The notes under the pieces were generated by a model. The model searched no databases and was not told the origin of the DNA. It saw only the letters and a program-made list of their open reading frames with translations. From the NCBI GenBank assembly GCA_003056245.1, contig MVDH01000001.1, positions 1,798,716 to 1,862,715 of the forward strand: a stretch of 64,000 nucleotides of DNA, given 5' to 3'. A program made the translations under genes and the position numbers. Origin of the DNA: Cellvibrio sp. 79 (lineage in GTDB: Bacteria; Pseudomonadota; Gammaproteobacteria; Pseudomonadales; Cellvibrionaceae). Positions 1-64,000 of the stretch are shown one piece after another (position 1 is the first letter of the stretch; the number at the start of each line of letters is the position of its first letter).

Positions 1-3000
1 ATGAAAAAATTACTGAAAGTGTCGATGCTTTCCACCAGTATGGTGCTGGGCATCATGGCTGCCAGCGGCGTTAATGCCCAGGGCGCTTGTAGTGTCGCAT
101 TACAAACTGAAAATAACTGGGGCGCGGGTGCCCAGTACAAAGCTACGTTGACTAATAAAGGTGCAGCAAAAACCGGTTGGGAGCTGTGCTGGAATTTTGC
201 GGGTAACGAAACTGTTTCCAGTCTTTGGGAAGGCACTTACGCCCAGACTGGTAAAAAAGTATGTGTGAAGAATGTAGGCTATAACGGCAACCTGGCTACT
301 GATGGCTCGGTGGTGTTTGGCTATATTGCTTCCAATCCCGGTGCTGCGCCTGTTGATTACACATTGAATGGCGCTTCTTGTGGTTACAGCACCAGCAGTG
401 CGGCCAGTGTTCCCAGTAGTGCGTCGAGTTCCAGTTTTTCCAGCGTATCTCCAGCTAATGCTGCACGTTGGTTGCTGGATGCTCCTGCTTCCAGCTTCTA
501 TTTTGTATCCGTTAAGAAAAGTACGGCGGGCGTAGAAACTCCGGAAAACTTCACCTTTAGTCAGCTGCAAGGTACGGTTTCTACAACTGGCCAGGCAACT
601 TTGACTATTCCGTTGACCAGCATCAGCACCAACAATACTGTGCGTGATCCACGTATGCAGAGTTTGTTGTTTGAAGCGGCTTACCTGCCTAACTTGCATT
701 TCACTACCCAACTGGATCTGGCTGCATTGGATTCCCAGGCTGTAGGTAGTATTAAAGTGCAAAGCGTTACCGGTAACCTGGTATTGCACGGTGTGGTTAA
801 ATCCATCGTGTTCGACGCCGTAATCATGAAACACGCTAACAACAGCATCAGCGTATCTACCCGCAAGCCAATCGTGATTAACGCATTGGATTTTGATCTG
901 GTAGGGGGTCTTGACGCTCTGCGTGCTGCGGTAGGTACGGTGGCAAATATTGGTGAGAAAGTACCTGTTTACTTCAAGGTTTTCCTCAACCGTGATAATC
1001 CAACGAATGTTCCGGCAATTAGCCTGGCTACTGCACCAGTAACACCATCAGGTCTGACCGGAACTGTAGTAAGCACCGGTGCAAGCTTGAACTGGGCGGA
1101 TGTCAGCAGTAACGAGACCGGCTTCCTGGTTCGTCGTAAAGGTGCTGATGGCCGTTGGGTAACTGCAAAAAACCTGGGCGCCAACAGTGTTAGCCATCTG
1201 GATCTGCTGTCTCTATCCGGTAGCTATGACTATAAAGTGCTGAGCTATACCGACAGCATTCCGTCTGCCGCGACGGCGCCAATCACTTTGGTGTATGAGA
1301 CTGGTTCTGCTTCGAGCTCTTCAGTGATTATTTCAAGCTCCAGTTCATCAATCACATCAACCAGCTCGATAGTTAGCACCAGCTCAAGCTCCAGTAGCTC
1401 AAGCAGCAGCGCGGGTCCAGTTGTTGGTAATGCAGCCCGCGGAGCAACCCTCTGGGGTACAGCTTCAGCTGCTGGTAAATGCTACGGTTGTCACGGTGAC
1501 ACCGAGAAGTTTGCTGATGGCTCTTTCTCGATTCCGGTGAATCCTAACCGCGCTTACTACCATCAAACCAAAGATGAGAAACTGGCACTGCGCGATTACA
1601 TCGCCAAGTACATGCCGCAAGGTGAGGGTGGAACACTGACTGCCCAGCAAGCTGCTGACCTGGAAGCCTTCCTGTTCACCAAACGCGCACCGTCTGATGG
1701 TATCCCGGATAACAGCATCACATCGTTCTCTTGCCCAAGCACTGCTACTGCGCCTGGCCAACGTACCTTGCGCTTGCTGACCCGTTCCGAGTACCAACGT
1801 TCTGTGCGTGACCTCGTGAATTACCAGCAAGATGTGATTTCCCGTTTGCCTGATGATGCGATCTCTGGTGCGTTCCAGAACAACAACCAATTGTTGGTAG
1901 ATAGCGCGCGTTACTCATCTTACGTATCGACTGCCGAGCGTATTGCCGATGACGTTGCAACCCGTTGGAACGCTGTACTGGCATGTACTCCTGGCGCAGC
2001 GGGTTGTGCAGACAAGCTGGTAAATGATTTGGGACAACGTATTTTCCGTCGCCCACTGTCAGCTACCGAGAAAACCGATTACCTGGCACTGGCCAAAGGT
2101 ACTGCTGCTGGCCGTACTGAAGCTGAGGGTATGAAGGTTGCGTTGGCGGCGATGTTGTCATCACCACAATTCCTGTACCGTTCCGAATTGGGTGAACTGT
2201 CCAGCGGCAGCATCTATAAGCTGACTGCTTATGAAATTGCCACTTACCTCGCTTACACCTACACCGGTACTACCCCAAGTGTTGACCTGATTGCAGCAGC
2301 AGCTCGCGGTGACCTGAATACTGTTGCCGGTATTCGTACCCAGGCTTCTACCTTGTTGAATTCAGCCAATACCAAAGTATTGATGGGCGACTTCATCAAC
2401 CGTTGGTTGGGTACTGAGAAACTGGCTACCCAAAACAAAGTTGGTGTTGCTAACTTCGCGACCCTTGCAGGTGATATGCAACAAGAGCTGAGCAAAAACT
2501 TCTCGGCTGCCGTGTTGGATTCAACCGCAACCTTCGCGACTGTTTACAATCCCAACTTCACTTACGTGAACCAACGTCTGGCTACCCACTACGGTGTAAC
2601 TTTCTCGGGTACTGCGGATGCTGATGGCTTCGTGAAAGCTACTACGGCAGATCGTGGCGGTATTCTGGTTTCCGGTGCGTTCATGTCCCGTTATGCGCGT
2701 GACAATGATGCCAACCTGATCACCCGTGCCGTTGCTGTTCGTCGTAAGTTGATGTGCCAGGATATTCCTGAGCCACCATCAGGTGTATCGCTGGACCGTG
2801 AAGCGCTGGCCAAGAAACATGCCGCATTCTTCGCAGATCCAAAAACCACCGAGCGCATGATTGCCGACAAGATCACCGAGCCAACCACTTGCTCTAATTG
2901 TCACCTGGAAATCATCAACCCACTGGGTGGTGGTATGGAGAACATTGACGCAGCTGGTCGTATTCGTACGGTTGACCTGAGAGGCAACCCAATTGATGCA

Positions 3001-3381
3001 TCTGCATCCTTCTTCTCTCCTTATCAGAAGTTGCAGTTCACCAACGATCCTGATCGCGTGATTTACAAGCCGGAAATTACCTTCAATGGTGCTAAAGACC
3101 TGGCGCGTCTCCTGGTTGAACAACCTGATTTGTCCAAGCAAGCCAAAACTTGTCTGGCAACGCAATTTGTTAGCTTCAGCAGTGGTGTGAACTCGCTCTT
3201 CCTGATCGACAAGGACAAAACCCGTGAAGTGCCTTTCACCATGTCTGATGCCGAGAAAACCGCTTATCGCTGCAACATTGAGAAGTTAACCAACGTACTC
3301 AATACCAGTGGTCCGCGCGCCATGCTGCAGGAAATCCCTGCGCTGGATTCTGTGATTTACCGGCAGGAGTGGGCGCGCTAA
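1..3381 (+). CDS. Exported CBM2-YceI-FnIII-cytochrome c-DUF1592-family multidomain redox protein
   Basis: The 1126-residue product begins with a signal peptide (about 1-26, ending in VNAQ). Domains read in order: a family 2 carbohydrate-binding module with its terminal Cys pair (about 28-127), a Ser linker, a YceI-like lipocalin domain (about 155-330), a fibronectin type III domain (about 345-430), a long Ser-rich linker (about 434-470), a cytochrome c domain with CYGCH at 494-498, then the DUF1587/1595/1592/1588/1585 series with a second heme motif CSNCH at 964-968. The family is known from planctomycetes; CBM2-linked YceI/cytochrome proteins (Cbp2D/Cbp2E) are described in Cellvibrio japonicus and implicated in cellulose use. 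I infer a cellulose-tethered electron carrier or heme enzyme. The DUF1552 partner follows after 42 bp. The ATG is the first base of the window, so its ribosome-binding site cannot be seen; the good signal peptide supports it. Confidence 0.88.
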   Translation: MKKLLKVSMLSTSMVLGIMAASGVNAQGACSVALQTENNWGAGAQYKATLTNKGAAKTGWELCWNFAGNETVSSLWEGTYAQTGKKVCVKNVGYNGNLATDGSVVFGYIASNPGAAPVDYTLNGASCGYSTSSAASVPSSASSSSFSSVSPANAARWLLDAPASSFYFVSVKKSTAGVETPENFTFSQLQGTVSTTGQATLTIPLTSISTNNTVRDPRMQSLLFEAAYLPNLHFTTQLDLAALDSQAVGSIKVQSVTGNLVLHGVVKSIVFDAVIMKHANNSISVSTRKPIVINALDFDLVGGLDALRAAVGTVANIGEKVPVYFKVFLNRDNPTNVPAISLATAPVTPSGLTGTVVSTGASLNWADVSSNETGFLVRRKGADGRWVTAKNLGANSVSHLDLLSLSGSYDYKVLSYTDSIPSAATAPITLVYETGSASSSSVIISSSSSSITSTSSIVSTSSSSSSSSSSAGPVVGNAARGATLWGTASAAGKCYGCHGDTEKFADGSFSIPVNPNRAYYHQTKDEKLALRDYIAKYMPQGEGGTLTAQQAADLEAFLFTKRAPSDGIPDNSITSFSCPSTATAPGQRTLRLLTRSEYQRSVRDLVNYQQDVISRLPDDAISGAFQNNNQLLVDSARYSSYVSTAERIADDVATRWNAVLACTPGAAGCADKLVNDLGQRIFRRPLSATEKTDYLALAKGTAAGRTEAEGMKVALAAMLSSPQFLYRSELGELSSGSIYKLTAYEIATYLAYTYTGTTPSVDLIAAAARGDLNTVAGIRTQASTLLNSANTKVLMGDFINRWLGTEKLATQNKVGVANFATLAGDMQQELSKNFSAAVLDSTATFATVYNPNFTYVNQRLATHYGVTFSGTADADGFVKATTADRGGILVSGAFMSRYARDNDANLITRAVAVRRKLMCQDIPEPPSGVSLDREALAKKHAAFFADPKTTERMIADKITEPTTCSNCHLEIINPLGGGMENIDAAGRIRTVDLRGNPIDASASFFSPYQKLQFTNDPDRVIYKPEITFNGAKDLARLLVEQPDLSKQAKTCLATQFVSFSSGVNSLFLIDKDKTREVPFTMSDAEKTAYRCNIEKLTNVLNTSGPRAMLQEIPALDSVIYRQEWAR

Positions 3382-3423
3382 TGCGCGCTCCATTCTCCTT
3401 GTTAACGAATTGGAGTCAAAAAA

Positions 3424-4668
3424 ATGAGATATAAAAATTGCTTCGATAAAGAGCGCCGGGATTTCCTGAGCGCGATCAAGCGTTCCGGTATCGCCCTGGG
3501 TGCAATCCAGGCATCCAGCATGTTGGCTGGCGTTATGATGGCGCGTGTTGCAGAAGCGCAAACCGGTCCTGGTAAATCAGTGGCGGTGTTTATGCCTGGT
3601 GGTTGTACTCCGGCCAAATTCTTCCCGGCTGGCGGTAATTTGCCAATCCAGACTGCGCCGTTACAAAGTCACTACTCTGCGGGTCGTGTCGCCTTATTGA
3701 AAAACGCCACCATGATGAACGGTGGCCACGGTGTAATGTTTAACCGCTTCAATGATCCAAACCCATGGGGCAAGCAAAGCTTCGATGTGAACCTGGGTAA
3801 AACCCTCAGTGCAAACTCCAATGCACCGGTTAAGTGGTTGAACCTTGGTACTACTCCGGTTTCCGAGTTGTCACGTGACAGTGCTGGTATTCCAACGATT
3901 ACCAGCCCACAAGCTGCACTCGATGTTCTGTTTGCTGGCAACAATGGCGGCGGTGGTGGTGGCGCTGTGGCTCCACGTAAATCATTGGTAGATGTTCACT
4001 ACAAAGCAGTTAATGAGCTGAAAACCAAATTGGGTCAACATGAGAAAGAGAAGCTGGATAGTCACTTCAATTCGATCCGTGAACTTGAGGGCACTATCAC
4101 CTCGACTAACCCCGGTGGCAGCTGTCCTGCAATTACCAACACTTCTGCGGTTGGTTTTGATGCGACTTCCAAGTTGATGACCGATATTGCGGTATTGGCG
4201 TTGAGCTGTAACTTGTCTTATTCGGTATCCCTTGCTTTCGGTACCGATGAGCACTTGCATGTTCTGGATGGTGCCATGATTAAAGACACCACCGGTGCAT
4301 ACAGACCGCGTCCATCGCACGACTCGCACCACAATCAGGGCAACCCGAACTACGCCGGATACTACGATCAGGACGTAACTTACTACATGTCTCTTACCGC
4401 GCAATTGCTGGATAAATTACAAGCAAAAGGGTTGATGGATTCCACGGTTGTAACCCAGGTTTCTGATATGGGTAATGTGGATGCACATAGCGGTCAAAAC
4501 TGCCCAATGTTAGTTGCTGGCGGTGGTGTGCGCGGTGGAACGATTGATGTGGGTGGTTTAAGCCAGGTCAACTTGTTCCAGGCTGTAGGTGTAAGGCTGA
4601 AAGCTAACCAAGGTACAAACGGTAATTTGTTCAGAAACTGGGGTAGCCCCATTTCAGGACTGTTTTAA
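3424..4668 (+). CDS. DUF1552 family exported protein
   Basis: This 414-residue protein is of the DUF1552 family, which is usually encoded beside DUF1592-type cytochrome proteins, as here. The N-terminus has a Tat-like twin-arginine stretch (ERRDFLSAIKRSG, about residues 10-22) followed by a hydrophobic segment and an AEA-Q cleavage-like site near residue 46. A Gly-rich stretch lies near residue 180. The fold is related to the alkaline phosphatase/DUF1501 group, but the reaction is unknown. The ATG follows a GGAG motif at 3411-3414. It is the second gene of an apparent two-gene operon that ends at the terminator downstream. Probable role: partner of the CBM2-cytochrome protein in the periplasm or outside the cell. 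Confidence 0.85.
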   Translation: MRYKNCFDKERRDFLSAIKRSGIALGAIQASSMLAGVMMARVAEAQTGPGKSVAVFMPGGCTPAKFFPAGGNLPIQTAPLQSHYSAGRVALLKNATMMNGGHGVMFNRFNDPNPWGKQSFDVNLGKTLSANSNAPVKWLNLGTTPVSELSRDSAGIPTITSPQAALDVLFAGNNGGGGGGAVAPRKSLVDVHYKAVNELKTKLGQHEKEKLDSHFNSIRELEGTITSTNPGGSCPAITNTSAVGFDATSKLMTDIAVLALSCNLSYSVSLAFGTDEHLHVLDGAMIKDTTGAYRPRPSHDSHHNQGNPNYAGYYDQDVTYYMSLTAQLLDKLQAKGLMDSTVVTQVSDMGNVDAHSGQNCPMLVAGGGVRGGTIDVGGLSQVNLFQAVGVRLKANQGTNGNLFRNWGSPISGLF

Positions 4669-4742
4669 TACTGCTTAATAGTTAATAACGAGAGCGGCGG
4701 TTTGTTTACAAATCGCTTGCTCGAAGCAGGGAAGTTTCTTTC

Positions 4743-4792
4743 AAGCCGGTTGCAGAGTGTGTAGGAGAGCCACTTTGCTAATCGGCTTTTTT
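4743..4792 (+). terminator. Rho-independent terminator after the DUF1592/DUF1552 pair
   Basis: A two-part stem: AAGCCG pairs with CGGCTT, and inside it GCAGAGTG pairs with CACTTTGC with one G-U pair. It ends in a run of six T. It lies about 75 bp after the DUF1552 stop codon. Confidence 0.75.
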
Positions 4793-4914
4793 ATTGTTCC
4801 GAACTTGTTGGAAGCAATACCAGAGGCAGGGAATTGATGATGAGTTAATTATTAATACAGTGATAACAGGTAGCAGGAAGGCAGGATTTTTAAAAATGCA
4901 GGCCCTTAAATGAG

Positions 4915-5120
4915 TAGGGGCCGCATAAGCGGCCCCATACAGAATCTATCCCTAGGTCGAAGTAGTCAATCTGCGACGAGTTTCCTTTCGTATCCCTGAC
5001 CGCCTTTCCTCCTGCGCTAGTGCAATCCTTTGATGCCTCCAGAGGCATCGCATCCCTAAGTGGTGGGCGCATCCATTGACCTTTCCTGGCCAGCGCACAT
5101 CATTGTCTACTTCCTTGATG
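4915..5120 (-). ncRNA. Candidate CsrB/RsmZ-like CsrA-sequestering small RNA
   Basis: Read on the minus strand, the segment 5114 to 4949 holds eleven GGA triplets in 166 nt, several as AGGA or GGGA. Some sit in clear hairpin loops: a six-pair stem GATGCC/GGCATC at 5032-5049 with TCTGGA in the loop, and ACGA/TCGT at 4976-4991 with AAGGAAAC in the loop; CTAGGGATAG also presents GGA. There is no convincing ORF. Upstream are a -10-like GATAAT (5132-5127) and a GacA-type palindrome, and the 3' end is a GC-rich hairpin. Dense looped GGA motifs are the signature of CsrB/CsrC/RsmY/RsmZ RNAs, which titrate CsrA/RsmA. csrA is in this window, and in E. coli csrB lies a few genes from ppnN (from memory), the gene immediately upstream here. 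Start and end are estimates; length about 205 nt. Confidence 0.72.
4917..4936 (-). terminator. Terminal hairpin of the candidate Csr/Rsm small RNA
   Basis: A perfect eight-pair stem GGGGCCGC/GCGGCCCC with a four-base loop, extendable by GTA/TAC. On the minus strand it is followed by TACTCATTT, a weak T tract. Confidence 0.6.
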
Positions 5121-5126
5121 GTTCCC

Positions 5127-5132
5127 ATTATC
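5127..5132 (-). promoter_or_regulatory. Putative -10 element of the small RNA
   Basis: GATAAT on the minus strand, one mismatch from TATAAT. No good -35 is seen at 16-18 bp, as expected for an activator-dependent promoter. It would place the start near 5120, about 65 bp from the centre of the GacA-type palindrome. Confidence 0.45.
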
Positions 5133-5176
5133 CAGATCTGGCCAATGATGAGCTAGTCGCAAAATTCGCTAAGTTT

Positions 5177-5194
5177 TGTAGGAGATTGACTACA
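5177..5194 (-). promoter_or_regulatory. GacA-type upstream activating palindrome
   Basis: The minus strand reads TGTAGTCAATCTCCTACA, 18 bp. The consensus for the GacA/UvrY box upstream of rsmY, rsmZ and csrB is TGTAAG-NNATNN-CTTACA. Both outer TGTA/TACA arms, the central AT and the spacing are kept; three of the twelve arm positions differ. It lies 28 bp after the ppnN stop codon and about 65 bp before the inferred RNA start, like the placement at rsmY. Confidence 0.65.
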
Positions 5195-5222
5195 ACCTAT
5201 AACTATAAAATCATCTTTTCAT

Positions 5223-6635
5223 TCACTTTATAACCTTATAGCAAGGAATATACTCGCGTCCTGGCAGTTTCATCCGGCTTTGGCGAGCGAAAGATTCCAG
5301 CAGCTCGTCCACTGGATGCATAATTTCATAGTCGCCATGCAGTTCAAAATGGCCGAATTCTTCAATCGCCAAAATACCTTCTTCTTTCACATTGCCAGCA
5401 ACAATGCCAGAAAATGCCCGGCGTAAATTTGCAGCCAACTGATTCACCGGTTGGTTTTTATGGAGCTCCAGGTTGCGCATATTGTCATGGGTTGGAATGA
5501 ACGGTTGTTGCAAATCCGGGCTGATTTTCAGTTGCCAGTTAAAGTAGTAGGCGTCGTCACTGTATTTGCGGAATTCGCGGACTTTTTTGATGCCTTCTTT
5601 CATTTCGCGCGCAACTGCATCCGGATCATTCACAATAATTTTGTAATGTGATTGTGCTTCTTCACCCAAGGTATCGCCAATAAATTTATCCACGCGCTGG
5701 AAATATTCCGCAGAGGTTTCCGGCCCGGTGAAAATTAATGGGAATGGAATATTTTTATTTTCCGGATGCAACAAAATACCGAGGATATACAAAATTTCTT
5801 CTGTAGTTCCTGCGCCACCGGGAAACACGATAATGCCATGGCCAAGACGTACGAATGCCTCAAGGCGTTTTTCAATATCTGGCATGATCGCCAATTGATT
5901 TACAATCGGGTTGGGGGCTTCGGCAGCAATAATTCCCGGTTCGGTAATTCCTATATAGCGTCCGTTATTTATACGTTGTTTTGCATGGCCGATAGTGGCA
6001 CCTTTCATTGGGCCTTTCATTGCGCCAGGGCCACAGCCGGTGCAAATATCCAGGCCGCGCAAACCAAGTTGGTAGCCAACTTCTTTGGTGTAGTCGTACT
6101 CAATACGATTAATGGAGTGGCCGCCCCAGCAAACCACCAGGTTTGGGTCCAACCCCGGTTTTAACAAATTGGCGTTGCGCAGCATATGGAATACTGCATC
6201 GGTAATGCCTTCTGATGATTGCAAATTAAATTTGGTATTACCGTTAATTTCGTCGTTGTTGTAAATCACATCGCGCAAGACGGTAAACAAATGCTCGCTA
6301 ATACCGCGAATCATTTTGTCATCCACAAAAGCATTTGCAGGTGCATTTTTTACCGCGAGTTTTATACCGCGTTCTTCTTGCACAATGCTGATATCAAAAT
6401 CTTTATAGCGTTCCAGCAATTCTTTACCATCATCAAGGTCGTTACCTGTGTTGAGTACGGCAAGGGAACAATTGCGAAATAATTTGTATAAACCGCTTTG
6501 GCTGGAATCCAGCAGTTTGGCGACTTCCATTTTGGAAAGAATATTCAGTTGGTCGATGGGCGCAATCAGGGCATCAATGATTTTATGTTCGCCATTCGCT
6601 TGAAGTTCGGGTTGGTTGGGATTGAGGTTACTCAT
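5223..6635 (-). CDS. ppnN: Pyrimidine/purine nucleotide 5'-monophosphate nucleosidase (LOG family)
   Basis: PpnN (YgdH) hydrolyses nucleoside 5'-monophosphates to base and ribose 5-phosphate and in E. coli responds to (p)ppGpp. The product has the family N-terminal domain, the lysine-decarboxylase-like core with GCGPGAMKG and PGGAGTTEE nucleotide-site motifs, and the extra C-terminal domain, about 470 residues in all, near the usual length. I chose the internal ATG at 6635 (MSNLNPNQPE) because TAAGGAAT lies just before it; an in-frame ATG five codons earlier has no such site. The candidate Csr/Rsm RNA begins just downstream on the same strand. Confidence 0.93.
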   Translation of the reverse strand: MSNLNPNQPELQANGEHKIIDALIAPIDQLNILSKMEVAKLLDSSQSGLYKLFRNCSLAVLNTGNDLDDGKELLERYKDFDISIVQEERGIKLAVKNAPANAFVDDKMIRGISEHLFTVLRDVIYNNDEINGNTKFNLQSSEGITDAVFHMLRNANLLKPGLDPNLVVCWGGHSINRIEYDYTKEVGYQLGLRGLDICTGCGPGAMKGPMKGATIGHAKQRINNGRYIGITEPGIIAAEAPNPIVNQLAIMPDIEKRLEAFVRLGHGIIVFPGGAGTTEEILYILGILLHPENKNIPFPLIFTGPETSAEYFQRVDKFIGDTLGEEAQSHYKIIVNDPDAVAREMKEGIKKVREFRKYSDDAYYFNWQLKISPDLQQPFIPTHDNMRNLELHKNQPVNQLAANLRRAFSGIVAGNVKEEGILAIEEFGHFELHGDYEIMHPVDELLESFARQSRMKLPGREYIPCYKVIK

Positions 6636-6803
6636 GGTATTCCTTAGCATCAGTGGATGCGCTGGCTAGTGATCTTTTTAAGTCTGCTGTGACTAGTGTA
6701 GTGTTATTTTATCGGCCGTGCGTGCTGCTCTTCGCAGGCCATGAAAGAAATCGTGGCGTAATGTTGATGTGGTAGAGCAAAAATTAATCGAATAGAGGTG
6801 TGT

Positions 6804-7472
6804 ATGAGTTATTTGCCCTGTGTTGAAGTTGAAAATAACCCCGGTGCTCCAGTCACTGCCAGTGTGATCTGGTTGCATGGTCTGGGCGCCGACGGTCACG
6901 ATTTTGCGCCGCTGGTTCCCGAGTTGCATTTACCGGAATCGTTGTCCATTCGTTTTATTTTTCCGCATGCGCCGCAGATTCCAGTAACGGTGAATGGTGG
7001 TTATATCATGCCCGCATGGTATGACATTCTGGAGATGAGCCTTGATCGAAAAGTTGATGAGCTGCAATTAACAGCAAGCGCGCAAGCTGTACACGAATTA
7101 ATTAAACGTGAGTTGGAGCGGGGTGTTGCCAATGAGCGAATTATCCTTGCCGGTTTTTCGCAGGGCGGTGCTGTGGTGTATCAAGCGGGATATACATTCG
7201 ATCAGTCGTTGGGTGGGCTTTTGGTGTTATCCAGTTATTTTGCAACCAGTAATGGAATTGTTATCAATGAGGCTAATAAAAATACGCCAATATTAATTCA
7301 GCATGGCACGCACGATCCTATAGTCGCTCCGGTGTTGGGTGAGCGGGCATTTCAGTTTGTGAAAAACTTTAATGCTAATGTGAACTATGAAACTTATGCG
7401 ATGGAGCATACTCTTTGCAGTGAACAAGTGATGTCCATATCACGCTGGCTGCAAGAGCGGTTGATAAAATAA
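6804..7472 (+). CDS. Carboxylesterase/acyl-protein thioesterase-like alpha/beta hydrolase
   Basis: A 222-residue cytosolic alpha/beta hydrolase of the phospholipase/carboxylesterase (AB_hydrolase_2) family. It shows the oxyanion-hole LHGLGADGHDF, the nucleophile elbow GFSQGG (Ser119), the acid in GTHDPIV and the His in EHTLC. Members hydrolyse short acyl esters or thioesters; the true substrate is not predictable. The start at 6804 lies six bases after AGAGG; a GTG two codons upstream overlaps that site and is less likely. It converges with the glycosidase gene on the other strand, two bases apart. Confidence 0.88.
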   Translation: MSYLPCVEVENNPGAPVTASVIWLHGLGADGHDFAPLVPELHLPESLSIRFIFPHAPQIPVTVNGGYIMPAWYDILEMSLDRKVDELQLTASAQAVHELIKRELERGVANERIILAGFSQGGAVVYQAGYTFDQSLGGLLVLSSYFATSNGIVINEANKNTPILIQHGTHDPIVAPVLGERAFQFVKNFNANVNYETYAMEHTLCSEQVMSISRWLQERLIK

Positions 7473-7473
7473 T

Positions 7474-8574
7474 TTATTCCGTCAAACAAGCGGGATCAAA
7501 TTGATATTCGCCCTTTAGCCAATCAATAATTTCCCGGGCATAATGACTCCCAGAAAAATCACTGTATTTTTCTTGCAGGGATTTTTTTTCTGCATCAGTC
7601 AGGTTTTTTAGTCCGCTATCTTGAAATAGAGCAATGTCTATAAATAATTCTGTGGCCAGTTTTTCTCCGCACAGGGCAATGCATATTTTTTCCAAAATAT
7701 CATTTGGATCGTAGTTGTTTTTTTGCTGGTAGGCGATGGGCAGGCTTGCAAGAGGGATCTGTGAAAGCCATGCCTGGTTCATCGGGTTAAGTGCATGCCC
7801 GGCAATTTCCCCATCCAGTAACGCGTGGCTTTGATCAACAGCACGCAACTGCAATAAGTTTGATTTTACGGCGCCGTCGTTTACCGGGTAGTTATCCCAC
7901 AAAAAAGGCTTCCTTCCCAATAATGCGGTGACTTGATCCAGATGTGATTGCGGATAATTAACAGAACATACCTTTTCACCGGTCCAGAACATATCGATAT
8001 TCCGGTCCAGATTTTTAGCAAAGGTTTGCCAGTAATTTTCCGGCATAGTGCCAAAAACCTTCTCCAGTACTGGATCGAAGCTGTAATAGGTTGGACAAAA
8101 GATAATTTTTTTTGCGGTTGATACGTGCGCAGCTTGATGGGCGATATCAATCTGGATTTGCGCAAGACCTGGAATGTCGCCGCGCATATCATCAAATAAA
8201 ATACAGAGAATATCGGGCGCCAATGTATTAATTTGCTGGATGCGCTTGGTGAGTAAATCGCGCTGGTCGCGTGACGCATCAAGATAAATTTCATGTGGAC
8301 TTAGCCCGATACCAAAATCAATATTTTCAATGCGATAGCTTTCGCGCAGTTGCTGTAACCGATTTTTTTCATCAGTGGGCCAATCGTATTGCCAGTGCTT
8401 ACGCAGGTGCTTGTCGCTTTTTGGTGCGTAAATATAAAAATTGAACTTATGTAGTGCAAGAAATCTTGCATAAGCCGAGCGAGCATCCCAGTTCCAGTGT
8501 TTTCCAAAGAAGCCTTCAATAACGCCTAGCGGAGTTGTATGGTTTTTGTTCATTGCTGGTTGTGCGTTATGCAT
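7474..8574 (-). CDS. GH84-like beta-N-acetylglucosaminidase (O-GlcNAcase family)
   Basis: The 366-residue protein matches the catalytic barrel of the NAGidase/GH84 family: an N-terminal GVIEGFFGKHWNW strand and a CILFDDMRGD motif whose adjacent Asp128-Asp129 match the catalytic pair of substrate-assisted hexosaminidases. There is no signal peptide and no extra binding module, so it is probably cytosolic and close to the minimal domain, with only a short C-terminal region after the barrel. The substrate could be GlcNAc-peptide or chitin or peptidoglycan fragments; the sequence does not decide. The first ATG is 10 bases after GGGA; a second ATG at 8553 lacks a site. Confidence 0.8.
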   Translation of the reverse strand: MHNAQPAMNKNHTTPLGVIEGFFGKHWNWDARSAYARFLALHKFNFYIYAPKSDKHLRKHWQYDWPTDEKNRLQQLRESYRIENIDFGIGLSPHEIYLDASRDQRDLLTKRIQQINTLAPDILCILFDDMRGDIPGLAQIQIDIAHQAAHVSTAKKIIFCPTYYSFDPVLEKVFGTMPENYWQTFAKNLDRNIDMFWTGEKVCSVNYPQSHLDQVTALLGRKPFLWDNYPVNDGAVKSNLLQLRAVDQSHALLDGEIAGHALNPMNQAWLSQIPLASLPIAYQQKNNYDPNDILEKICIALCGEKLATELFIDIALFQDSGLKNLTDAEKKSLQEKYSDFSGSHYAREIIDWLKGEYQFDPACLTE

Positions 8575-9130
8575 GTTGAAGCATTCCCGTGATCAAATAA
8601 AATTTATTCTGCAAATAAATTTGCAACGCAGATTTAATATTCTTTTTGTGGCCGGTCATGAAGTTCTTTATTTGTGCAAAATTGTCGTGTGGTTTTTGCT
8701 AAATCCGGCAGCGCAAACTTCACGATAATTGCCTGGTTGTAAACAGCGTCGCTGCTTGTAGTTTAATTGACACCTAAAACCCATCTGCCTATCATAGCGG
8801 CCTTTTTGTGCCGGACAATTTTTGTTTGCTGCTGCGGAAAATTTTCAGGGATTTTTTCAGTTTTTTGCCAACGTTTCTTTAGATGGCTGCTTTCCATAGA
8901 TGCTTCTCTTTATTAAGCAAAAATCTAGGATGGTATACGCGTAAGTGCGTTTTGTTGTAGGAAGATTATCCTTTCCCCGGTTTAGACCATGTGTCGGCAA
9001 GTGTTGCAAAAGGCGTAGACCTATTCTGTTCGGTCCAGGTACCACTAACAGCATTAACTAACAACGACAATAGGAATCAACCACCTGTTTTTAGGAATGC
9101 CACCTATGCAATTTGTTTGCGGAGTAGTAA
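8575..9130. other. Intergenic region between the GH84 gene and pgi
   Basis: About 555 bp with no convincing gene. It must hold the promoters of the divergent GH84 gene and pgi. A GGAG at 9121-9124 serves the pgi start. A partial palindrome TGTAGTTTAATTGACA at 8757-8772 resembles a HexR-type site only loosely. I see no terminator or RNA structure. Confidence 0.4.
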
Positions 9131-10795
9131 ATGACTAATCCAAATCTTCGTCCTACCGATTTATCTTCCTGGAAAGCCTTGAGTGCTCACGCCGCCCAGT
9201 TGAAAACGCAACACATGAAGGCCTTGTTCGCCGCCGATGACCAGCGTTTTGATAAATTCTCCCTGCAGCTCCCTGCGTTCCTGTTTGACTACTCCAAAAA
9301 CCTGATTACTGACGAGACCAAAGCCGCTTTGCTGGCGTTGGCGAAAGAGTCTGATGTTGAGGCCTGGCGCAGCCGTATGTTTGCCGGTGAGCATATCAAT
9401 GCGACTGAAGATCGTGCAGTGATGCACGTTGCCCTGCGCGATAAATCACCCCAGCCAATTCTGATTGACGGTGCGGATGCTCGCCCGGCAGTGAATGCCG
9501 AGTTGGAGCGGATGCGCAAGCTGAGCGAAAAGTTACGTTCAGGTGCCTGGACCGGTTATACCGGTAAAACTATTACCGATATCGTGAGTATCGGTATCGG
9601 TGGTTCGAACCTCGGTCCTTTGATGGCCTGTGAAGCACTTAGGGCTTATAGCGACAAGCGTTTCAATATCCATTTTGCGTCCAATATTGACGGCGTGCAG
9701 ATTGCCGAAGTGCTCGAGGGTTTGAATCCTGAAACTACTTTATTTGTGATTTCTTCCAAAACCTTCACTACCCAGGAAACTATGACTAACGCCAGTACGG
9801 CAGAAAAGTGGTTTATGGCGGCGGCAGGCGACAAGGCGGCAATTGCCAAGCATTTCGTTGCGGTTTCAACCAATCGCAAGCTGGTTACTGCATTTGGTAT
9901 CGCGGAAGAAAACATCTTCGATATGTGGGATTGGGTTGGTGGCCGTTTCTCCTTGTGGTCCGCTATCGGCCTGCCCATTGTTCTGTTCCTTGGTTATGAG
10001 CTGTTTGATGAGTTGCTGCAAGGCGCTTATGAGATGGACCAGCACTTCCAAACTGCACCATTAGCAGAAAATGCCCCGGTAATGTTGGCGTTGGTGGGAA
10101 TTTGGAATCGCAATTTCCTTAATTATCCAGCCCATGCCTTACTGCCGTATGACCAATGCTTGCACCGTTTTCCTGCTTATATGCAGCAAGCGGAAATGGA
10201 AAGTAATGGTAAATCCGTAAACTGGGCGGGCGAACAAATTTCCTATGCAAGCGTGCCTTTGGTATGGGGCGAGGTGGGTATAAATGGCCAACATGCGTTT
10301 TATCAAATGCTGCACCAGGGGACGGATATTATCCCTGCTGATTTTATCGGTTCAGTCACCCCGAACGTTGTTGTAGAAGGGCATCACGATGCGTTGATGG
10401 CTAACTTCTTTGCCCAAACCCAGGCATTGATGCAGGGTAGTGATGCGGATCAGGTGCGTCGCGATTTGACCGCTAAAGGCGTAAGCGCTGCGCGGATTGA
10501 AGAAATCGTTGAGCACAAGGTGCATCGTGGCAATCGTCCGACCAACACTATCCTGCTGAATAAAGTAGATGCCCGTACTTTAGGCGCCTTGATTGCGCTT
10601 TATGAGCACAAAATTTTTGTTCAAGGTATCATCTGGCGCATTCACTCATTTGACCAATGGGGCGTTGAGCTGGGTAAAGTGCTGGCGGCGGGTATACAGC
10701 CTGAGTTGGATCTGGCCAAATCAACCAATGCTGCTCACGATGCATCCACCCGCAATTTAATTGATTTCTACAAGCGCGCCAAAGCGGGTAAATAA
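9131..10795 (+). CDS. pgi: Glucose-6-phosphate isomerase
   Basis: Interconverts glucose 6-phosphate and fructose 6-phosphate in the cytosol. At 554 residues it is of the usual bacterial size. The sugar-phosphate isomerase motifs are present: ISIGIGGSNLGP-type loop (VSIGIGGSNLGPLMA), VISSKTFTTQET phosphate loop, the GRFSLWSAIGLP signature and the C-terminal FDQWGVELGK signature. The GGAG at 9121-9124 supports the ATG. It is the first gene of the glucose-catabolism block; with edd and eda downstream it can return fructose 6-phosphate to the Entner-Doudoroff route. Confidence 0.97.
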   Translation: MTNPNLRPTDLSSWKALSAHAAQLKTQHMKALFAADDQRFDKFSLQLPAFLFDYSKNLITDETKAALLALAKESDVEAWRSRMFAGEHINATEDRAVMHVALRDKSPQPILIDGADARPAVNAELERMRKLSEKLRSGAWTGYTGKTITDIVSIGIGGSNLGPLMACEALRAYSDKRFNIHFASNIDGVQIAEVLEGLNPETTLFVISSKTFTTQETMTNASTAEKWFMAAAGDKAAIAKHFVAVSTNRKLVTAFGIAEENIFDMWDWVGGRFSLWSAIGLPIVLFLGYELFDELLQGAYEMDQHFQTAPLAENAPVMLALVGIWNRNFLNYPAHALLPYDQCLHRFPAYMQQAEMESNGKSVNWAGEQISYASVPLVWGEVGINGQHAFYQMLHQGTDIIPADFIGSVTPNVVVEGHHDALMANFFAQTQALMQGSDADQVRRDLTAKGVSAARIEEIVEHKVHRGNRPTNTILLNKVDARTLGALIALYEHKIFVQGIIWRIHSFDQWGVELGKVLAAGIQPELDLAKSTNAAHDASTRNLIDFYKRAKAGK

Positions 10796-10892
10796 ATCCG
10801 TCCCGTTAGTAATGTTGATAAAAAACGGTAAAAATACGGCGGCATTTTGGATTTGTGTCCAAAGTGCTGCTAAGCCGAGAGACACAAGATAA

Positions 10893-10972
10893 AAGCGCCA
10901 GGCAACGCACCTGACGCTGTGCGCGGGTTGGTTTATTCGCGCAGACTCCACAAGCAACCGGCTTGTGGAAGG
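10893..10972 (+). promoter_or_regulatory. Structured leader before edd, second hairpin touching the ribosome-binding site
   Basis: Two hairpins stand in the edd leader. The first (10893-10917) pairs AGCG-CAGG with CCTG-CGCT around one mismatch. The second (10948-10968) is a perfect eight-pair stem CCACAAGC/GCTTGTGG with a five-base loop; its last two G are the first two bases of the GGAAGG ribosome-binding site (10967-10972). The arrangement could modulate translation of edd; this is inference. Confidence 0.4.
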
Positions 10973-10982
10973 TACAGACCCA

Positions 10983-12833
10983 ATGAGCAATGGTATTCCC
11001 ATGACTGACGTGTTAGCTACAGATCCAAGACTTGTCGCAATTACTGAGCGTATTATCGCTCGCAGCAAAGACACCCGTGCCGCCTATCTGGCGCGCGTCG
11101 ATAAATTCCGCAGCAAAGGTCCTGCTCGTCATCATCTGGGTTGTGCCAACCTGGCTCATGGTTTTGCTGCCTGTAATGCATCTGATAAAGAAGCATTGGC
11201 TGAAGGGCAAGCGCCTAATCTGGGGATTATCTCCTCTTACAACGAAATGCTTTCCGCGCACGTTCCTTATGGCGAGTATATCGAGCCCATTAAAGCCGCT
11301 GCCAAAGAAGTTGGCATGACCGCGCAGATGGCCGGTGGTGTTCCCGCTATGTGTGATGGCGTGACCCAGGGGTTTCCGGGCATGGAGATGTCACTGTTCA
11401 GTCGCGATGTTATCGCTATGAGTACAGCCATTGCGTTATCCCACGATATGTTTGACGGTGCCATGTGCCTGGGTGTTTGCGACAAGATCGTTCCCGGCTT
11501 GATGATGGGGGCCTTGTCCTTCGGGCAATTGCCAATTGTTTTTGTGCCGGCTGGGCCAATGACTCCCGGTTTGTCCAACGCTGAAAAAGCGAAGGCGCGC
11601 CAACTGTTTGCGGAAGGCAAAGTAGGGCGCAAAGAATTGCTGGCTGCGGAAAGCGCTTCTTACCACAGCGCTGGTACCTGTACTTTCTACGGAACTGCCA
11701 ATACCAACCAGATGTTGATGGAAATCATGGGCATGCATTTGCCCGGTAGCACGTTCATCAACCCCTATACCGAAATGCGTGATGCGTTAACCCGCGCCCA
11801 TGTGCACCAATTGGCTCACATAACCCGCGAAGAGAGCCGCGTTATCCTGGCGGATATCGTGACTGAGAAATCAGTCGTAAACGGCATTGTTGGTTTGATG
11901 GCTACCGGCGGTTCAACTAACCACGCTATGCATATCGTGGCGATTGCCCGTGCCGCAGGTGTGATTGTTGATTGGCAGGATTTGTCTGACATTTCAGATA
12001 TAATTCCGCTCATGTGCCGTATTTACCCGAACGGCTTGGCGGATGTAAATCGCTTCCAGGCGGTAGGTGGAATGGGTTATCTGATTCGCGAGCTGCGCAA
12101 TGCTGGTCTGTTGCATGATGATGTGAAAACCATCATGGGTCCAACCGGCGGTTTATCGCACTATACGAGAGAGCCTTTCCTGGAAAATGGCGAGCTGGTT
12201 TGGCGCGATGCAGTTGCGGAAAGCCTTGATGATTCAGTCTTGCGTCCACCATCCAAGCCTTTTGCCGCTGAAGGTGGTTTGCGTTTGTTGAAAGGAAATA
12301 TTGGTCGCTCGGTGATCAAGATTTCTGCGGTTAAGGCAGAGCATCGTCTGGTCAAAGCGCCGGCAATTGTTTTCCAAAGCCAGGAAGATTTGCAGACTGC
12401 TTTCAAGCGCGGCGAACTGGAAAAAGACTTTATTGCAGTAGTGCGTTTTCAGGGGCCAAAAGCGTGCGGTATGCCGGAACTGCACAAACTGACACCGCCA
12501 TTGGGCGTGTTGCAAGATCGTGGCTTTAAAGTGGCGCTGGTAACGGATGGTCGTATGTCAGGTGCCTCTGGTAAGATTCCGGCCGCAATCCATATGACGC
12601 CGGAAGCGCTGGATAACGGCATAATTGGCCTGATCAATACCGGTGATTTGATTGAGTTGGACGCTGAAACCGGCACTCTGCAATTGCTTGTCAGTGATGA
12701 AGAGTTAGCCAAACGTCAGCCGGCACAATGTGATTTGACCAATGTCCACTACGGAATGGGGCGTGAATTGTTTGCACCGTTCCGCTCGTCGGTGGGCCTG
12801 GCTGAAGAAGGAGCTACAGTGTTTAACTGGTAA
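10983..12833 (+). CDS. edd: Phosphogluconate dehydratase
   Basis: Dehydrates 6-phosphogluconate to KDPG, the first committed step of the Entner-Doudoroff pathway; a cytosolic iron-sulfur enzyme of the IlvD/Edd family. The 616-residue product has the family signatures, including [19 protein letters not shown], the cluster Cys regions ([26 protein letters not shown]) and the C-terminal [17 protein letters not shown] place the start at 10983 because GGAAGG is ten bases upstream; an in-frame GTG at 10965 overlaps that site. A terminator follows directly. Confidence 0.96.
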
Positions 12834-12847
12834 CCAGTTAAATTTTC

Positions 12848-12879
12848 GACCCCGAACCTGTGTTCGGGGTCTTCGTTTT
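12848..12879 (+). terminator. Rho-independent terminator after edd
   Basis: Perfect ten-pair stem GACCCCGAAC/GTTCGGGGTC with a four-base loop, then TTCGTTTT, 14 bp after the edd stop. It implies that zwf has its own promoter. Confidence 0.85.
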
Positions 12880-12968
12880 AAAAACATGCCTGAAGTTAAA
12901 AGGGTATCTGATTTTAAAAAATTGTTACGTATATCCACTGTCCAGATTCATAAACAGGATTACTCCTC

Positions 12969-14456
12969 ATGCTCGAAGCGTTTGATTTTGTCATTTTTGG
13001 TGGCGCTGGTGATTTGGCCCTGCGCAAGTTGATTCCCGGCCTCTATCGTGCCCATCGCGAGGGTTCCTTACCTGCTGGCGCCCGGATTATTCCAACTTGC
13101 CGTAATACCCAGATGGTTGCCGAATACAAAAACAAAGTGCGTGAAGCAGCGGAAAAACATCTGAATGCTGATGAATTTGTAGCAGCTGATTGGGATGAGT
13201 TTGAAAAAAGCCTTTTCCCGGTATTTGTTGATATCGGCACGCTGGACCAGCATTGGGAGGCATTGGCCCAATTACTTAATTCCGGGGGTAACAGCCATCG
13301 CGTGTTCTATCTCTCAACTCCGCCATCAGTATTCAGCGTAGCCTGCAAGCACTTGCATGAATCAGGTTTGATTACTGATAAGGCGCGCGTCGTTGTCGAA
13401 AAACCATTGGGTTACGATGGTAAAACCGCAGAAGAAATTAATAGCCAGATCGCTGAGTACTTTAAAGAAGATGCGATTTTCCGTATCGATCATTACCTCG
13501 GTAAAGAAACGGTACAAAACCTGTTGGCCTTGCGCTTTGCTAACGGCATGTTTGAGCATCTGTGGGATGCCAAATCAATCGATCATGTACAAATCAGCAT
13601 TTCCGAAACCGTAGGCCTTGAAGGCCGCGCCAGTTTCTATGATGGTGCCGGTGCGTTGCGCGATATGGTGCAAAACCACATCCTTCAGTTGTTGTGTCTG
13701 GTAGCGATGGAATCCCCAAACAAAATGACTGCCGAGCGTATTCGCGCGGAAAAATTGAAAGTGTTGGAAAGCTTGCGTCCATTGACCGGCAATACGGTTA
13801 AATACAATACCGTGCGTGGCCAATATGTCGCGGGCGAGCTGGCTGGCAAGCAAGTTCCCGGTTATCTGGATGAATTAGGTCAACCTAGTAATACCGAGAC
13901 CTTTGTTGCGTTGCGCGCTTATATCGATAACTCGCGTTGGGCTAACGTGCCTTTCTATCTTCGTACTGGCAAGCGCATGAAGCAGCGTTTTGCGGAAATC
14001 GTTATTCAGTATAAAGATGTTGCGCATCGCGTATATCCAGAGTCAGCTGGCGGTACCACACCAAACCGTTTGATTATCCGTTTGCAACCGGAAGAAAGTA
14101 TCAAGATCATCATGGTTTCCAAAGATCTGGAGAAACATGAAACCCATTTGCGTCCGGTTGTGTTGAATCTGAATTTTGCTGACACCTATAAAGATTTCTA
14201 TTCTGACGCTTACAAGCGTTTAATGCTGGACGCAGCTGCTGGCGACGCCAGTTTGTTTATCCATCGCGCTGAAGTGGAAGCGGCCTGGGGTTGGATCGAC
14301 CCAATTATCGAAGCCTGGCAGCGTCCGGAAAACAAACCGCAAGGTTACATGGCTGGTAGCTGGGGACCACAAGCTTCTGCGCAGATGCTCGCGAGCGATC
14401 ATCGTCGTTGGTTCTCAATTGACGAAGTGTTGTCTGGAGCTGATCAGGAATGGTAA
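12969..14456 (+). CDS. zwf: Glucose-6-phosphate 1-dehydrogenase
   Basis: Oxidises glucose 6-phosphate to 6-phosphogluconolactone with NAD(P)+. The 495-residue protein carries the N-terminal dinucleotide loop FGGAGDLALRKLIPGLY and the active-site signature RIDHYLGKE with the catalytic His at residue 175. The length is normal. AGGA lies eight bases before the ATG. The stop codon overlaps the first codons of pgl, so the two are probably translationally coupled and co-transcribed. Confidence 0.97.
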   Translation: MLEAFDFVIFGGAGDLALRKLIPGLYRAHREGSLPAGARIIPTCRNTQMVAEYKNKVREAAEKHLNADEFVAADWDEFEKSLFPVFVDIGTLDQHWEALAQLLNSGGNSHRVFYLSTPPSVFSVACKHLHESGLITDKARVVVEKPLGYDGKTAEEINSQIAEYFKEDAIFRIDHYLGKETVQNLLALRFANGMFEHLWDAKSIDHVQISISETVGLEGRASFYDGAGALRDMVQNHILQLLCLVAMESPNKMTAERIRAEKLKVLESLRPLTGNTVKYNTVRGQYVAGELAGKQVPGYLDELGQPSNTETFVALRAYIDNSRWANVPFYLRTGKRMKQRFAEIVIQYKDVAHRVYPESAGGTTPNRLIIRLQPEESIKIIMVSKDLEKHETHLRPVVLNLNFADTYKDFYSDAYKRLMLDAAAGDASLFIHRAEVEAAWGWIDPIIEAWQRPENKPQGYMAGSWGPQASAQMLASDHRRWFSIDEVLSGADQEW

Positions 14457-15160
14457 CCGAACGTTTATTTGAAAATCGCGCAGAGATGATTGCTGCGCTG
14501 CAAGTTGAATGTGAAGCGGCGTTGCGCAGTGCCATTGAAGATCGTGGCGAAGCAACTTTTATGGTTTCCGGTGGCAGTACGCCAGAGCCTTTGTACAAAG
14601 CGCTGAGCAATTCTGATCTGGATTGGGAATCGGTTTATGTTGCTTTGGTTGATGAGCGCTGGGTTGATTTCGACCACGACAAAAGTAACGAAGCCTTTAC
14701 CGTTAAGCATCTCATCCAGAATAAAGCGGTAGTAGCAAATCTGGTTGGTATGAAAAATACCGCTGATACGGCTGCTGAAGGGTTAGCGGATTGTGAAGCT
14801 GCATTCCAGCAATTGGCGCAACCTTTTGATATCACTATCCTGGGGATGGGCTCGGATGGACATACCGCATCATTGTTTCCCCATGCACAAGGGTTGGATG
14901 AGGCATTGAACCCGGATTCCAATGAGCTTTGTGCAGCAATCACTGCAAAACAAAGTGAAGTTACCGGCGCAATTGTTGAGCGCATGACTTTATCGCTTGC
15001 TGGTTTGTTACGTTCGAAGTCGCTGGTTTTATTAATTACTGGCGATGAAAAACTCGCGGTGTTGCGTGCAGCACAAGCAGATGGCGATGTAAAAGATATG
15101 CCGATCCGCGCAGTGTTACGCCAGGATCGTGTACCGGTAATTGTTTACTGGGCGCCCTGA
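14450..15160 (+). CDS. pgl: 6-phosphogluconolactonase
   Basis: Hydrolyses 6-phosphogluconolactone to 6-phosphogluconate (DevB/SOL family, 236 residues). Motifs seen are VSGGSTPEPLYKAL near the N-terminus, VALVDERWVDFDHDKSNE, and ILGMGSDGHTASLFP, typical of the sugar-phosphate-binding site. The ATG lies inside the end of zwf (overlap seven bases), which marks a coupled operon. Confidence 0.96.
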   Translation: MVTERLFENRAEMIAALQVECEAALRSAIEDRGEATFMVSGGSTPEPLYKALSNSDLDWESVYVALVDERWVDFDHDKSNEAFTVKHLIQNKAVVANLVGMKNTADTAAEGLADCEAAFQQLAQPFDITILGMGSDGHTASLFPHAQGLDEALNPDSNELCAAITAKQSEVTGAIVERMTLSLAGLLRSKSLVLLITGDEKLAVLRAAQADGDVKDMPIRAVLRQDRVPVIVYWAP

Positions 15161-15233
15161 TTTACCAAATCCGAACGGGCTTTGATTCAAGGCTCTTTTT
15201 TCGAACTTTTTTGAACAACGAGGGACACACACA

Positions 15234-15866
15234 GTGGCTTTAACTATCGATCAAATTGTCAAAGTAGCGCCAGTAGTACCCGTTATGGTGGTAGAGCGAA
15301 TTGAAGATGCGGTGCCGTTGGCGACTGCACTCTACAACGGCGGTTTGAAAGTATTGGAAATTACCCTGCGTACTCCTTGTGCGTTGGATGCAATCACTGC
15401 AATGGTTGAAGCATTGCCGGAAGATGCGGTAATCGGTGCGGGCACCATTATCACTCCAGCAGATTTGGAAAAAGCGGTGAAAGCCGGTTCTACTTTTTTG
15501 GTAAGTCCCGGTACTACTCCCGCATTGATTGAAGCTGCGAAAGCATCACCCGTGCCATTGTTGGCCGGTGTTGCTACACCGACTGAAGCAATGCATCTCT
15601 ACACGCAAGGTTTTACCCATCAGAAGTTTTTCCCGGCGGAAGCTGCCGGCGGTGTACCGATGTTGAAATCTATCGCGGGTCCATTGCCGCAAATTACTTT
15701 CTGCCCAACCGGCGGCATTGATTTGGCGAAGGCGCCAAGTTATCTGGCTCTGCCAAATGTGCATTGTGTTGGCGGAACCTGGATGGCTCCTAAAGAATTA
15801 ATGAAGGCCGGTCGCTGGGACGAAATTGAACGTCTCGCACGAGAAGCAGCCAGTCTGCCTCGCTAA
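15234..15866 (+). CDS. eda: 2-dehydro-3-deoxyphosphogluconate aldolase (KDPG aldolase)
   Basis: Cleaves KDPG into pyruvate and glyceraldehyde 3-phosphate, the second Entner-Doudoroff step. The 210-residue product has LEITLRTP with the catalytic Glu and KFFPAEAAGG with the Schiff-base Lys131. The start codon is GTG at 15234, eight bases after GAGGGA; no better ATG exists. It lies 73 bp after pgl and is followed by a terminator. Confidence 0.96.
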   Translation: MALTIDQIVKVAPVVPVMVVERIEDAVPLATALYNGGLKVLEITLRTPCALDAITAMVEALPEDAVIGAGTIITPADLEKAVKAGSTFLVSPGTTPALIEAAKASPVPLLAGVATPTEAMHLYTQGFTHQKFFPAEAAGGVPMLKSIAGPLPQITFCPTGGIDLAKAPSYLALPNVHCVGGTWMAPKELMKAGRWDEIERLAREAASLPR

Positions 15867-15877
15867 ATGAAAAATCC

Positions 15878-15912
15878 GTAGGGGCGCAATTTATTGCGCC
15901 CCTACATTTTTA
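15878..15912 (+). terminator. Rho-independent terminator after eda
   Basis: Stem GTAGGGGCGCAA/TTGCGCCCCTAC, twelve pairs with a four-base loop, followed by ATTTTTAG. It lies 12 bp after the eda stop. Confidence 0.8.
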
Positions 15913-15996
15913 GTAACACGATTTTTAATCACATGGGCGCGAAAAACTGTGTCCCTACAGCGAAAGAATCAGTAAGAGTTTACTTAGGAGAAAGCA

Positions 15997-17004
15997 ATGA
16001 CTATTAGAGTGGCAATCAACGGTTACGGTCGTATTGGTCGCAATGTTCTGCGTGCGTTGTACGAGTCAGGCAAGCGCAGCCAAATCCAAATCGTTGGAAT
16101 TAATGATCTGGGTGATGCACACCTGAACGCTCACCTCACCAAGTACGATTCTGTTCACGGTCAATTCAACGGTACCGTGAAATATGAAGGCAGTTCCATG
16201 TTTGTAAATGGCGATGAAATCCGTATTACTGCTGAGCGCGATCCATCAAAATTGCCTTGGGGTGAATTGAATGTTGATGTGGTGTACGAATGTACCGGTA
16301 TTTTCACCAGCAAAGAAAAAGCAGGTGCGCACATTACTGCTGGTGCAAAAAAAGTAATCATTTCTGCTCCCGGTACTGATGTTGATGCAACGGTAGTGTT
16401 TGGTGTGAACGACAACGTATTGAAAGCAACTGACACCATTATTTCCAACGCATCTTGCACCACCAACTGCCTGGCACCTATCGCTAAGGTATTGAATGAT
16501 AAGTTCGGAATTGTTCAAGGTTCCATGACCACCATTCACGCTTATACCAACGATCAGGTGTTGTCTGACGTATTCCACAAAGACATTTACCGTGCACGTT
16601 CTGCAACCCAATCAATGATTCCAACTACTACTGGCGCAGCTAAAGCCGTTGGTCTTGTGTTGCCGGAATTGAAAGGCAAAATGGACGGCATTTCGGTGCG
16701 TGTTCCAACCATTAACGTATCACTGGTTGACCTGAACGTATTGGTTGAAAAAGACGTGAGTGTTGAAGCAATCAACGCGGCAATGAAAGAAGCGGCTGAA
16801 AAAGAAATGCCCGGCGTATTGGCTTATGTTGACGAGCCTCTGGTATCCGTTGACTTCAACCACAATGCTCATTCATCCAACTATGACTCACTGCAAACCA
16901 AAGTGTATGGCAAGTGGGTAAAGGTATTGAGCTGGTATGACAACGAGTGGGGTTTCTCCAATCGTATGCTGGATAACACCATCGCCCTGATGAACGCTAA
17001 ATAA
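15997..17004 (+). CDS. gap: Type I glyceraldehyde-3-phosphate dehydrogenase
   Basis: Oxidises and phosphorylates glyceraldehyde 3-phosphate to 1,3-bisphosphoglycerate. The 335-residue protein has [10 protein letters not shown] at the nucleotide-binding N-terminus and the catalytic ASCTTNC with Cys154. INDLGD at about 34-39 carries the Asp expected for an NAD-preferring enzyme; cofactor use is inferred. AGGAG lies shortly before the ATG. It is followed by pyk after 14 bp, so the two probably share a transcript that turns eda-derived triose into pyruvate. Confidence 0.96.
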
Positions 17005-17018
17005 TAAGAGAACTCATC

Positions 17019-18464
17019 ATGTTAAGACGTACAAAGATCGTCAGCACTTTGGGCCCTGCTTCTGAATCGCCAGAAGTTCTAGAGCGTTTAATTCTGGCGG
17101 GCGTTAACGTCGTCCGCCTGAACTTTTCCCATGGTTCACCGGAAGACCACAAGCGTCGCGCTGAAACCGTGCGCGAGCTTGCTGCCAAGCACAACCGTTT
17201 CGTGGCGGTGCTGGGTGATTTGCAAGGCCCGAAAATCCGTGTGGCCCGTTTCGCCGAAGGAAAAATCCATCTCAAGGTGGGTGACAAGTTTGTTCTGGAT
17301 GCCTCTCTCGGTCGCGATGAAGGTAACCAGCAACAAGTTGGCATCGACTATAAAGAGTTGCCCAACGATTGTAAGCCTGGCGACGTTTTGTTGCTGGATG
17401 ATGGTCGTGTGGTACTGACCGTCGATAAAATCGAAGGTACGCGTATTTATACCACTACCAAAGTGGCTGGTCCTTTGTCGAACAACAAAGGTATCAACCG
17501 TCAGGGTGGTGGTTTAACAGCGCCGGCATTGACTGACAAAGACATTGCTGACATTAAAACCGCTGCGGAAATTGATGTGGATTATCTCGCCGTATCTTTC
17601 CCGCGTTCAGCGGAAGATATGAACTACGCGCGCAAATTAATGCTGGAAGCAGGCGGCCGCGCAGGCCTCGTATCCAAAGTTGAGCGTGCAGAAGCGGTTG
17701 CGGATGACGAAACCCTGGATGACATTATCCGAGCAAGTGATGCGGTAATGGTTGCCCGTGGTGACCTGGGTGTTGAGATCGGTGATGCAGCGCTGATCGG
17801 TGTGCAAAAGCGCATTATTGCGCGCTCGCGTGCACTGAACAAAGTGGTAATCACCGCGACCCAGATGATGGAGTCGATGATCAACAGTCCATTGCCAACC
17901 CGCGCTGAAGTGTTCGACGTAGCGAACGCGGTATTAGACGGTACTGATGCAGTAATGCTCTCTGCAGAAACTGCTGCCGGTAGTTTCCCGGTGGAAACAG
18001 TAGAGGCAATGGTGCGCATTATTCTCGGTGCGGAAAAACATCCAATCGCGAGTTTTGACAACTACCGTATGGATCAGGCATTTAACACAGTTGACGAGTC
18101 TATTGCGCTCGCCTCCATGTTTACTGCCAACCATCTGGCGGGTGTTAAAGCGATTATCGCTTTCACTGAATCAGGTAGCACTCCGCGCTTGATGTCGCGT
18201 GTCGGTTCGCAATTGCCAATCTTCGCATTCTCCCGTCATGTAAATACCCAGCGTAAAATGGCGATGTACCGCGGTGTACAACCGATTGCATTTGATACCA
18301 GCAGCGCTCCGTGCTCTGATGATTTCAACCGTGCAATTGGTATGTTGAAAGCACAAGGTGTATTGGTAGAAGGTGATCTGGTGATTGTTTCCCTGGGCGA
18401 TACTACATTGCTTGGTGGCACCAACACGATGAAAGTTCTGCGCGTTGGCGATACACTCGCCTAA
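17019..18464 (+). CDS. pyk: Pyruvate kinase
   Basis: Transfers phosphate from phosphoenolpyruvate to ADP. The 481-residue product has the usual parts: [13 protein letters not shown] start, [10 protein letters not shown], the active-site SKVERAEAV region, [12 protein letters not shown] and the C-terminal domain. The length is typical of the PykA-like enzymes. It is the last gene of the glucose block, 14 bp after gap, and ends in a strong terminator. Confidence 0.96.
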
Positions 18465-18484
18465 GCTTGAACAGTTTGGAAAAA

Positions 18485-18509
18485 CGGCAGCCTGGCTGCC
18501 GTTTTTTTT
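18485..18509 (+). terminator. Rho-independent terminator after pyk
   Basis: Seven-pair stem CGGCAGC/GCTGCCG with a three-base loop followed by eight T. It closes the glucose-catabolism block. Confidence 0.9.
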
Positions 18510-18535
18510 GCCCTGATGTTTTGTGTGGTGATGTT

Positions 18536-19342
18536 ATGAAAATTATTTTTGCGATCTTGTTGGGTATTTTTTTTGTTCCTGCACACGCATTGGAATTGCG
18601 TGGAGAATGGCAGCAGGGGGGATTGATTGTCGGCAAAGTTCCTGCTGGTGTCCAGGTTGAATACGCTGGCAAAAAATTACAGCTTTCTCCAGCAGGGGAA
18701 TTTGTTTTTGGTTTCGGGCGCGATGCAAAGCCGCAAGCGACGCTGGTGTTAATTAATACCGATGGAACCCGTAAAGAACAACATTTTCCAATCAAGCAGC
18801 GCAAATACAATATTCAGAAAGTGACAGGCGTTCCCCAGCAAACAGTTGAGCCTGATCCGGCCCAAGTAGAGCGCGCCAAACGCGAAGCACAAATGGCTGC
18901 CGATGCGCGCAAAGGCAATTTGCCGCTGACTTTTTTCGCACAAAAATTCCAATGGCCACTTATTGGGCCCATTACCGGTGTGTATGGCAGCCAGCGTTTT
19001 TATAATGGTGTACCCAATTCTCCACATTACGGTGTGGATGTCGCTAAACCAATCGGAACGGTTGTGGTTGCGCCTGCAGGTGGTGTTGTGACATTGGTTC
19101 ATCCGGACATGTTTTTTTCCGGTGGAACCCTGATCATCGACCATGGCCATGGTCTCTCATCAACTTTTATTCACCTCAGTGAAATTTTGGTTAAAAAAGG
19201 CGATCAGATTACCCAGGGGCAAGCGATCGCCAAAGTAGGAAAGACTGGTCGCGCGACAGGTGCACATCTTGATTGGCGGATGAATTGGTTTGAAGAGCGA
19301 ATCGATCCGCAGTTGTTAGTTGATCCTATGCCAGCAAAATAA
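18536..19342 (+). CDS. Exported M23 family (LytM-type) peptidase
   Basis: A 268-residue predicted periplasmic peptidoglycan hydrolase. A signal peptide (MKIIFAILLGIFFVPAHA) supports the start at 18536; a longer in-frame ORF from 18467 would run through the pyk terminator. The C-terminal LytM domain (about 140-260) has HYGVDVAKP with the zinc-binding His and Asp, and DHGHGLSSTFIHLS. The usual HxH motif reads HLD (in GAHLDWRMNWF), so the last His ligand is replaced by Asp. The same GAHLDWR form occurs in other proteobacterial relatives as far as I recall, so it may still be active. The next gene follows after 20 bp. Confidence 0.88.
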   Translation: MKIIFAILLGIFFVPAHALELRGEWQQGGLIVGKVPAGVQVEYAGKKLQLSPAGEFVFGFGRDAKPQATLVLINTDGTRKEQHFPIKQRKYNIQKVTGVPQQTVEPDPAQVERAKREAQMAADARKGNLPLTFFAQKFQWPLIGPITGVYGSQRFYNGVPNSPHYGVDVAKPIGTVVVAPAGGVVTLVHPDMFFSGGTLIIDHGHGLSSTFIHLSEILVKKGDQITQGQAIAKVGKTGRATGAHLDWRMNWFEERIDPQLLVDPMPAK

Positions 19343-19362
19343 ACCCGACGATAATTTCCAGC

Positions 19363-21264
19363 ATGGTAAGTGTTATGAGACGCGTATTGGCAGTCAGTGC
19401 GATTTTCTTTGCAGGTGTGATTTTTGGTTTGCTTTCTGTGCATGGCACTTTCAATCATTTGCGTCACACTTTTTCTCCGTCACTCAGTTTTGCTGATGGT
19501 TCAACCTATGTTGGAAATGTAAATACGCACGGGGAGCTTGAAGGAAATGGCCGTATGCAATGGAAAAATGGCGATAGCTATGAGGGAAATTTTGTAGCCG
19601 GTTTGTTTCAAGGGCAGGGCAAACTGTCAATGTCTTCTTCAGGTGTTTACAACGGCAATTTTGTTTTGGGTGAGATGGAAGGGCAAGGTGAATTGATATA
19701 TGCCGATGGATCGCGTTATCGCGGAGAATTTAAGAAAAACCAATTTCACGGAAAAGGAAAATTAACCTATTCTGATGGTTCTTTTTATCTGGGCGATTTT
19801 AAAAATGGTCGTCCTGATGGAAAAGGGCAATGGTTATTTGCCGACCAGTCCACCTATAGTGGCGATGTTGCAAGCGGAGTGATCACGGGAAAAGGTGAAT
19901 TAAAACGGGCAGGCAATAAATACGTTGGTGATTTTGTTGCAGGAAAAATGCATGGCAACGGTGTTTTTACTGATCCCGACGGCAATAGCTACAGCGGCGA
20001 ATTTCAGGGCGATGTATTTACTGGTGAAGGGGTTTACACCGGTGTAGAAGGTGATACGTCGATAGGGCATTTCAATAGCTGGCTGCTAAATGGAAAAGGA
20101 ATGCAGACAGATAAAGATGGTAACCAATGGCAAGGTGAATTTCAAAATGGATTGCTTGAGGGACAGGGAACTTATCTTGAAAAATTTGAGCATGAAAAGC
20201 CGGACAACAAACAATCGGGACAGCAATATTCCGGGGAATTTAAATTTGGAAAATATTCGGGCAAAGGAAAATTAATCAGCGGTAATGGCGATATTTATGA
20301 AGGTGAGTTTTCTTACGGCAAAAAACATGGTGCAGGAACATTAACCTATAAAGAGCCCATTGATGGGATGAGCAAAATTACCGGACGATGGGATTATGAC
20401 CGTCTTATTGATGGCGGTAGCGATGTGAAAATTTTCTCGCCGGAAGAAGTGACTGAATACGCCATATATAAAGAAGCTACCGAATTAAATCGCTCACTGA
20501 ACTCAATTCAATCGTCCAACGCAAAAAAAATTGAACTTTACAGTCTGGTTGTTGCAGGTTATGGCACGGAAGAAGTTTTTCGTCGCGAGAGTAAATTTAT
20601 TGAAAATCTTTTTACCGGACAATATCACAACCGCAACACAGCAATTTATTTATCCAATAGCCAGCGTTCGCTTGATGAGCACCCTCTGGCAACACGTACG
20701 AGTATCCAGGCCGCTGTAGAAAAAATTGCGGGCCAAATGGATAAGGAACAAGACATTTTCTTTTTATATATCACCAGCCACGGCAGCAAAAATAAAACCA
20801 TCTCATTGAGCCACAACGGCTTGGCCCTGGCCGATATAGATGCTAAATGGTTGGGGGATTTACTCAAGGCCACGGGTATAAAGCATCGTGTGGTGGTTTT
20901 GTCTGCGTGTTTTTCCGGTGGGTTTATTGATGACATTAACGATGAAAATACGATGGTAATGACGGCTGCCTCCGCTCAAAAAACCTCCTTTGGTTGTGCT
21001 GATGACAGTCTTTTCACCTACTTTGGCAAGGCATACTTCAAAGAATCACTAAAACCGGGAGTGGATTTTGAGCAGGCTTTTTACACGGCGCGCAGTTTGG
21101 TGGAAGAGTGGGAAAAGGCTCAAAAAATCACTCCATCAGAACCCCAAATCCGGGTGAATACGCGTATAACTGAACACGTTAAACATTGGCTGGGAAGCGA
21201 AAATCAGCAAGTTTCAGACCTCCGCACCTCCAATAGCGGTGTCGTTCTAGAGACAGGGCCGTAA
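19363..21264 (+). CDS. MORN-repeat protein fused to a C13 (legumain-like) peptidase domain
   Basis: The 633-residue protein has an N-terminal hydrophobic segment (about 5-27; signal anchor or signal peptide), then about twelve MORN repeats (about 43-330) of the YxGEFxxGxxxGxGxxxxxDG type, then a caspase-fold C13 peptidase domain (about 395-605). The catalytic dyad is visible: His473 in ITSHGS and Cys516 in LSACFSGG. MORN repeats bind membranes or proteins, so the protease is probably held at an envelope surface; the substrate is unknown. Two ATGs compete for the start (19363 and 19375) and neither has a strong ribosome-binding site. It probably shares a transcript with the M23 peptidase. Confidence 0.85.
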   Translation: MVSVMRRVLAVSAIFFAGVIFGLLSVHGTFNHLRHTFSPSLSFADGSTYVGNVNTHGELEGNGRMQWKNGDSYEGNFVAGLFQGQGKLSMSSSGVYNGNFVLGEMEGQGELIYADGSRYRGEFKKNQFHGKGKLTYSDGSFYLGDFKNGRPDGKGQWLFADQSTYSGDVASGVITGKGELKRAGNKYVGDFVAGKMHGNGVFTDPDGNSYSGEFQGDVFTGEGVYTGVEGDTSIGHFNSWLLNGKGMQTDKDGNQWQGEFQNGLLEGQGTYLEKFEHEKPDNKQSGQQYSGEFKFGKYSGKGKLISGNGDIYEGEFSYGKKHGAGTLTYKEPIDGMSKITGRWDYDRLIDGGSDVKIFSPEEVTEYAIYKEATELNRSLNSIQSSNAKKIELYSLVVAGYGTEEVFRRESKFIENLFTGQYHNRNTAIYLSNSQRSLDEHPLATRTSIQAAVEKIAGQMDKEQDIFFLYITSHGSKNKTISLSHNGLALADIDAKWLGDLLKATGIKHRVVVLSACFSGGFIDDINDENTMVMTAASAQKTSFGCADDSLFTYFGKAYFKESLKPGVDFEQAFYTARSLVEEWEKAQKITPSEPQIRVNTRITEHVKHWLGSENQQVSDLRTSNSGVVLETGP

Positions 21265-21313
21265 TTGGCAGTGTAAGATACCGCCCCCGGTTAACTAACC
21301 ACGACCTAAGATC

Positions 21314-21508
21314 ATGATTGATAAAAAATTACTCAGCATTTTGGTGTGCCCGGTCAGCAAGGGTGAACTTGAATATCGCCCGGAACAGCAAGAGCTGGTG
21401 TGCTGGGAAAGTGGATTAGCATACCCGATTCGCGATGGTATCCCGGTGATGCTGGAGCATGAAGCGCGCAAATTGGGCGCGGAAGAACTGGAGCAGCATC
21501 ACGCCTGA
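21314..21508 (+). CDS. Trm112 family (YcaR/UPF0434-like) protein
   Basis: A 64-residue protein with the Trm112-like fold, starting [19 protein letters not shown] and ending with [11 protein letters not shown]. The first zinc-type Cys (CPVSKG) is kept while the others are lost, as in most bacterial members. The role in bacteria is not settled. In other gammaproteobacteria it lies between lpxK and kdsB; here it stands alone before alaS. Confidence 0.88.
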
Positions 21509-21545
21509 GGGCGGATGCCAAAAGAAGTCGAAGACGAGTTAGTAA

Positions 21546-24179
21546 ATGATGAAAAGCGCTGAAATTCGCGATGCCTTTTTGAAGTATTTCGAGAGTAAAG
21601 GCCACACTATTGTTGCCAGTAGCTCCCTCATTCCGGGCAATGACCCCACCTTATTGTTCACTAATGCTGGCATGAACCAGTTCAAGGATTGCTTCCTCGG
21701 TGAAGACAAGCGTTCGTACAATCGTGCTGTAAGCTCCCAGCGTTGTGTCCGAGCTGGTGGTAAGCACAATGACCTTGAAAATGTAGGCTATACCGCGCGC
21801 CACCATACCTTCTTCGAAATGCTCGGTAATTTTAGTTTTGGCGATTATTTCAAACACGATGCTATCCGTTTTGCATGGGAGTTTTTAACCTCCAAAGACT
21901 GGTTAAGTATCCCGTCAGAAAGGCTTTGGGTTACCGTCTACGCATCGGACGATGAAGCCTACGATATCTGGAACAAAGAAGTTGGCGTGCCCGCCGAGCG
22001 CATCATTCGCATCGGTGATAACAAGGGGGCACCCTACGCATCAGACAATTTCTGGGCGATGGGCGATACCGGTCCTTGCGGGCCTTGTACGGAAATTTTC
22101 TACGATCACGGTGCTGACATTTGGGGTGGTCCGCCGGGCTCACCGGAAGAAGATGGCGACCGCTATATCGAAATCTGGAACAACGTATTTATGCAATTCA
22201 ACCGTACCGCTGACGGTGTTTTGCATCCCTTGCCGGCACCGTCCGTAGATACCGGTATGGGATTGGAACGTATTTCTGCCGTTATGCAGCACGTTCACTC
22301 CAATTATGAAATTGACCTGTTCCAGCATCTGCTTAAGGCCGCTGCCGAAGCAACTGGCAATCACGACATGGAAAACAAATCACTGCGTGTGATTGCCGAC
22401 CATATTCGCTCGTGTTCTTTCCTGGTTAGTGATGGTGTGCTGCCATCAAACGAAGGTCGTGGTTATGTACTACGCCGCATTATTCGCCGCGCGATTCGTC
22501 ATGGTAACCAGCTCGGTCAAAAGCAGCCTTTCTTTCATAGGCTGGTAAAAGCGCTCGCCGAAGTGATGGGCGATGCCTATCCGGAACTGCACAAGAATCA
22601 GGCACAAATTGAGAAGGTGTTATTGCAAGAAGAAGAGCAGTTTGAAAAGACCCTGGATAAAGGGATTGCTGTTCTTGAGGATGCATTGAGCAAACTGTCC
22701 GGTACTGAAATCCCCGGTAAAGTTGTTTTCACACTTTATGATACCTACGGTTTCCCGGTTGATCTGACTGCGGATATTGCCCGTGAGCGTGGACTGACCG
22801 TTGACCATGAAAGCTACGAGGCTGCAATGGCTGAACAGCGCGCACGTGCACGTGCTGCTGGCACCTTCAAAGTAGATTACAACGCGAAAGGTCTGGATTT
22901 CCCCATCACTGAATTCCTGGGTTACAGCAGTTTGGCGGAGCAGGGCAAAGTGCTTGCGCTGGTAAAAAATGGCGAGAAAGTTGATCAATTGGTTGAGGGT
23001 GATGAGGGCGTCGTTGTCCTGGATCGAACGCCTTTTTATGCCGAGTCAGGCGGTCAGGCGGGTGACTGTGGTTATTTGGAACTGGGTGGTAATCGTGCAG
23101 AAGTTCGCGATTGTCAAAAGCAAGGCTCATCCAGTTTGCACATCGTTCGTGTTCTTCAGGGTGCCATTTCTGTTGGTGATAACCTGTCAGCAAAAGTAGA
23201 TGGTAATGTCCGTCAGGCAACTGCGCTTAATCATTCCGCAACCCATTTGATGCATGCTGCTTTGCGTAAAGTACTGGGTGAACACGTCACCCAGAAAGGC
23301 TCATTGGTAGATTCCGAGCGTTTGCGTTTTGATTTCTCACATTTCGAGGCCGTGACCGCTGATCAGCTCAAGGAAATTGAAGCTTTGGTTAATGGCCAGA
23401 TTCGTGCAAACACAGCCGTTGCCACCGAGTTGTGTGATATGGATGCTGCCAGAGCCAAAGGTGCTATGGCACTGTTTGGCGAAAAATATGGCGACACCGT
23501 GCGTGTTTTGACCATGGGGGATGGTTTTTCGGTGGAGTTATGCGGTGGTACGCATGTCAGTCGTACTGGTGACATAGGCTTGTTCCGTATTGTTTCTGAA
23601 TCAGGTGTAGCGGCGGGCATTCGCCGTATTGAAGCTGTTACCGGGACGCAGGCTCTTGAATTATTTGACCGTGTAGAATCTCTTGTCGATACAGCAAGCC
23701 GTAGTTTGAAAACCAATCGTGACTCCCTGGTCGAAAAGCTGGAAGCCCTAGTTGCCCAAAATCGCAAACTGGAAAAAGACCTTGCACAACTCAAAACCAA
23801 ACTGGCCACCGCTGGTAGTGGTGACTTATCTACCCAGGCACAGGATATCGATGGTATTAAGGTATTGGCCTTGAATCTTGAAGGTGCCGACGCCAAATCA
23901 CTTCGTGATACGGTTGATCAGTTTAAAAACAAGTTGGGAACTGCTGTTGTTTTATTGGCGACTGTTGAGGGCGATAAAGCTGCATTAATTGCCGGCGTCA
24001 CTCAGGATATTACCAGCAAAGTAAAGGCCGGCGATTTAATGAGTTACGTTGCCAGCCAACTGGGTGGTAAAGGCGGTGGTCGTCCTGATATGGCTCAGGG
24101 AGGTGGAACTAATCTGGCTGCTCTCGATGCTGCCCTCGCTTCAGTTGTGCCTTGGGTAAAAAGCCAGTTGGGTTCTTAA
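21546..24179 (+). CDS. alaS: Alanyl-tRNA synthetase
   Basis: Charges tRNA-Ala in the cytosol. The 877 residues cover the class II catalytic core ([24 protein letters not shown]), the editing domain with [16 protein letters not shown] and the CGGTHV zinc site, and the C-terminal Gly-rich C-Ala domain ([15 protein letters not shown]). The length is normal. Tandem ATGs at 21546 and 21549 make the exact start uncertain by one codon. The alaS-lysC-csrA-tRNA-Ser order is that of many gammaproteobacteria. Confidence 0.97.
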
Positions 24180-24345
24180 ATCGATTGGTTGTTTGTTGTA
24201 CAAAAACGTGAAAGAAGTGCGATTAATCCGCTTTTTCTCGCCCACTTGGGTTAACTTTTGTTGCGAACTGGTGTTTAATTGGCGCCTTTTTGCGATCTGG
24301 TTAGTCAGTATTCGTATTCGTCAAATAAAAGAAGGATAGGCTGTA

Positions 24346-25593
24346 ATGAGCTTATTGGTTCAGAAATACGGTGGCACCTCTGTTGGTTCCATCGAGCGTA
24401 TAGAGCAGGTAGCTGATAAGGTTGCTGGTTTCCGTGCCCAGGGGCATGACATGGTAGTAGTACTTTCTGCCATGAGTGGTGAAACTAACCGTCTGATTGG
24501 CCTGGCCCAGCAAATTCAGGAAGTGCCTGATCCGCGTGAGCTGGATGTGTTGGTATCTACCGGTGAGCAGGTCACCATCGCACTTTTGTGTATGGCACTG
24601 AAAAAGCGTGGTCTTGATGCTCGTTCTTACACTGGCAGTCAGGTTCGTATCCTCACCGATAGTTCTTTCACCAAAGCCAGGATTCAGGCTATTGATGAAG
24701 AGAATATGCGCGCCGATTTAAAGCAGGGTCGTGTAGTTGTTGTTGCTGGATTCCAGGGCGTCGATGAACACGGCAATATCACCACGCTGGGGCGTGGCGG
24801 CTCAGATACTACTGGCGTAGCCTTGGCAGCAGCGTTAAAAGCTGATGAATGCCAGATTTATACTGATGTAGATGGCGTGTATACCACTGACCCGCGTATC
24901 TGTGAGCGCGCACGTCGCCTTGAAAAAATTACCTTTGAAGAAATGCTGGAAATGGCCAGCCAGGGCTCAAAAGTGTTGCAAATTCGCTCTGTTGAATTTG
25001 CGGGCAAATACAAAGTGCCGCTGCGTGTACTCCACAGTTTTAAAGAAGGCCCTGGAACCCTGATTACCCTCGACGAGGAAGATTCAACTATGGAACAACC
25101 AATTGTTTCCGGTATCGCGTTCAATCGCGATGAAGCTAAAGTCACTGTTGCCGGTGTACCTGATACTCCCGGCGTTGCCGCAAAAATTCTCGCACCAGTT
25201 GGCGAAGCCAATATTGAAGTTGATGTGATTGTGCAAAACGTATCTGCCGACGGCACTACTGATTTGACTTTCACTGTTCATAAAAATGATATGAATAAAG
25301 CTGTTGCTGTGCTGGAAAGCGTCGCTAAAGAAATTGGTGCGCGTGAAGTTCGCAGCGATGACAAGGTTGCTAAAGTATCTATCGTGGGTGTTGGTATGCG
25401 TTCTCATGCCGGTGTTGCATCGCGCATGTTCACTGCATTGGCAGATGACCGTATCAATATCCAAATGATCACAACATCCGAAATCAAAATTTCAGTGATC
25501 ATTGATGAGCGTTACTTGGAGCTGGCTGTGCGTAGTTTGCACACCGCTTTTGGTTTGGATGCCGAGCCGTCAGAAAGCCGTGTGAGGGGCTAA
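24346..25593 (+). CDS. lysC: Aspartate kinase, monofunctional with ACT domains
   Basis: Phosphorylates aspartate, the first step to lysine, threonine, methionine and diaminopimelate. The 415-residue product has the N-terminal KYGGTSVGS kinase signature, GRGGSDTTGVALA and two C-terminal ACT domains (about 265-405) for feedback control by amino acids. GAAGGA precedes the ATG. I see no lysine riboswitch in the 166-bp upstream region, so control is probably allosteric. Confidence 0.96.
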   Translation: MSLLVQKYGGTSVGSIERIEQVADKVAGFRAQGHDMVVVLSAMSGETNRLIGLAQQIQEVPDPRELDVLVSTGEQVTIALLCMALKKRGLDARSYTGSQVRILTDSSFTKARIQAIDEENMRADLKQGRVVVVAGFQGVDEHGNITTLGRGGSDTTGVALAAALKADECQIYTDVDGVYTTDPRICERARRLEKITFEEMLEMASQGSKVLQIRSVEFAGKYKVPLRVLHSFKEGPGTLITLDEEDSTMEQPIVSGIAFNRDEAKVTVAGVPDTPGVAAKILAPVGEANIEVDVIVQNVSADGTTDLTFTVHKNDMNKAVAVLESVAKEIGAREVRSDDKVAKVSIVGVGMRSHAGVASRMFTALADDRINIQMITTSEIKISVIIDERYLELAVRSLHTAFGLDAEPSESRVRG

Positions 25594-25788
25594 GCTTTCT
25601 AACAAGGCGGTAAGTTAAGGTGTTTGAGTTACATTGCTGTCTAGTTCATAAATAGACAGAAAAATGTTGGGGGTTTCTTCCCTTTCGCGAAAAGTAGGCG
25701 ATACTTATGCCCAAGGCATTCGGTTGTCAGGAAGCGACAGGGGGTATTCGGGAGTCGGCGGTGGCAAGGGGTGTCTAAGTCGTACTCT

Positions 25789-25807
25789 TACAGGATGAGT
25801 GAAGGAG
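25789..25807 (+). promoter_or_regulatory. CsrA-type binding site and ribosome-binding site in the csrA leader
   Basis: TTACAGGATGAGTG just upstream of csrA matches the core of the CsrA-binding consensus (RUACARGGAUGU), and a second GGA is part of the AAGGAG ribosome-binding site (25802-25807), seven bases before the ATG. More GGA triplets lie further up at 25719-25752. In E. coli CsrA represses its own translation through such sites; the same is inferred here. Confidence 0.55.
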
Positions 25808-25814
25808 ATTAAAG

Positions 25815-26006
25815 ATGTTAATTTTGACTCGCCGTATTGGCGAAACTTTGATGGTTGGTGACGAAGTAACCGTTACCGTTTTAGGTGTAAAAGGCAACCA
25901 GGTTCGTATTGGTGTCAATGCCCCTAAAGATATTGCTGTACATCGTGAAGAGATTTATCAGCGTATCCAACGCGAAAAGCAAAATCAGGAAGAGCAAGAT
26001 AGTTAA
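25815..26006 (+). CDS. csrA: Carbon storage regulator CsrA/RsmA
   Basis: An RNA-binding post-transcriptional regulator, 63 residues, dimeric in the family. The sequence starts [16 protein letters not shown] and keeps the RNA-contacting Leu4/Arg6/Arg7 region and the [10 protein letters not shown] segment with Arg44-equivalent. It binds GGA motifs in leaders and is titrated by CsrB/RsmZ RNAs; a strong candidate RNA lies at 4.9-5.1 kb of this window. The leader of its own gene has GGA sites. A terminator follows. Confidence 0.97.
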
Positions 26007-26042
26007 TTCCATATTAATTGTTTTGTTGTTCGAGCTTTTCAA

Positions 26043-26085
26043 CTACGCGGCGGTATGATTCGATCATCCGCCGCGTAGGCGTTTT
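26043..26085 (+). terminator. Rho-independent terminator after csrA
   Basis: Eleven-pair stem CTACGCGGCGG/CCGCCGCGTAG around a 14-base loop, followed by GCGTTTTT. Confidence 0.8.
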
Positions 26086-26229
26086 TGGGCATCCCTTCTT
26101 TTTTGCTCCCTTTGCAGTTGTCTTTTTTAAAAAATAAACAAATTGATCGATTATTGTTTTTTGCTGATCGCAAGTTGCGCAGTCGGTAAAATTTCCTGCA
26201 TTTTATTTCGTAAAATTATATTCAAGACT

Positions 26230-26256
26230 TTGATTTTTAGCGAATTATGGTATTAT
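26230..26256 (+). promoter_or_regulatory. Putative sigma-70 promoter of tRNA-Ser
   Basis: TTGATT (26230-26235) and TATTAT (26251-26256) are spaced by 15 bp and lie about 45 bp before the tRNA. The spacing is shorter than the optimum, so the -35 assignment is uncertain. Confidence 0.4.
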
Positions 26257-26299
26257 GCGGCACCTGCTGAAACGGAGCTTGCTTTGCTTCAGCAGACGT

Positions 26300-26390
26300 G
26301 GAGAAGTGGCCGAGTGGCCGAAGGCACTCCCCTGCTAAGGGAGCATACCTCAAAAGGGTATCGGGGGTTCGACTCCCCCCTTCTCCGCCA
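26300..26390 (+). tRNA. tRNA-Ser (anticodon GCT)
   Basis: A 91-nt cloverleaf with acceptor GGAGAAG/CTTCTCC, the anticodon loop CTGCTAA giving GCT, the long variable arm of a class II tRNA, GGTTCGACTCC in the T arm, and an encoded CCA. It reads AGC and AGT codons. Its place after csrA matches other gammaproteobacteria, where a tRNA-Arg often follows; here none does. Confidence 0.95.
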
Positions 26391-26405
26391 TTGAATTCAA
26401 GCAAA

Positions 26406-26434
26406 AAGCCCAATCGCAAGATTGGGCTTTTTTT
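26406..26434 (+). terminator. Rho-independent terminator after tRNA-Ser
   Basis: Ten-pair stem AAGCCCAATC/GATTGGGCTT with a GCAA loop, followed by a T run. Confidence 0.9.
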
Positions 26435-26683
26435 ATTAATTCAATTTTCATGACAGGGAATTTTAATTTGCTTGCTGTATTTTCTTTGTGGGAAATCAAT
26501 TTATCATTTCGCAAAGTGATTGGATTCTTTCGTGGTTATTGTTTGCTTTCTCATGAATCCTTCTCTCATCGTTGGATAAGGAATTTATCTCGGTCAGAAA
26601 ATTAATGGGGTGGCCTTGTTTACACACATTACTGTTGGTCGGCTCTGGATTGTATAAGTTTTTGTGCGTGATTTTTGTTTTAC

Positions 26684-26713
26684 AGGAGGCACCCCCTTAA
26701 AGGGGGTTAACAG
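26684..26713 (+). promoter_or_regulatory. Strong AGGAGG followed by a small perfect hairpin before a glycosyltransferase gene
   Basis: AGGAGG (26684-26689) is 24 bases from the ATG at 26714, too far for normal use. Between them sits CCCCCTTAAAGGGGG (26692-26706). If that folds, the remaining spacer is nine bases. A second site AAAGGA (26726-26731) is nine bases before another in-frame ATG at 26741. Apart from this, the 26435-26713 stretch holds nothing I recognise. Confidence 0.4.
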
Positions 26714-26740
26714 ATGCATGCTAATAAAGGATTTTTTGAT

Positions 26741-27724
26741 ATGAATGGGCCATGGCTTAGTATTTTGATACCTGTTTACAATGTAAACAAATATCTGGGT
26801 GATTGTTTTCAATCTATTTTGTCGCAGGTTGATTCTGGTGTAGAGATCATTGCGTTAGATGATTGTTCTACTGATGATTCGTTGCAGCAATTGCGGCGCA
26901 TCGCAGAAAATTCTGAGCATCCTGTACTTGTATTGCAGCATGAGCAAAACAGGGGGTTAAGTGCTGCTCGCAATACGTTGCTCAGGCATGCGAATGGCGA
27001 GTATGTTTGGTTTATTGATTCGGATGATGCACTTAATGATGGTGCTATTGCCAGTTTGCGTGAAGTCGTCCGGCAACATGCTCCGGATTTGGTGATGTGT
27101 GATTATGAGTTGTGGGATGCTGACCGGCTGCTTGCTCGTGGTAAAAAAAGTAACCATATCAGGTCTTTCGGAGGGCGAGCAAACGTCTTGCAAGCAGATG
27201 CTGAGTTATTATTTAGTGGTCTGTACCAATGTGGAAAGTTGCATGCGTGGTCTAAAATTTCCAAGCGTCATCTCTGGGAAGGTAATTTGCAGTTTCCAGA
27301 AGGGAAATATTTTGAAGATATGGTCACCACGCCCCGCTTGGCATTCAAAGCAAAAACTTTTTACTACTTGAATGTTGCGTGGGTTCGCTACCGCAAGCGC
27401 AACGATAGTATTTTGGCGACTTTTACACCCCAAAAAATTGAAGATATGTTGTCCGGTGTTGAGGGGGTTTTGAGCCTATGGCAACAGAAATCCCCGAGTA
27501 TGCGTATCAAAACTCGTTACTATTTTATTCGCTACTGTATAAAAATTTACTTGTCTGCGCTCAAAGAAAGTCAGCGTATCAATATCAAATTCAAGGTTAA
27601 TTCGTCAGAAACTCGTAATAGATTGTTTCATGCAATTGGGATGGGGCGTAAAGGTTTGGTGAAGCATTATTTATTAAGCGGCGACGTATTTCGATTGATT
27701 AAAGCACTCAAGGTTATTAGCTGA
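26741..27724 (+). CDS. Glycosyltransferase family 2 protein
   Basis: A 327-residue inverting GT-A glycosyltransferase with SILIPVYNVNKYLGDC at the N-terminus, the ALDDCSTDDS segment and the metal-binding DSDD (FIDSDDALND), close to the EpsH/WcaA-like enzymes of surface polysaccharide synthesis. No membrane segment is seen. The ATG at 26741 is preferred because AAAGGA is nine bases upstream and the GT domain begins at once; an in-frame ATG at 26714 would add nine residues. Donor and acceptor are unknown. The gene stands alone between tRNA-Ser and valS. Confidence 0.85.
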   Translation: MNGPWLSILIPVYNVNKYLGDCFQSILSQVDSGVEIIALDDCSTDDSLQQLRRIAENSEHPVLVLQHEQNRGLSAARNTLLRHANGEYVWFIDSDDALNDGAIASLREVVRQHAPDLVMCDYELWDADRLLARGKKSNHIRSFGGRANVLQADAELLFSGLYQCGKLHAWSKISKRHLWEGNLQFPEGKYFEDMVTTPRLAFKAKTFYYLNVAWVRYRKRNDSILATFTPQKIEDMLSGVEGVLSLWQQKSPSMRIKTRYYFIRYCIKIYLSALKESQRINIKFKVNSSETRNRLFHAIGMGRKGLVKHYLLSGDVFRLIKALKVIS

Positions 27725-27741
27725 TTTTTATACAATTTAGA

Positions 27742-27768
27742 GGCGGTATAAATGTTATACCGCCTTTT
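27742..27768 (+). terminator. Rho-independent terminator after the GT2 gene
   Basis: Nine-pair stem GGCGGTATA/TATACCGCC with a five-base loop, followed by TTTTGTT. The rest of the 300 bp up to the valS terminator has no visible gene. Confidence 0.8.
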
Positions 27769-27983
27769 GTTCTATTAGAAAGATGCCCCTATTGCGTCAA
27801 TCCGTGATCTGCTTCTACCAATTAGTCCTTGAATGTTGCCTTTATATTTATAGTTCAGTTCTCATATAGTGTAGCGGCTTGTTTTAAAGGTTGAGTGTGC
27901 TGGGGTGAATAGAGGTTTTCTTTCTGCAGTTAAATAATTATGTATACCTTTAAGCGACTCGATTACGTTATTTATATAGCTAA

Positions 27984-28017
27984 TAAAAAAACCGATGTTC
28001 TTTGCATCGGTTTTTTT
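27984..28017 (-). terminator. Rho-independent terminator of valS
   Basis: Stem ACCGATG/CATCGGT flanked by A and T runs on both sides, so it can act in both directions. It lies 21 bp beyond the valS stop. Confidence 0.85.
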
Positions 28018-28037
28018 GATCGTAAAAAAATAAATTT

Positions 28038-30896
28038 CTACAGCGCGCTGATTTTTTGAATTTGTTCGCGCAATTTCTCAACCGAAATTTTATTTTCATT
28101 GACACGCTTGCGCTCATTCTCCACAACTTCTGCAGGTGCCTTCTCCACAAACGCAGCATTACCAAGTTTGGTTTCGGTGCGTTCAATATCCTGCTGCAAT
28201 TTATTGCTTTCTTTCGTCAGGCGAGCGATCTCGGCGTCTTTATCGATAATTCCTGCCATTGGTACCAGAATTTCCATTTGCCCGACAAGCGCTGTTGCGG
28301 ACATAGGCTCTGCGTCGCCAGCATTCAACCAGGTAACGCTTTCCAGCGATGCCAGCTTTTTCAGGAATTGCTGGTTTGCTTGCAAACGTTGTTGATCATC
28401 AGTACTGCCATTTTTAAACAGCACATTGAGATCTTTTGCGGGAGAAATATTCATCTCTCCGCGGATATTACGCACGCCAAGGATAACAGCCTGCAACCAT
28501 TCAACATCTTTCAATGCTTGTTGATCGATTCTGTTTTCATCGGCGATTGGGAAGCGGGCATGCATAATGGTCTCGCCAGTTACACCGGCAAGTGGTTTGA
28601 TTTTTTGCCAAATTTCTTCGGTGATAAACGGCATTAATGGATGGCTTAAGCGCAGAATGGTTTCGAGCACGCGAATCAATGTGCGCCGAGTGCCTTTTTT
28701 ACGCGCGTCACTGCCTTCGGATTTATCAAACAAAATCGGTTTGGATAATTCCAGATACCAATCGCAGTATTCATTCCACACAAACTCATAAATAGCCTGG
28801 GTCGCTAAGTCGAGGCGGTAATTATCGAGTGACTCAGCAACTTGTTTTTCTGCTAATTGTAATTTGCTAATAATCCATCGGTCAGCAACGGATAATTCAT
28901 AATCACCTGAGTCATCTTGCCCGCAATCCTGATCTTCGCATTGCATCAAAACATAGCGTGTTGCATTCCAGATTTTATTGCAGAAGTTGCGGTAACCTTC
29001 AACGCGGCCCATATCGAATTTAATATCGCGGCCGGTTGATGCCAGTGAACAGAAAGTGAAACGCAGTGCGTCAGTTCCGTACGCCTGAATGCCTTCCGGA
29101 AATTCTTTGCGGGTTTGCTTTTCAATTTTTGCAGCATCTTTTGGATTCATTAAACCGGTGGTGCGTTTTTGCACCAGGGTTTCCAAATCGATACCGTCGA
29201 TAATATCCAGTGGATCAAGCACGTTGCCTTTCGACTTGGACATTTTCTGGCCCTGGCTATCGCGCACCAGGCCGTGGACGTAAACGGTTTTAAAGGGAAT
29301 TTGCGCGCTGCCATCTTCATGCTTTACCAAATGCATGGTGAGCATAATCATGCGCGCAACCCAGAAGAAAATAATATCGAAACCGGTAACCAATAAATCG
29401 GTTGGGTGGAATTTTTTCAGGAAATCAGTTTGCTCTGGCCAGCCTAATGTTGAAAAAGTCCACAGGCCGGAACTGAACCACGTATCCAGTACATCCTCAT
29501 CCTGGTTCAGTTTTACCTCGGCACCGAGATTATATTTACTGCGTACTTCTGCTTCGTCGCGACCAACATATACTTTGCCACTCGCGTCATACCATGCAGG
29601 AATGCGATGGCCCCACCACAATTGACGGCTGATACACCAATCCTGAATATCGCGCATCCAGGAGAAGTACATGTTTTCGTATTGTTTGGGTACAAACTGG
29701 ATGCGGCCATCTTCAACGGCAGCGATTGCCGGTTCTGCCAAAGGTTTAGTGCTTACATACCATTGGTCAGTTAGCCATGGCTCGATAACAACGCCGGAGC
29801 GATCACCACGCGGCACTTTCAAACCGTGATCATCAATTTTTTCCAGCAATTCTGCCGCTTCAAATGCGGCAACAATTTGCTTGCGTGCTTCATAGCGATC
29901 AAGTTCGGCAAATTGAGCGGGCAGGGTGTTGTTCAATTCGTTGTTGACGCTACCATCAAGATTAAAAATTTGTGCCTGCGCGAGAATCGCCGCATTTTTA
30001 TCTAGAACATTAATCAGTGGCAAATTGTGGCGTTTGCCCACTTCGTAGTCGTTGAAGTCGTGTGCGGGAGTAATTTTTACGCAACCGGTTCCGAAATCGC
30101 GATCCACATAATCGTCAGCAACAATCGGAATCAAGCGATTGACGAGTGGTAGCAAAACAAATTTGCCGATCAGGGATTTGTAGCGCTCATCTTCCGGGTG
30201 AACCGCAACAGCACTGTCACCTAACATGGTCTCCGGGCGAGTGGTTGCGACTACTAAATAATTTTTACCTTCAGCGGTAGTTGCACCATCCGCTAATGGA
30301 TAACGCAGATTCCACAGGTGGCCCTTTTCATCATGATTTTCTACTTCCAGGTCGGAGATGGCGGTGTGTAATTTGGGGTCCCAATTTACCAGGCGTTTGC
30401 CGCGGTAAATCAAACCGTCTTCATACAAGCGCACAAAGGCTTCCTGCACGGCTGTAGAAAGGCCATCGTCCATGGTGAAGCGTTCACGTGTCCAATCTAC
30501 CGATGAGCCAAGGCGACGGATTTGGCGAGTAATGGTGCCACCGGACTGCTCCTTCCACTCCCAGACTTTTTCGAGGAATTTTTCGCGGCCCAGATCATGG
30601 CGGCTAATATTTTGTGCAGCGAGCTGACGCTCAACAACCATTTGTGTTGCGATACCCGCGTGATCAGTACCAACTTGCCACAAAGTGTCATCACCGCGCA
30701 TGCGGCGATAGCGGATAAGTGCATCCATCACTGCATTATTGAAACCATGCCCCATATGGAGGCTGCCAGTCACATTGGGTGGCGGGATCATAATGCAATA
30801 AGGATTACCTTCGCCGGCGGGTTTGAAATAACCCTTCTCTTCCCAGGTTTGATACCACTGGTTTTCTATCGCGTGGGGTTGATAGGTTTTATCCAT
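28038..30896 (-). CDS. valS: Valyl-tRNA synthetase
   Basis: Charges tRNA-Val. The 952-residue class I synthetase has [15 protein letters not shown] with the HIGH-type motif, KMSKSKG, the CP1 editing domain, the anticodon domain and a C-terminal coiled-coil arm (about residues 880-950). The length is typical. In many gammaproteobacteria holC lies upstream; here the upstream neighbour is the divergent Stealth gene. Confidence 0.97.
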
Positions 30897-31058
30897 AGCG
30901 CTTGGAAACTCTCTAGGTCTGCGGCTGCGTTGGCTGCCCTTAAATAACGAAAAAAATTGGGTTGCGATTATAGCTCTTTTTGTGCGCTATGCGTGCGTAA
31001 ATGCTGCAACGACTTTGTACGATACGGGTCAAATTCGATTTGATAACAGGAATAGCAA

Positions 31059-32066
31059 ATGAAAGATATTCCAGTTTCGACTCCGATTGATGCGGTAATT
31101 ATGTGGGTTGATGGGGCTGACCCTGAACATGCTGCCAGGTTGGATACTTTTCTGCGCAATAAAGGTTTGGCGCGTGAGGGTGGTGCTAATAAAGCGCGCT
31201 TTCATCATGCGGGTGAGCTGGATTATTGCGTAACGTCATTATTGAAGTTCGCCCCCTGGTTGCGGACAATTTTTATTGTTACCGATCAGCAGCGCCCACC
31301 GCTTTTGGATAAGTTGGTTGGAACATCTTTTGAGCAGCGTGTTTGCTTGATCGATCATAGCGTTATTTTTGCTGAATACCCCGAATGTTTGCCCAGCTTT
31401 AATAGTATGGCCATCAGCTCTCTTCTATGGCGCATACCGGGGCTCGCCGAGCAATTTCTATATTTAAATGACGATTTTATGCTGATTCAGCCGACTTATC
31501 CGGATGATTTTTTTCGCGATGGAAAAGTGGTATTACGTGGAACGTGGCGTTTGCTGCCAGAAGCTGTTCCCGGTAGTCCGATGATTCGTTTGGTGCGGCG
31601 TTGTTTGGGGCGAGAACAAAAAAAGAATCGCGTCAGTTTTTGGGCGTTACAGCAATCATGTGCGCGACAATTGCGATTTACCAAAAAATATTTCCGCTTG
31701 CCTCATGTTCCCCATGCATGGAAGCGATCATCGTGGGAACAAATATCCAACGAGTTTCCTGCGGTGATAAATACCAATACATCTGCACAATTGCGCAGTT
31801 CCGGGCAATATGTTCCCGAGGCACTCAGCTCGCATTTTCATTGGCGAAGAAATTTAGCGGTACTCGACAATGCACGAACTAATATGCAATTAAAGCCCGG
31901 CGAGCAATCCTTATTTCGCATCCGTTTAAAACTGCGGCATGCTGAGATAAATAACAATGTTATTTTTGCTTGCGTGCAAAGTGTTGAGGCGGGATCGGCT
32001 AAAAAACAAAAGCTGATTTTTAGCTGGCTGGATAAACGTATTGGAAGCCTTGAAGAGCTACTCTAG
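31059..32066 (+). CDS. Stealth-family capsular polysaccharide phosphotransferase
   Basis: A 335-residue cytosolic enzyme of the Stealth family (hexose-1-phosphate transferases of capsule synthesis, related to human GlcNAc-1-phosphotransferase). The conserved regions are visible: CR1 IDAVIMWVDGADPEH, CR2 HAGELDYCVTSLLKFAPW-LRTIFIVTDQQ, and CR3 with the acidic FLYLNDDFML. Family members build phosphodiester-linked glycans, which fits the nearby phosphotransferase genes at 32-43 kb. It converges with that operon. Confidence 0.85.
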   Translation: MKDIPVSTPIDAVIMWVDGADPEHAARLDTFLRNKGLAREGGANKARFHHAGELDYCVTSLLKFAPWLRTIFIVTDQQRPPLLDKLVGTSFEQRVCLIDHSVIFAEYPECLPSFNSMAISSLLWRIPGLAEQFLYLNDDFMLIQPTYPDDFFRDGKVVLRGTWRLLPEAVPGSPMIRLVRRCLGREQKKNRVSFWALQQSCARQLRFTKKYFRLPHVPHAWKRSSWEQISNEFPAVINTNTSAQLRSSGQYVPEALSSHFHWRRNLAVLDNARTNMQLKPGEQSLFRIRLKLRHAEINNNVIFACVQSVEAGSAKKQKLIFSWLDKRIGSLEELL

Positions 32067-32080
32067 AATTATATTTTGCT

Positions 32081-32115
32081 GTGTGCCTGATTAATTCAGG
32101 CACACATACATTTTT
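32081..32115 (+). terminator. Rho-independent terminator after the Stealth gene
   Basis: Ten-pair stem GTGTGCCTGA/TCAGGCACAC with a five-base loop, followed by ATACATTTTT. Confidence 0.75.
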
Positions 32116-32157
32116 ACGGGTATTTTAATTCCCGCATAAGCTCCACTTATCTGTTGC

Positions 32158-34206
32158 TTACTGGTTTATTTTTTTTGTTCTGGTATTTGCCAATTCTGAA
32201 ACCAATTGCCATTCCAGTAATGCTTCCTGTGCATTGATATGTTTTCTATACGCGATTAAAGCGCTTGATGGTGTTGCTTGATGGGTTACCTGAAGTTGGT
32301 CGTTGTAAGAGTAGGCTGCTGCTTCATTGTTGAAGGTGACCTGATTATCCAGCATCCAGATATCATGTTCATACCATGCTGCCCTCGGCTCGCCGGTTGC
32401 CAGCAAATCGAAACCGGTTTTTAAATAAGTTGTATCAGCAAGGATGAGTTCAAATAATGTCGGAAATATATCGCGCTGGCTACCCGTAATGGATGTGTCC
32501 CACTGTTTTCCAGACATGTACGCAGTAGGAACCTGGATGTAAAATGGCACTGCACCCGCCAGCAATTTATCGCGCTTGCTGGAAAACTGATAAAAGCTGC
32601 GCAGCACATGGTCCCCGGTTGCCATGCGGATGGTATTGCTGTCGAGTGGCGAATTATCTAATTCCTGTAAAAAATTTCCTAACTGGTCCGATGCATAGCG
32701 AAATGTTGCCATTTGCATCTGCGCATTTTCCGGTTGAATTAAATGCTCATCGAATGCTGTTGTTGAAAACGCCGGAACTTCATATCCGGTTGGCAGTTTA
32801 TGTGGTGGGTGATTGCTGGTTGTAATGATAAACATAAATACCGGCTGTTTAGAGGCGGATAATTCGCGCAGTTTTTCCAGCGCAAAACGATAGGTATATT
32901 CATCATGTACCCCCCAATCCGAATGCTTGTCGATACCATAAGCCTTGATGATATCTGACATATCCCAATAATAATTTACGCCCTGTGTTTTCCAAAAGCT
33001 GTCGTGGTTTAACCAGGATCTCGCGCCGCCGCTAACAAATGCGATCTGGTAACCGTTCGCGATAAACGGTTGCAGGTTGGAGTAGGCCAATTGATGATTT
33101 TTTGCCGATGATGTTGAAAGCTCCAGCACCGATGTGTTGAGCAAAGTGCTTTCTATAAAACGATTGGTGCCTAATCGTGTTGATAGAAAGTGAGTAAACA
33201 ATGCTCCTTTATTTTTTTGCTCACGAAAACTGCCCAGCAAATTTTGTTGCTCTGAATCGGCCAATAAAATCTGCGAGCTCCAGCTCTCCATCATCACAAA
33301 CACAACATTGGGCAATTTTTCAAAATGTGGTGCCCGGGATTTTTTGAGTAAGGGAACTCCTTGCAAAGTTGTATCGTAAGTGGCTAATAAATCAGCCTTG
33401 GCTTCATCAAGGTTTTTAAAACCGCGCGATTTCAACGCTTGTTGCGGATTGTTGTTAACGGAATTTTTACTCTTTTCCTTAAATGCATAATAAAGATGAT
33501 TAGGTGCATTGATAGAAAGATTATTTAGAAAGCTGGATGACGAAAAATGTGTGGTTTTTTTATTTAATGGAAATAGTGAAAGGCTTCCGCGTGCGGCAAT
33601 TGCCAGTGCGATAATCGCCAATAGTATGCAGATACTTTTTAGGGCGGCTCGCTGCGTACCGGTAATCGCTTCTATTGCTGAGCTATTCGTCAGGGCTTTG
33701 TAGGTCTGGCGGTGAGTAATTAACGCAATGCCACATAGCAGTAACAATAAAAATCCATTTGCGATGGGGTTGTATTGAGCTACAAATAGTTTAAAGAGTT
33801 CTGTGGTTTGATCATCTACAATCCCAAAAATAAAAATATCAAACGGCTGGCCAACACTACGCCAGTAAATAGTGTGAACAAAACCGATACTGCAAAATGA
33901 CAGTAAAAAGAAAATATTGATTGCACGATAAATACGGATCGCCAGTGTGCCGGGTTTAATCGCTATTATCGGAGCAGAAAACAGCAATCCCAATGCTATT
34001 GCGGTTGCCACAAGCTTTAAGTCCCAACGCAGCGCATGCAGTAGATAGGATAGTAAATCCTGTGTAATCACTTCATCGCTAAATTGGTAAAGCGTAACCA
34101 ATCGCAACAGTTGCATCAGAACTATTGCGATTAATGAACAGCTTAGCGCATGAGAAAAAAAATCAACGAATAAAGCCCAGCGGTTACTCAAAGTCAGCGT
34201 GTGCAT
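32158..34206 (-). CDS. LTA synthase-like membrane sulfatase-fold protein
   Basis: The 682-residue protein has about five N-terminal membrane segments (about 1-215) and a periplasmic alkaline-phosphatase/sulfatase domain (about 285-600). Visible are NVVFVMMESWSSQ (metal-binding Glu), STRLGTNRFIES in the place of the nucleophile Thr, and ATGDHVLRS near the C-terminal metal site. The family includes LtaS and OpgB-type enzymes, which move glycerol phosphate from phosphatidylglycerol to a glycan, and phosphoethanolamine transferases. It is the last gene of the long minus-strand operon, 41 bp after a paralogue. Confidence 0.82.
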   Translation of the reverse strand: MHTLTLSNRWALFVDFFSHALSCSLIAIVLMQLLRLVTLYQFSDEVITQDLLSYLLHALRWDLKLVATAIALGLLFSAPIIAIKPGTLAIRIYRAINIFFLLSFCSIGFVHTIYWRSVGQPFDIFIFGIVDDQTTELFKLFVAQYNPIANGFLLLLLCGIALITHRQTYKALTNSSAIEAITGTQRAALKSICILLAIIALAIAARGSLSLFPLNKKTTHFSSSSFLNNLSINAPNHLYYAFKEKSKNSVNNNPQQALKSRGFKNLDEAKADLLATYDTTLQGVPLLKKSRAPHFEKLPNVVFVMMESWSSQILLADSEQQNLLGSFREQKNKGALFTHFLSTRLGTNRFIESTLLNTSVLELSTSSAKNHQLAYSNLQPFIANGYQIAFVSGGARSWLNHDSFWKTQGVNYYWDMSDIIKAYGIDKHSDWGVHDEYTYRFALEKLRELSASKQPVFMFIITTSNHPPHKLPTGYEVPAFSTTAFDEHLIQPENAQMQMATFRYASDQLGNFLQELDNSPLDSNTIRMATGDHVLRSFYQFSSKRDKLLAGAVPFYIQVPTAYMSGKQWDTSITGSQRDIFPTLFELILADTTYLKTGFDLLATGEPRAAWYEHDIWMLDNQVTFNNEAAAYSYNDQLQVTHQATPSSALIAYRKHINAQEALLEWQLVSELANTRTKKINQ

Positions 34207-34247
34207 GAAAGTAGGATCTTGTATCGGTTTAATTCAGGTTTTTAAGG

Positions 34248-36227
34248 TTATTTTTGCAGCGGAACGTAATAAGTTTGTTCCCGGTACAGCAATGATGGCA
34301 ACAACACATGCGCCAGTGCCCTGGTGGAATCTGTGCTTGAGGCCGCATCAGGCAAAAGTGAAACATGTCGTTCTGGAAAGTTATACAAGGCTGCCACAGC
34401 ATCACCGCTGGGTTTTAAAATGGTGAGTTTGTGTGTATCGCCGGATTGTTCTTCCATTAGTGCAAAGGTGTCATCGAATTGAATCAGCGCTCTACCGGGG
34501 CTGGTTCTGTCCGCCGCAAAATCACGGCCCAGCATTGGGTGTTCGGACGAAACTCCCATCAGCGAAATCAATGTTGGCGCCAGATCAATTTGGCTGGCAA
34601 TCGGATTAATTTTTTCGGGTTTTATATCGGCCCCGAGAATCAGGCCCGGGATATGGAATTTATTGACTGGAACCAGGCTATTACCATACACACGATTATC
34701 GTGGTCAGCCACGATCAGGAAAAGTGTATCCTGCCAATAAGGACTCGCCTGTGCTTTTTTCATGAATTCACCCAAGGCGTAGTCAGCGTATTTAACAGCA
34801 TTATTTACGACTTGTTTTGGTTGTTCATGCAATTCAATTCGGCCATCGGGGAATTCAAATGGCGAATGATTGGATGAGGAGAAAATCAAGCTAAAGAATG
34901 GTTTTTGTTGTTCATGCAATTGTATTAAGTGCTGATGGGCATGATTGAATAAGTCCTCATCACTAGCGCCCCAGCTACCTACAAATTGCGGATTTTTAAT
35001 ATCTTTGAAATCAATGATTTGTTCAAAACCATTGCCGGTAAAAAAGCCGCGCATGTTATCGAAATGCGCTTCGCCGCCGTAAATAAATTCAGTGTGGTAG
35101 CCTTTGCGCTCAAGCAGATCGGCGATGGTAAAAAAATTCTTTTGTGAGAGCGATAGCTTAACTGTGCTTTGCGCCGGTGTTGGCATAAAGCCCGCAACAA
35201 CGGCTTCAATACCACGGACTGAACGCGTTCCTGTTGCATAGAGTTGCTCGAACCACCAACCCTGTTCTTTGAGTTTTTCCAGATTGGGTGTTACCGGCAC
35301 ACCACCAAGGCTTTCTACAAACGTTGCTCCCAGGCTTTCTTCCAAAACAATCACCAGATTTAACGGTTTCTCGCGTTGAACCACAGCGGTGTGTTGGTGG
35401 ACGGTGGGAAATTTCGCATTGGTAAATTGATAATGTTTAAGCCAGGGCCAATCCAGATTTTGCTTAATAATCTCCGGCGTAGCCATTTCCCCATATATTT
35501 CGCTGGATTTGGCTTCATGTTTCATATTGTAAATTGCAAAGGCTACTGAATAGGTTGAGTTAATAACCAATGAGTTCACCATCGCATCACCTGTAATAGC
35601 GAAAAGTGCCGGGTTCGCCGGGCGATGCTGGGTGGTGGAGCGAATCCCCATTGCCAACACTAAAACCAGCACTGGCCAAATCAGGATTAAATACAAATAA
35701 GGAATTTGATAAGAATGGTGCTTCCTATCTTTAATTAATTTGCTGGAAATGATGGTTATCAAAACAGTGAGGAATATTCCACCTAAAAACGGCCCGCGGA
35801 ATCCATACCACAGGGTGGAAAAAACTTCCTTCGGATATTTTAAATACTCTACGAAAATACGATTTGGACGTAAATCATATTGCATAAGAAATGCGGGTGT
35901 TGCCAATTCCATAAAAATGAACAATCCCAATCCTAATACCGACCAGCTGTACGTGAATTTCTCCCAGCCGGTTCGCCATGAATTGGGTCGCCAGAATGGC
36001 AAGGTAAGAACTGGAATCAATGCCCAGAAACTCACCATAATAATATCGGCACGAACCCCTTGCAGGATCATCGATAATAATTTGCCAGCAGGTTCAACCC
36101 TGTCCCATTGCCATGCCATCAATAGCAAGCGGCTAATGCTGAGCAGAATAAGACTCAGTAAAAACATCCTGATAATAAAGCGCAAATGACCGGAAAAAAG
36201 TGCTCTGGGAAAAGATGGATTGTTCAT
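34248..36227 (-). CDS. LTA synthase family phosphotransferase
   Basis: 659 residues with an N-terminal five-segment membrane part (about 15-210) and a periplasmic sulfatase-fold domain (about 290-600). The catalytic signature YATGTRSVRGIEA holds the expected nucleophile Thr, LVIVLEESLGATF provides the metal-binding Glu, and VADHDNRVYG the C-terminal metal site. This pattern is that of the Gram-negative LTA-synthase-like proteins. Likely job: transferring a phospho-alcohol from a phospholipid to a surface glycan in the periplasm. It differs clearly from its neighbour, so the two may have distinct acceptors. Confidence 0.87.
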   Translation of the reverse strand: MNNPSFPRALFSGHLRFIIRMFLLSLILLSISRLLLMAWQWDRVEPAGKLLSMILQGVRADIIMVSFWALIPVLTLPFWRPNSWRTGWEKFTYSWSVLGLGLFIFMELATPAFLMQYDLRPNRIFVEYLKYPKEVFSTLWYGFRGPFLGGIFLTVLITIISSKLIKDRKHHSYQIPYLYLILIWPVLVLVLAMGIRSTTQHRPANPALFAITGDAMVNSLVINSTYSVAFAIYNMKHEAKSSEIYGEMATPEIIKQNLDWPWLKHYQFTNAKFPTVHQHTAVVQREKPLNLVIVLEESLGATFVESLGGVPVTPNLEKLKEQGWWFEQLYATGTRSVRGIEAVVAGFMPTPAQSTVKLSLSQKNFFTIADLLERKGYHTEFIYGGEAHFDNMRGFFTGNGFEQIIDFKDIKNPQFVGSWGASDEDLFNHAHQHLIQLHEQQKPFFSLIFSSSNHSPFEFPDGRIELHEQPKQVVNNAVKYADYALGEFMKKAQASPYWQDTLFLIVADHDNRVYGNSLVPVNKFHIPGLILGADIKPEKINPIASQIDLAPTLISLMGVSSEHPMLGRDFAADRTSPGRALIQFDDTFALMEEQSGDTHKLTILKPSGDAVAALYNFPERHVSLLPDAASSTDSTRALAHVLLPSLLYREQTYYVPLQK

Positions 36228-36257
36228 TTTAATTATTGCTATTGAAAGGGTGGATGG

Positions 36258-38411
36258 TTAACTAACGATAAAGTATTTTGGCGAAGATGTAAGCGACGAA
36301 TCTGTAACAGTTTCACCATAGGCATTATAGATTTCCATCGGCACCATGGATGATGGAAACTGTTGGGGTATGGTTTGAGTGGTCCATCCCATCAGGATTC
36401 GCTGATCGTCTCTTGAAAATTCCAATATATAAATGGATGCATCAGTGAGCCATTTTTTTTGGAAAGTCGCATCGCCGAGCAATTTAAGAAAGTGTGCTAA
36501 TGCATAAAATGCCGGGCGTGGTGTGAATTGATTTTTATCATCCACCAAACCATAACCATGGGCCGATAAGCGCCACCAAAAAACTTGCTCTACATGACCG
36601 GAGCATAATGTAATTGCCAGAAAACGCAGCATATAGCTCGCATAATCTTCGTCATTCTCACCCGGTTGTATGCGTCGCCAGTTTGGTGTTTCGTAGGGGC
36701 AGCCAATCGGTGACCAAATGTGCGTGTTTTTTACCGGCCAATTTACCTCAGAAATAATGACGCGATCTTCGGTGTGTTTTGACCACTGGGCCAATGCGCG
36801 AATCATGGCACTTTTTTCCAGTGTCGAAAAATATCCCTGCTTATTTTCCGGCGCACCACGGCGGTCAACATAAAGGAAATGGGAGAGTGCATTGAAACGG
36901 AAATCGCCGGGTAATACATTCAATGCTGCAATAACCGGTAAATATTCAAAGTCTATGCAAGCAGGCCCGCTTAATTGTAGTTGCGGAAATTCCTGTTTGA
37001 GCTCCAGGGCAGGGTGCATCAGTTGCAAATATTCAGTGCTGCTCCAAACACCCCATTTCACGCGATTGGTTGCATGGGTAACTTCAATGTGAGTTACTTT
37101 ATTGGCCAGCCGGCGAATAATTTTATTCAGGAATTCCGTCCATGAAGCTGGTTCCAGAATCGCGCGCCGGTCTTGCAGTAATCCGATCATCACCGGGATA
37201 TTTTGTGCGTGTAACTGCTCAACCAATTCAATTCCTCTATCCCAATCTGCAGGTGTTTCATGGTGATAAAAGCGAATAAAAACCGGTGGATTCCCTAATT
37301 GTTTTAACAACGTTAATTCCGTTGCAATGTAATCCGGGTGCGGATGCAATGCGATGCCAATCCGCTGCTGCATTGAGCGCGGTTGGCGATAACTTTCCTG
37401 CAGCAATTTCCGGTAACGCAAATAAATATCCGGCAGGGCACAAAGGCCTTGCCACACCATCGAAAGAACATAACCGGTATTGCGATGTCGGTGCTTTTCT
37501 TTGCGCCCGAGGCTAATCATTGGTTGGGCAGTTTTTTCATCCCATAACCAAATATCTTTTGGCGATGGATATAGCGGACGCCCGGATGATTTACGTTTAT
37601 TTTTCCAGTGGCGGATTGGATGGCGCCATTTGCTATTGCGTCTATGCCGCCAGAACTGTTCACGCAATTTTTGTTCGAGTTTATCCAGCTCGGGTTCCGG
37701 CAACTGGTGATGACTGTAGATCATCTTGAAAATTTTCATATACGCACCGGGTATTGCAAGCCGGGCGAGATCTTTTGCCCGCTCTTTGTTGCCCAGTGGG
37801 GCCGGATAAATTTTGCTGCGATTCAAATCAATCCACTGCGGCGCTAACCATTTACCATCGTCAGTGTGCGGTAAGAGAATATTTTGGTTGCCCATATCGC
37901 CGTGCATAAATCCTGCATCGTGCATGGTGCGCAGGGCAGGTGCGAGGTGCAGGAGAATTTCCATCAGCGGCTGGTTATCGCGCTTGTCCCAGAGTATTTC
38001 AGCCATTATTTCGCGCAAACTGGGAGCGGCTTCGAAGCGACAAATATAATAACTTTCCATTAACCGGTTGTTATCCCAACGCTCAAGCCAGGCCACGGGT
38101 TGTGGCGTGCCTATATTTTGTGATTGCAAATAACAGGCGGCGAGGTAAGAGCGTTCTGCTTTGGATTTATTCTTTTTATCGTAACGATCTTTCCACCAGG
38201 ATTGGCGTTTGAAAACTTTTATCGCAACGGGAATGGTTCCATTCGCCGTTTGTAAGGTATTTTTGAGAACGAAATCGCCACCATGGGAAAGTTTCTCTCC
38301 GGTATGGCAGAGTTGTTGTAATTGCCCAAGGCTCTCACGGGTTTGCTGCTCGTCAAATGCTGTTGTTATCGCACCGGATAAGTTTCCAATAGTAATTGCC
38401 ACACTGTTCAC
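36258..38411 (-). CDS. LPS-kinase-like domain fused to a glycosidase-like TIM-barrel domain
   Basis: The N-terminal half (about 1-290) is a WaaP/Kdo-kinase-like small-molecule kinase: AIKVFKRQ carries the ATP Lys, HGDMGNQNIL the catalytic loop and QWIDLNRS the DFG-like metal site. The C-terminal half (about 340-700) reads as a clan A glycoside-hydrolase-like barrel (GIALHPHPDY, FIRFYHHETP, IISEVNWPV, QVFWWRLSAHGYG). The Glu in ISEVNWP is a candidate catalytic residue. No signal peptide is seen, odd for a glycosidase. The ORF can extend to 38510, but that overlaps the upstream GT4 gene by 95 bases; a GTG at 38411, just after its stop, is my choice. An ATG at 38465 is also possible. Confidence 0.72.
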   Translation of the reverse strand: MNSVAITIGNLSGAITTAFDEQQTRESLGQLQQLCHTGEKLSHGGDFVLKNTLQTANGTIPVAIKVFKRQSWWKDRYDKKNKSKAERSYLAACYLQSQNIGTPQPVAWLERWDNNRLMESYYICRFEAAPSLREIMAEILWDKRDNQPLMEILLHLAPALRTMHDAGFMHGDMGNQNILLPHTDDGKWLAPQWIDLNRSKIYPAPLGNKERAKDLARLAIPGAYMKIFKMIYSHHQLPEPELDKLEQKLREQFWRHRRNSKWRHPIRHWKNKRKSSGRPLYPSPKDIWLWDEKTAQPMISLGRKEKHRHRNTGYVLSMVWQGLCALPDIYLRYRKLLQESYRQPRSMQQRIGIALHPHPDYIATELTLLKQLGNPPVFIRFYHHETPADWDRGIELVEQLHAQNIPVMIGLLQDRRAILEPASWTEFLNKIIRRLANKVTHIEVTHATNRVKWGVWSSTEYLQLMHPALELKQEFPQLQLSGPACIDFEYLPVIAALNVLPGDFRFNALSHFLYVDRRGAPENKQGYFSTLEKSAMIRALAQWSKHTEDRVIISEVNWPVKNTHIWSPIGCPYETPNWRRIQPGENDEDYASYMLRFLAITLCSGHVEQVFWWRLSAHGYGLVDDKNQFTPRPAFYALAHFLKLLGDATFQKKWLTDASIYILEFSRDDQRILMGWTTQTIPQQFPSSMVPMEIYNAYGETVTDSSLTSSPKYFIVS

Positions 38412-38415
38412 GCTC

Positions 38416-39489
38416 TTATGCCCCGCTCGCGGATGTAGTGGCCAGGCGTTGATAAAGGCCCACATATTGCTGGATATTTTTTTCAAGGTTAAAGCCAGTT
38501 GCATAAGCAATCATTTTTTCGCGGCACATTGCATCATTTTTCAGGCGCGGCAAATTTTCGAGCAGCGTTGCTGTCATGTAATCCGGATCGAATTGTTGCC
38601 AGATAAATGCATGGCCGCCCGCTACTTCGGGCAAGCTGGTCATATTGGATGTAAATACCGGTGTTCCAAATTGCATGGCTTCAATGACGGGTAAGCCGAA
38701 ACCCTCAAACATTGACGGAAATAAAAACGCCTTAGCGTGTTGGTAAAGCCAGATTTTTTCCGCGCTACTGATCGGACCGCAAATGTGAACGTTGTTTAAT
38801 TTTAACGCGGCTATTTTTTGGTGTAATTCTTCGATGTAGTCCTTATCGTCCAGATTGCCGCAAATATAAAGGTGATGGTCGGGGATACGTGCCATCACTT
38901 CCAATAATGTGTGAAAATTTTTCTTGCGACGCATGGCGCCGAGTGAAAAAAAGAAGGGCACATCCTGTTGGTAAAACGATGGTTGTGTTGCCGGGTGTTG
39001 CTGGAGGTTTTCCACACAGTTGTAAATGACTTCCACCGGTTTATCATTTAATTTAATGTGTTTCTTTATATCATCGGCCACAAATTGCGAGATGGTTACC
39101 AATGCATCAGCCCGATCTACCCGTTGCTGCAATCGATCCAAATGAAATTTGGCTTTATAGGAATTTTTTTCGTACAGAAAATTGAGATCATGAATTGTGA
39201 TAACCTGGCGGGTATTTGTTGCTTTACGAAGAAAGCGAAAACTCTGGTAAGTAGAATGCCATACATCAACACGCGGTAAGCTCAGGGGAACAAATTTTTG
39301 CCATTTACGCACGGGTACATAACTAATATTTTTCCTGGCAGAAAAACCGTGGTTATGGGGAACCAGGATTTTATAATCGAGTGAAGCATTGGGGTGCGCT
39401 TCAATTCCTTTTAATAAAGAGCGCATCACATTAGCTATGCCGGTATTGGCATAATGAATAAGGCTTGCATCAATAAGTACGCTGGACAT
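38416..39489 (-). CDS. Glycosyltransferase family 4 protein
   Basis: A 357-residue GT-B glycosyltransferase. The C-terminal donor site shows FFSLGAMRRKKNFHTLLE and the EX7E motif region FPSMFEGFGLPVIEAMQFG. Such retaining enzymes use nucleotide-activated sugars to extend LPS core or capsule. The stop codon lies just before the likely start of the kinase-glycosidase gene, so the two are coupled; the upstream TagB-like gene is 13 bp away. Confidence 0.9.
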   Translation of the reverse strand: MSSVLIDASLIHYANTGIANVMRSLLKGIEAHPNASLDYKILVPHNHGFSARKNISYVPVRKWQKFVPLSLPRVDVWHSTYQSFRFLRKATNTRQVITIHDLNFLYEKNSYKAKFHLDRLQQRVDRADALVTISQFVADDIKKHIKLNDKPVEVIYNCVENLQQHPATQPSFYQQDVPFFFSLGAMRRKKNFHTLLEVMARIPDHHLYICGNLDDKDYIEELHQKIAALKLNNVHICGPISSAEKIWLYQHAKAFLFPSMFEGFGLPVIEAMQFGTPVFTSNMTSLPEVAGGHAFIWQQFDPDYMTATLLENLPRLKNDAMCREKMIAYATGFNLEKNIQQYVGLYQRLATTSASGA

Positions 39490-39502
39490 AGTTGGTTTAA
39501 TC

Positions 39503-40525
39503 CTATTTCCAATACTTCATTTTTTGTCTGAGCTTGAATTTACGCCAGAGATTCCAGGGTTTGGTTTTTGGATTTTTTCCTCCCTGTGCAATAAATTCAT
39601 TGATCGCATCCAGAATGCGCTCGGCCGATTTTCCGTCGCGCGTAGGATGAATGTCTGCGCCAAATTGTTCAATCGCGTTCATCAGTTGCGTGGGGCGAGT
39701 CAGTGCTTTGCGAATGGCAGGTTCAAAATCCGCGGGATTATCAATATCGATCAATTGTGGGCCCGGGCGGCGGTTTTTAAACGTGACCACCGGTTTACGT
39801 GTTAACAGGAATTCGCTTAATGCGGAGGATGTATCCGAACACATTACATCAGCATCGGTAAATAATTCCAGAATATTATCTGCATCAGAAAATACGAGAT
39901 TGTCATTTTCCAGTGCTTTGAATTTGCTGCGTATATCCGGGCTCATTTTCGGGTGCAAGGTCACCACCCATTTCCACTCTCCGGTTTGGCTCAAGCGTTT
40001 CACTTCCGGATACAGAATTTCCGCGGCGCTCCATGATGGTGAAAAGGTGGAGTGATAGAGAATGGTCGGGGGATTTTTTACCGGCGGCAGAGCTTTTGGT
40101 AACTGCGAAAAAAAATAATCCAGTTTTGGCCAGCCGGTTTCAACAACATGGAAGTGTTGCAGTTTATTGGCGAGTGCAACGAACTGTCCGGTATCTTTCG
40201 GGCCAGTAGTGCAATACAAATCAAAAAAACCACGGATATAAATATGCCTGGGTTTGCCTGCATCAAAACCATGGAACGTCTGTACCTTAACGCCGGGAAA
40301 AAAATGCGGAACCATATTGTTCGGCGTGATTACGGCAAGCGGATTCCAACGCATCACTTCATCGACAGTTGCCAACACGTGATCATCGTCCTGCAAATCT
40401 TCTGCGCCAGGCCCATTAAAGAACCACGCCACTTTATCGCCGCGCGCTTTTATGGCCGCATCAATCGGGCGCATTATCGCCTGGGTGTAGCGCTCTGAAC
40501 CATAAAATAAATAGTGTTTGCTCAT
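39503..40525 (-). CDS. CDP-glycerol glycerophosphotransferase (TagB/TagF)-like protein
   Basis: The 340-residue protein fits the CDP-glycerol glycerophosphotransferase family: a GT-B fold with QTFHGFDAGKP in the N-terminal half, TGWPKLDYF, LYHSTFSPSW and VTLHPKMSPDI, and the C-terminal DVMCSDTSSALSEFLLTRKPVV. In Gram-positives these enzymes prime or polymerise teichoic acid; Gram-negative members act in capsule or LPS synthesis. It lacks the long N-terminal part of TagF. Its neighbours include two LTA-synthase-like enzymes, which suggests a phospho-polyol substituent on the surface glycan. No CDP-glycerol synthesis gene is in the window. Confidence 0.82.
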   Translation of the reverse strand: MSKHYLFYGSERYTQAIMRPIDAAIKARGDKVAWFFNGPGAEDLQDDDHVLATVDEVMRWNPLAVITPNNMVPHFFPGVKVQTFHGFDAGKPRHIYIRGFFDLYCTTGPKDTGQFVALANKLQHFHVVETGWPKLDYFFSQLPKALPPVKNPPTILYHSTFSPSWSAAEILYPEVKRLSQTGEWKWVVTLHPKMSPDIRSKFKALENDNLVFSDADNILELFTDADVMCSDTSSALSEFLLTRKPVVTFKNRRPGPQLIDIDNPADFEPAIRKALTRPTQLMNAIEQFGADIHPTRDGKSAERILDAINEFIAQGGKNPKTKPWNLWRKFKLRQKMKYWK

Positions 40526-40562
40526 GGTGATATCCCAGGCGAGTAAATTCTTTGCAGTGTGA

Positions 40563-42410
40563 TTAGTTGCTTTTTAGAAATCGCGACATATGTTCAATAG
40601 TGTCGGCAAGAATTTTTGGAGGAAGCTCCAGATTCTCTACCGGATCGTAATTCTGGTCGACCACATCTATATCGCCAATCGGGTCGATGAGATAGAGGTA
40701 GTTATCATACAGGATCGCCCGGTCGGTCCAAGACTCCATTAGTAAACCCCTCTCCAAGTTTGTTCCATTTGTCAGCAATGATTGCCCGGTTGAATAATCA
40801 CTGGTGGGGTTGCTGCATCCAAAGGCTTCGCTTAGCAAGCTGGGCAGCATATCTTCATGGCTGGTTAGTCGGGTGATGCTGGCGGGTTCTTTCCCGGGCC
40901 ACAACAGAAGTAAAGGAACTTTGGTTTGCCAATGGCTGAAGTTACCGTTGTGGCCCCAGAAGTTTTTATGCAGTTCATTGAACTCCTGGCCGTGGTCACT
41001 GGTGATAATTACCAGGGTATTGTGCAAGCGCTGTTGGGCGGCCAGCTCATCCAGTATTTGTTTAATCAAACCATCGACAAAATGGGCAGTGGTTTTGTAC
41101 AGGTTGAGAAAGGGGACGGGATCATAGTTGTTGTTTAATTCCAGGTAGTTAACTTTCTCCAGCATTGGCTCAAAACGCCGTGGATAATCTTGTGGTATTC
41201 CGAAGCCATGTGGTGCATCAAAAAATAAAAAACCAAAGAACGGTTCATTGGCTGGTTGTGCTTTTAAATCGCGGATAAAACGCTCGGTAATGTCGATATC
41301 ATTCGCCGCACTGTTTTTGTATTGACCGGATTGTAATTGATCGCGCAGCGCGGAAAAGATGGTGCGATCAAATTCAGGGAAGGTGAGGGTGCTGCTGCCA
41401 TAAATAAAATGCTTGTAATCCAGTTTTTGCGTCACATCAAATAAAACACTACCTCGTTCGGCGGCGAGCATAGGTTTCCAATAACTGCCGGAAATGCCAT
41501 AGAACATACTGAACAAACCATAGCGCGTGGAATTGCTGGTACTAAAATGATTTTCGAAGGAGAGCGCCTGGTTTTTTAATTGAAAGCTATTGGGCATTAC
41601 TTCTGCGTTTAATTGATCAAAACGCAAGGAATCCACGACCAGCATTAAAATGTTTAATTTTTCTGCGGGCGCACACTGCAGCGGTGCTGCCGGATATTTT
41701 AAGCCATCGGCAGTATTCGCTTTTAGTTTGGCTGACTGCTCTTTGACCTCAAAGCCCATTTTTTCCAGCGATGAACGCATAGTGGTAGTTGGCATCCAGG
41801 GGATATAGCGATTTTGCGCAGTAAGATTATTCCAACCAAACGCATCGGCGCAGCCACTTAATAATTGCAATCCAATATAGCTCGTCAGGAAAAAACCAAT
41901 GTAGTGTCGACTACTCCATGACTGTATCCGGGAAATTTTGTGGCTGAGCGCAATTAGCAGCCGCTGGCCGAGTAAAACACTTATTAAAATGGCTGCGATT
42001 GACACCCACATCTGCCATGAAAATGCGATGTTTTCCAACAAGGCGCCACTGAGTAATAAATTAATCACCATGCCATTTAAGTGGAAATGATAGAGGCTAA
42101 ATACCTTGACGTTCGTGATAACAATTAATTGTGCAAGCGCAAATAAAATAATTGCCAGCGTCACACGGTGTTTACGCAAGCGCAGTAAAAAACTCAATAC
42201 CAATATGCATAAGGTGACTGCAAAAGATAGTACCGCAAAGTGGATAACCATTCCGGCAACGAGATAAACCTGGGCTCCCAGTGAAAGAGGCCATTGGCTA
42301 TGCCATAAAGTGACAAAGGCCATGATGATGGCATTGATGAATGTGAAGGGAGCAAGCCAGCGACTATCTTGATAAGGGGTGGTCGCTTCCTTGGAAAAAA
42401 CCAAAGTCAT
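40563..42410 (-). CDS. PbgA/YejM (LapC)-like inner-membrane sulfatase-fold protein
   Basis: 615 residues with five predicted N-terminal membrane segments of the DUF3413 type (FSLYHFHLNGMVINLLLSG is a family hallmark) and a periplasmic sulfatase-like domain (about 260-560) with LMLVVDSLRFDQ, TSNSTRYGLFSMFYG and ITSDHGQEFNE. In enterobacteria the homologue senses periplasmic LPS and restrains LpxC turnover through LapB. Unlike the E. coli protein, the metal-site motifs look largely intact here, so an enzymatic role is possible. It sits between waaC and the TagB-like gene. AGGAAG lies nine bases before the ATG. Confidence 0.87.
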   Translation of the reverse strand: MTLVFSKEATTPYQDSRWLAPFTFINAIIMAFVTLWHSQWPLSLGAQVYLVAGMVIHFAVLSFAVTLCILVLSFLLRLRKHRVTLAIILFALAQLIVITNVKVFSLYHFHLNGMVINLLLSGALLENIAFSWQMWVSIAAILISVLLGQRLLIALSHKISRIQSWSSRHYIGFFLTSYIGLQLLSGCADAFGWNNLTAQNRYIPWMPTTTMRSSLEKMGFEVKEQSAKLKANTADGLKYPAAPLQCAPAEKLNILMLVVDSLRFDQLNAEVMPNSFQLKNQALSFENHFSTSNSTRYGLFSMFYGISGSYWKPMLAAERGSVLFDVTQKLDYKHFIYGSSTLTFPEFDRTIFSALRDQLQSGQYKNSAANDIDITERFIRDLKAQPANEPFFGFLFFDAPHGFGIPQDYPRRFEPMLEKVNYLELNNNYDPVPFLNLYKTTAHFVDGLIKQILDELAAQQRLHNTLVIITSDHGQEFNELHKNFWGHNGNFSHWQTKVPLLLLWPGKEPASITRLTSHEDMLPSLLSEAFGCSNPTSDYSTGQSLLTNGTNLERGLLMESWTDRAILYDNYLYLIDPIGDIDVVDQNYDPVENLELPPKILADTIEHMSRFLKSN

Positions 42411-42436
42411 AGTGGAAAACTTCCTTTGAAAATAAA

Positions 42437-43468
42437 TTAGTGCAATGAAATTTTCTTTTGCAGCTCAGCCCAAACCTGTGCGGCTTTGATGCTGGTCATA
42501 CATTGCGGGGTATCTATGCTGTGTTCCGGCAGCCATTTGCAGTGCCGTTTGTGGCAAGGCATACACTCAAGAGGATTATCCATTTGCAGGTTGTGTGTAT
42601 GTTCGCCAATCAAACCTACTTTGGTGGGTGATGTTGCGCCATAAAGTGCGATAGTGGCTGTTTCCAGGGCACCGGCGAGATGGGAAAAACCGGTATCCAG
42701 GCCGATGACGCCTGCAGCTTCCACCAGTTTTTCAGCGATTGTGGTAATGGATAAGCGCCGCTCCGGGCGCGTAGCTCCCGGGCAACTGGCAATAATGCCA
42801 TCAGCGATGGCTTGCTCTTCCGGGCTGCCCCAAATAATTTCCACTTCAAAGTTTGCCGTTAATGCAATTTGCGTTAATGCTTTCCACTCATTGGCGGCCC
42901 ATAATTTGGTGACCCAACTAGTACCAATAATAAAAATTAATTTGCGTGGATTTTTTTTGATGTGGGTAAAATTCTGGTTGATCCCAAAGTTTAATTTTTC
43001 ACCCGGCGTATAACCCAGCACCTTGCCAATCAATTGGCGAGTGCGTTCTACCGCATGTTGTTCTTTATCAACCTGATGCTGGATTTTATAAAACCAATGG
43101 GTAATTGCTTCGCGGGCCGAATGTTTATCGTAGCCGTGGATCGCTGCGCTTTTTGCACATCTGGCAATAACCGCGCTTTTTAACAGCCCTTGCGCATCAA
43201 TTACAATGTCATAATTTTCCTGCCGCAATTCCCGTCGCCAGGTTTTAAATTCTTGCCACGCAGTTCTATTGCGTTGCTTTACCCAGCGGCGCAAATGAAT
43301 CGGGATTACTTTGTGTACCGCAGGGTGCCAAGCCACAATTTCCTTAAAGCTGTCTTCGACAACCCAATCTATTTGCGCGTCAGGAAAATTTTTCCTGAGA
43401 TCGCTAATGGCAGGGAATGTGTGAAAAATATCGCCCATGGAGGACATTTTAATTAGCAGGATTTTCAT
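42437..43468 (-). CDS. waaC: LPS heptosyltransferase I
   Basis: Adds the first heptose to Kdo2-lipid A at the cytosolic face of the inner membrane. The 343-residue GT9 protein has the family N-terminus MKILLIKMSSMGDIFHTFPAISDLR and the C-terminal donor site GLDTGFSHLAGALETATIALYGATSP. A Cys/His-rich tail (CMPCHKRHCKW) near the C-terminus is shared by other GT9 members. The start overlaps the stop of a tiny upstream ORF (ATGA). This anchors the operon to LPS core synthesis. Confidence 0.93.
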   Translation of the reverse strand: MKILLIKMSSMGDIFHTFPAISDLRKNFPDAQIDWVVEDSFKEIVAWHPAVHKVIPIHLRRWVKQRNRTAWQEFKTWRRELRQENYDIVIDAQGLLKSAVIARCAKSAAIHGYDKHSAREAITHWFYKIQHQVDKEQHAVERTRQLIGKVLGYTPGEKLNFGINQNFTHIKKNPRKLIFIIGTSWVTKLWAANEWKALTQIALTANFEVEIIWGSPEEQAIADGIIASCPGATRPERRLSITTIAEKLVEAAGVIGLDTGFSHLAGALETATIALYGATSPTKVGLIGEHTHNLQMDNPLECMPCHKRHCKWLPEHSIDTPQCMTSIKAAQVWAELQKKISLH

Positions 43469-43578
43469 GCATTTGATCCCGGTAATTTATCCAGCAGGCA
43501 TCGGAATAGTGCAAATTGCTTGCGCAATTTGCTATAGGTGACGGAAGGGATTAATCCCATGCTTTTTGCAAACGGCAT
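43465..43578 (-). CDS. Possible 37-residue small protein coupled to waaC
   Basis: A small ORF (begins MPFAKSMGLIPSVTYSKLR, basic, ends CLLDKLPGSNA) fills the gap between the DUF6165 gene and waaC. Its TGA overlaps the waaC ATG in an ATGA junction and it starts eight bases after the DUF6165 stop, as coupled genes do. No ribosome-binding site is evident and I recognise no family. It may be a true small protein, a leader that couples translation, or the remnant of a longer gene. Confidence 0.35.
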   Translation of the reverse strand: MPFAKSMGLIPSVTYSKLRKQFALFRCLLDKLPGSNA

Positions 43579-43585
43579 GTAAAAA

Positions 43586-43981
43586 TTATTGATAATTCTT
43601 GTAGGATTTTTCTTCGATCAACTCAGAGCCGAAGGCGAGGTTGATATCTTTTTTTACTGCGGCACGTTTGTCGTTGGTGAAATAAACCGCACGCGCCAAC
43701 TGGATAAATTTATCGCTGAAATCTTTATCGCGCTCGCAATCGCGAATGTCATCTTCAATGACCCACAATTCCTGATTGATATCCCGCAAGGATTTTTTCA
43801 GTGGTTCCAGTTTGGTTTTGCCTGCCGCATCCAGCAAATTATTGACTTTGTCATTAAGGATGTTCAGCTCATGGGTAACATTTTTGAGTTTGGTTTCATC
43901 GCCGATATGGACTGCTTTGATTTCCAGAATGGTGATTTTATCGATCAACTCGCCAAGGGAGATGGGGGCCTGGATTAGCAT
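43586..43981 (-). CDS. DUF6165 family protein
   Basis: 131 residues, largely alpha-helical with charged heptad-like stretches (about 25-100). It starts MLIQAPISLGELIDKITILEIK, the conserved opening of the DUF6165 family as I recall it. No signal peptide or membrane segment. The function is not known; members are often next to LPS and glycosyltransferase genes, as here where it opens the waaC operon. Confidence 0.75.
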   Translation of the reverse strand: MLIQAPISLGELIDKITILEIKAVHIGDETKLKNVTHELNILNDKVNNLLDAAGKTKLEPLKKSLRDINQELWVIEDDIRDCERDKDFSDKFIQLARAVYFTNDKRAAVKKDINLAFGSELIEEKSYKNYQ

Positions 43982-44062
43982 GGGTGTGTTCTCTACGGAA
44001 TTTTTTGAGGTCGCGATTCTAGCAAATCCGGCAGCAGTATTGTTATGCCCTGTTGAATTTGG

Positions 44063-44755
44063 CTATTTGCCACAGGTGCGATTAGCCGGTACTGCGACAT
44101 CCATCAATGTCGGGTTGGGGAGCTCCAGGTTGTGCATAAAATCCACATAAGCGTCGAGGCTGCCAAGTTGCAAGCGCGGATTATGTTGCTTTTCCTCGCC
44201 AATGGTACTGATTTGCCAGCCTTTGTAGTCATGCGCGGGGTAAACCCAGGTGTGATCGGGCAGGGTCAGTAATTTATCGAACAGGCTGTGATATTGCGCG
44301 GTGGCGCTGCCGTTTTGGAAATCGGTGCGGCCTGTGCTGCGGATTAGTAAGGTATCACCGGTAAAGACACAGGATTGGCCACCATGTTCCAGCAAATAAC
44401 AATAGGAGTCATCGGTATGGCCAGGCGTGTAGATCGCCTTTAGTAGCAGTTTGCCCACCGGGATCAGGTCACCGTCTTTTAATCCCGTTGATACACAGGG
44501 TGAATGCGCTTCTTCCCCCAGTAGGGTTTTGCAGCCGGTGGCATCGCGCAGTTCACCGGCGCCGGTAATGTGGTCGGCGTGGGTATGGGTATCCAGTACG
44601 TACACTAGTTGCAGGTCCAGTTCGTCCAGCAGCTGCACATATTTCGGGACTTCACTTTTGACGGTATCGATCAACGCTGCCGCGCGGGTTTCTGTGCAGC
44701 CCAGCAGGTAAGTGTAAGTAGACGATTCACGCTCAAACAGCTGACGGAAAATCAT
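44063..44755 (-). CDS. ETHE1-like persulfide (sulfur) dioxygenase, metallo-beta-lactamase fold
   Basis: A 230-residue cytosolic protein with THTHADHITGA (the iron-binding HxHxDH motif), TPGHTDDSYCY, FTGDTLLIRSTGRTDFQ and YPAHDYKGW, the set found in ETHE1-type enzymes that oxidise glutathione persulfide to sulfite. A glyoxalase II role is less likely given the FTGDTLLIRSTGR motif. I prefer the ATG at 44755, six bases after GAGGG, over one two codons upstream that abuts it. The rhodanese gene lies 39 bp upstream on the same strand; together they look like a sulfide/persulfide detoxification unit. Confidence 0.87.
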   Translation of the reverse strand: MIFRQLFERESSTYTYLLGCTETRAAALIDTVKSEVPKYVQLLDELDLQLVYVLDTHTHADHITGAGELRDATGCKTLLGEEAHSPCVSTGLKDGDLIPVGKLLLKAIYTPGHTDDSYCYLLEHGGQSCVFTGDTLLIRSTGRTDFQNGSATAQYHSLFDKLLTLPDHTWVYPAHDYKGWQISTIGEEKQHNPRLQLGSLDAYVDFMHNLELPNPTLMDVAVPANRTCGK

Positions 44756-44794
44756 ATTCATCCCTCTTTATATAGGTAACACTGAATAAATCGG

Positions 44795-45322
44795 TTAGCG
44801 ATTCCAGGGCATGCGTGCGAGCAGTAAACCCATCATGCAGGTATCGGTGATTCCCGCAAACATCAGGCCTGCGCCGACAAATCCGGAAAGCCCGAAAAAT
44901 CCGCTGTTCACCTGAAATCCCAAAATCACACCCAACAACACCAGAAAACCGGCAACGATGCGCACTTGTCGTTCCAGTGATATAGCACCTTTGCCTTGGT
45001 TTAAGGGGATACCCGCCGCTTTTATAGCGTTGATGCCGCCCTCTATCACAATCAATTCTGCATCGATTTTTCCCTGCAATTGCCCGGCGGCCATTTCGGC
45101 GCGCTTACCGCCCTGGCATAACAAATAAATAGGGTTGCCATTTTTACCGTTGCTGCTGATTTCCTGTTGCAAGCGCTCGGTAGTTAATTCATGCAAGGGA
45201 ATATGCAGGCTGCCGGGCAAGCTGGATGCTTTCACTTCGGCCGCGGTGCGCACATCCAGAATGCAGGTGGCGGCGGTTTTATTTGCCATTAATTCTTGTG
45301 GATGAATATGTTTGTGGCCCAT
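44795..45322 (-). CDS. Membrane-bound rhodanese (YgaP-like) with C-terminal DUF2892 domain
   Basis: 175 residues: a rhodanese domain (about 5-105) with LDVRTAAE and the active-site loop LLCQGGKRAEMA (catalytic Cys), followed by two membrane segments (about 120-165) of the DUF2892 type (RQVRIVAGFLVLLGVILG). E. coli YgaP has the same design. It would carry sulfane sulfur at the membrane and hand it to or from the persulfide dioxygenase encoded downstream. GGAGGG lies just before the ATG. Confidence 0.87.
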   Translation of the reverse strand: MGHKHIHPQELMANKTAATCILDVRTAAEVKASSLPGSLHIPLHELTTERLQQEISSNGKNGNPIYLLCQGGKRAEMAAGQLQGKIDAELIVIEGGINAIKAAGIPLNQGKGAISLERQVRIVAGFLVLLGVILGFQVNSGFFGLSGFVGAGLMFAGITDTCMMGLLLARMPWNR

Positions 45323-45494
45323 AAGCCCTCCGCTTCAACTGTCGATGCAGCGCACATAAAGTATGGGGCAGTATGCTATCAGCATTCAGGAAATTTCCAG
45401 CGTTAAGGGAAGCGGCGGCTGTCCTGTCATATTAATGACATCGAAATCGGGTAGGTTTCGCGCGAGGCAATGCCTGACTGACGAGGGTTTTACG

Positions 45495-46319
45495 ATGAAA
45501 TTAAAACAGTTGCCGAAGTCATTGCTGATGGCTTATCGACTGAAGGGATTGGATAGTCGCGCGCTGGACCGGCGCAGTAATTCGACGCTACCGGTCATTA
45601 TTTCGCTCACCTCTATTCCATCCCGCTTGAAGGCGGTAGCACTCACTGTGCGCAGCTTATTAGCGCAGGAAACTCCCGCTACCAAAATTATCCTGTGGTT
45701 GAACACCAGCTTACGCCAGCAAATCCCGCGCGCCTTGCTTGAATTGCAAGGCGATATTTTTACCATTGAATATGTTGATTTAACCTGTCCCCATCGCAAG
45801 TTGATCCATGCGCTGGAACGTTATCCCGACCAAATTATAGTGACCTGCGACGATGACCTGATGTATCCGGCTGACTGGCTGTATCGGCTTTATCAGGATC
45901 ACCTGCGCTACCCGCACGCCATCATTGCCCATGAATGTCGCAAAATTGAATTTGAGCAATGCGGTTTGCCCAAGCCCTATCATCAGTGGCCGGTGGAGGC
46001 AGGGTGTGATTTGACCGATCCCTGGTTTATGTCCATCGGGTATGGCGGGGTGCTTTATCCACCGAATGCATTGCATAGGGATGTACAACAGCGTGATTTG
46101 TTTTTGGCATTAACCCCGCGTGCTGATGATTTATGGTTTAAGGCAATGTCACTGATGGCAGGAACAGAAGTGCGTCGCTCGTCGGTTCCGGGGTGTAAAC
46201 CGATTCCAATTATTGGTACCCAGAAGGTGGCGTTAAAGCGAACCAATGTGCGCGGTGAAGGTAATACCGAGCAATGGCGGGCGCTTTATGCGCATTACGA
46301 TTTGCAGCGTTTTCGCTGA
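45495..46319 (+). CDS. Glycosyltransferase-like protein
   Basis: A 274-residue GT-A-like protein. PVIISLTSIPSRLKAVALTVRSLLAQ looks like the N-terminal nucleotide-binding strand and helix, and VTCDDDLMYP supplies a DxD-type metal site. DDLWFKAMSLMAG resembles the acceptor-binding region of related enzymes. It is probably involved in surface glycan synthesis; the sugar is unknown. I start it at the ATG at 45495 after GAGGG; the frame is open back to 45363, but that part does not resemble the family. It converges with the next glycosyltransferase, 28 bp away. Confidence 0.75.
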   Translation: MKLKQLPKSLLMAYRLKGLDSRALDRRSNSTLPVIISLTSIPSRLKAVALTVRSLLAQETPATKIILWLNTSLRQQIPRALLELQGDIFTIEYVDLTCPHRKLIHALERYPDQIIVTCDDDLMYPADWLYRLYQDHLRYPHAIIAHECRKIEFEQCGLPKPYHQWPVEAGCDLTDPWFMSIGYGGVLYPPNALHRDVQQRDLFLALTPRADDLWFKAMSLMAGTEVRRSSVPGCKPIPIIGTQKVALKRTNVRGEGNTEQWRALYAHYDLQRFR

Positions 46320-46347
46320 GTGGGGATGATCTGTTCGGTGATCAAGC

Positions 46348-47271
46348 TTAAACAGTTGCCGCTTTAGGGTTTTTGGGGTGAGTGAACGACCGGTCAGGCG
46401 CTGGTGTTTTTGCCGCAAATGCAACTGATGGCAGCGATGTTTTGGTCATGCCATTCGGCGTCCAATAAAGTCCCAGCCGTTTTACTTCTGCGCGAATGGC
46501 GTAGTTTTTCGCCCAGGTTTCCGGTGTGTCATAGGAGCGCGGGTGATCGAGATGCAAACAACTAACGCTATAGCGCACCTGCTTACCTTTTAACCCCAGG
46601 TTGTATAGCCGCTCACCCAATTCCCGATCCAGGCCGCCGTACTGCATATCCTCATTAAAACCGTTGCAAGCGCGGATTGCTTCCGTCCAGGTGGAGCTGT
46701 TCATTCCGTTCCAGGTGGATTTGGTGGGGGTAATGTTATTCAGCAGATATTTCAGCCATTGGCTTTTTAATAATTTCCATAACTTATAGCTGTACTTTTG
46801 GCCGTTAGCGGTCAGCCAGCTAATAGAAAAGGGGATGCCTGCCTGTATGTCGTGTGTGCGGATGGCAGTGGAGGCGGCCATCGTTAATTTCACATAGCCA
46901 CCGGAGAGAAAATAACCCGGGCGTGCCAGTTGTCCATGTTTGGCAACAAAATCGGGTTCCGGGATGCAATCGCCATCGGTAAAAATCAGGTAATCGCAGT
47001 CGGTATGAAAAATCACCTTGTTGAGGATCTGGCATTTGCGAAAGCCGCGATCTTCATGCCACACATGGTCGATATCCAGTTTCCCACGCTGTTTGAATTT
47101 CTCAATGACTGCGCGTGTTGCGTCGCCCGAGCCATCGTCGGCAATCAAAATACGAAAGTCATTAACACTTTGCGCTTCGTAACCCGCCAATACTTTTTCC
47201 AGCCAGGCGGGCTGATTGTAGGTGGTGATCACTACACCAATATTTTCCGGGGAATAGGCGTTGGTTTTCAT
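46348..47271 (-). CDS. Glycosyltransferase family 2 with galactosyltransferase-like C-terminal domain
   Basis: 307 residues: GVVITTYNQPAWLEKVLAG at the N-terminus, IADDGSGDAT, the DxD-type FTDGDCIPEPDF, and a C-terminal glyco_transf_7C-like segment (WNGMNSSTWTEAIRACNGF, GGLDRELGERL). It probably adds a sugar to LPS core or a surface glycan. The ATG at 47271, nine bases after GGAG, fits the domain start; the ORF is open to 47391 but the extra residues look non-coding. Confidence 0.85.
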   Translation of the reverse strand: MKTNAYSPENIGVVITTYNQPAWLEKVLAGYEAQSVNDFRILIADDGSGDATRAVIEKFKQRGKLDIDHVWHEDRGFRKCQILNKVIFHTDCDYLIFTDGDCIPEPDFVAKHGQLARPGYFLSGGYVKLTMAASTAIRTHDIQAGIPFSISWLTANGQKYSYKLWKLLKSQWLKYLLNNITPTKSTWNGMNSSTWTEAIRACNGFNEDMQYGGLDRELGERLYNLGLKGKQVRYSVSCLHLDHPRSYDTPETWAKNYAIRAEVKRLGLYWTPNGMTKTSLPSVAFAAKTPAPDRSFTHPKNPKAATV

Positions 47272-47830
47272 AATGGCTGCTCCGCGAGTTTCCACCATAA
47301 AACCACGTGAGTATTGAGTTTTTATGACAGGTGATACGAAAGCAAAATTATGTGCCACTGCGTACAATCGGATACACAACAGACGTGCCACTTAATTATT
47401 TTATGGATTGGGACTGCCAGAATCCCATGATATGGGCGTTTTCTTAACCACTTTCGATGCGAACCACTCTTATTCAGCGCCGCTTTTGTGCAGCAGATCC
47501 GCTTTTGGATAGCCACTTTCCTGAGTTGTTTATTGTGGGACGACAGTGGCGATTTCACTTCTCTAAACTTTGTGACCGCGTTATTACAAAACCAATAAAC
47601 CTCTGCGATTTGGTACCACGGCAAGTGGCATCCATTTCTCGACGTAGCGCGACCTGGCAGCGGAAGCCGTTGATAAAAATATGAAGAGACTTCAAAAAAT
47701 AAAAGGGTCTCCAGCAAAAACAAAATAAAGAAAAGAGTCTTCAACGTAATTAAAGAGTATCAACCGTTGCTCCCGTCTCGCTGTCCGTTGGGCAACCTCT
47801 CGATAATAAATAAAGTAGAGGCAAGATCAC
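47272..47830. other. Intergenic region upstream of the CBM-linked di-heme protein gene
   Basis: About 560 bp separates two divergent genes. Overlapping open frames here have no resemblance to known proteins and I do not call them. GTAGAGG at 47814-47820 precedes the next start. I see no clear terminator or RNA. Confidence 0.4.
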
Positions 47831-50644
47831 ATGCAAATATTACCGCTCGGTTCCCGGGCTGCCTGGCTATTTGTTGCATTAGCCGGTGCAGGCCTGTTTG
47901 TACCCACAACAAACGCGCAAACCATTAACATCAATCCAATCAGTGTGACTGGCAGCACTAATTTACAACCTGCCAGTTTTGCCATTGATAACAATGCCGC
48001 AACCCGCTGGGAATCCAGCCACGGCGTTTCACCCAGTTCACTCACGCTCGATTTGGGTCAAGCCTATGCGCTCAATCAAGTGGTGATTAATTGGGAAGCC
48101 GCCAATGCCGCGAGTTATGAATTGCTCGGCTCCACCAACAATTCCACCTGGACGCAAATGAGTTTGCGCACCGGCGGCACCTTTGGTGCCCGCACAGATA
48201 CGGTCGGCGTCAATGGGACTTATCGCTATGTGCGTGTTAATGCGTTAACGCGCAGCACCGGCAATAACTGGGGTTACTCTATTTTTGAAGTGGATGTATT
48301 CGGCTCTTTGCCTGTGGTTTCGTCATCCAGCGTGGCGGCGGGTAATTGCAATTCCGGTTGCGTTACTACGTTAAATAGCACCACCTTGCGCGCAACGGTG
48401 AACCAGGCGGATATCGTTGATATCCATTACCGCGTTAATAACGGTGCGCAACAAAATGTGCGCATGAATGTCTCCGGTAGCAACTGGAATTACGACATTC
48501 CCAATTTAAAAGCGAGTGATGTGGTGAGCATCAACTTCACCATTATTCGTGCCGGAGTAGGGCAGGATACGCCCTGGCAAAATTATTCACTGGGCGCTGT
48601 TGCATCCAGCTCAGTACCATCAAGCTCGTCGCGTTCAAGTTCACTGCTGTCGAGTTCAATCTTGTCGAGTTCATCACGTAGCAGCTCGCTGGTTCCATCA
48701 AGTTCATCGCGCAGTAGTTCTTCGCTAACGGTGGTGAGTTCTTCATCAACAGCAAGCGTTGGCAATATTGTGCCGCTATACAATTCATCGACGGTGCTTG
48801 AAGGCGCAATTCAATTTGATCGCGGCGATGCATTAGTCACTCGTATTGCAGATCGCGGTCGTGATCGCCACGCGAAAGAAGATCAATTCCAGGCTTACGA
48901 TCACTTCCTCAGTTTTTATTGGGAGCATCGCACCGCAGAAATTGAAATTGTCGACTACGTTGCCAAAGGCGGCAGCACTGTACGTATGAATGTAAAAACC
49001 CAATTTAAATTGAATGATACCGAAGCGGAAAACCGCTGGTTCTATCGCGGCGTGGGCACCGTGGCCGAGTATTACGATAACGGCACGATGAACGTGATCG
49101 ATAATTTAAATTATTACAAAGAGCGCAGTTTCAACGCGCGCGAAGGTCGCAATATCCGGATCGGCGATAAGCTTGAATTTGAATTAAGCCAATTCCTCGA
49201 TCACTCGGTTCCGCACGGTCGTTCCGCTTATTACGGCACAACGTATTTGTACATCGTTGGTGAAGGTTTGGTGCCTTGGGATATCACCGGTAATTTCGGC
49301 ACCATCGGTGGCAGAAAAGATTCGGTGAAAATTCCGGAGAAAGCCTGGCTCGGTGGAAAGACAACTTTGCCGTACAACCATACCAATGAGCCGGATAATC
49401 ATTTCATCCAAATGGCAACGAATCTCGCATCAATTAATGGCCAACCGTTTGTATTAGGTCGTCGTGTTCATCACGCTTCTTTTATTGATGGATCGCACGA
49501 TGAACACGTTGTCGATAACGGCACTTTCCCCGATACCGTTGGCAAAGCCGGTCCGCATTATGTACATGATCGTTGCGCCGGTTGCCATGTGCGCAATGGT
49601 CGCGCAGCACCCGCACCGGTTGGCCAGCCATTGGAAAAATGGGTATTTAAAGTTGCTGATGCGAACGGCAATCCACATCCAAACCTTGGCCGCTCCTTGC
49701 AACCAAAATCTGCGAACGGTGTTGCGAGTGAAGGGCAGGCATCAATTGCATTCTGGAGTGAATCAAACGGTTTGCGTAAACCCAATTATCAATTCAGTGG
49801 CGTAACGCCCGCGCGTTTTTCGGCGCGCGTTGCACCGCAATTAGTGGGCATGGGTTTATTGGAAGCAATTCCTGAATCTGCAATTCTCGCGAAAGAAGAT
49901 ATCAACGATGCCAACGGCGATGGTATTTCCGGTCGCGCAAATCGCATCACTGATCCAGCGGGCCAAACCCGTTTGGGCCGCTTCGGTTACAAAGCGGGAA
50001 CCACCAGCGTGAAGCATCAGGTTGCAGCAGCATTTAATGCGGATATGGGGGTGATGACTAGCGTGTTGCCAACACCGGATTGCGGTTCAGCGCAAACGGA
50101 TTGTGGTGCGAGTGGTTCGGAATTATCCGATACACATTTAAATAATCTGGTGAAATATATTTCAACACTCGGTGTGCGTCCGCAACGCAATTTGAATGAC
50201 GCCGCCGTGCAACGTGGTGAAACGCAATTCGCAACTATCGGTTGTGTTGCTTGCCACACGCCACAACACGTAACCACCCAATATCATCCACTGGGTGAAC
50301 TGCGCAGTCAAACTATCAAGCCTTACACCGACATGTTGCTGCACGATATGGGCACTGACATGGCGGACTCTCTTGGTGAAGGTCAGGCGAGCGGCGCTGA
50401 ATGGCGTACCGCACCGCTGTGGGGATTGGGCTTGTCTGCATGCGTAACCGGTGGTGTGACGGATGCAGGGCAAGGTGCTCAAGTTTGTACGCCAGTGCAC
50501 AGCTATTTGCATGATGGCCGTGCACGCACAATCGAAGAAGCAATTTTGTGGCATGGTGGTGAAGGCCAGGCGGCGAAAAATGCGTATCAAGGATTGTCAT
50601 CATCACAAAAGCAGGATGTGTTGCGTTTCCTTGAATCGCTTTAA
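47831..50644 (+). CDS. Exported F5/8C (CBM32-like) protein with di-heme oxidoreductase (DHOR) domain
   Basis: 937 residues. After a signal peptide (about 1-29, ending TTNAQ) comes a discoidin/F5/8 type C domain (about 33-157), then a Cys-containing module with DIHYRVNNGAQQNVRM (about 165-255) that resembles a beta-glucan-binding module (CBM56-like; uncertain), then Ser-rich linkers (about 256-315). The rest (about 330-937) is a di-heme oxidoreductase of the DUF1111/COG3488 type with CAGCH at 582-586 and CVACH at 805-809. The N-terminal modules probably hold the heme enzyme on a polysaccharide. Its reaction is unknown; the family is only called putative peroxidase or thiol oxidoreductase. A terminator follows. 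Confidence 0.85.
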   Translation: MQILPLGSRAAWLFVALAGAGLFVPTTNAQTININPISVTGSTNLQPASFAIDNNAATRWESSHGVSPSSLTLDLGQAYALNQVVINWEAANAASYELLGSTNNSTWTQMSLRTGGTFGARTDTVGVNGTYRYVRVNALTRSTGNNWGYSIFEVDVFGSLPVVSSSSVAAGNCNSGCVTTLNSTTLRATVNQADIVDIHYRVNNGAQQNVRMNVSGSNWNYDIPNLKASDVVSINFTIIRAGVGQDTPWQNYSLGAVASSSVPSSSSRSSSLLSSSILSSSSRSSSLVPSSSSRSSSSLTVVSSSSTASVGNIVPLYNSSTVLEGAIQFDRGDALVTRIADRGRDRHAKEDQFQAYDHFLSFYWEHRTAEIEIVDYVAKGGSTVRMNVKTQFKLNDTEAENRWFYRGVGTVAEYYDNGTMNVIDNLNYYKERSFNAREGRNIRIGDKLEFELSQFLDHSVPHGRSAYYGTTYLYIVGEGLVPWDITGNFGTIGGRKDSVKIPEKAWLGGKTTLPYNHTNEPDNHFIQMATNLASINGQPFVLGRRVHHASFIDGSHDEHVVDNGTFPDTVGKAGPHYVHDRCAGCHVRNGRAAPAPVGQPLEKWVFKVADANGNPHPNLGRSLQPKSANGVASEGQASIAFWSESNGLRKPNYQFSGVTPARFSARVAPQLVGMGLLEAIPESAILAKEDINDANGDGISGRANRITDPAGQTRLGRFGYKAGTTSVKHQVAAAFNADMGVMTSVLPTPDCGSAQTDCGASGSELSDTHLNNLVKYISTLGVRPQRNLNDAAVQRGETQFATIGCVACHTPQHVTTQYHPLGELRSQTIKPYTDMLLHDMGTDMADSLGEGQASGAEWRTAPLWGLGLSACVTGGVTDAGQGAQVCTPVHSYLHDGRARTIEEAILWHGGEGQAAKNAYQGLSSSQKQDVLRFLESL

Positions 50645-50690
50645 CAAACAATTTCTGTAGTGGCTATGTAGATCATATATAGCTGTCTTT

Positions 50691-50719
50691 GCCCCGGTTG
50701 TTAACCGGGGCTTTTTTTT
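50691..50719 (+). terminator. Rho-independent terminator after the di-heme protein gene
   Basis: Nine-pair stem GCCCCGGTT/AACCGGGGC with a three-base loop followed by eight T. Confidence 0.9.
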
Positions 50720-50780
50720 GCGTGGTTGATTTTTTCTCCTGACAGGTTTTGGTGCGGGGCGGGTTTAGTCTGGAATTACT

Positions 50781-50960
50781 GAATCCCCCCAGCCCCCTTA
50801 GCTACGCGCCCCGTTTCAAAGGGGGGAGTCGTGAGTGCCACTCGACAACAATTACTTTTATTTCAAGGATGGATAAGTTGTATGTAGTACACGATTAACT
50901 CGCACTCAATTAAAAAGGGAGTCCGCTCCCCCCTTTGAAAAAGGGGGGCTGGGGGGGATT
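50781..50960. repeat. Inverted-repeat intergenic element with C-rich/G-rich arms
   Basis: The left arm (50782-50827) starts AATCCCCCCAGCCCCC and ends TTTCAAAGGGGGGAG. The right arm (50926-50960) is its reverse complement in near-perfect form but lacks about ten bases in the middle. About 100 bp of AT-richer sequence lies between. Each arm can fold on itself (CCCCCC with GGGGGG). It looks like a pair of short palindromic dispersed repeats or a MITE-like unit. No transposase is inside. Confidence 0.6.
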
Positions 50961-50981
50961 TATAACCAAAAGGAAACCCAT

Positions 50982-51314
50982 ATGCCCGAATCAACCGCAT
51001 CCCAACGCATGTACCGCCTCGACAGATTCATCGTCCCCAACAGCGCGCGCGAAGAATTTCTCGCCCGCGTCAAAGCCACCCATCAAATATTGAATGAGCA
51101 GCCCGGTTTTATTCAGGATTTTTTACTGGAACAACCGGTTGATGAAAACACATTTGCATTAGCTACATTAGTCGAGTGGGAAAATTCCAGCTTTATTGAA
51201 AGCGCACGTACTGTTGTAAAAGAAATGCACCAGAAAACCGGTTTCAACGCGCAAGAGACAATCGCGCGCTTGGGAATCAAAGCCGAATTAGGCAATTACC
51301 AACGTATTCGCTAA
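50982..51314 (+). CDS. Antibiotic biosynthesis monooxygenase (ABM) domain protein
   Basis: A 110-residue single-domain protein of the dimeric alpha/beta barrel ABM fold, with RFIVPNSAREEFLARV, PGFIQDFLLEQP and LVEWENSSF marking the strands and helices. Such proteins bind small aromatic or quinone-like compounds or heme; no function can be assigned. It lies 38 bp before a VOC-fold gene in the same direction. Confidence 0.75.
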   Translation: MPESTASQRMYRLDRFIVPNSAREEFLARVKATHQILNEQPGFIQDFLLEQPVDENTFALATLVEWENSSFIESARTVVKEMHQKTGFNAQETIARLGIKAELGNYQRIR

Positions 51315-51352
51315 AAAACCAGACTAATATCCATCAACCGGAGAAAGGAATT

Positions 51353-51775
51353 ATGAGCAGTCCATCACCCAGTGTTATTTCCCATGTGTCTATCGGCACT
51401 AATGATTTTGATTCACTGCGCGCATTTTATGTGGCAGTTTTACCCAGTGTCGGCGCAAAAATACTTATGGAACACCCCGGCGCCGTCGCATTTGGCCGTC
51501 AATTTCCCGAGTTCTGGATTGGTGTTCCGCACGATGGCAAACCCGCAAGCATTGGCAATGGTTTTCACATCGGATTTATTGCGGACAACAAAGAACAAGT
51601 TCACGCGTTCTACGATGCCGCCATCGCCGCTGGTGCAACCTGCGATGGCCCACCCGGTCCACGTCCGTTATACGGTGAGCCTTATTACGGTTGCTTTGTT
51701 CGTGATCCTGAAGGTCATAAAATCGAGGCAGCATTTTGGGATGAGGATCTTGCCGCAACACTTTCCGGAAATTAG
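51353..51775 (+). CDS. VOC family (glyoxalase/dioxygenase fold) protein
   Basis: 140 residues with one pair of beta-alpha-beta-beta-beta units. It begins ISHVSIGTNDFDSLRAFY with the first metal-site His, has GFHIGFIADN and ends FVRDPEGHKIEAAFWD with the metal-binding Glu. Relatives are lyase- or resistance-type VOC proteins; the substrate is unknown. AGAAAGGA lies just before the ATG. It is probably co-transcribed with the ABM gene. Confidence 0.82.
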   Translation: MSSPSPSVISHVSIGTNDFDSLRAFYVAVLPSVGAKILMEHPGAVAFGRQFPEFWIGVPHDGKPASIGNGFHIGFIADNKEQVHAFYDAAIAAGATCDGPPGPRPLYGEPYYGCFVRDPEGHKIEAAFWDEDLAATLSGN

Positions 51776-51875
51776 TTTTATTTGCTGACACCTTTTAATA
51801 CGAACGTATAAACATTTACATAATTATGCTATGCAGATTTTTTACGTTCACGCTAAAAAACGCAGGAGTGTTGTG

Positions 51876-52307
51876 ATGCAAGCGATCCACAATCCATCCG
51901 TTGCTGAAGTCTTTAAAAAATATCCACCCGATATGCGCAAGCGATTATTATTCTTGCGCACCCTGATTTTCCAAACGGCTGAAGAATTGCTTATCGGCGA
52001 AATAGAAGAAACCCTGCGATGGGGCGAGCCAAGTTATATCGCCAAACAGGGCAGTGCGATTCGCATGGATTGGAAGGAACGCGATCCAGAACACTACGCA
52101 CTTTATTTCAATTGCAACACGACACTTGTCGAAACCTTTGAAGCGCTTTACGGCCATTTATTTTGTTATGAAGGAAATAGGGCGATTATCTTTACCCGCA
52201 TGGAATTAATTCCCGTCAAGCAGCTAAAACATTGTATTGGTTTATCCCTGCAATACCATCGCCTCAAACATTTACCGATGCTGGGTTCAAAGGCCATCAC
52301 ATCCTGA
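51876..52307 (+). CDS. DUF1801 domain protein
   Basis: A 143-residue YdhG-like protein. It opens VAEVFKKYPPDMRKRLLFLRTLIF and has the family ETLRWGEPSYIAK motif. No function is established. The ATG at 51876 follows AGGAG by eight bases; the frame extends to 51831 but without a ribosome-binding site. Confidence 0.82.
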   Translation: MQAIHNPSVAEVFKKYPPDMRKRLLFLRTLIFQTAEELLIGEIEETLRWGEPSYIAKQGSAIRMDWKERDPEHYALYFNCNTTLVETFEALYGHLFCYEGNRAIIFTRMELIPVKQLKHCIGLSLQYHRLKHLPMLGSKAITS

Positions 52308-52385
52308 ACATATATATCCTGAAGCCCGGAAATGTCGCATATAATGCGCCCCATCAATGGATGACCTACGGTTGGGTGTTAACAA

Positions 52386-54539
52386 ATGCGATCAATTTAT
52401 GGCTGGGGAGTGGTATGTATGTTGGGACTTTTCATAAATTCAGTAGCGGCTGCTCCTGCAAAAGAATATCCCCGGCTTTCTGCAAATCAATCCACTTCAA
52501 GCGATTACGAAATCGTCAAATTAATTGATGGCCCTATCGACGCTTTTTATCAATACAACAATCAATCCCAATTTATTGCACAGAGCGGCCATGATTTATG
52601 GAAGATCAATTCCACCGGTGAAGTGATCGACCATTTCAATACCAGTGACCTCTATTCATCCGGTCTGATTTTGGAAACAGAAGGGTTTATCGATTGGGTT
52701 TTTACCGGCGATAAACAGCAAAAAAACTACGGCGAAATGATCGACGCTTCCGGTTACTCCGAGCAGCAACTGCGGGATGCGTTTGACAAAGCCGATATTG
52801 TGGAATTTCTGGATAAGAATGAAAAAGGTTTGGTCTATCTTTATCAAAATGGAAAAGTAGAAATATTGGATATTTCCAAGCAGCGGGACAAAATCACCGA
52901 TCTGGTTTACATGTCCCACAATATTCGCACTGAATACAATATCCATCAGGACGAAACTGACATCAACGGAAATCGTTTCCAAAATTACGATAAAAAACCG
53001 GGATTATTTTCATTTGTAAAGTCATCATCATTGCCGCGCTATGTAGCAATCAAAGGCTACGAAAAAATTACCTATCATCGGCCAATCAGTATTGCAGAAA
53101 CATTATTCGAAAATATACTCGGCTCAATTTTTGTGAGTAATCACCGTAGCAGGGAATTTGGCTATGAAGTGGGTTACAGTCATATGGAGCTGAAGTTCAA
53201 AGAGCAGGCCCTGAAATTTTCTGTATTAAGCGATGATCAATATAGTTCAGAGCGAAGCCACGACATAAGCTGGCTAGACCCGGATTCGGCAAGCCCCACT
53301 GGCTTAAAGTTTATGGCGATAAATTATCGCCGGAAACACCTTTCAGAACTCAACGAAAAAAGTTTGCTTCCTTATTATGAAAAAGACATCGGGCTTTATG
53401 CCGCGCGAACAAAAACGCTGCATAACCAACCTGCCAATACCGCGTGGCAATTAAGTTATAGCGGCGTACATTCCTATGAACCTGTTTGGGGGCATATTGA
53501 ATTTGCACAACCTGGTTTATCGCCTGCTTATTACTGGTTTCGTAAACGCCGCCCGCTTCCCGCCGCCGCAATGATGGGGGATTATGGTCGCAATGCTGAT
53601 ATCGCCAGCCCCATTTTAAAAACGTTGCCCACATCGTTAACCTTTAACTGGCGAGATTATAAAGATCGCAATTTCCGTTTGATTGTTAATAACCGCGATG
53701 CATGGCTTTACAATCCTGACGGCACCAAGGTTGCGTTAACGCTGGAATTTGATGCGGCTGAAATGGAGCAAGCTTTCAAACAACTGAATGATGTTAATGA
53801 AATCGTTCAGCTTAATCTCAATATGGTTGAAGTGTCTCGTGGAGTCGAATTAGTTGTTCATTTGAAAAGCGCAAAAAAAGAAATACGGTTAAATAAATTT
53901 CGTTTTGATTATCAAGAGCACCCTTATACCCCTAAATCGCCACATGTCACGCCCGACCAAAATCAAGCGATGTTACATACAGCCTATGAAAAATCAATTA
54001 CAGAGCTTAATCCGGATACATTTCTGCAAGCACTAAATGAACCTGCGATAAAAAATAAAATAGCATTTTATGCATCACCCATCAGTTACTATTTTGCGCA
54101 ATTGGCATTGCAATTCAATGTCGAAAGCAGGCTCACCGAAAATGCACAACTGATGAATTTTTATTTCGATAACATCCACTCCATAATTAATTACCCCCAG
54201 GTTGATGCGCTACAACATAAAAATCTCGTGGTATTTGCTGCGCAGGTTCTCTACACCGGCGCAAAGCTTCAAGAAGCAGAATTAGCCAAAAAAGCCATTG
54301 ATGAATTTGTTGAGCATGATTTTGATCTGGAAAAAGAAACCAATCGCGCTTTTTTATTCAATGTGGCCTGCTATTACGCAACCAATCACAACAAGCCACA
54401 GATGTTGAACATCATCAGTAGAACAATAGCCTTGGGGCGCGATCCGGAAAGTTATTTAACGGACGGCGATTTCACGGAATATCGCGAAGATCCGGATTTT
54501 CTGAACGCGCTTAAAACAACGGCCGTCACTGCTCCCTGA
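52386..54539 (+). CDS. Exported protein of unknown function, 717 residues
   Basis: I do not recognise this protein. A signal peptide is clear (MRSIYGWGVVCMLGLFINSVAAAPA). The first part (about 30-200) has short repeating beta-strand-like units with the look of a propeller or WD-type reader (HDLWKINSTGEVIDHF, GLVYLYQNGKVEILDISKQ). The C-terminal part (about 540-715) is helical with TPR-like features and ends AIALGRDPESYLTDGDFTEYREDPDFLNALK, typical of a last TPR unit. No catalytic motif or membrane anchor is seen. It lies between the small-enzyme genes and gltX. Location is periplasmic or outside the cell by inference. Confidence 0.75.
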   Translation: MRSIYGWGVVCMLGLFINSVAAAPAKEYPRLSANQSTSSDYEIVKLIDGPIDAFYQYNNQSQFIAQSGHDLWKINSTGEVIDHFNTSDLYSSGLILETEGFIDWVFTGDKQQKNYGEMIDASGYSEQQLRDAFDKADIVEFLDKNEKGLVYLYQNGKVEILDISKQRDKITDLVYMSHNIRTEYNIHQDETDINGNRFQNYDKKPGLFSFVKSSSLPRYVAIKGYEKITYHRPISIAETLFENILGSIFVSNHRSREFGYEVGYSHMELKFKEQALKFSVLSDDQYSSERSHDISWLDPDSASPTGLKFMAINYRRKHLSELNEKSLLPYYEKDIGLYAARTKTLHNQPANTAWQLSYSGVHSYEPVWGHIEFAQPGLSPAYYWFRKRRPLPAAAMMGDYGRNADIASPILKTLPTSLTFNWRDYKDRNFRLIVNNRDAWLYNPDGTKVALTLEFDAAEMEQAFKQLNDVNEIVQLNLNMVEVSRGVELVVHLKSAKKEIRLNKFRFDYQEHPYTPKSPHVTPDQNQAMLHTAYEKSITELNPDTFLQALNEPAIKNKIAFYASPISYYFAQLALQFNVESRLTENAQLMNFYFDNIHSIINYPQVDALQHKNLVVFAAQVLYTGAKLQEAELAKKAIDEFVEHDFDLEKETNRAFLFNVACYYATNHNKPQMLNIISRTIALGRDPESYLTDGDFTEYREDPDFLNALKTTAVTAP

Positions 54540-54614
54540 CGACCCGGTATTTCGCGTATACTGCGCGCCTTTTCCCAGTTTCGATCCTTCTGATTTGCAG
54601 CAAAAGGCCGTTTT

Positions 54615-56129
54615 ATGTCCGAAATCCGTACCCGCATCGCCCCGTCGCCCACTGGTGACCCCCACGTAGGCACCGCCTATATCGCCTTGTTCAACCTGTG
54701 TTTTGCCCGTCAGCACGGTGGCAAATTCCTGTTGCGCATTGAAGATACCGACCAAACCCGCAGCACCCCTGAATCCGAACAAGCGATTCTGGACAGCTTG
54801 CGCTGGTTGGGCCTGGAGTGGGACGAAGGCCCGGATGTCGGTGGCCCGCACGGTCCATACCGTCAAAGCGAGCGTATGGATATCTACGGCAAATACGCGT
54901 TTGAGTTGATCGAAAAGGGCCACGCCTTCTATTGTTTCGCAACGGCGGAAGAGCTGGACGATATGCGCCGCGAACAGCAAGCGCGCGGCGAAACGCCCAA
55001 GTACGACGGCCGTGGTTTGCTGCTCTCGCAAGAAGAAGTGCAAGCGAAATTAAATGCGGGCGAGCCTTACGTTATCCGCATGAAAATCCCGGAAACGGGT
55101 GTGTGTGAAATCGACGATATGCTGCGCGGCAAGATCGAAATCGAATGGTCGCAAGTGGATATGCAAGTGCTGCTCAAAGCCGACGGCATGCCCACTTATC
55201 ACCTCGCCAACGTGGTGGACGATCACCTGATGCAAATCACCCACGTGATTCGCGGCGAAGAGTGGATCAACTCCGCGCCCAAGCACCTGAAGCTCTACGA
55301 ATACTTCGACTGGCAAGCGCCGGTACTGTGTCACTTGCCGCTGCTGCGCAACCCGGATAAATCCAAACTCAGCAAACGCAAAAACCCCACCAGCATCCTG
55401 TATTACAAGCGCATGGGCTATTTGCCGGAAGCAATGCTCAACTACCTCGGCCGTATGGGCTGGTCAATGCCGGACGAGCGCGAGAAATTCACCCTCGCCG
55501 AAATGCAGGAACACTTCGATTTGCTGCGCGTGTCATTAGGCGGCCCGATTTTCGATGTGGAAAAACTCAACTGGTTAAGCAGTTTGTGGATTCGCGAAAA
55601 CTTCACCATCGAGCAACTGGCTGAACGTTTGCACGACTGGGCACTCAACAAAGAAACCCTGCTGCAAGCACTGCCACACGCCCAATCGCGCATGACCACC
55701 CTCAGCGATTTCGCCCCACTCGCCGGTTTCCTCGTCAGCGGCATGATGTCCGTCAACGAAGCGAGTTTTGCAGGCAACAAGCTGGATGTAGAAAAACAAA
55801 AGGAATACCTGCAATTCGCCCTCTGGCGCCTGGAAGCCTTACGCACTTGGGAGCGCGATAACCTGTTCGCCGAACTCAAACTGCTCGCCGACCAAATGGG
55901 CATCAAAATCAAAGACGCCCTCGCACCAGTCTTCGTCGCCATCGCCGGCACCACCGCCAGCTTCTCGGTCGTGGACTCCATGCAAATCATCGGCCCCGAC
56001 ATGAGCCGCGCCCGCATCCGCCACGCCATCAACGCCCTGGGCGGCTTCGGCAAAAACAAACAAAAGGACCTGGAAAAGCTCTACACCAAGCTGGGCTCAG
56101 CACCGGAAGAGCCAGCCGCCAACAGTTAA
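54615..56129 (+). CDS. gltX: Glutamyl-tRNA synthetase
   Basis: Charges tRNA-Glu. The 504-residue class I synthetase has [14 protein letters not shown] (HIGH-type) and KLSKRK (KMSKS-type) motifs and a C-terminal anticodon-binding domain. The length is normal for the discriminating or general bacterial enzyme. A tRNA-Ala gene follows. Confidence 0.96.
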
Positions 56130-56242
56130 CCGCTTGATTTATCGATAAAAAAACCGGAGTACAAGCCCAAAATTTCTGCTTGACACTCCGGAGTCACCTG
56201 CATAAAATGCGCGCCACTCAGAGACAGGATGTCGACGAATCT

Positions 56243-56318
56243 GGGGCTATAGCTCAGCTGGGAGAGCGCAACACTGGCAGTGTTGAGGTCAGCGGTTCGA
56301 TCCCGCTTAGCTCCACCA
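56243..56318 (+). tRNA. tRNA-Ala (anticodon GGC), probable attachment site of the integrative element
   Basis: A 76-nt cloverleaf: acceptor GGGGCTA/TAGCTCC with one G-U pair, D arm AGCTCAGCTGGGAGAGC, anticodon loop CTGGCAG giving GGC, T arm GCGGTTCGATCCCGC and an encoded CCA. A tyrosine recombinase gene ends 150 bp further on. Such recombinases commonly use tRNA 3' ends, so attL is expected in about 56281-56318. Confidence 0.95.
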
Positions 56319-56467
56319 AACACCACCGGACTGTTTTGGTACAGTCTGCGTCACAAAATGAAGAGGAAAATTGAGGCAATGCCCTCAGTTTAGCCACGAA
56401 ACTCAGGATTGTTCGCGCAGCAATGCGCGAATAACCTATTGAGTTTCAGGCATTTTTCTTTGTTTTG

Positions 56468-57430
56468 TCAAGCTATCCATATTTTTTTGCCTGACCTGTC
56501 TTCTTTTCTTCCAAGCTTTCCCAGACGATTTACGACCCTACCAAGGTGATTAACCCTGGGCTGGACGTATATTCTTGTCGTTTTTAAATCCGTATGCCCT
56601 AACAGTTGCTGCACCGCAAAAACGTCTGGCGGAGTATCATCTTCCGGATTGCACAACGCCGTTGCGAAGGTGTGCCGAAACCTGTGAGCTCCCACTCGGA
56701 TATCGAACTTTTTACTCAATCGCTTGAAGTAATTGGTAATGGCTTCCGGAGGCATACGTCCCTGGGGGTCTTTCTTAAAACGAGGGAATAAATCAAACGC
56801 TCGGAACAGGTAATCACGTCTCAATAGTTTCTTACCGCGTCGAAGTTCGGTTTTCCGAATCAAGAGCTGCAGTGTCTCTTTCAATCCGCTATGCATCGGT
56901 ACAGTCCATTCGCGCCGTGTCTTCGATCCTTGGTAGCTGAGGCGGATAGTTTCTCTATTAAAATCGAGATCATCGAGGCGGAGATTCACGAGCTGGCGGC
57001 GTCGCATCCCCGTGTAGTAAAGACAGCGGAGTACTGCTGCCCAAAACCATCCTGTTTGGTAAAGCTCTTCCTCCAGCATAAGCGCATAATCCAATACGCC
57101 GATATCCTCCAATTCAATTGTCTTGGGGGGAATCGTGCCCACTGGAATGAGCTTCAGTTCTTCGAATGGATTTGAAGTGAGGTAACCAACCTCTACACCA
57201 TAGCTGGCGATTAGGCGTAGATATTTCAGGTACCCGTTATAGGTAACCGGTTGAATCTCCTTGAGCGATTCATTCTTAAATCGCATCAAGGCCAAACGGT
57301 TAATTTCGGAGGTCCTTAAGACAGCCGACCGCTTTACAAATAATTTTGCGATGGTTAGGACTTGTTGTTGGGTGTATGAGTTAACCAATCTCATGCCCGC
57401 ATATTCTTGTGCTAAATCAGAAAACATCAT
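56468..57430 (-). CDS. Tyrosine-type site-specific recombinase (integrase)
   Basis: 320 residues: an N-terminal SAM-like core-binding domain (about 1-85) and a C-terminal catalytic domain with Arg143 (YYTGMRRRQL), HRFR (His249, Arg252), His279 (LLGHTDLKTT) and the nucleophile Tyr288. All catalytic residues are present, so it looks active. Its 3' end faces tRNA-Ala, 150 bp away. It is shorter than the P4-type integrases and nearer to the XerC/phage-like group. GGAG lies nine bases before the ATG. Confidence 0.92.
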   Translation of the reverse strand: MMFSDLAQEYAGMRLVNSYTQQQVLTIAKLFVKRSAVLRTSEINRLALMRFKNESLKEIQPVTYNGYLKYLRLIASYGVEVGYLTSNPFEELKLIPVGTIPPKTIELEDIGVLDYALMLEEELYQTGWFWAAVLRCLYYTGMRRRQLVNLRLDDLDFNRETIRLSYQGSKTRREWTVPMHSGLKETLQLLIRKTELRRGKKLLRRDYLFRAFDLFPRFKKDPQGRMPPEAITNYFKRLSKKFDIRVGAHRFRHTFATALCNPEDDTPPDVFAVQQLLGHTDLKTTRIYVQPRVNHLGRVVNRLGKLGRKEDRSGKKIWIA

Positions 57431-57589
57431 AATTTTTCACTCCGTGATGCAATAAATCCGTATGCGTTTAAGCATACCTATGATCATAATTTAGGCGCCG
57501 CCACTATACTCAGTAACATTTTTGAAATATAGGTTTTGCCGCCACAAAGTGTGATTTTTTTCTCATAATATTTGGGTATAAGTTAATTA

Positions 57590-59413
57590 TCAGCCATCGT
57601 CGCCTCCCAGTTTCTTCTTGATGAATTTGTTGGGCTTCGGGATGGGGTAGTCATTCTCGTAAATGACATTGAAGGGCAATAACCAGCCGTTTATTTTTGC
57701 AGCGCGATTGGATGAGCTCACCCAATACGGGTGAATGTTGAGATCATTACAACGAATATGCTTGCGCAAATTGGCGAAGCGTTTGCTTAGATTTTTGTGT
57801 TTCTCTTCCGGTACGCCATGCAATCGCAAAAACGTTTTAAATATGGCGGGAGCGAGTAGAAAAATACCGTCCTCGACAATATGAACTTCTGCATCGGGAT
57901 TATTAATCAGAATGGTTTTTTCAAACAGTCCTCGCTGAAGCCAGGACAGGAATTTTTGCGCAGTTTCCGGAGCTTCATACTCCAAATTTTTGATGATGCT
58001 GACAGAGGTTTTTACGGGCGCTACATCCTCCTGATTGTTTGAAACAGTATCCAGAGGTTCAGCAGTTTCCTGGATGACTTCGTTATGCACCTCGCTAATT
58101 TCAGATTCAGAAATATTGTTATCAATTTTCTCGCTTGAGTTTTCAGATGTTATTGCTGCAGCTTCCACACCCATTTCAGGTTCCGGAGTCTGTTCAATAT
58201 CCTCATTTTCCCCCCCGGTAGTCACATTCTGCAGAGGTTGTTCATTTGCCTGTGCCGCAGATTCACGGATTATTTTTGCAGAAGCTTGTTCGCCAGGCGC
58301 CACAAATTTAATAACACCATCCAATGGTTTTAATTCGCGTGATGAAGGAATTAATCGACGTGATTCAAATTTCAGGCAAGTGAATTGATGATGATAAGTT
58401 CCTGTTTCTACAGAAATGGTCCATATCGCTTTGCCATCCTCAGTGGATAATGCATACCCATGTTCCTGGAGAATGTCATATACACGCACAGGATCCTGAG
58501 GCAAATTTTTAAGCCCGAGGGAATTACATTCCTGGATCAATTTTTCGGCGAGTGACCGGCATACCAAATACAAATGACCATGCTCATCAACCCAGCCCAT
58601 GCCCCCATTGATATTGATACGAATTGCTCCGTCCTGAATCCACTGACGCAACAGCTTGAGATAGCGATCAATTGCCGGAATGACATTACTGAAGCGATGA
58701 TCAGGCGGTACTTGTAAATTCTTTGCGGTGGATTCGCGGTCGGCATACTCGATAATCTGCCCAATAGTTCCAGACTCAAATTTGTCCCCCCATAACCACG
58801 CGGTCAGTTCTGCCATGATATGGGAGGCTTCAATAAGCCAGGTTCGTCCGGATTTTGGCAAAACACCCCAATGAATTAACGCTAGGTGTTCGTGATATCG
58901 GTAAGGTGTCTTACGAAATTCAATGCGATAACCCTCAAGAGGAATTTTCGCTCCATCTTTATCAACCAGATTGGTTAAAGGACCACTGCTGGGAGTCCAC
59001 GGTAATTCTTTACCAGATTTATGTATGGCAACGAGACGAGTATTTGCGCTCAGTTTTCCAATGTCATGCAGGAGGCATCCCACAAAAACAGCATACGTCC
59101 ACAGTAAACGTTGTTTACCAATATCAGTGAGGCTACCGCCAAGAGGTAATTGATATCCTTTACGTTTTTTCAGGGCGAGGGTAGTTACATCCAGGGTGTG
59201 TTTTAACAAGCCGCCCGGACCACTGTGGTGGTGGGCCTCGCTAGCAGGAGCCAATTGGACAAGCTCAGCATATTGCTGAAGCGGTTCGCTGATTAATACA
59301 TTAAAAATATTGGTATCAAATCCAGCAATTGTTCGAAGTTCAGAAAACTTGCTATCAATCTTGCAAAGTTCAAATAATTTTGCAGCTGATAAAATCGGTA
59401 ACACCTGGCTCAA
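57590..59413 (-). CDS. MobH-family relaxase (TraI_2-type)
   Basis: The 607-residue protein starts conjugative transfer by nicking oriT. The MobH signature is visible: HHHSGPGGLLKH (His61-63, His72) followed by an HD-type LHDIGK (His116, Asp117), as in the R391/SXT and PFGI-1 relaxases. The middle (about 385-460) is acidic and low complexity. The C-terminus (about 490-600) matches the TraI_2 C-terminal winged-helix-like domain. Its start overlaps the end of the upstream gene by four bases. Transcription is away from traD. Confidence 0.9.
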   Translation of the reverse strand: MSQVLPILSAAKLFELCKIDSKFSELRTIAGFDTNIFNVLISEPLQQYAELVQLAPASEAHHHSGPGGLLKHTLDVTTLALKKRKGYQLPLGGSLTDIGKQRLLWTYAVFVGCLLHDIGKLSANTRLVAIHKSGKELPWTPSSGPLTNLVDKDGAKIPLEGYRIEFRKTPYRYHEHLALIHWGVLPKSGRTWLIEASHIMAELTAWLWGDKFESGTIGQIIEYADRESTAKNLQVPPDHRFSNVIPAIDRYLKLLRQWIQDGAIRININGGMGWVDEHGHLYLVCRSLAEKLIQECNSLGLKNLPQDPVRVYDILQEHGYALSTEDGKAIWTISVETGTYHHQFTCLKFESRRLIPSSRELKPLDGVIKFVAPGEQASAKIIRESAAQANEQPLQNVTTGGENEDIEQTPEPEMGVEAAAITSENSSEKIDNNISESEISEVHNEVIQETAEPLDTVSNNQEDVAPVKTSVSIIKNLEYEAPETAQKFLSWLQRGLFEKTILINNPDAEVHIVEDGIFLLAPAIFKTFLRLHGVPEEKHKNLSKRFANLRKHIRCNDLNIHPYWVSSSNRAAKINGWLLPFNVIYENDYPIPKPNKFIKKKLGGDDG

Positions 59414-59817
59414 CGTAAATTCTCCCGAGCCCAGCGTTTGATAATGTCAGTCGAAGGGTAGGAGGATGTACTTTGTTGAACAGTTATTTTTTTCTGGAAA
59501 TCGGGAATTGGTGTGTTCAATGGATCCAGATAATGATGCCGTCCGGATTCAACATGGAAAAAGCGATAAGTCCAACATGTTAAACCTGCCAAGCGAATAG
59601 CCATCAATTGACTCAGCGGTAAGCTGGCATCTAATTCAATTGCTTGATGCAGAGTATGGAGAGTGTTAATAATTTCTGTGCCGAAGCTTGTTTCATCTTC
59701 CGGAAGCTGGCGAAATTTTTGTTCCAAGCCCTTTAATGGGCTCGCCCATTCCTTTTTTTCTAATTGTTCAAGAATGATTGAAAGGGAGGTTTCAAAAGTG
59801 GAAGTTGATTCAGTCAT
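59410..59817 (-). CDS. Hypothetical conjugative-element protein upstream of the relaxase
   Basis: 135 residues, mainly helical, without signal peptide or membrane segment. The C-terminus (PSTDIIKRWARENLR) overlaps the relaxase start by four bases (ATGA), so the two are coupled. I recognise no family. A Trp/Phe-rich stretch (TCWTYRFFHVESGRHHYLD) lies at about 80-98. A role as a relaxase accessory factor is possible but only from position. Confidence 0.65.
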   Translation of the reverse strand: MTESTSTFETSLSIILEQLEKKEWASPLKGLEQKFRQLPEDETSFGTEIINTLHTLHQAIELDASLPLSQLMAIRLAGLTCWTYRFFHVESGRHHYLDPLNTPIPDFQKKITVQQSTSSYPSTDIIKRWARENLR

Positions 59818-59848
59818 TACGTTTTTGGCCTTTTTGCGGTTTGGTTTT

Positions 59849-60097
59849 TTAACCCTTCACGGCTTTTTTCCTTTCTGTAGTTAACTCTTCTAATCCTTTA
59901 GCCCTAGCGTTTTCGCGCCCGCGCCTCCGGACGATTAAACGAGGAGGAGGCGCGGGCTTTTTCCCTGGATAAGCCCCTTGACCCTGCTTGCGCGCTTTGT
60001 AATGGTTTTGGCTTTTTAGTGCATTAATCAAATTGCACATGGCGAGTTCGAATTGATAACTGACGAAGAGTTTTTGATCGTTATGATTCGCGCCCAT
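59849..60097 (-). CDS. Possible small basic protein divergent from traD
   Basis: About 82 residues, strongly basic in the second half (KKPAPPPRLIVRRRGRENAR). Its ATG at 60097 faces the traD ATG at 60099, and no ribosome-binding site is evident. The open frame continues upstream to 60226, overlapping traD. It includes a 12-bp inverted repeat. It could be a DNA-binding accessory protein of transfer, or a chance frame across an oriT-like region. Confidence 0.35.
   Translation of the reverse strand: MGANHNDQKLFVSYQFELAMCNLINALKSQNHYKARKQGQGAYPGKKPAPPPRLIVRRRGRENARAKGLEELTTERKKAVKG
59917..59957. repeat. GC-rich inverted repeat between relaxase operon and traD, candidate oriT or terminator
   Basis: GCCCGCGCCTCC (59917-59928) and GGAGGCGCGGGC (59946-59957) form a perfect 12-pair stem with a 17-base loop, followed on the plus strand by TTTTT. 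No plus-strand gene lies upstream that would need a terminator. Position near the relaxase and structure would suit an origin of transfer. Confidence 0.45.
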
Positions 60098-60098
60098 C

Positions 60099-62222
60099 AT
60101 GAGTACAAAACATCCCGTAGAAAATTTATTACGCCCGGCGTACGAAACTATGTCAGCAACTGCATATGGTCTCGCGGGCGCATTGACGTTGTTATCACCA
60201 GCGGTGTTAATGGGCGCACTGAGCACGCCATCATTAAGCTATGGGATTGCGGCAGGATTATTTGCACGTTGTGGTCAGCGATTTATGCAATCGCGTAAAT
60301 TGCTGAAATACCAATATGAAATGCATGTACTTCCGGGTTTCACAATTGACAGTAATGACATACCGGTATCGAAAGACGATTTATATCTAGGATTAGGTTT
60401 TGAATGGACTGCGCGACACACACAGCGCCGCGTGGATTTTGATCGACAGGAATTTGATTGGCATCGATACAGGCACCAAACTCGGAAATACAAAGCTGCA
60501 CGCGCACTTGAAAAAATTCTACGCCGTTCAGCGCTCACAGCATGGATGGCATGGGTTAGTTCAACGCAGGCCTGGTATAACCCGGTTGCACCCATTCCTT
60601 ACACTGAAGGAAATCCTGCAATTCACGCGGTTGGTTTGTGGGAAGGTGAAGTCCCCATTTATGAGCGTCAATCTGAACGGGTTGCGCATAAATTTGTTGT
60701 CGGCACGACCCGTGTCGGAAAAACGAGATTGGCCGAAGTTCTCATCACCCAAGACATCCACAATAACGAAATTGTAATTATCTTTGACCCCAAGGGAGAC
60801 CCGGACTTACTCAAGCGCGCATATACGGAGGCTGTCAAAGCGGGCCGTGGTCATCAATTTTATTGTTTCCATCTGGGTTACCCGGAAATTTCTGCACGCT
60901 ATAACCCTGTTGGTTCATTCAGCCGAATCACCGAGCCTGCATCTCGTATTGCCGGGCAATTACCAGGTGAGGGTAACTCGGCGGCATTTAGGGAATTTAC
61001 ATGGCGTTATGTCAATGTGATTTCCAAAGCGGCAACGGCATTAGGTAAGCCAATCACTTACGAAAACCTGTTGATGTATGGCGCGGATATCGATCCGTTA
61101 CTACTTGAATATCTCACGTTTGTATTCACTCAGCCACAATCAGAAAACGCATTGCATCGAGCAGGGCATAGTGATTGGAATAATTCAATCAAAGCTATCG
61201 CTGAATCTGATCGCAAGCCATCGGATAAAGCACAAGCATCACGTGATCGGAAAACGTGGGCAGCTGTTGAAGTTTATAAAGAAGCGAAATTGGTTGATCC
61301 TGTTGCGCACGCACTAATCAAAACGTTTGAGTACGAAAAAACATTCTACGATAAATTGGTTGCATCGCTTTTCCCGCTGTTGGAAAAGTTAACATCTGGC
61401 CCAACCGCCGAATTGCTTTCGCCGAATTACGATGACTTGAATGACCCACGGCCTACGTTTACGTGGGATGAAATTATTCGCACGGGCGGGATTGTATATT
61501 GCGGCTTTGATGCATTAACCGATGCAGAAGTAGCGCAAGCGGTCAGCAGTTCGATGTTTGCCGACCTAACGTCGACCGCAGGATCAATTTATAAATTTGG
61601 TCAGACACAAGGTTTATCGCCTGAGTTGGCTGCACTCGCAACGACTCGCAAAATCTGTATTCACGCCGATGAATTTAACGAGCTGGTGGGTAAAGAATTT
61701 GTCCCAATGGCGAACAAAGCGGGTGGTGCTGGATTCCAGTTAACGGTCTATACGCAAACCTTATCGGATATCAAAGCGCGATTTGGTGATGACGCAAAAG
61801 CCGGTCAAGTGATTGGTAACCTGGGTAATCTGATTATGTTGCGCGTGAAGGAGCTCGCAACCGCTGAATTGTTGACGCAGCTGTTACCACAAGTAGAAGT
61901 GAACCATCTCACGTTAGTCTCGGGTACTTCAGACGATACGAATCCTGATAGCCCGAATGACTTTACCTCTAATACACAACAACGTATTTCTACCAAAGAA
62001 ACACCACTGGTTTCAGCGGGTGATTTAACTCGCCTGCCAAAAGGTCATGCGTACGCAATGCTGGGTGGAAAGCTCTACAAATTGCGTATTCCACAATTTA
62101 AAGCGACGGGAGAATTACCGGAAGATCTCGATTTCCTCTACACAAAAATGCGCGAGACCTATGACAGCGGTAGTGCGAATGATGACTGGTTCTCTATCGC
62201 AGATTTGAAGGTGGCAGCATGA
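60099..62222 (+). CDS. traD: Conjugative coupling protein TraD (type IV), SXT/TOL-like
   Basis: The 707-residue ATPase links relaxase-DNA to the mating channel at the inner membrane. After the ENLLRPAYE start and two hydrophobic segments (about 25-60) comes the nucleotide-binding domain with Walker A GTTRVGKT (202-209) and Walker B VIIFDPKGDPD. ICIHADEFNELV fits a second conserved acidic motif of TraD/TraG. It matches the SXT/TOL subfamily better than VirD4. The ATG has no clear ribosome-binding site, but ENLLRP near the start is usual for this family. The stop overlaps the next gene. Confidence 0.9.
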   Translation: MSTKHPVENLLRPAYETMSATAYGLAGALTLLSPAVLMGALSTPSLSYGIAAGLFARCGQRFMQSRKLLKYQYEMHVLPGFTIDSNDIPVSKDDLYLGLGFEWTARHTQRRVDFDRQEFDWHRYRHQTRKYKAARALEKILRRSALTAWMAWVSSTQAWYNPVAPIPYTEGNPAIHAVGLWEGEVPIYERQSERVAHKFVVGTTRVGKTRLAEVLITQDIHNNEIVIIFDPKGDPDLLKRAYTEAVKAGRGHQFYCFHLGYPEISARYNPVGSFSRITEPASRIAGQLPGEGNSAAFREFTWRYVNVISKAATALGKPITYENLLMYGADIDPLLLEYLTFVFTQPQSENALHRAGHSDWNNSIKAIAESDRKPSDKAQASRDRKTWAAVEVYKEAKLVDPVAHALIKTFEYEKTFYDKLVASLFPLLEKLTSGPTAELLSPNYDDLNDPRPTFTWDEIIRTGGIVYCGFDALTDAEVAQAVSSSMFADLTSTAGSIYKFGQTQGLSPELAALATTRKICIHADEFNELVGKEFVPMANKAGGAGFQLTVYTQTLSDIKARFGDDAKAGQVIGNLGNLIMLRVKELATAELLTQLLPQVEVNHLTLVSGTSDDTNPDSPNDFTSNTQQRISTKETPLVSAGDLTRLPKGHAYAMLGGKLYKLRIPQFKATGELPEDLDFLYTKMRETYDSGSANDDWFSIADLKVAA

Positions 62223-62920
62223 CAACACAGCATACAACGCGGCCGCCTCGGCCAAAGCGGGTTGGTGTCTGGGGTTGGCTAATGCAGACAACGGTAGGCA
62301 ATGTATTTCGTTTTATCGGATGGTCATTAATCGCTATCGGGGTGTCGATCCTTGTCGAATGGGTGGGTATGGTCAAATTTTGGGGGCCTGACCATTCACG
62401 AAAAATTTTGGAATTGGAAATTACGTATTTAGGTGCATACAACCGTAATTTAATTACCGGCCTCTATCCGCAAGATGTTGCTGTGACCTTCATGACGTGG
62501 GCGGATAAAGCCGTATCCATTTTACATTTGCGTGAAGTTTCAAACTGGTTTGCAGGGGATGTAAACAGCGTTACGCAGGTCATTGCTTACGGGCTTGATG
62601 CCATGATCAACACCATTTTTATTTTCGCCGTGCGCAGCGCTATTTGCATTAGCGCCATGTCGGGATTTGTGCTGGTTGGACTAGTGGCATTCATTGATGG
62701 TCTGGTTGAGCGTGATATTCGCAAGGCGTGTGGTGGGATTGAATCAGCAATGCTTTATCACCGTGCTAAACGCATTGTGGTACCGACTTTATTTTTGTCA
62801 TTTGGTGGTTATCTCACTGCTCCCATATCCATTCACCCAACATTGGTTTTTCTCCCTGTAATGACAGTGTTCGCCGTTGCGGTATTCGTAACAGCAAAAA
62901 GTTTCAAGAAATTTTTGTAA
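62219..62920 (+). CDS. TIGR03747-like integrative conjugative element membrane protein
   Basis: 233 residues with about four membrane segments (about 35-50, 130-160, 182-200, 205-225). The RDIRKACGGIESAMLYHRAK loop and the YDLDAMIN-like region (YGLDAMINTIFIF) fit the DUF4400/TIGR03747 (PFL_4697) family, found next to traD in this class of elements. The ATG overlaps the traD stop (ATGA). Confidence 0.8.
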   Translation: MTTQHTTRPPRPKRVGVWGWLMQTTVGNVFRFIGWSLIAIGVSILVEWVGMVKFWGPDHSRKILELEITYLGAYNRNLITGLYPQDVAVTFMTWADKAVSILHLREVSNWFAGDVNSVTQVIAYGLDAMINTIFIFAVRSAICISAMSGFVLVGLVAFIDGLVERDIRKACGGIESAMLYHRAKRIVVPTLFLSFGGYLTAPISIHPTLVFLPVMTVFAVAVFVTAKSFKKFL

Positions 62921-62941
62921 GTAACAATTTTTGAGGATTTT

Positions 62942-63631
62942 ATGAACGAGTTTCCGGAGTTACCTGAAGTCAACAGTTTGCATGCTGATCCTGATGAAAC
63001 GACTCGCCGTCGTAACAACACGCAGAGCAATCCTCGCAATGGATCGACGAAGACGACAGTTATAGCCGTTATGTTATCAATTGTTGCTGCATTACTAATC
63101 TCTCTGACGATTGCAATGTTGGGCAAGGATCCAATACTGCAAATGTTTGGCCTTGCTCCAGAATCCAAAAAACCGGATCCATTTAAGGTGGCCATCGAAG
63201 AAATGAGTGGAGTGGTCAAGCAGCTGGCAGACGATCTGGATACGATCAAGTTAAAACAATCTGAACTACAGGAAAATATTAACGCTGGAAATTTCGCCAC
63301 GCAAAAAGCAACGCAGAGATTGGAGAATTTAGAGCGATTCTCCTCATCGCTGGAACAAAAAATTGAGCAACAGAAAAAAGTCCAGCAAGCCGCTGCAGCT
63401 AAACCGGTAGTTAAAGCGGTGCCCAAACCCGTTCCCATCATTCCGGTAGTGCTGATATCCATACGCAACATCGCCGGAACGTCATACGTTTCCCTCCGTG
63501 ACGGGTTAGATGATTCCGATTTATTAATGCCTGGTGATACCTGGCGTGGATGGACGCTCATTACAACGGATACCGCAACGAAATCAGCCATTTTTACCGT
63601 GGCAGGCAAGCAACAGGAGCTTCGTTTGTAA
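62942..63631 (+). CDS. Conjugative-element membrane protein with coiled coil
   Basis: 229 residues: a polar Arg/Asn-rich N-terminus, one membrane segment (about 37-60), a coiled coil (about 78-145), a Lys/Pro/Ala hinge (PVVKAVPKPVPIIPVV) and a small C-terminal beta domain (about 170-229; PGDTWRGWTLITTDT) resembling the periplasmic part of pilus-assembly or T4SS lipoprotein-type proteins. I know no firm family. GAGG lies just before the ATG. It probably sits in the inner membrane and spans the periplasm as part of the transfer machinery. Confidence 0.72.
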   Translation: MNEFPELPEVNSLHADPDETTRRRNNTQSNPRNGSTKTTVIAVMLSIVAALLISLTIAMLGKDPILQMFGLAPESKKPDPFKVAIEEMSGVVKQLADDLDTIKLKQSELQENINAGNFATQKATQRLENLERFSSSLEQKIEQQKKVQQAAAAKPVVKAVPKPVPIIPVVLISIRNIAGTSYVSLRDGLDDSDLLMPGDTWRGWTLITTDTATKSAIFTVAGKQQELRL

Positions 63632-64000
63632 TGGCTAAGCATCTGATTGGTATATGCATAGGGTTCGTTGTTACTTTGCTTTCAGCAATGCCATCATTCG
63701 CACAGTTTTTGCCTCAGACGCCAATTGTTTATACCCCGACAACAACGACTGATTCGCTTTTGAATCGTTATTCAAAAATGCACAGCAAACCCAATGCATA
63801 TTGGCAATTGACAGACGAAGAGTGGACAACTTACGAAGAATTGAAAAAGAAATCGCCATGGTCTGTTTGGGAGAACCATTCTACGCCGCTCGCGATGCTG
63901 TCTTATTACAGTTCCTCCATGGAGGAGAAACGCCGTTACGCCCGTATCGAGGCAGAGTTGGATGTATGGCGCCAATACTCGGTAACGGAATTCCAGACCC
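63631..64000 (+). CDS. TIGR03759-like conjugative element protein, truncated by the window edge
   Basis: The ATG shares a base with the previous stop (TAATG). The frame is open to the edge, 123 codons. It starts with a signal peptide (MAKHLIGICIGFVVTLLSAM then PSFAQ) and contains WQLTDEEWTTYEELKKKSP and STPLAMLSYYSSSMEEKRRY, the pattern of the TIGR03759 (PFL_4693) family of periplasmic integrative-element proteins. The rest lies outside the window. Confidence 0.78.
   Translation, partial: MAKHLIGICIGFVVTLLSAMPSFAQFLPQTPIVYTPTTTTDSLLNRYSKMHSKPNAYWQLTDEEWTTYEELKKKSPWSVWENHSTPLAMLSYYSSSMEEKRRYARIEAELDVWRQYSVTEFQT

Follow-up and report, generated by a model that had tools for sequence, protein, structure and literature searches.

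A GGA-rich unit beside ppnN

The window analysed here, a stretch of 64,000 nucleotides from Cellvibrio sp. 79, carries a compact unit between ppnN, which lies upstream of it on the same strand, and a gene of the DUF1552 family, which is convergent to it (Table 1). Read along the minus strand, the unit consists of a palindrome resembling the GacA/UvrY box, which stands 28 bases beyond the ppnN stop codon, a GCGACTA block, the hexamer GATAAT, eleven GGA triplets (5114-4949), a hairpin of eight base pairs and the tail TACTCATTT. Judging from the position of the promoter elements, a small RNA (sRNA) would start near 5120, which places the centre of the palindrome TGTAGTCAATCTCCTACA about 65 nt before the start. 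A sequence-only reading of this DNA had already named an 18-bp palindrome of GacA-box design about 65 bp ahead of the start as well as a -10-like hexamer; both are present, and the palindrome is kept in related loci at a near-fixed spacing. The gene names ppnN, csrA, GacA-like, GacS-like, DUF1552 and Peptidase_M23 used for this genome derive from profile or sequence matches, while cpoB, pal, xseB, ispA, gspC, znuB, znuC, rplQ, rpoA, uvrA, uvrC and DTW-domain were read from translations.

Table 1. Features of the ppnN-side unit, its flanking genes and the csrA gene of the window (positions in the window).
Feature	Positions	Strand	Basis or remark
DUF1552-family gene, convergent to the sRNA unit	3424-4668		other flank of the sRNA unit
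T-poor tail TACTCATTT after the terminator-like stem	4908-4916	minus	conserved in close orthologues
Putative CsrA-titrating sRNA, about 205-215 nt, 11 GGA	4908-5120	minus	GGA count, orthologue alignments (13 and 19), consensus fold
Terminator-like hairpin, perfect 8 bp, GGGGCCGC-TTAT-GCGGCCCC	4917-4936	minus	compensatory changes
Long-range closing helix, 3' arm	4961-4969	minus	pairs with the 5' arm
Hairpin GGCC-AGGAAA-GGUC, GGA in a six-base loop	5078-5091	minus	pairing in orthologues
Long-range closing helix, 5' arm	5103-5111	minus	8 pairs with 4961-4969
-10 element GATAAT	5127-5132	minus	alignment of 31 promoters
Promoter block GCGACTA between box and -10	5154-5160	minus	conserved, alignment of 31 promoters
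GacA/UvrY-box-like palindrome TGTAGTCAATCTCCTACA	5177-5194	minus	conserved, alignment of 31 promoters
ppnN, upstream neighbour, same strand as the sRNA	5223-6650	minus	NCBIfam NF038390, 768.7 bits (cut-off 450)
csrA, presumed partner of the sRNA	25815-26006	plus	NCBIfam NF002469, 120.5 bits (cut-off 73); Pfam CsrA, 87.8 bits (cut-off 27)

The count of eleven GGA triplets in 166 nt, given in the sequence-only reading, is exact for the minus strand from 5114 to 4949, with the first G of the triplets at 5114, 5086, 5074, 5055, 5040, 5028, 5012, 5009, 4995, 4985 and 4951. The densest 166-nt stretch on either strand of the window is 4975-5140 on the minus strand, with 12 GGA, two of which come from the -10 region; the second-densest holds 9, and the minus-strand mean over the whole window is 2.2. 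Measured against the G-rich composition of the stretch itself the excess is moderate: dinucleotide shuffles of a 185-nt stretch yield a mean of 6.5 GGA, and 49 of 5000 reach 11. Taken as 214 nt, the sRNA contains 11 GGA, 7 ANGGA and no TCC. The number of GGA is 9-11 among 13 close orthologues and 11-13 among six that are more distant, with 0-2 TCC, and among the 13 close orthologues 7 of the 11 GGA triplets never vary, compared with 58 of 202 other triplets (one-sided Fisher p 0.021).

In the predicted fold the GGA at 5086 (in the six-base loop AGGAAA), at 4985 and at 5012/5009 lie in loops and the one at 5040 does so partly, in line with the earlier claim of at least three GGA in hairpin loops, while the triplets at 5114, 5055 and 5028, three of the eleven, are mostly paired. 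The mean predicted unpaired probability is 0.67 for GGA bases versus 0.44 for all bases.

Conservation of the promoter, the core and the fold

The palindrome TGTAGTCAATCTCCTACA matches the GacA/UvrY-box consensus TGTAAG-N6-CTTACA, as quoted in passages of PMC4950607 and PMC4682653, at 9 of 12 positions. With up to three mismatches to this consensus allowed, the window holds 16 sites, compared with 21.6 expected by chance; the palindrome on its own is thus not significant and proves nothing, so that the case rests on comparison across genomes. In an alignment of 31 promoters the C, A, C and T of the GCGACTA block are invariant in all 31 and its two G occur in at least 90%, and positions 2, 4, 5 and 6 of GATAAT (A, A, A, T) are likewise invariant in 31 of 31. 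The distance from the box to the core motif is 127-131 nt at every one of the 29 loci for which both ends of the unit were found by pattern, out of 33 loci with local matches (the exceptions being L003, L004, L005 and L028). Conservation of the GGA positions and of the palindrome in related genomes had been proposed as a check on the sequence-only reading, and both are conserved.

A BLAST search with the region, at E up to 0.01, hit 22 of 57 genomes, its own included. A core model was built from the 29 loci; a match to this model denotes any member of the family and not the ppnN-side copy alone. At E up to 0.01 this model finds members in all 21 genomes of the genus (own included) and in 11 of 15 genomes that belong to other genera of the family (weakly, at 1e-4 to 1e-2, in five of the 11), but in none of the 21 genomes from other families of the order; the model was partly trained on loci of the same genus, and the genome survey used stricter filters, by which some weak matches were lost. 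A gapped-pattern scan of named genomes returned five stretches, two of them in unrelated organisms, which were taken as chance. Neighbouring genes were examined in 13 of the 21 genomes of the genus, and the RNA is confirmed beside ppnN in 12 (G000, G003, G004, G007, G009 and G013-G019). In a further genome of the genus, G012, the core model has three matches, none of which adjoins ppnN.

The arrangement behind ppnN raises the question of whether the conserved stretch instead belongs to the ppnN mRNA as a structured 3' untranslated region, whose GGA sites would regulate or stabilise that mRNA through CsrA. The two lie on the same strand with only 28 bases from stop to box, a terminator scan found none in between, and read-through from ppnN could also yield RNA from the minus strand. 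However, a conserved promoter stands between ppnN and the RNA, and the same promoter and core are found away from ppnN, next to neighbours in other orientations; we therefore consider an untranslated region very improbable.

The consensus fold of 19 orthologues comprises the closing helix (5111-5103 with 4969-4961), the AGGAAA-loop hairpin (5091-5078), two short hairpins and the terminal stem. In the AGGAAA-loop hairpin 100% of the cells are paired among the 19 orthologues, and one of its pairs appears as G-U, A-U or G-C among the 29 loci. Over the whole consensus structure 97.3% of the cells pair, with two-sided changes at six pairs; the covariation score was reached by none of 500 shuffles, the structure slid by one to three columns pairs at 29-55%, and the further pair types number 14 versus a shuffle mean of 15.1, which is no excess; the rows are related, which inflates the other measures, and the alignment is also the one from which the structure was derived. 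The bulk of the covariation support sits in the terminal stem, where four of the eight pairs show two-sided changes. In the closing helix compensation is seen at one pair, A-U to G-C, in five of the 19 orthologues, and as these five are related it may reflect a single event. When 4905-5200 is folded, the palindrome pairs with the 3' part over about 17 pairs; this was set aside as an RNA helix, since the palindrome precedes the inferred start and another closing helix is supported inside the RNA.

The perfect eight-pair hairpin described in the sequence-only reading as the end of the unit was found at 4936-4917, followed by TACTCATTT and not by a T-run. In the alignment, a T-run after the terminal stem is absent from the window copy and from its 12 closest orthologues, and CTACTCATTT or CAACTCATTT forms the tail in 10 of the 13 close orthologues. 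The six more distant orthologues (L021-L026) have the same stem and then a T-rich tail.

Two further readings bear on these repeats and on the body of the unit. The palindrome and inverted repeats might constitute an element acting at the level of DNA, or a mobile repeat, in which the richness in GGA would be incidental. The promoter block does recur several times per genome, and an 11-base inverted repeat, noted by eye and also visible in the fold, connects the box to the 3' part; but the copies occupy recurring syntenic places while their bodies have diverged, and both the asymmetry between GGA and TCC and the pair changes point to an RNA, which makes such an element very improbable. The other is a gene for a very short peptide, for which an AAGGA followed at a plausible distance by ATG might speak, together with a frame of 15 codons that, in the window copy, opens at the first ATG of the RNA. 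Among 13 orthologues, however, the first-ATG frame is two codons long in four and varies in length in others. This frame, the one tested, is not conserved among the 13, for which reason the peptide was rejected; we regard it as extremely improbable.

Regulatory partners and relation to known sponge RNAs

An RNA of this kind would require CsrA as well as the GacS/GacA pair, and candidates for all three are encoded in the genome. The csrA gene that the sequence-only reading had noted 20 kb away was found at a distance of 20.6 kb, a second copy lies 97 kb away on the same contig, and two CsrA proteins exceed the Pfam cut-off. Both copies keep L4 and R44, two residues that PMC7652899 highlights in the legend of a figure; the second paralogue (L075, C1:1922103) has diverged from the window copy. 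A single protein of the own genome matches UvrY/GacA at E up to 1e-20, with 51% identity, and its gene is followed by an open reading frame read as uvrC. The NCBIfam GacA family is the best one for this protein (274 bits versus an equivalog cut-off of 280), and the BarA family is the best one for the GacS-like kinase (748 bits versus 890). A csrA scan of viral contigs gave no useful lead.

A comparison with Rfam had been suggested in the sequence-only reading. At gathering cut-offs, the window and 20 related loci contain tRNAs only and no match to CsrB, CsrC, RsmY or RsmX, and these four families also give none at E up to 10 in the 901-base search of 4600-5500, from which one lower-scoring overlapping match of the same clan was omitted. 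At relaxed cut-offs PrrB_RsmZ (RF00166) is the best Rfam match and alone among the near misses in being of a suitable type, with 18.8 bits against a cut-off of 44 (E 0.061, same 901-base search), and with a likewise sub-threshold 24.1 bits in the relative L029. The resemblance to RsmZ/PrrB of Pseudomonas lies in the many GGA, the 18-bp upstream box of GacA type and the strong GC hairpin at the 3' end; the differences are the length, about 210 nt here versus a model of 133 positions, and the box, which here is a degenerate TGTAGT-N6-CCTACA. E. coli CsrB and CsrC, themselves GGA-rich CsrA sponges under BarA-UvrY, share the richness in GGA and the box of GacA/UvrY type. The sections of PMC7652899 on CsrB count 22 GGA in the E. 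coli RNA, and those of PMC4682653 on UvrY describe its binding to an 18-nt inverted repeat, centred at -183/-182 before csrB (same source), in contrast to about -65 here.

The gene neighbourhood of E. coli csrB, on present evidence, is also not shared. The sequence-only reading had cited the closeness of csrB to ppnN in E. coli, and close they are (on opposite strands, at a distance of 1.8 kb, separated by syd and queF), but the value of this as support did not hold up. Outside the genus, 30 of 36 genomes were searched and ppnN was found at E up to 1e-30 in 23, at 24 loci; all 24 loci were scanned for GGA and 23 of them, all except the second G046 fragment, with the promoter model, and the RNA stands beside ppnN in one of the 23 ppnN-bearing genomes, G023. 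A shared ancestral ppnN-csrB neighbourhood is therefore not supported, and the similarity looks coincidental. The ppnN-side RNA of G023 has hairpins of the CACAGGATGTG type, close to the SELEX consensus RUACARGGAUGU that is quoted in the text of PMC7652899. In another genome, G026, a stretch with 10 GGA in 200 nt (L146) follows ppnN at a distance of more than 1 kb, on the opposite strand, and has no promoter-model match.

Conservation of promoter and core, GGA content, pair changes and the occurrence in the genome of csrA, gacA and a gacS-like gene thus speak for the proposed reading as a CsrB/RsmZ-type RNA, while the Rfam cut-offs were not reached. In our view, from what the DNA and its relatives offer, the stretch is the gene for an sRNA of about 210 nt that titrates CsrA under the control of GacA and resembles CsrB/RsmZ in function, a reading to which we give a probability of roughly nine in ten; the sRNA is very probably an unannotated new example of a well-known type of control. 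We infer transcription, binding of GacA and of CsrA, and an effect on target mRNAs along the following lines. GacS/GacA would sense a signal, and phosphorylated GacA would bind the box and activate the promoter with its -10 element GATAAT. The resulting RNA would begin near 5120, form the long closing helix and several loops bearing GGA, and end at the terminator-like hairpin. Its GGA sites would bind CsrA dimers, whereby mRNAs repressed by CsrA would be freed. Induction by GacS/GacA, capture of CsrA at GGA loops and the lifting of its repression make up the established mode of action of CsrB/Rsm RNAs according to passages in PMC7652899 and PMC4682653.

Among the open-licence PMC papers listed for Cellvibrio and Saccharophagus, none describes such RNAs in its title or the opening of its abstract, and an earlier computational prediction is possible. 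Neither PMC4682653 nor PMC5568370 names Cellvibrio in its main text. GacS, GacA and CsrA of Teredinibacter are noted in PMC2699552, a text from which the term 'small RNA' is absent. The Rfam models miss this set of RNAs at their cut-offs, so similar RNAs may lack annotation in other Gammaproteobacteria.

Related loci in Cellvibrio and GacA-box promoters before protein genes

Cellvibrio has been studied for the breakdown of plant polysaccharides, and Pseudomonas syringae is known to possess sibling Rsm RNAs, namely rsmX1-5, rsmY and rsmZ. Much as in P. syringae, several GacA-box sponges appear to exist per genome in Cellvibrio, here in a set that spans 4 to 18 GGA. In the own genome the core model detects a locus beside a DTW-domain gene (E 1.5e-21), which belonged to its training set, and loci on the cpoB side (7.5e-10) and the xseB/gspC side (2.6e-5), which belonged only to the training set of the promoter model. 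Neither training set contained the GGA-rich unit that lies between rplQ and uvrA, and its matches are weak, with E values of 0.014 (core model) and 0.039. The promoter model has seven sites at E <0.05 in this genome, five at RNA loci and two at leaders of protein genes, four of the seven having been in its training set. Counted from the inferred start to the terminator-like end, the DTW unit has 7 GGA, the cpoB unit 18, the xseB unit 4 and the rplQ unit 8, compared with 11 in the ppnN copy. Exact closing stems measure 15 bp in the DTW unit, 9 bp in the cpoB unit and 11 bp in the xseB unit, and the rplQ unit ends, as read by eye, in GGGGCTT-loop-AAGCCCC followed by TTTTT. The genome thus very probably carries about five such RNA genes, the ppnN copy being one of them, and the same places are occupied by RNA loci in other genomes of the genus. 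If this holds, five or more sponges would provide a genetic handle on the Csr system in Cellvibrio.

Some genomes show variations in the number and arrangement of these loci. The one core-model match of G015 (L113) is a GGA-rich RNA between cpoB and ppnN, two places that are occupied separately elsewhere; this points to a common origin of the cpoB and ppnN copies, with L113 possibly preserving the ancestral arrangement. G025 has two GGA-rich units with GacA boxes in tandem (L140), with about 330 nt from box to box. In G019 (L126, L127) and G006 (L131-L134) the rplQ-type RNA is present in several similar copies, which lie on different and often short contigs and represent either an expansion in copy number or a duplication in the assembly.

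Promoters of the same design also precede protein genes. At five loci, one in the own genome (L041, C9:526084) and one in each of four further genomes of the genus (L088, L100, L118, L130), a GacA-box promoter with a GCGACTA-like block stands before a conserved small gene of 72-78 residues that adjoins znuB on its downstream side. The models find this locus in the own genome with E values of 7.8e-4 and 6.1e-6, no locus of this kind having been part of the training. For the protein encoded in the own genome, neither Pfam (E up to 0.01) nor NCBIfam (E up to 1e-10) gives a match. There is no GGA cluster behind the promoter; an AAGGA lies in the ribosome-binding region, within AGCAAGGA in four of the five genomes, and by its sequence it is a possible CsrA site. 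As a tentative proposal, held with somewhat less than even confidence, a single type of GacA-box promoter in Cellvibrio might drive at least five graded CsrA sponges (4 to 18 GGA) and a protein-coding mRNA as well. If true, the znuB-adjacent gene, the clearest case, would constitute a feed-forward loop, in which GacA both transcribes an mRNA and frees this same mRNA from CsrA. Reports on direct mRNA targets of GacA in P. aeruginosa conflict: a passage of PMC4682653 cites an earlier study in which sRNA genes are the only direct targets, while PMC6610081 describes direct binding of GacA at several protein-coding promoters. A weaker match of the promoter model in the own genome (L043, C1:1262374; E 1.1e-4) lies upstream of a gene for a protein with a Peptidase_M23 domain.
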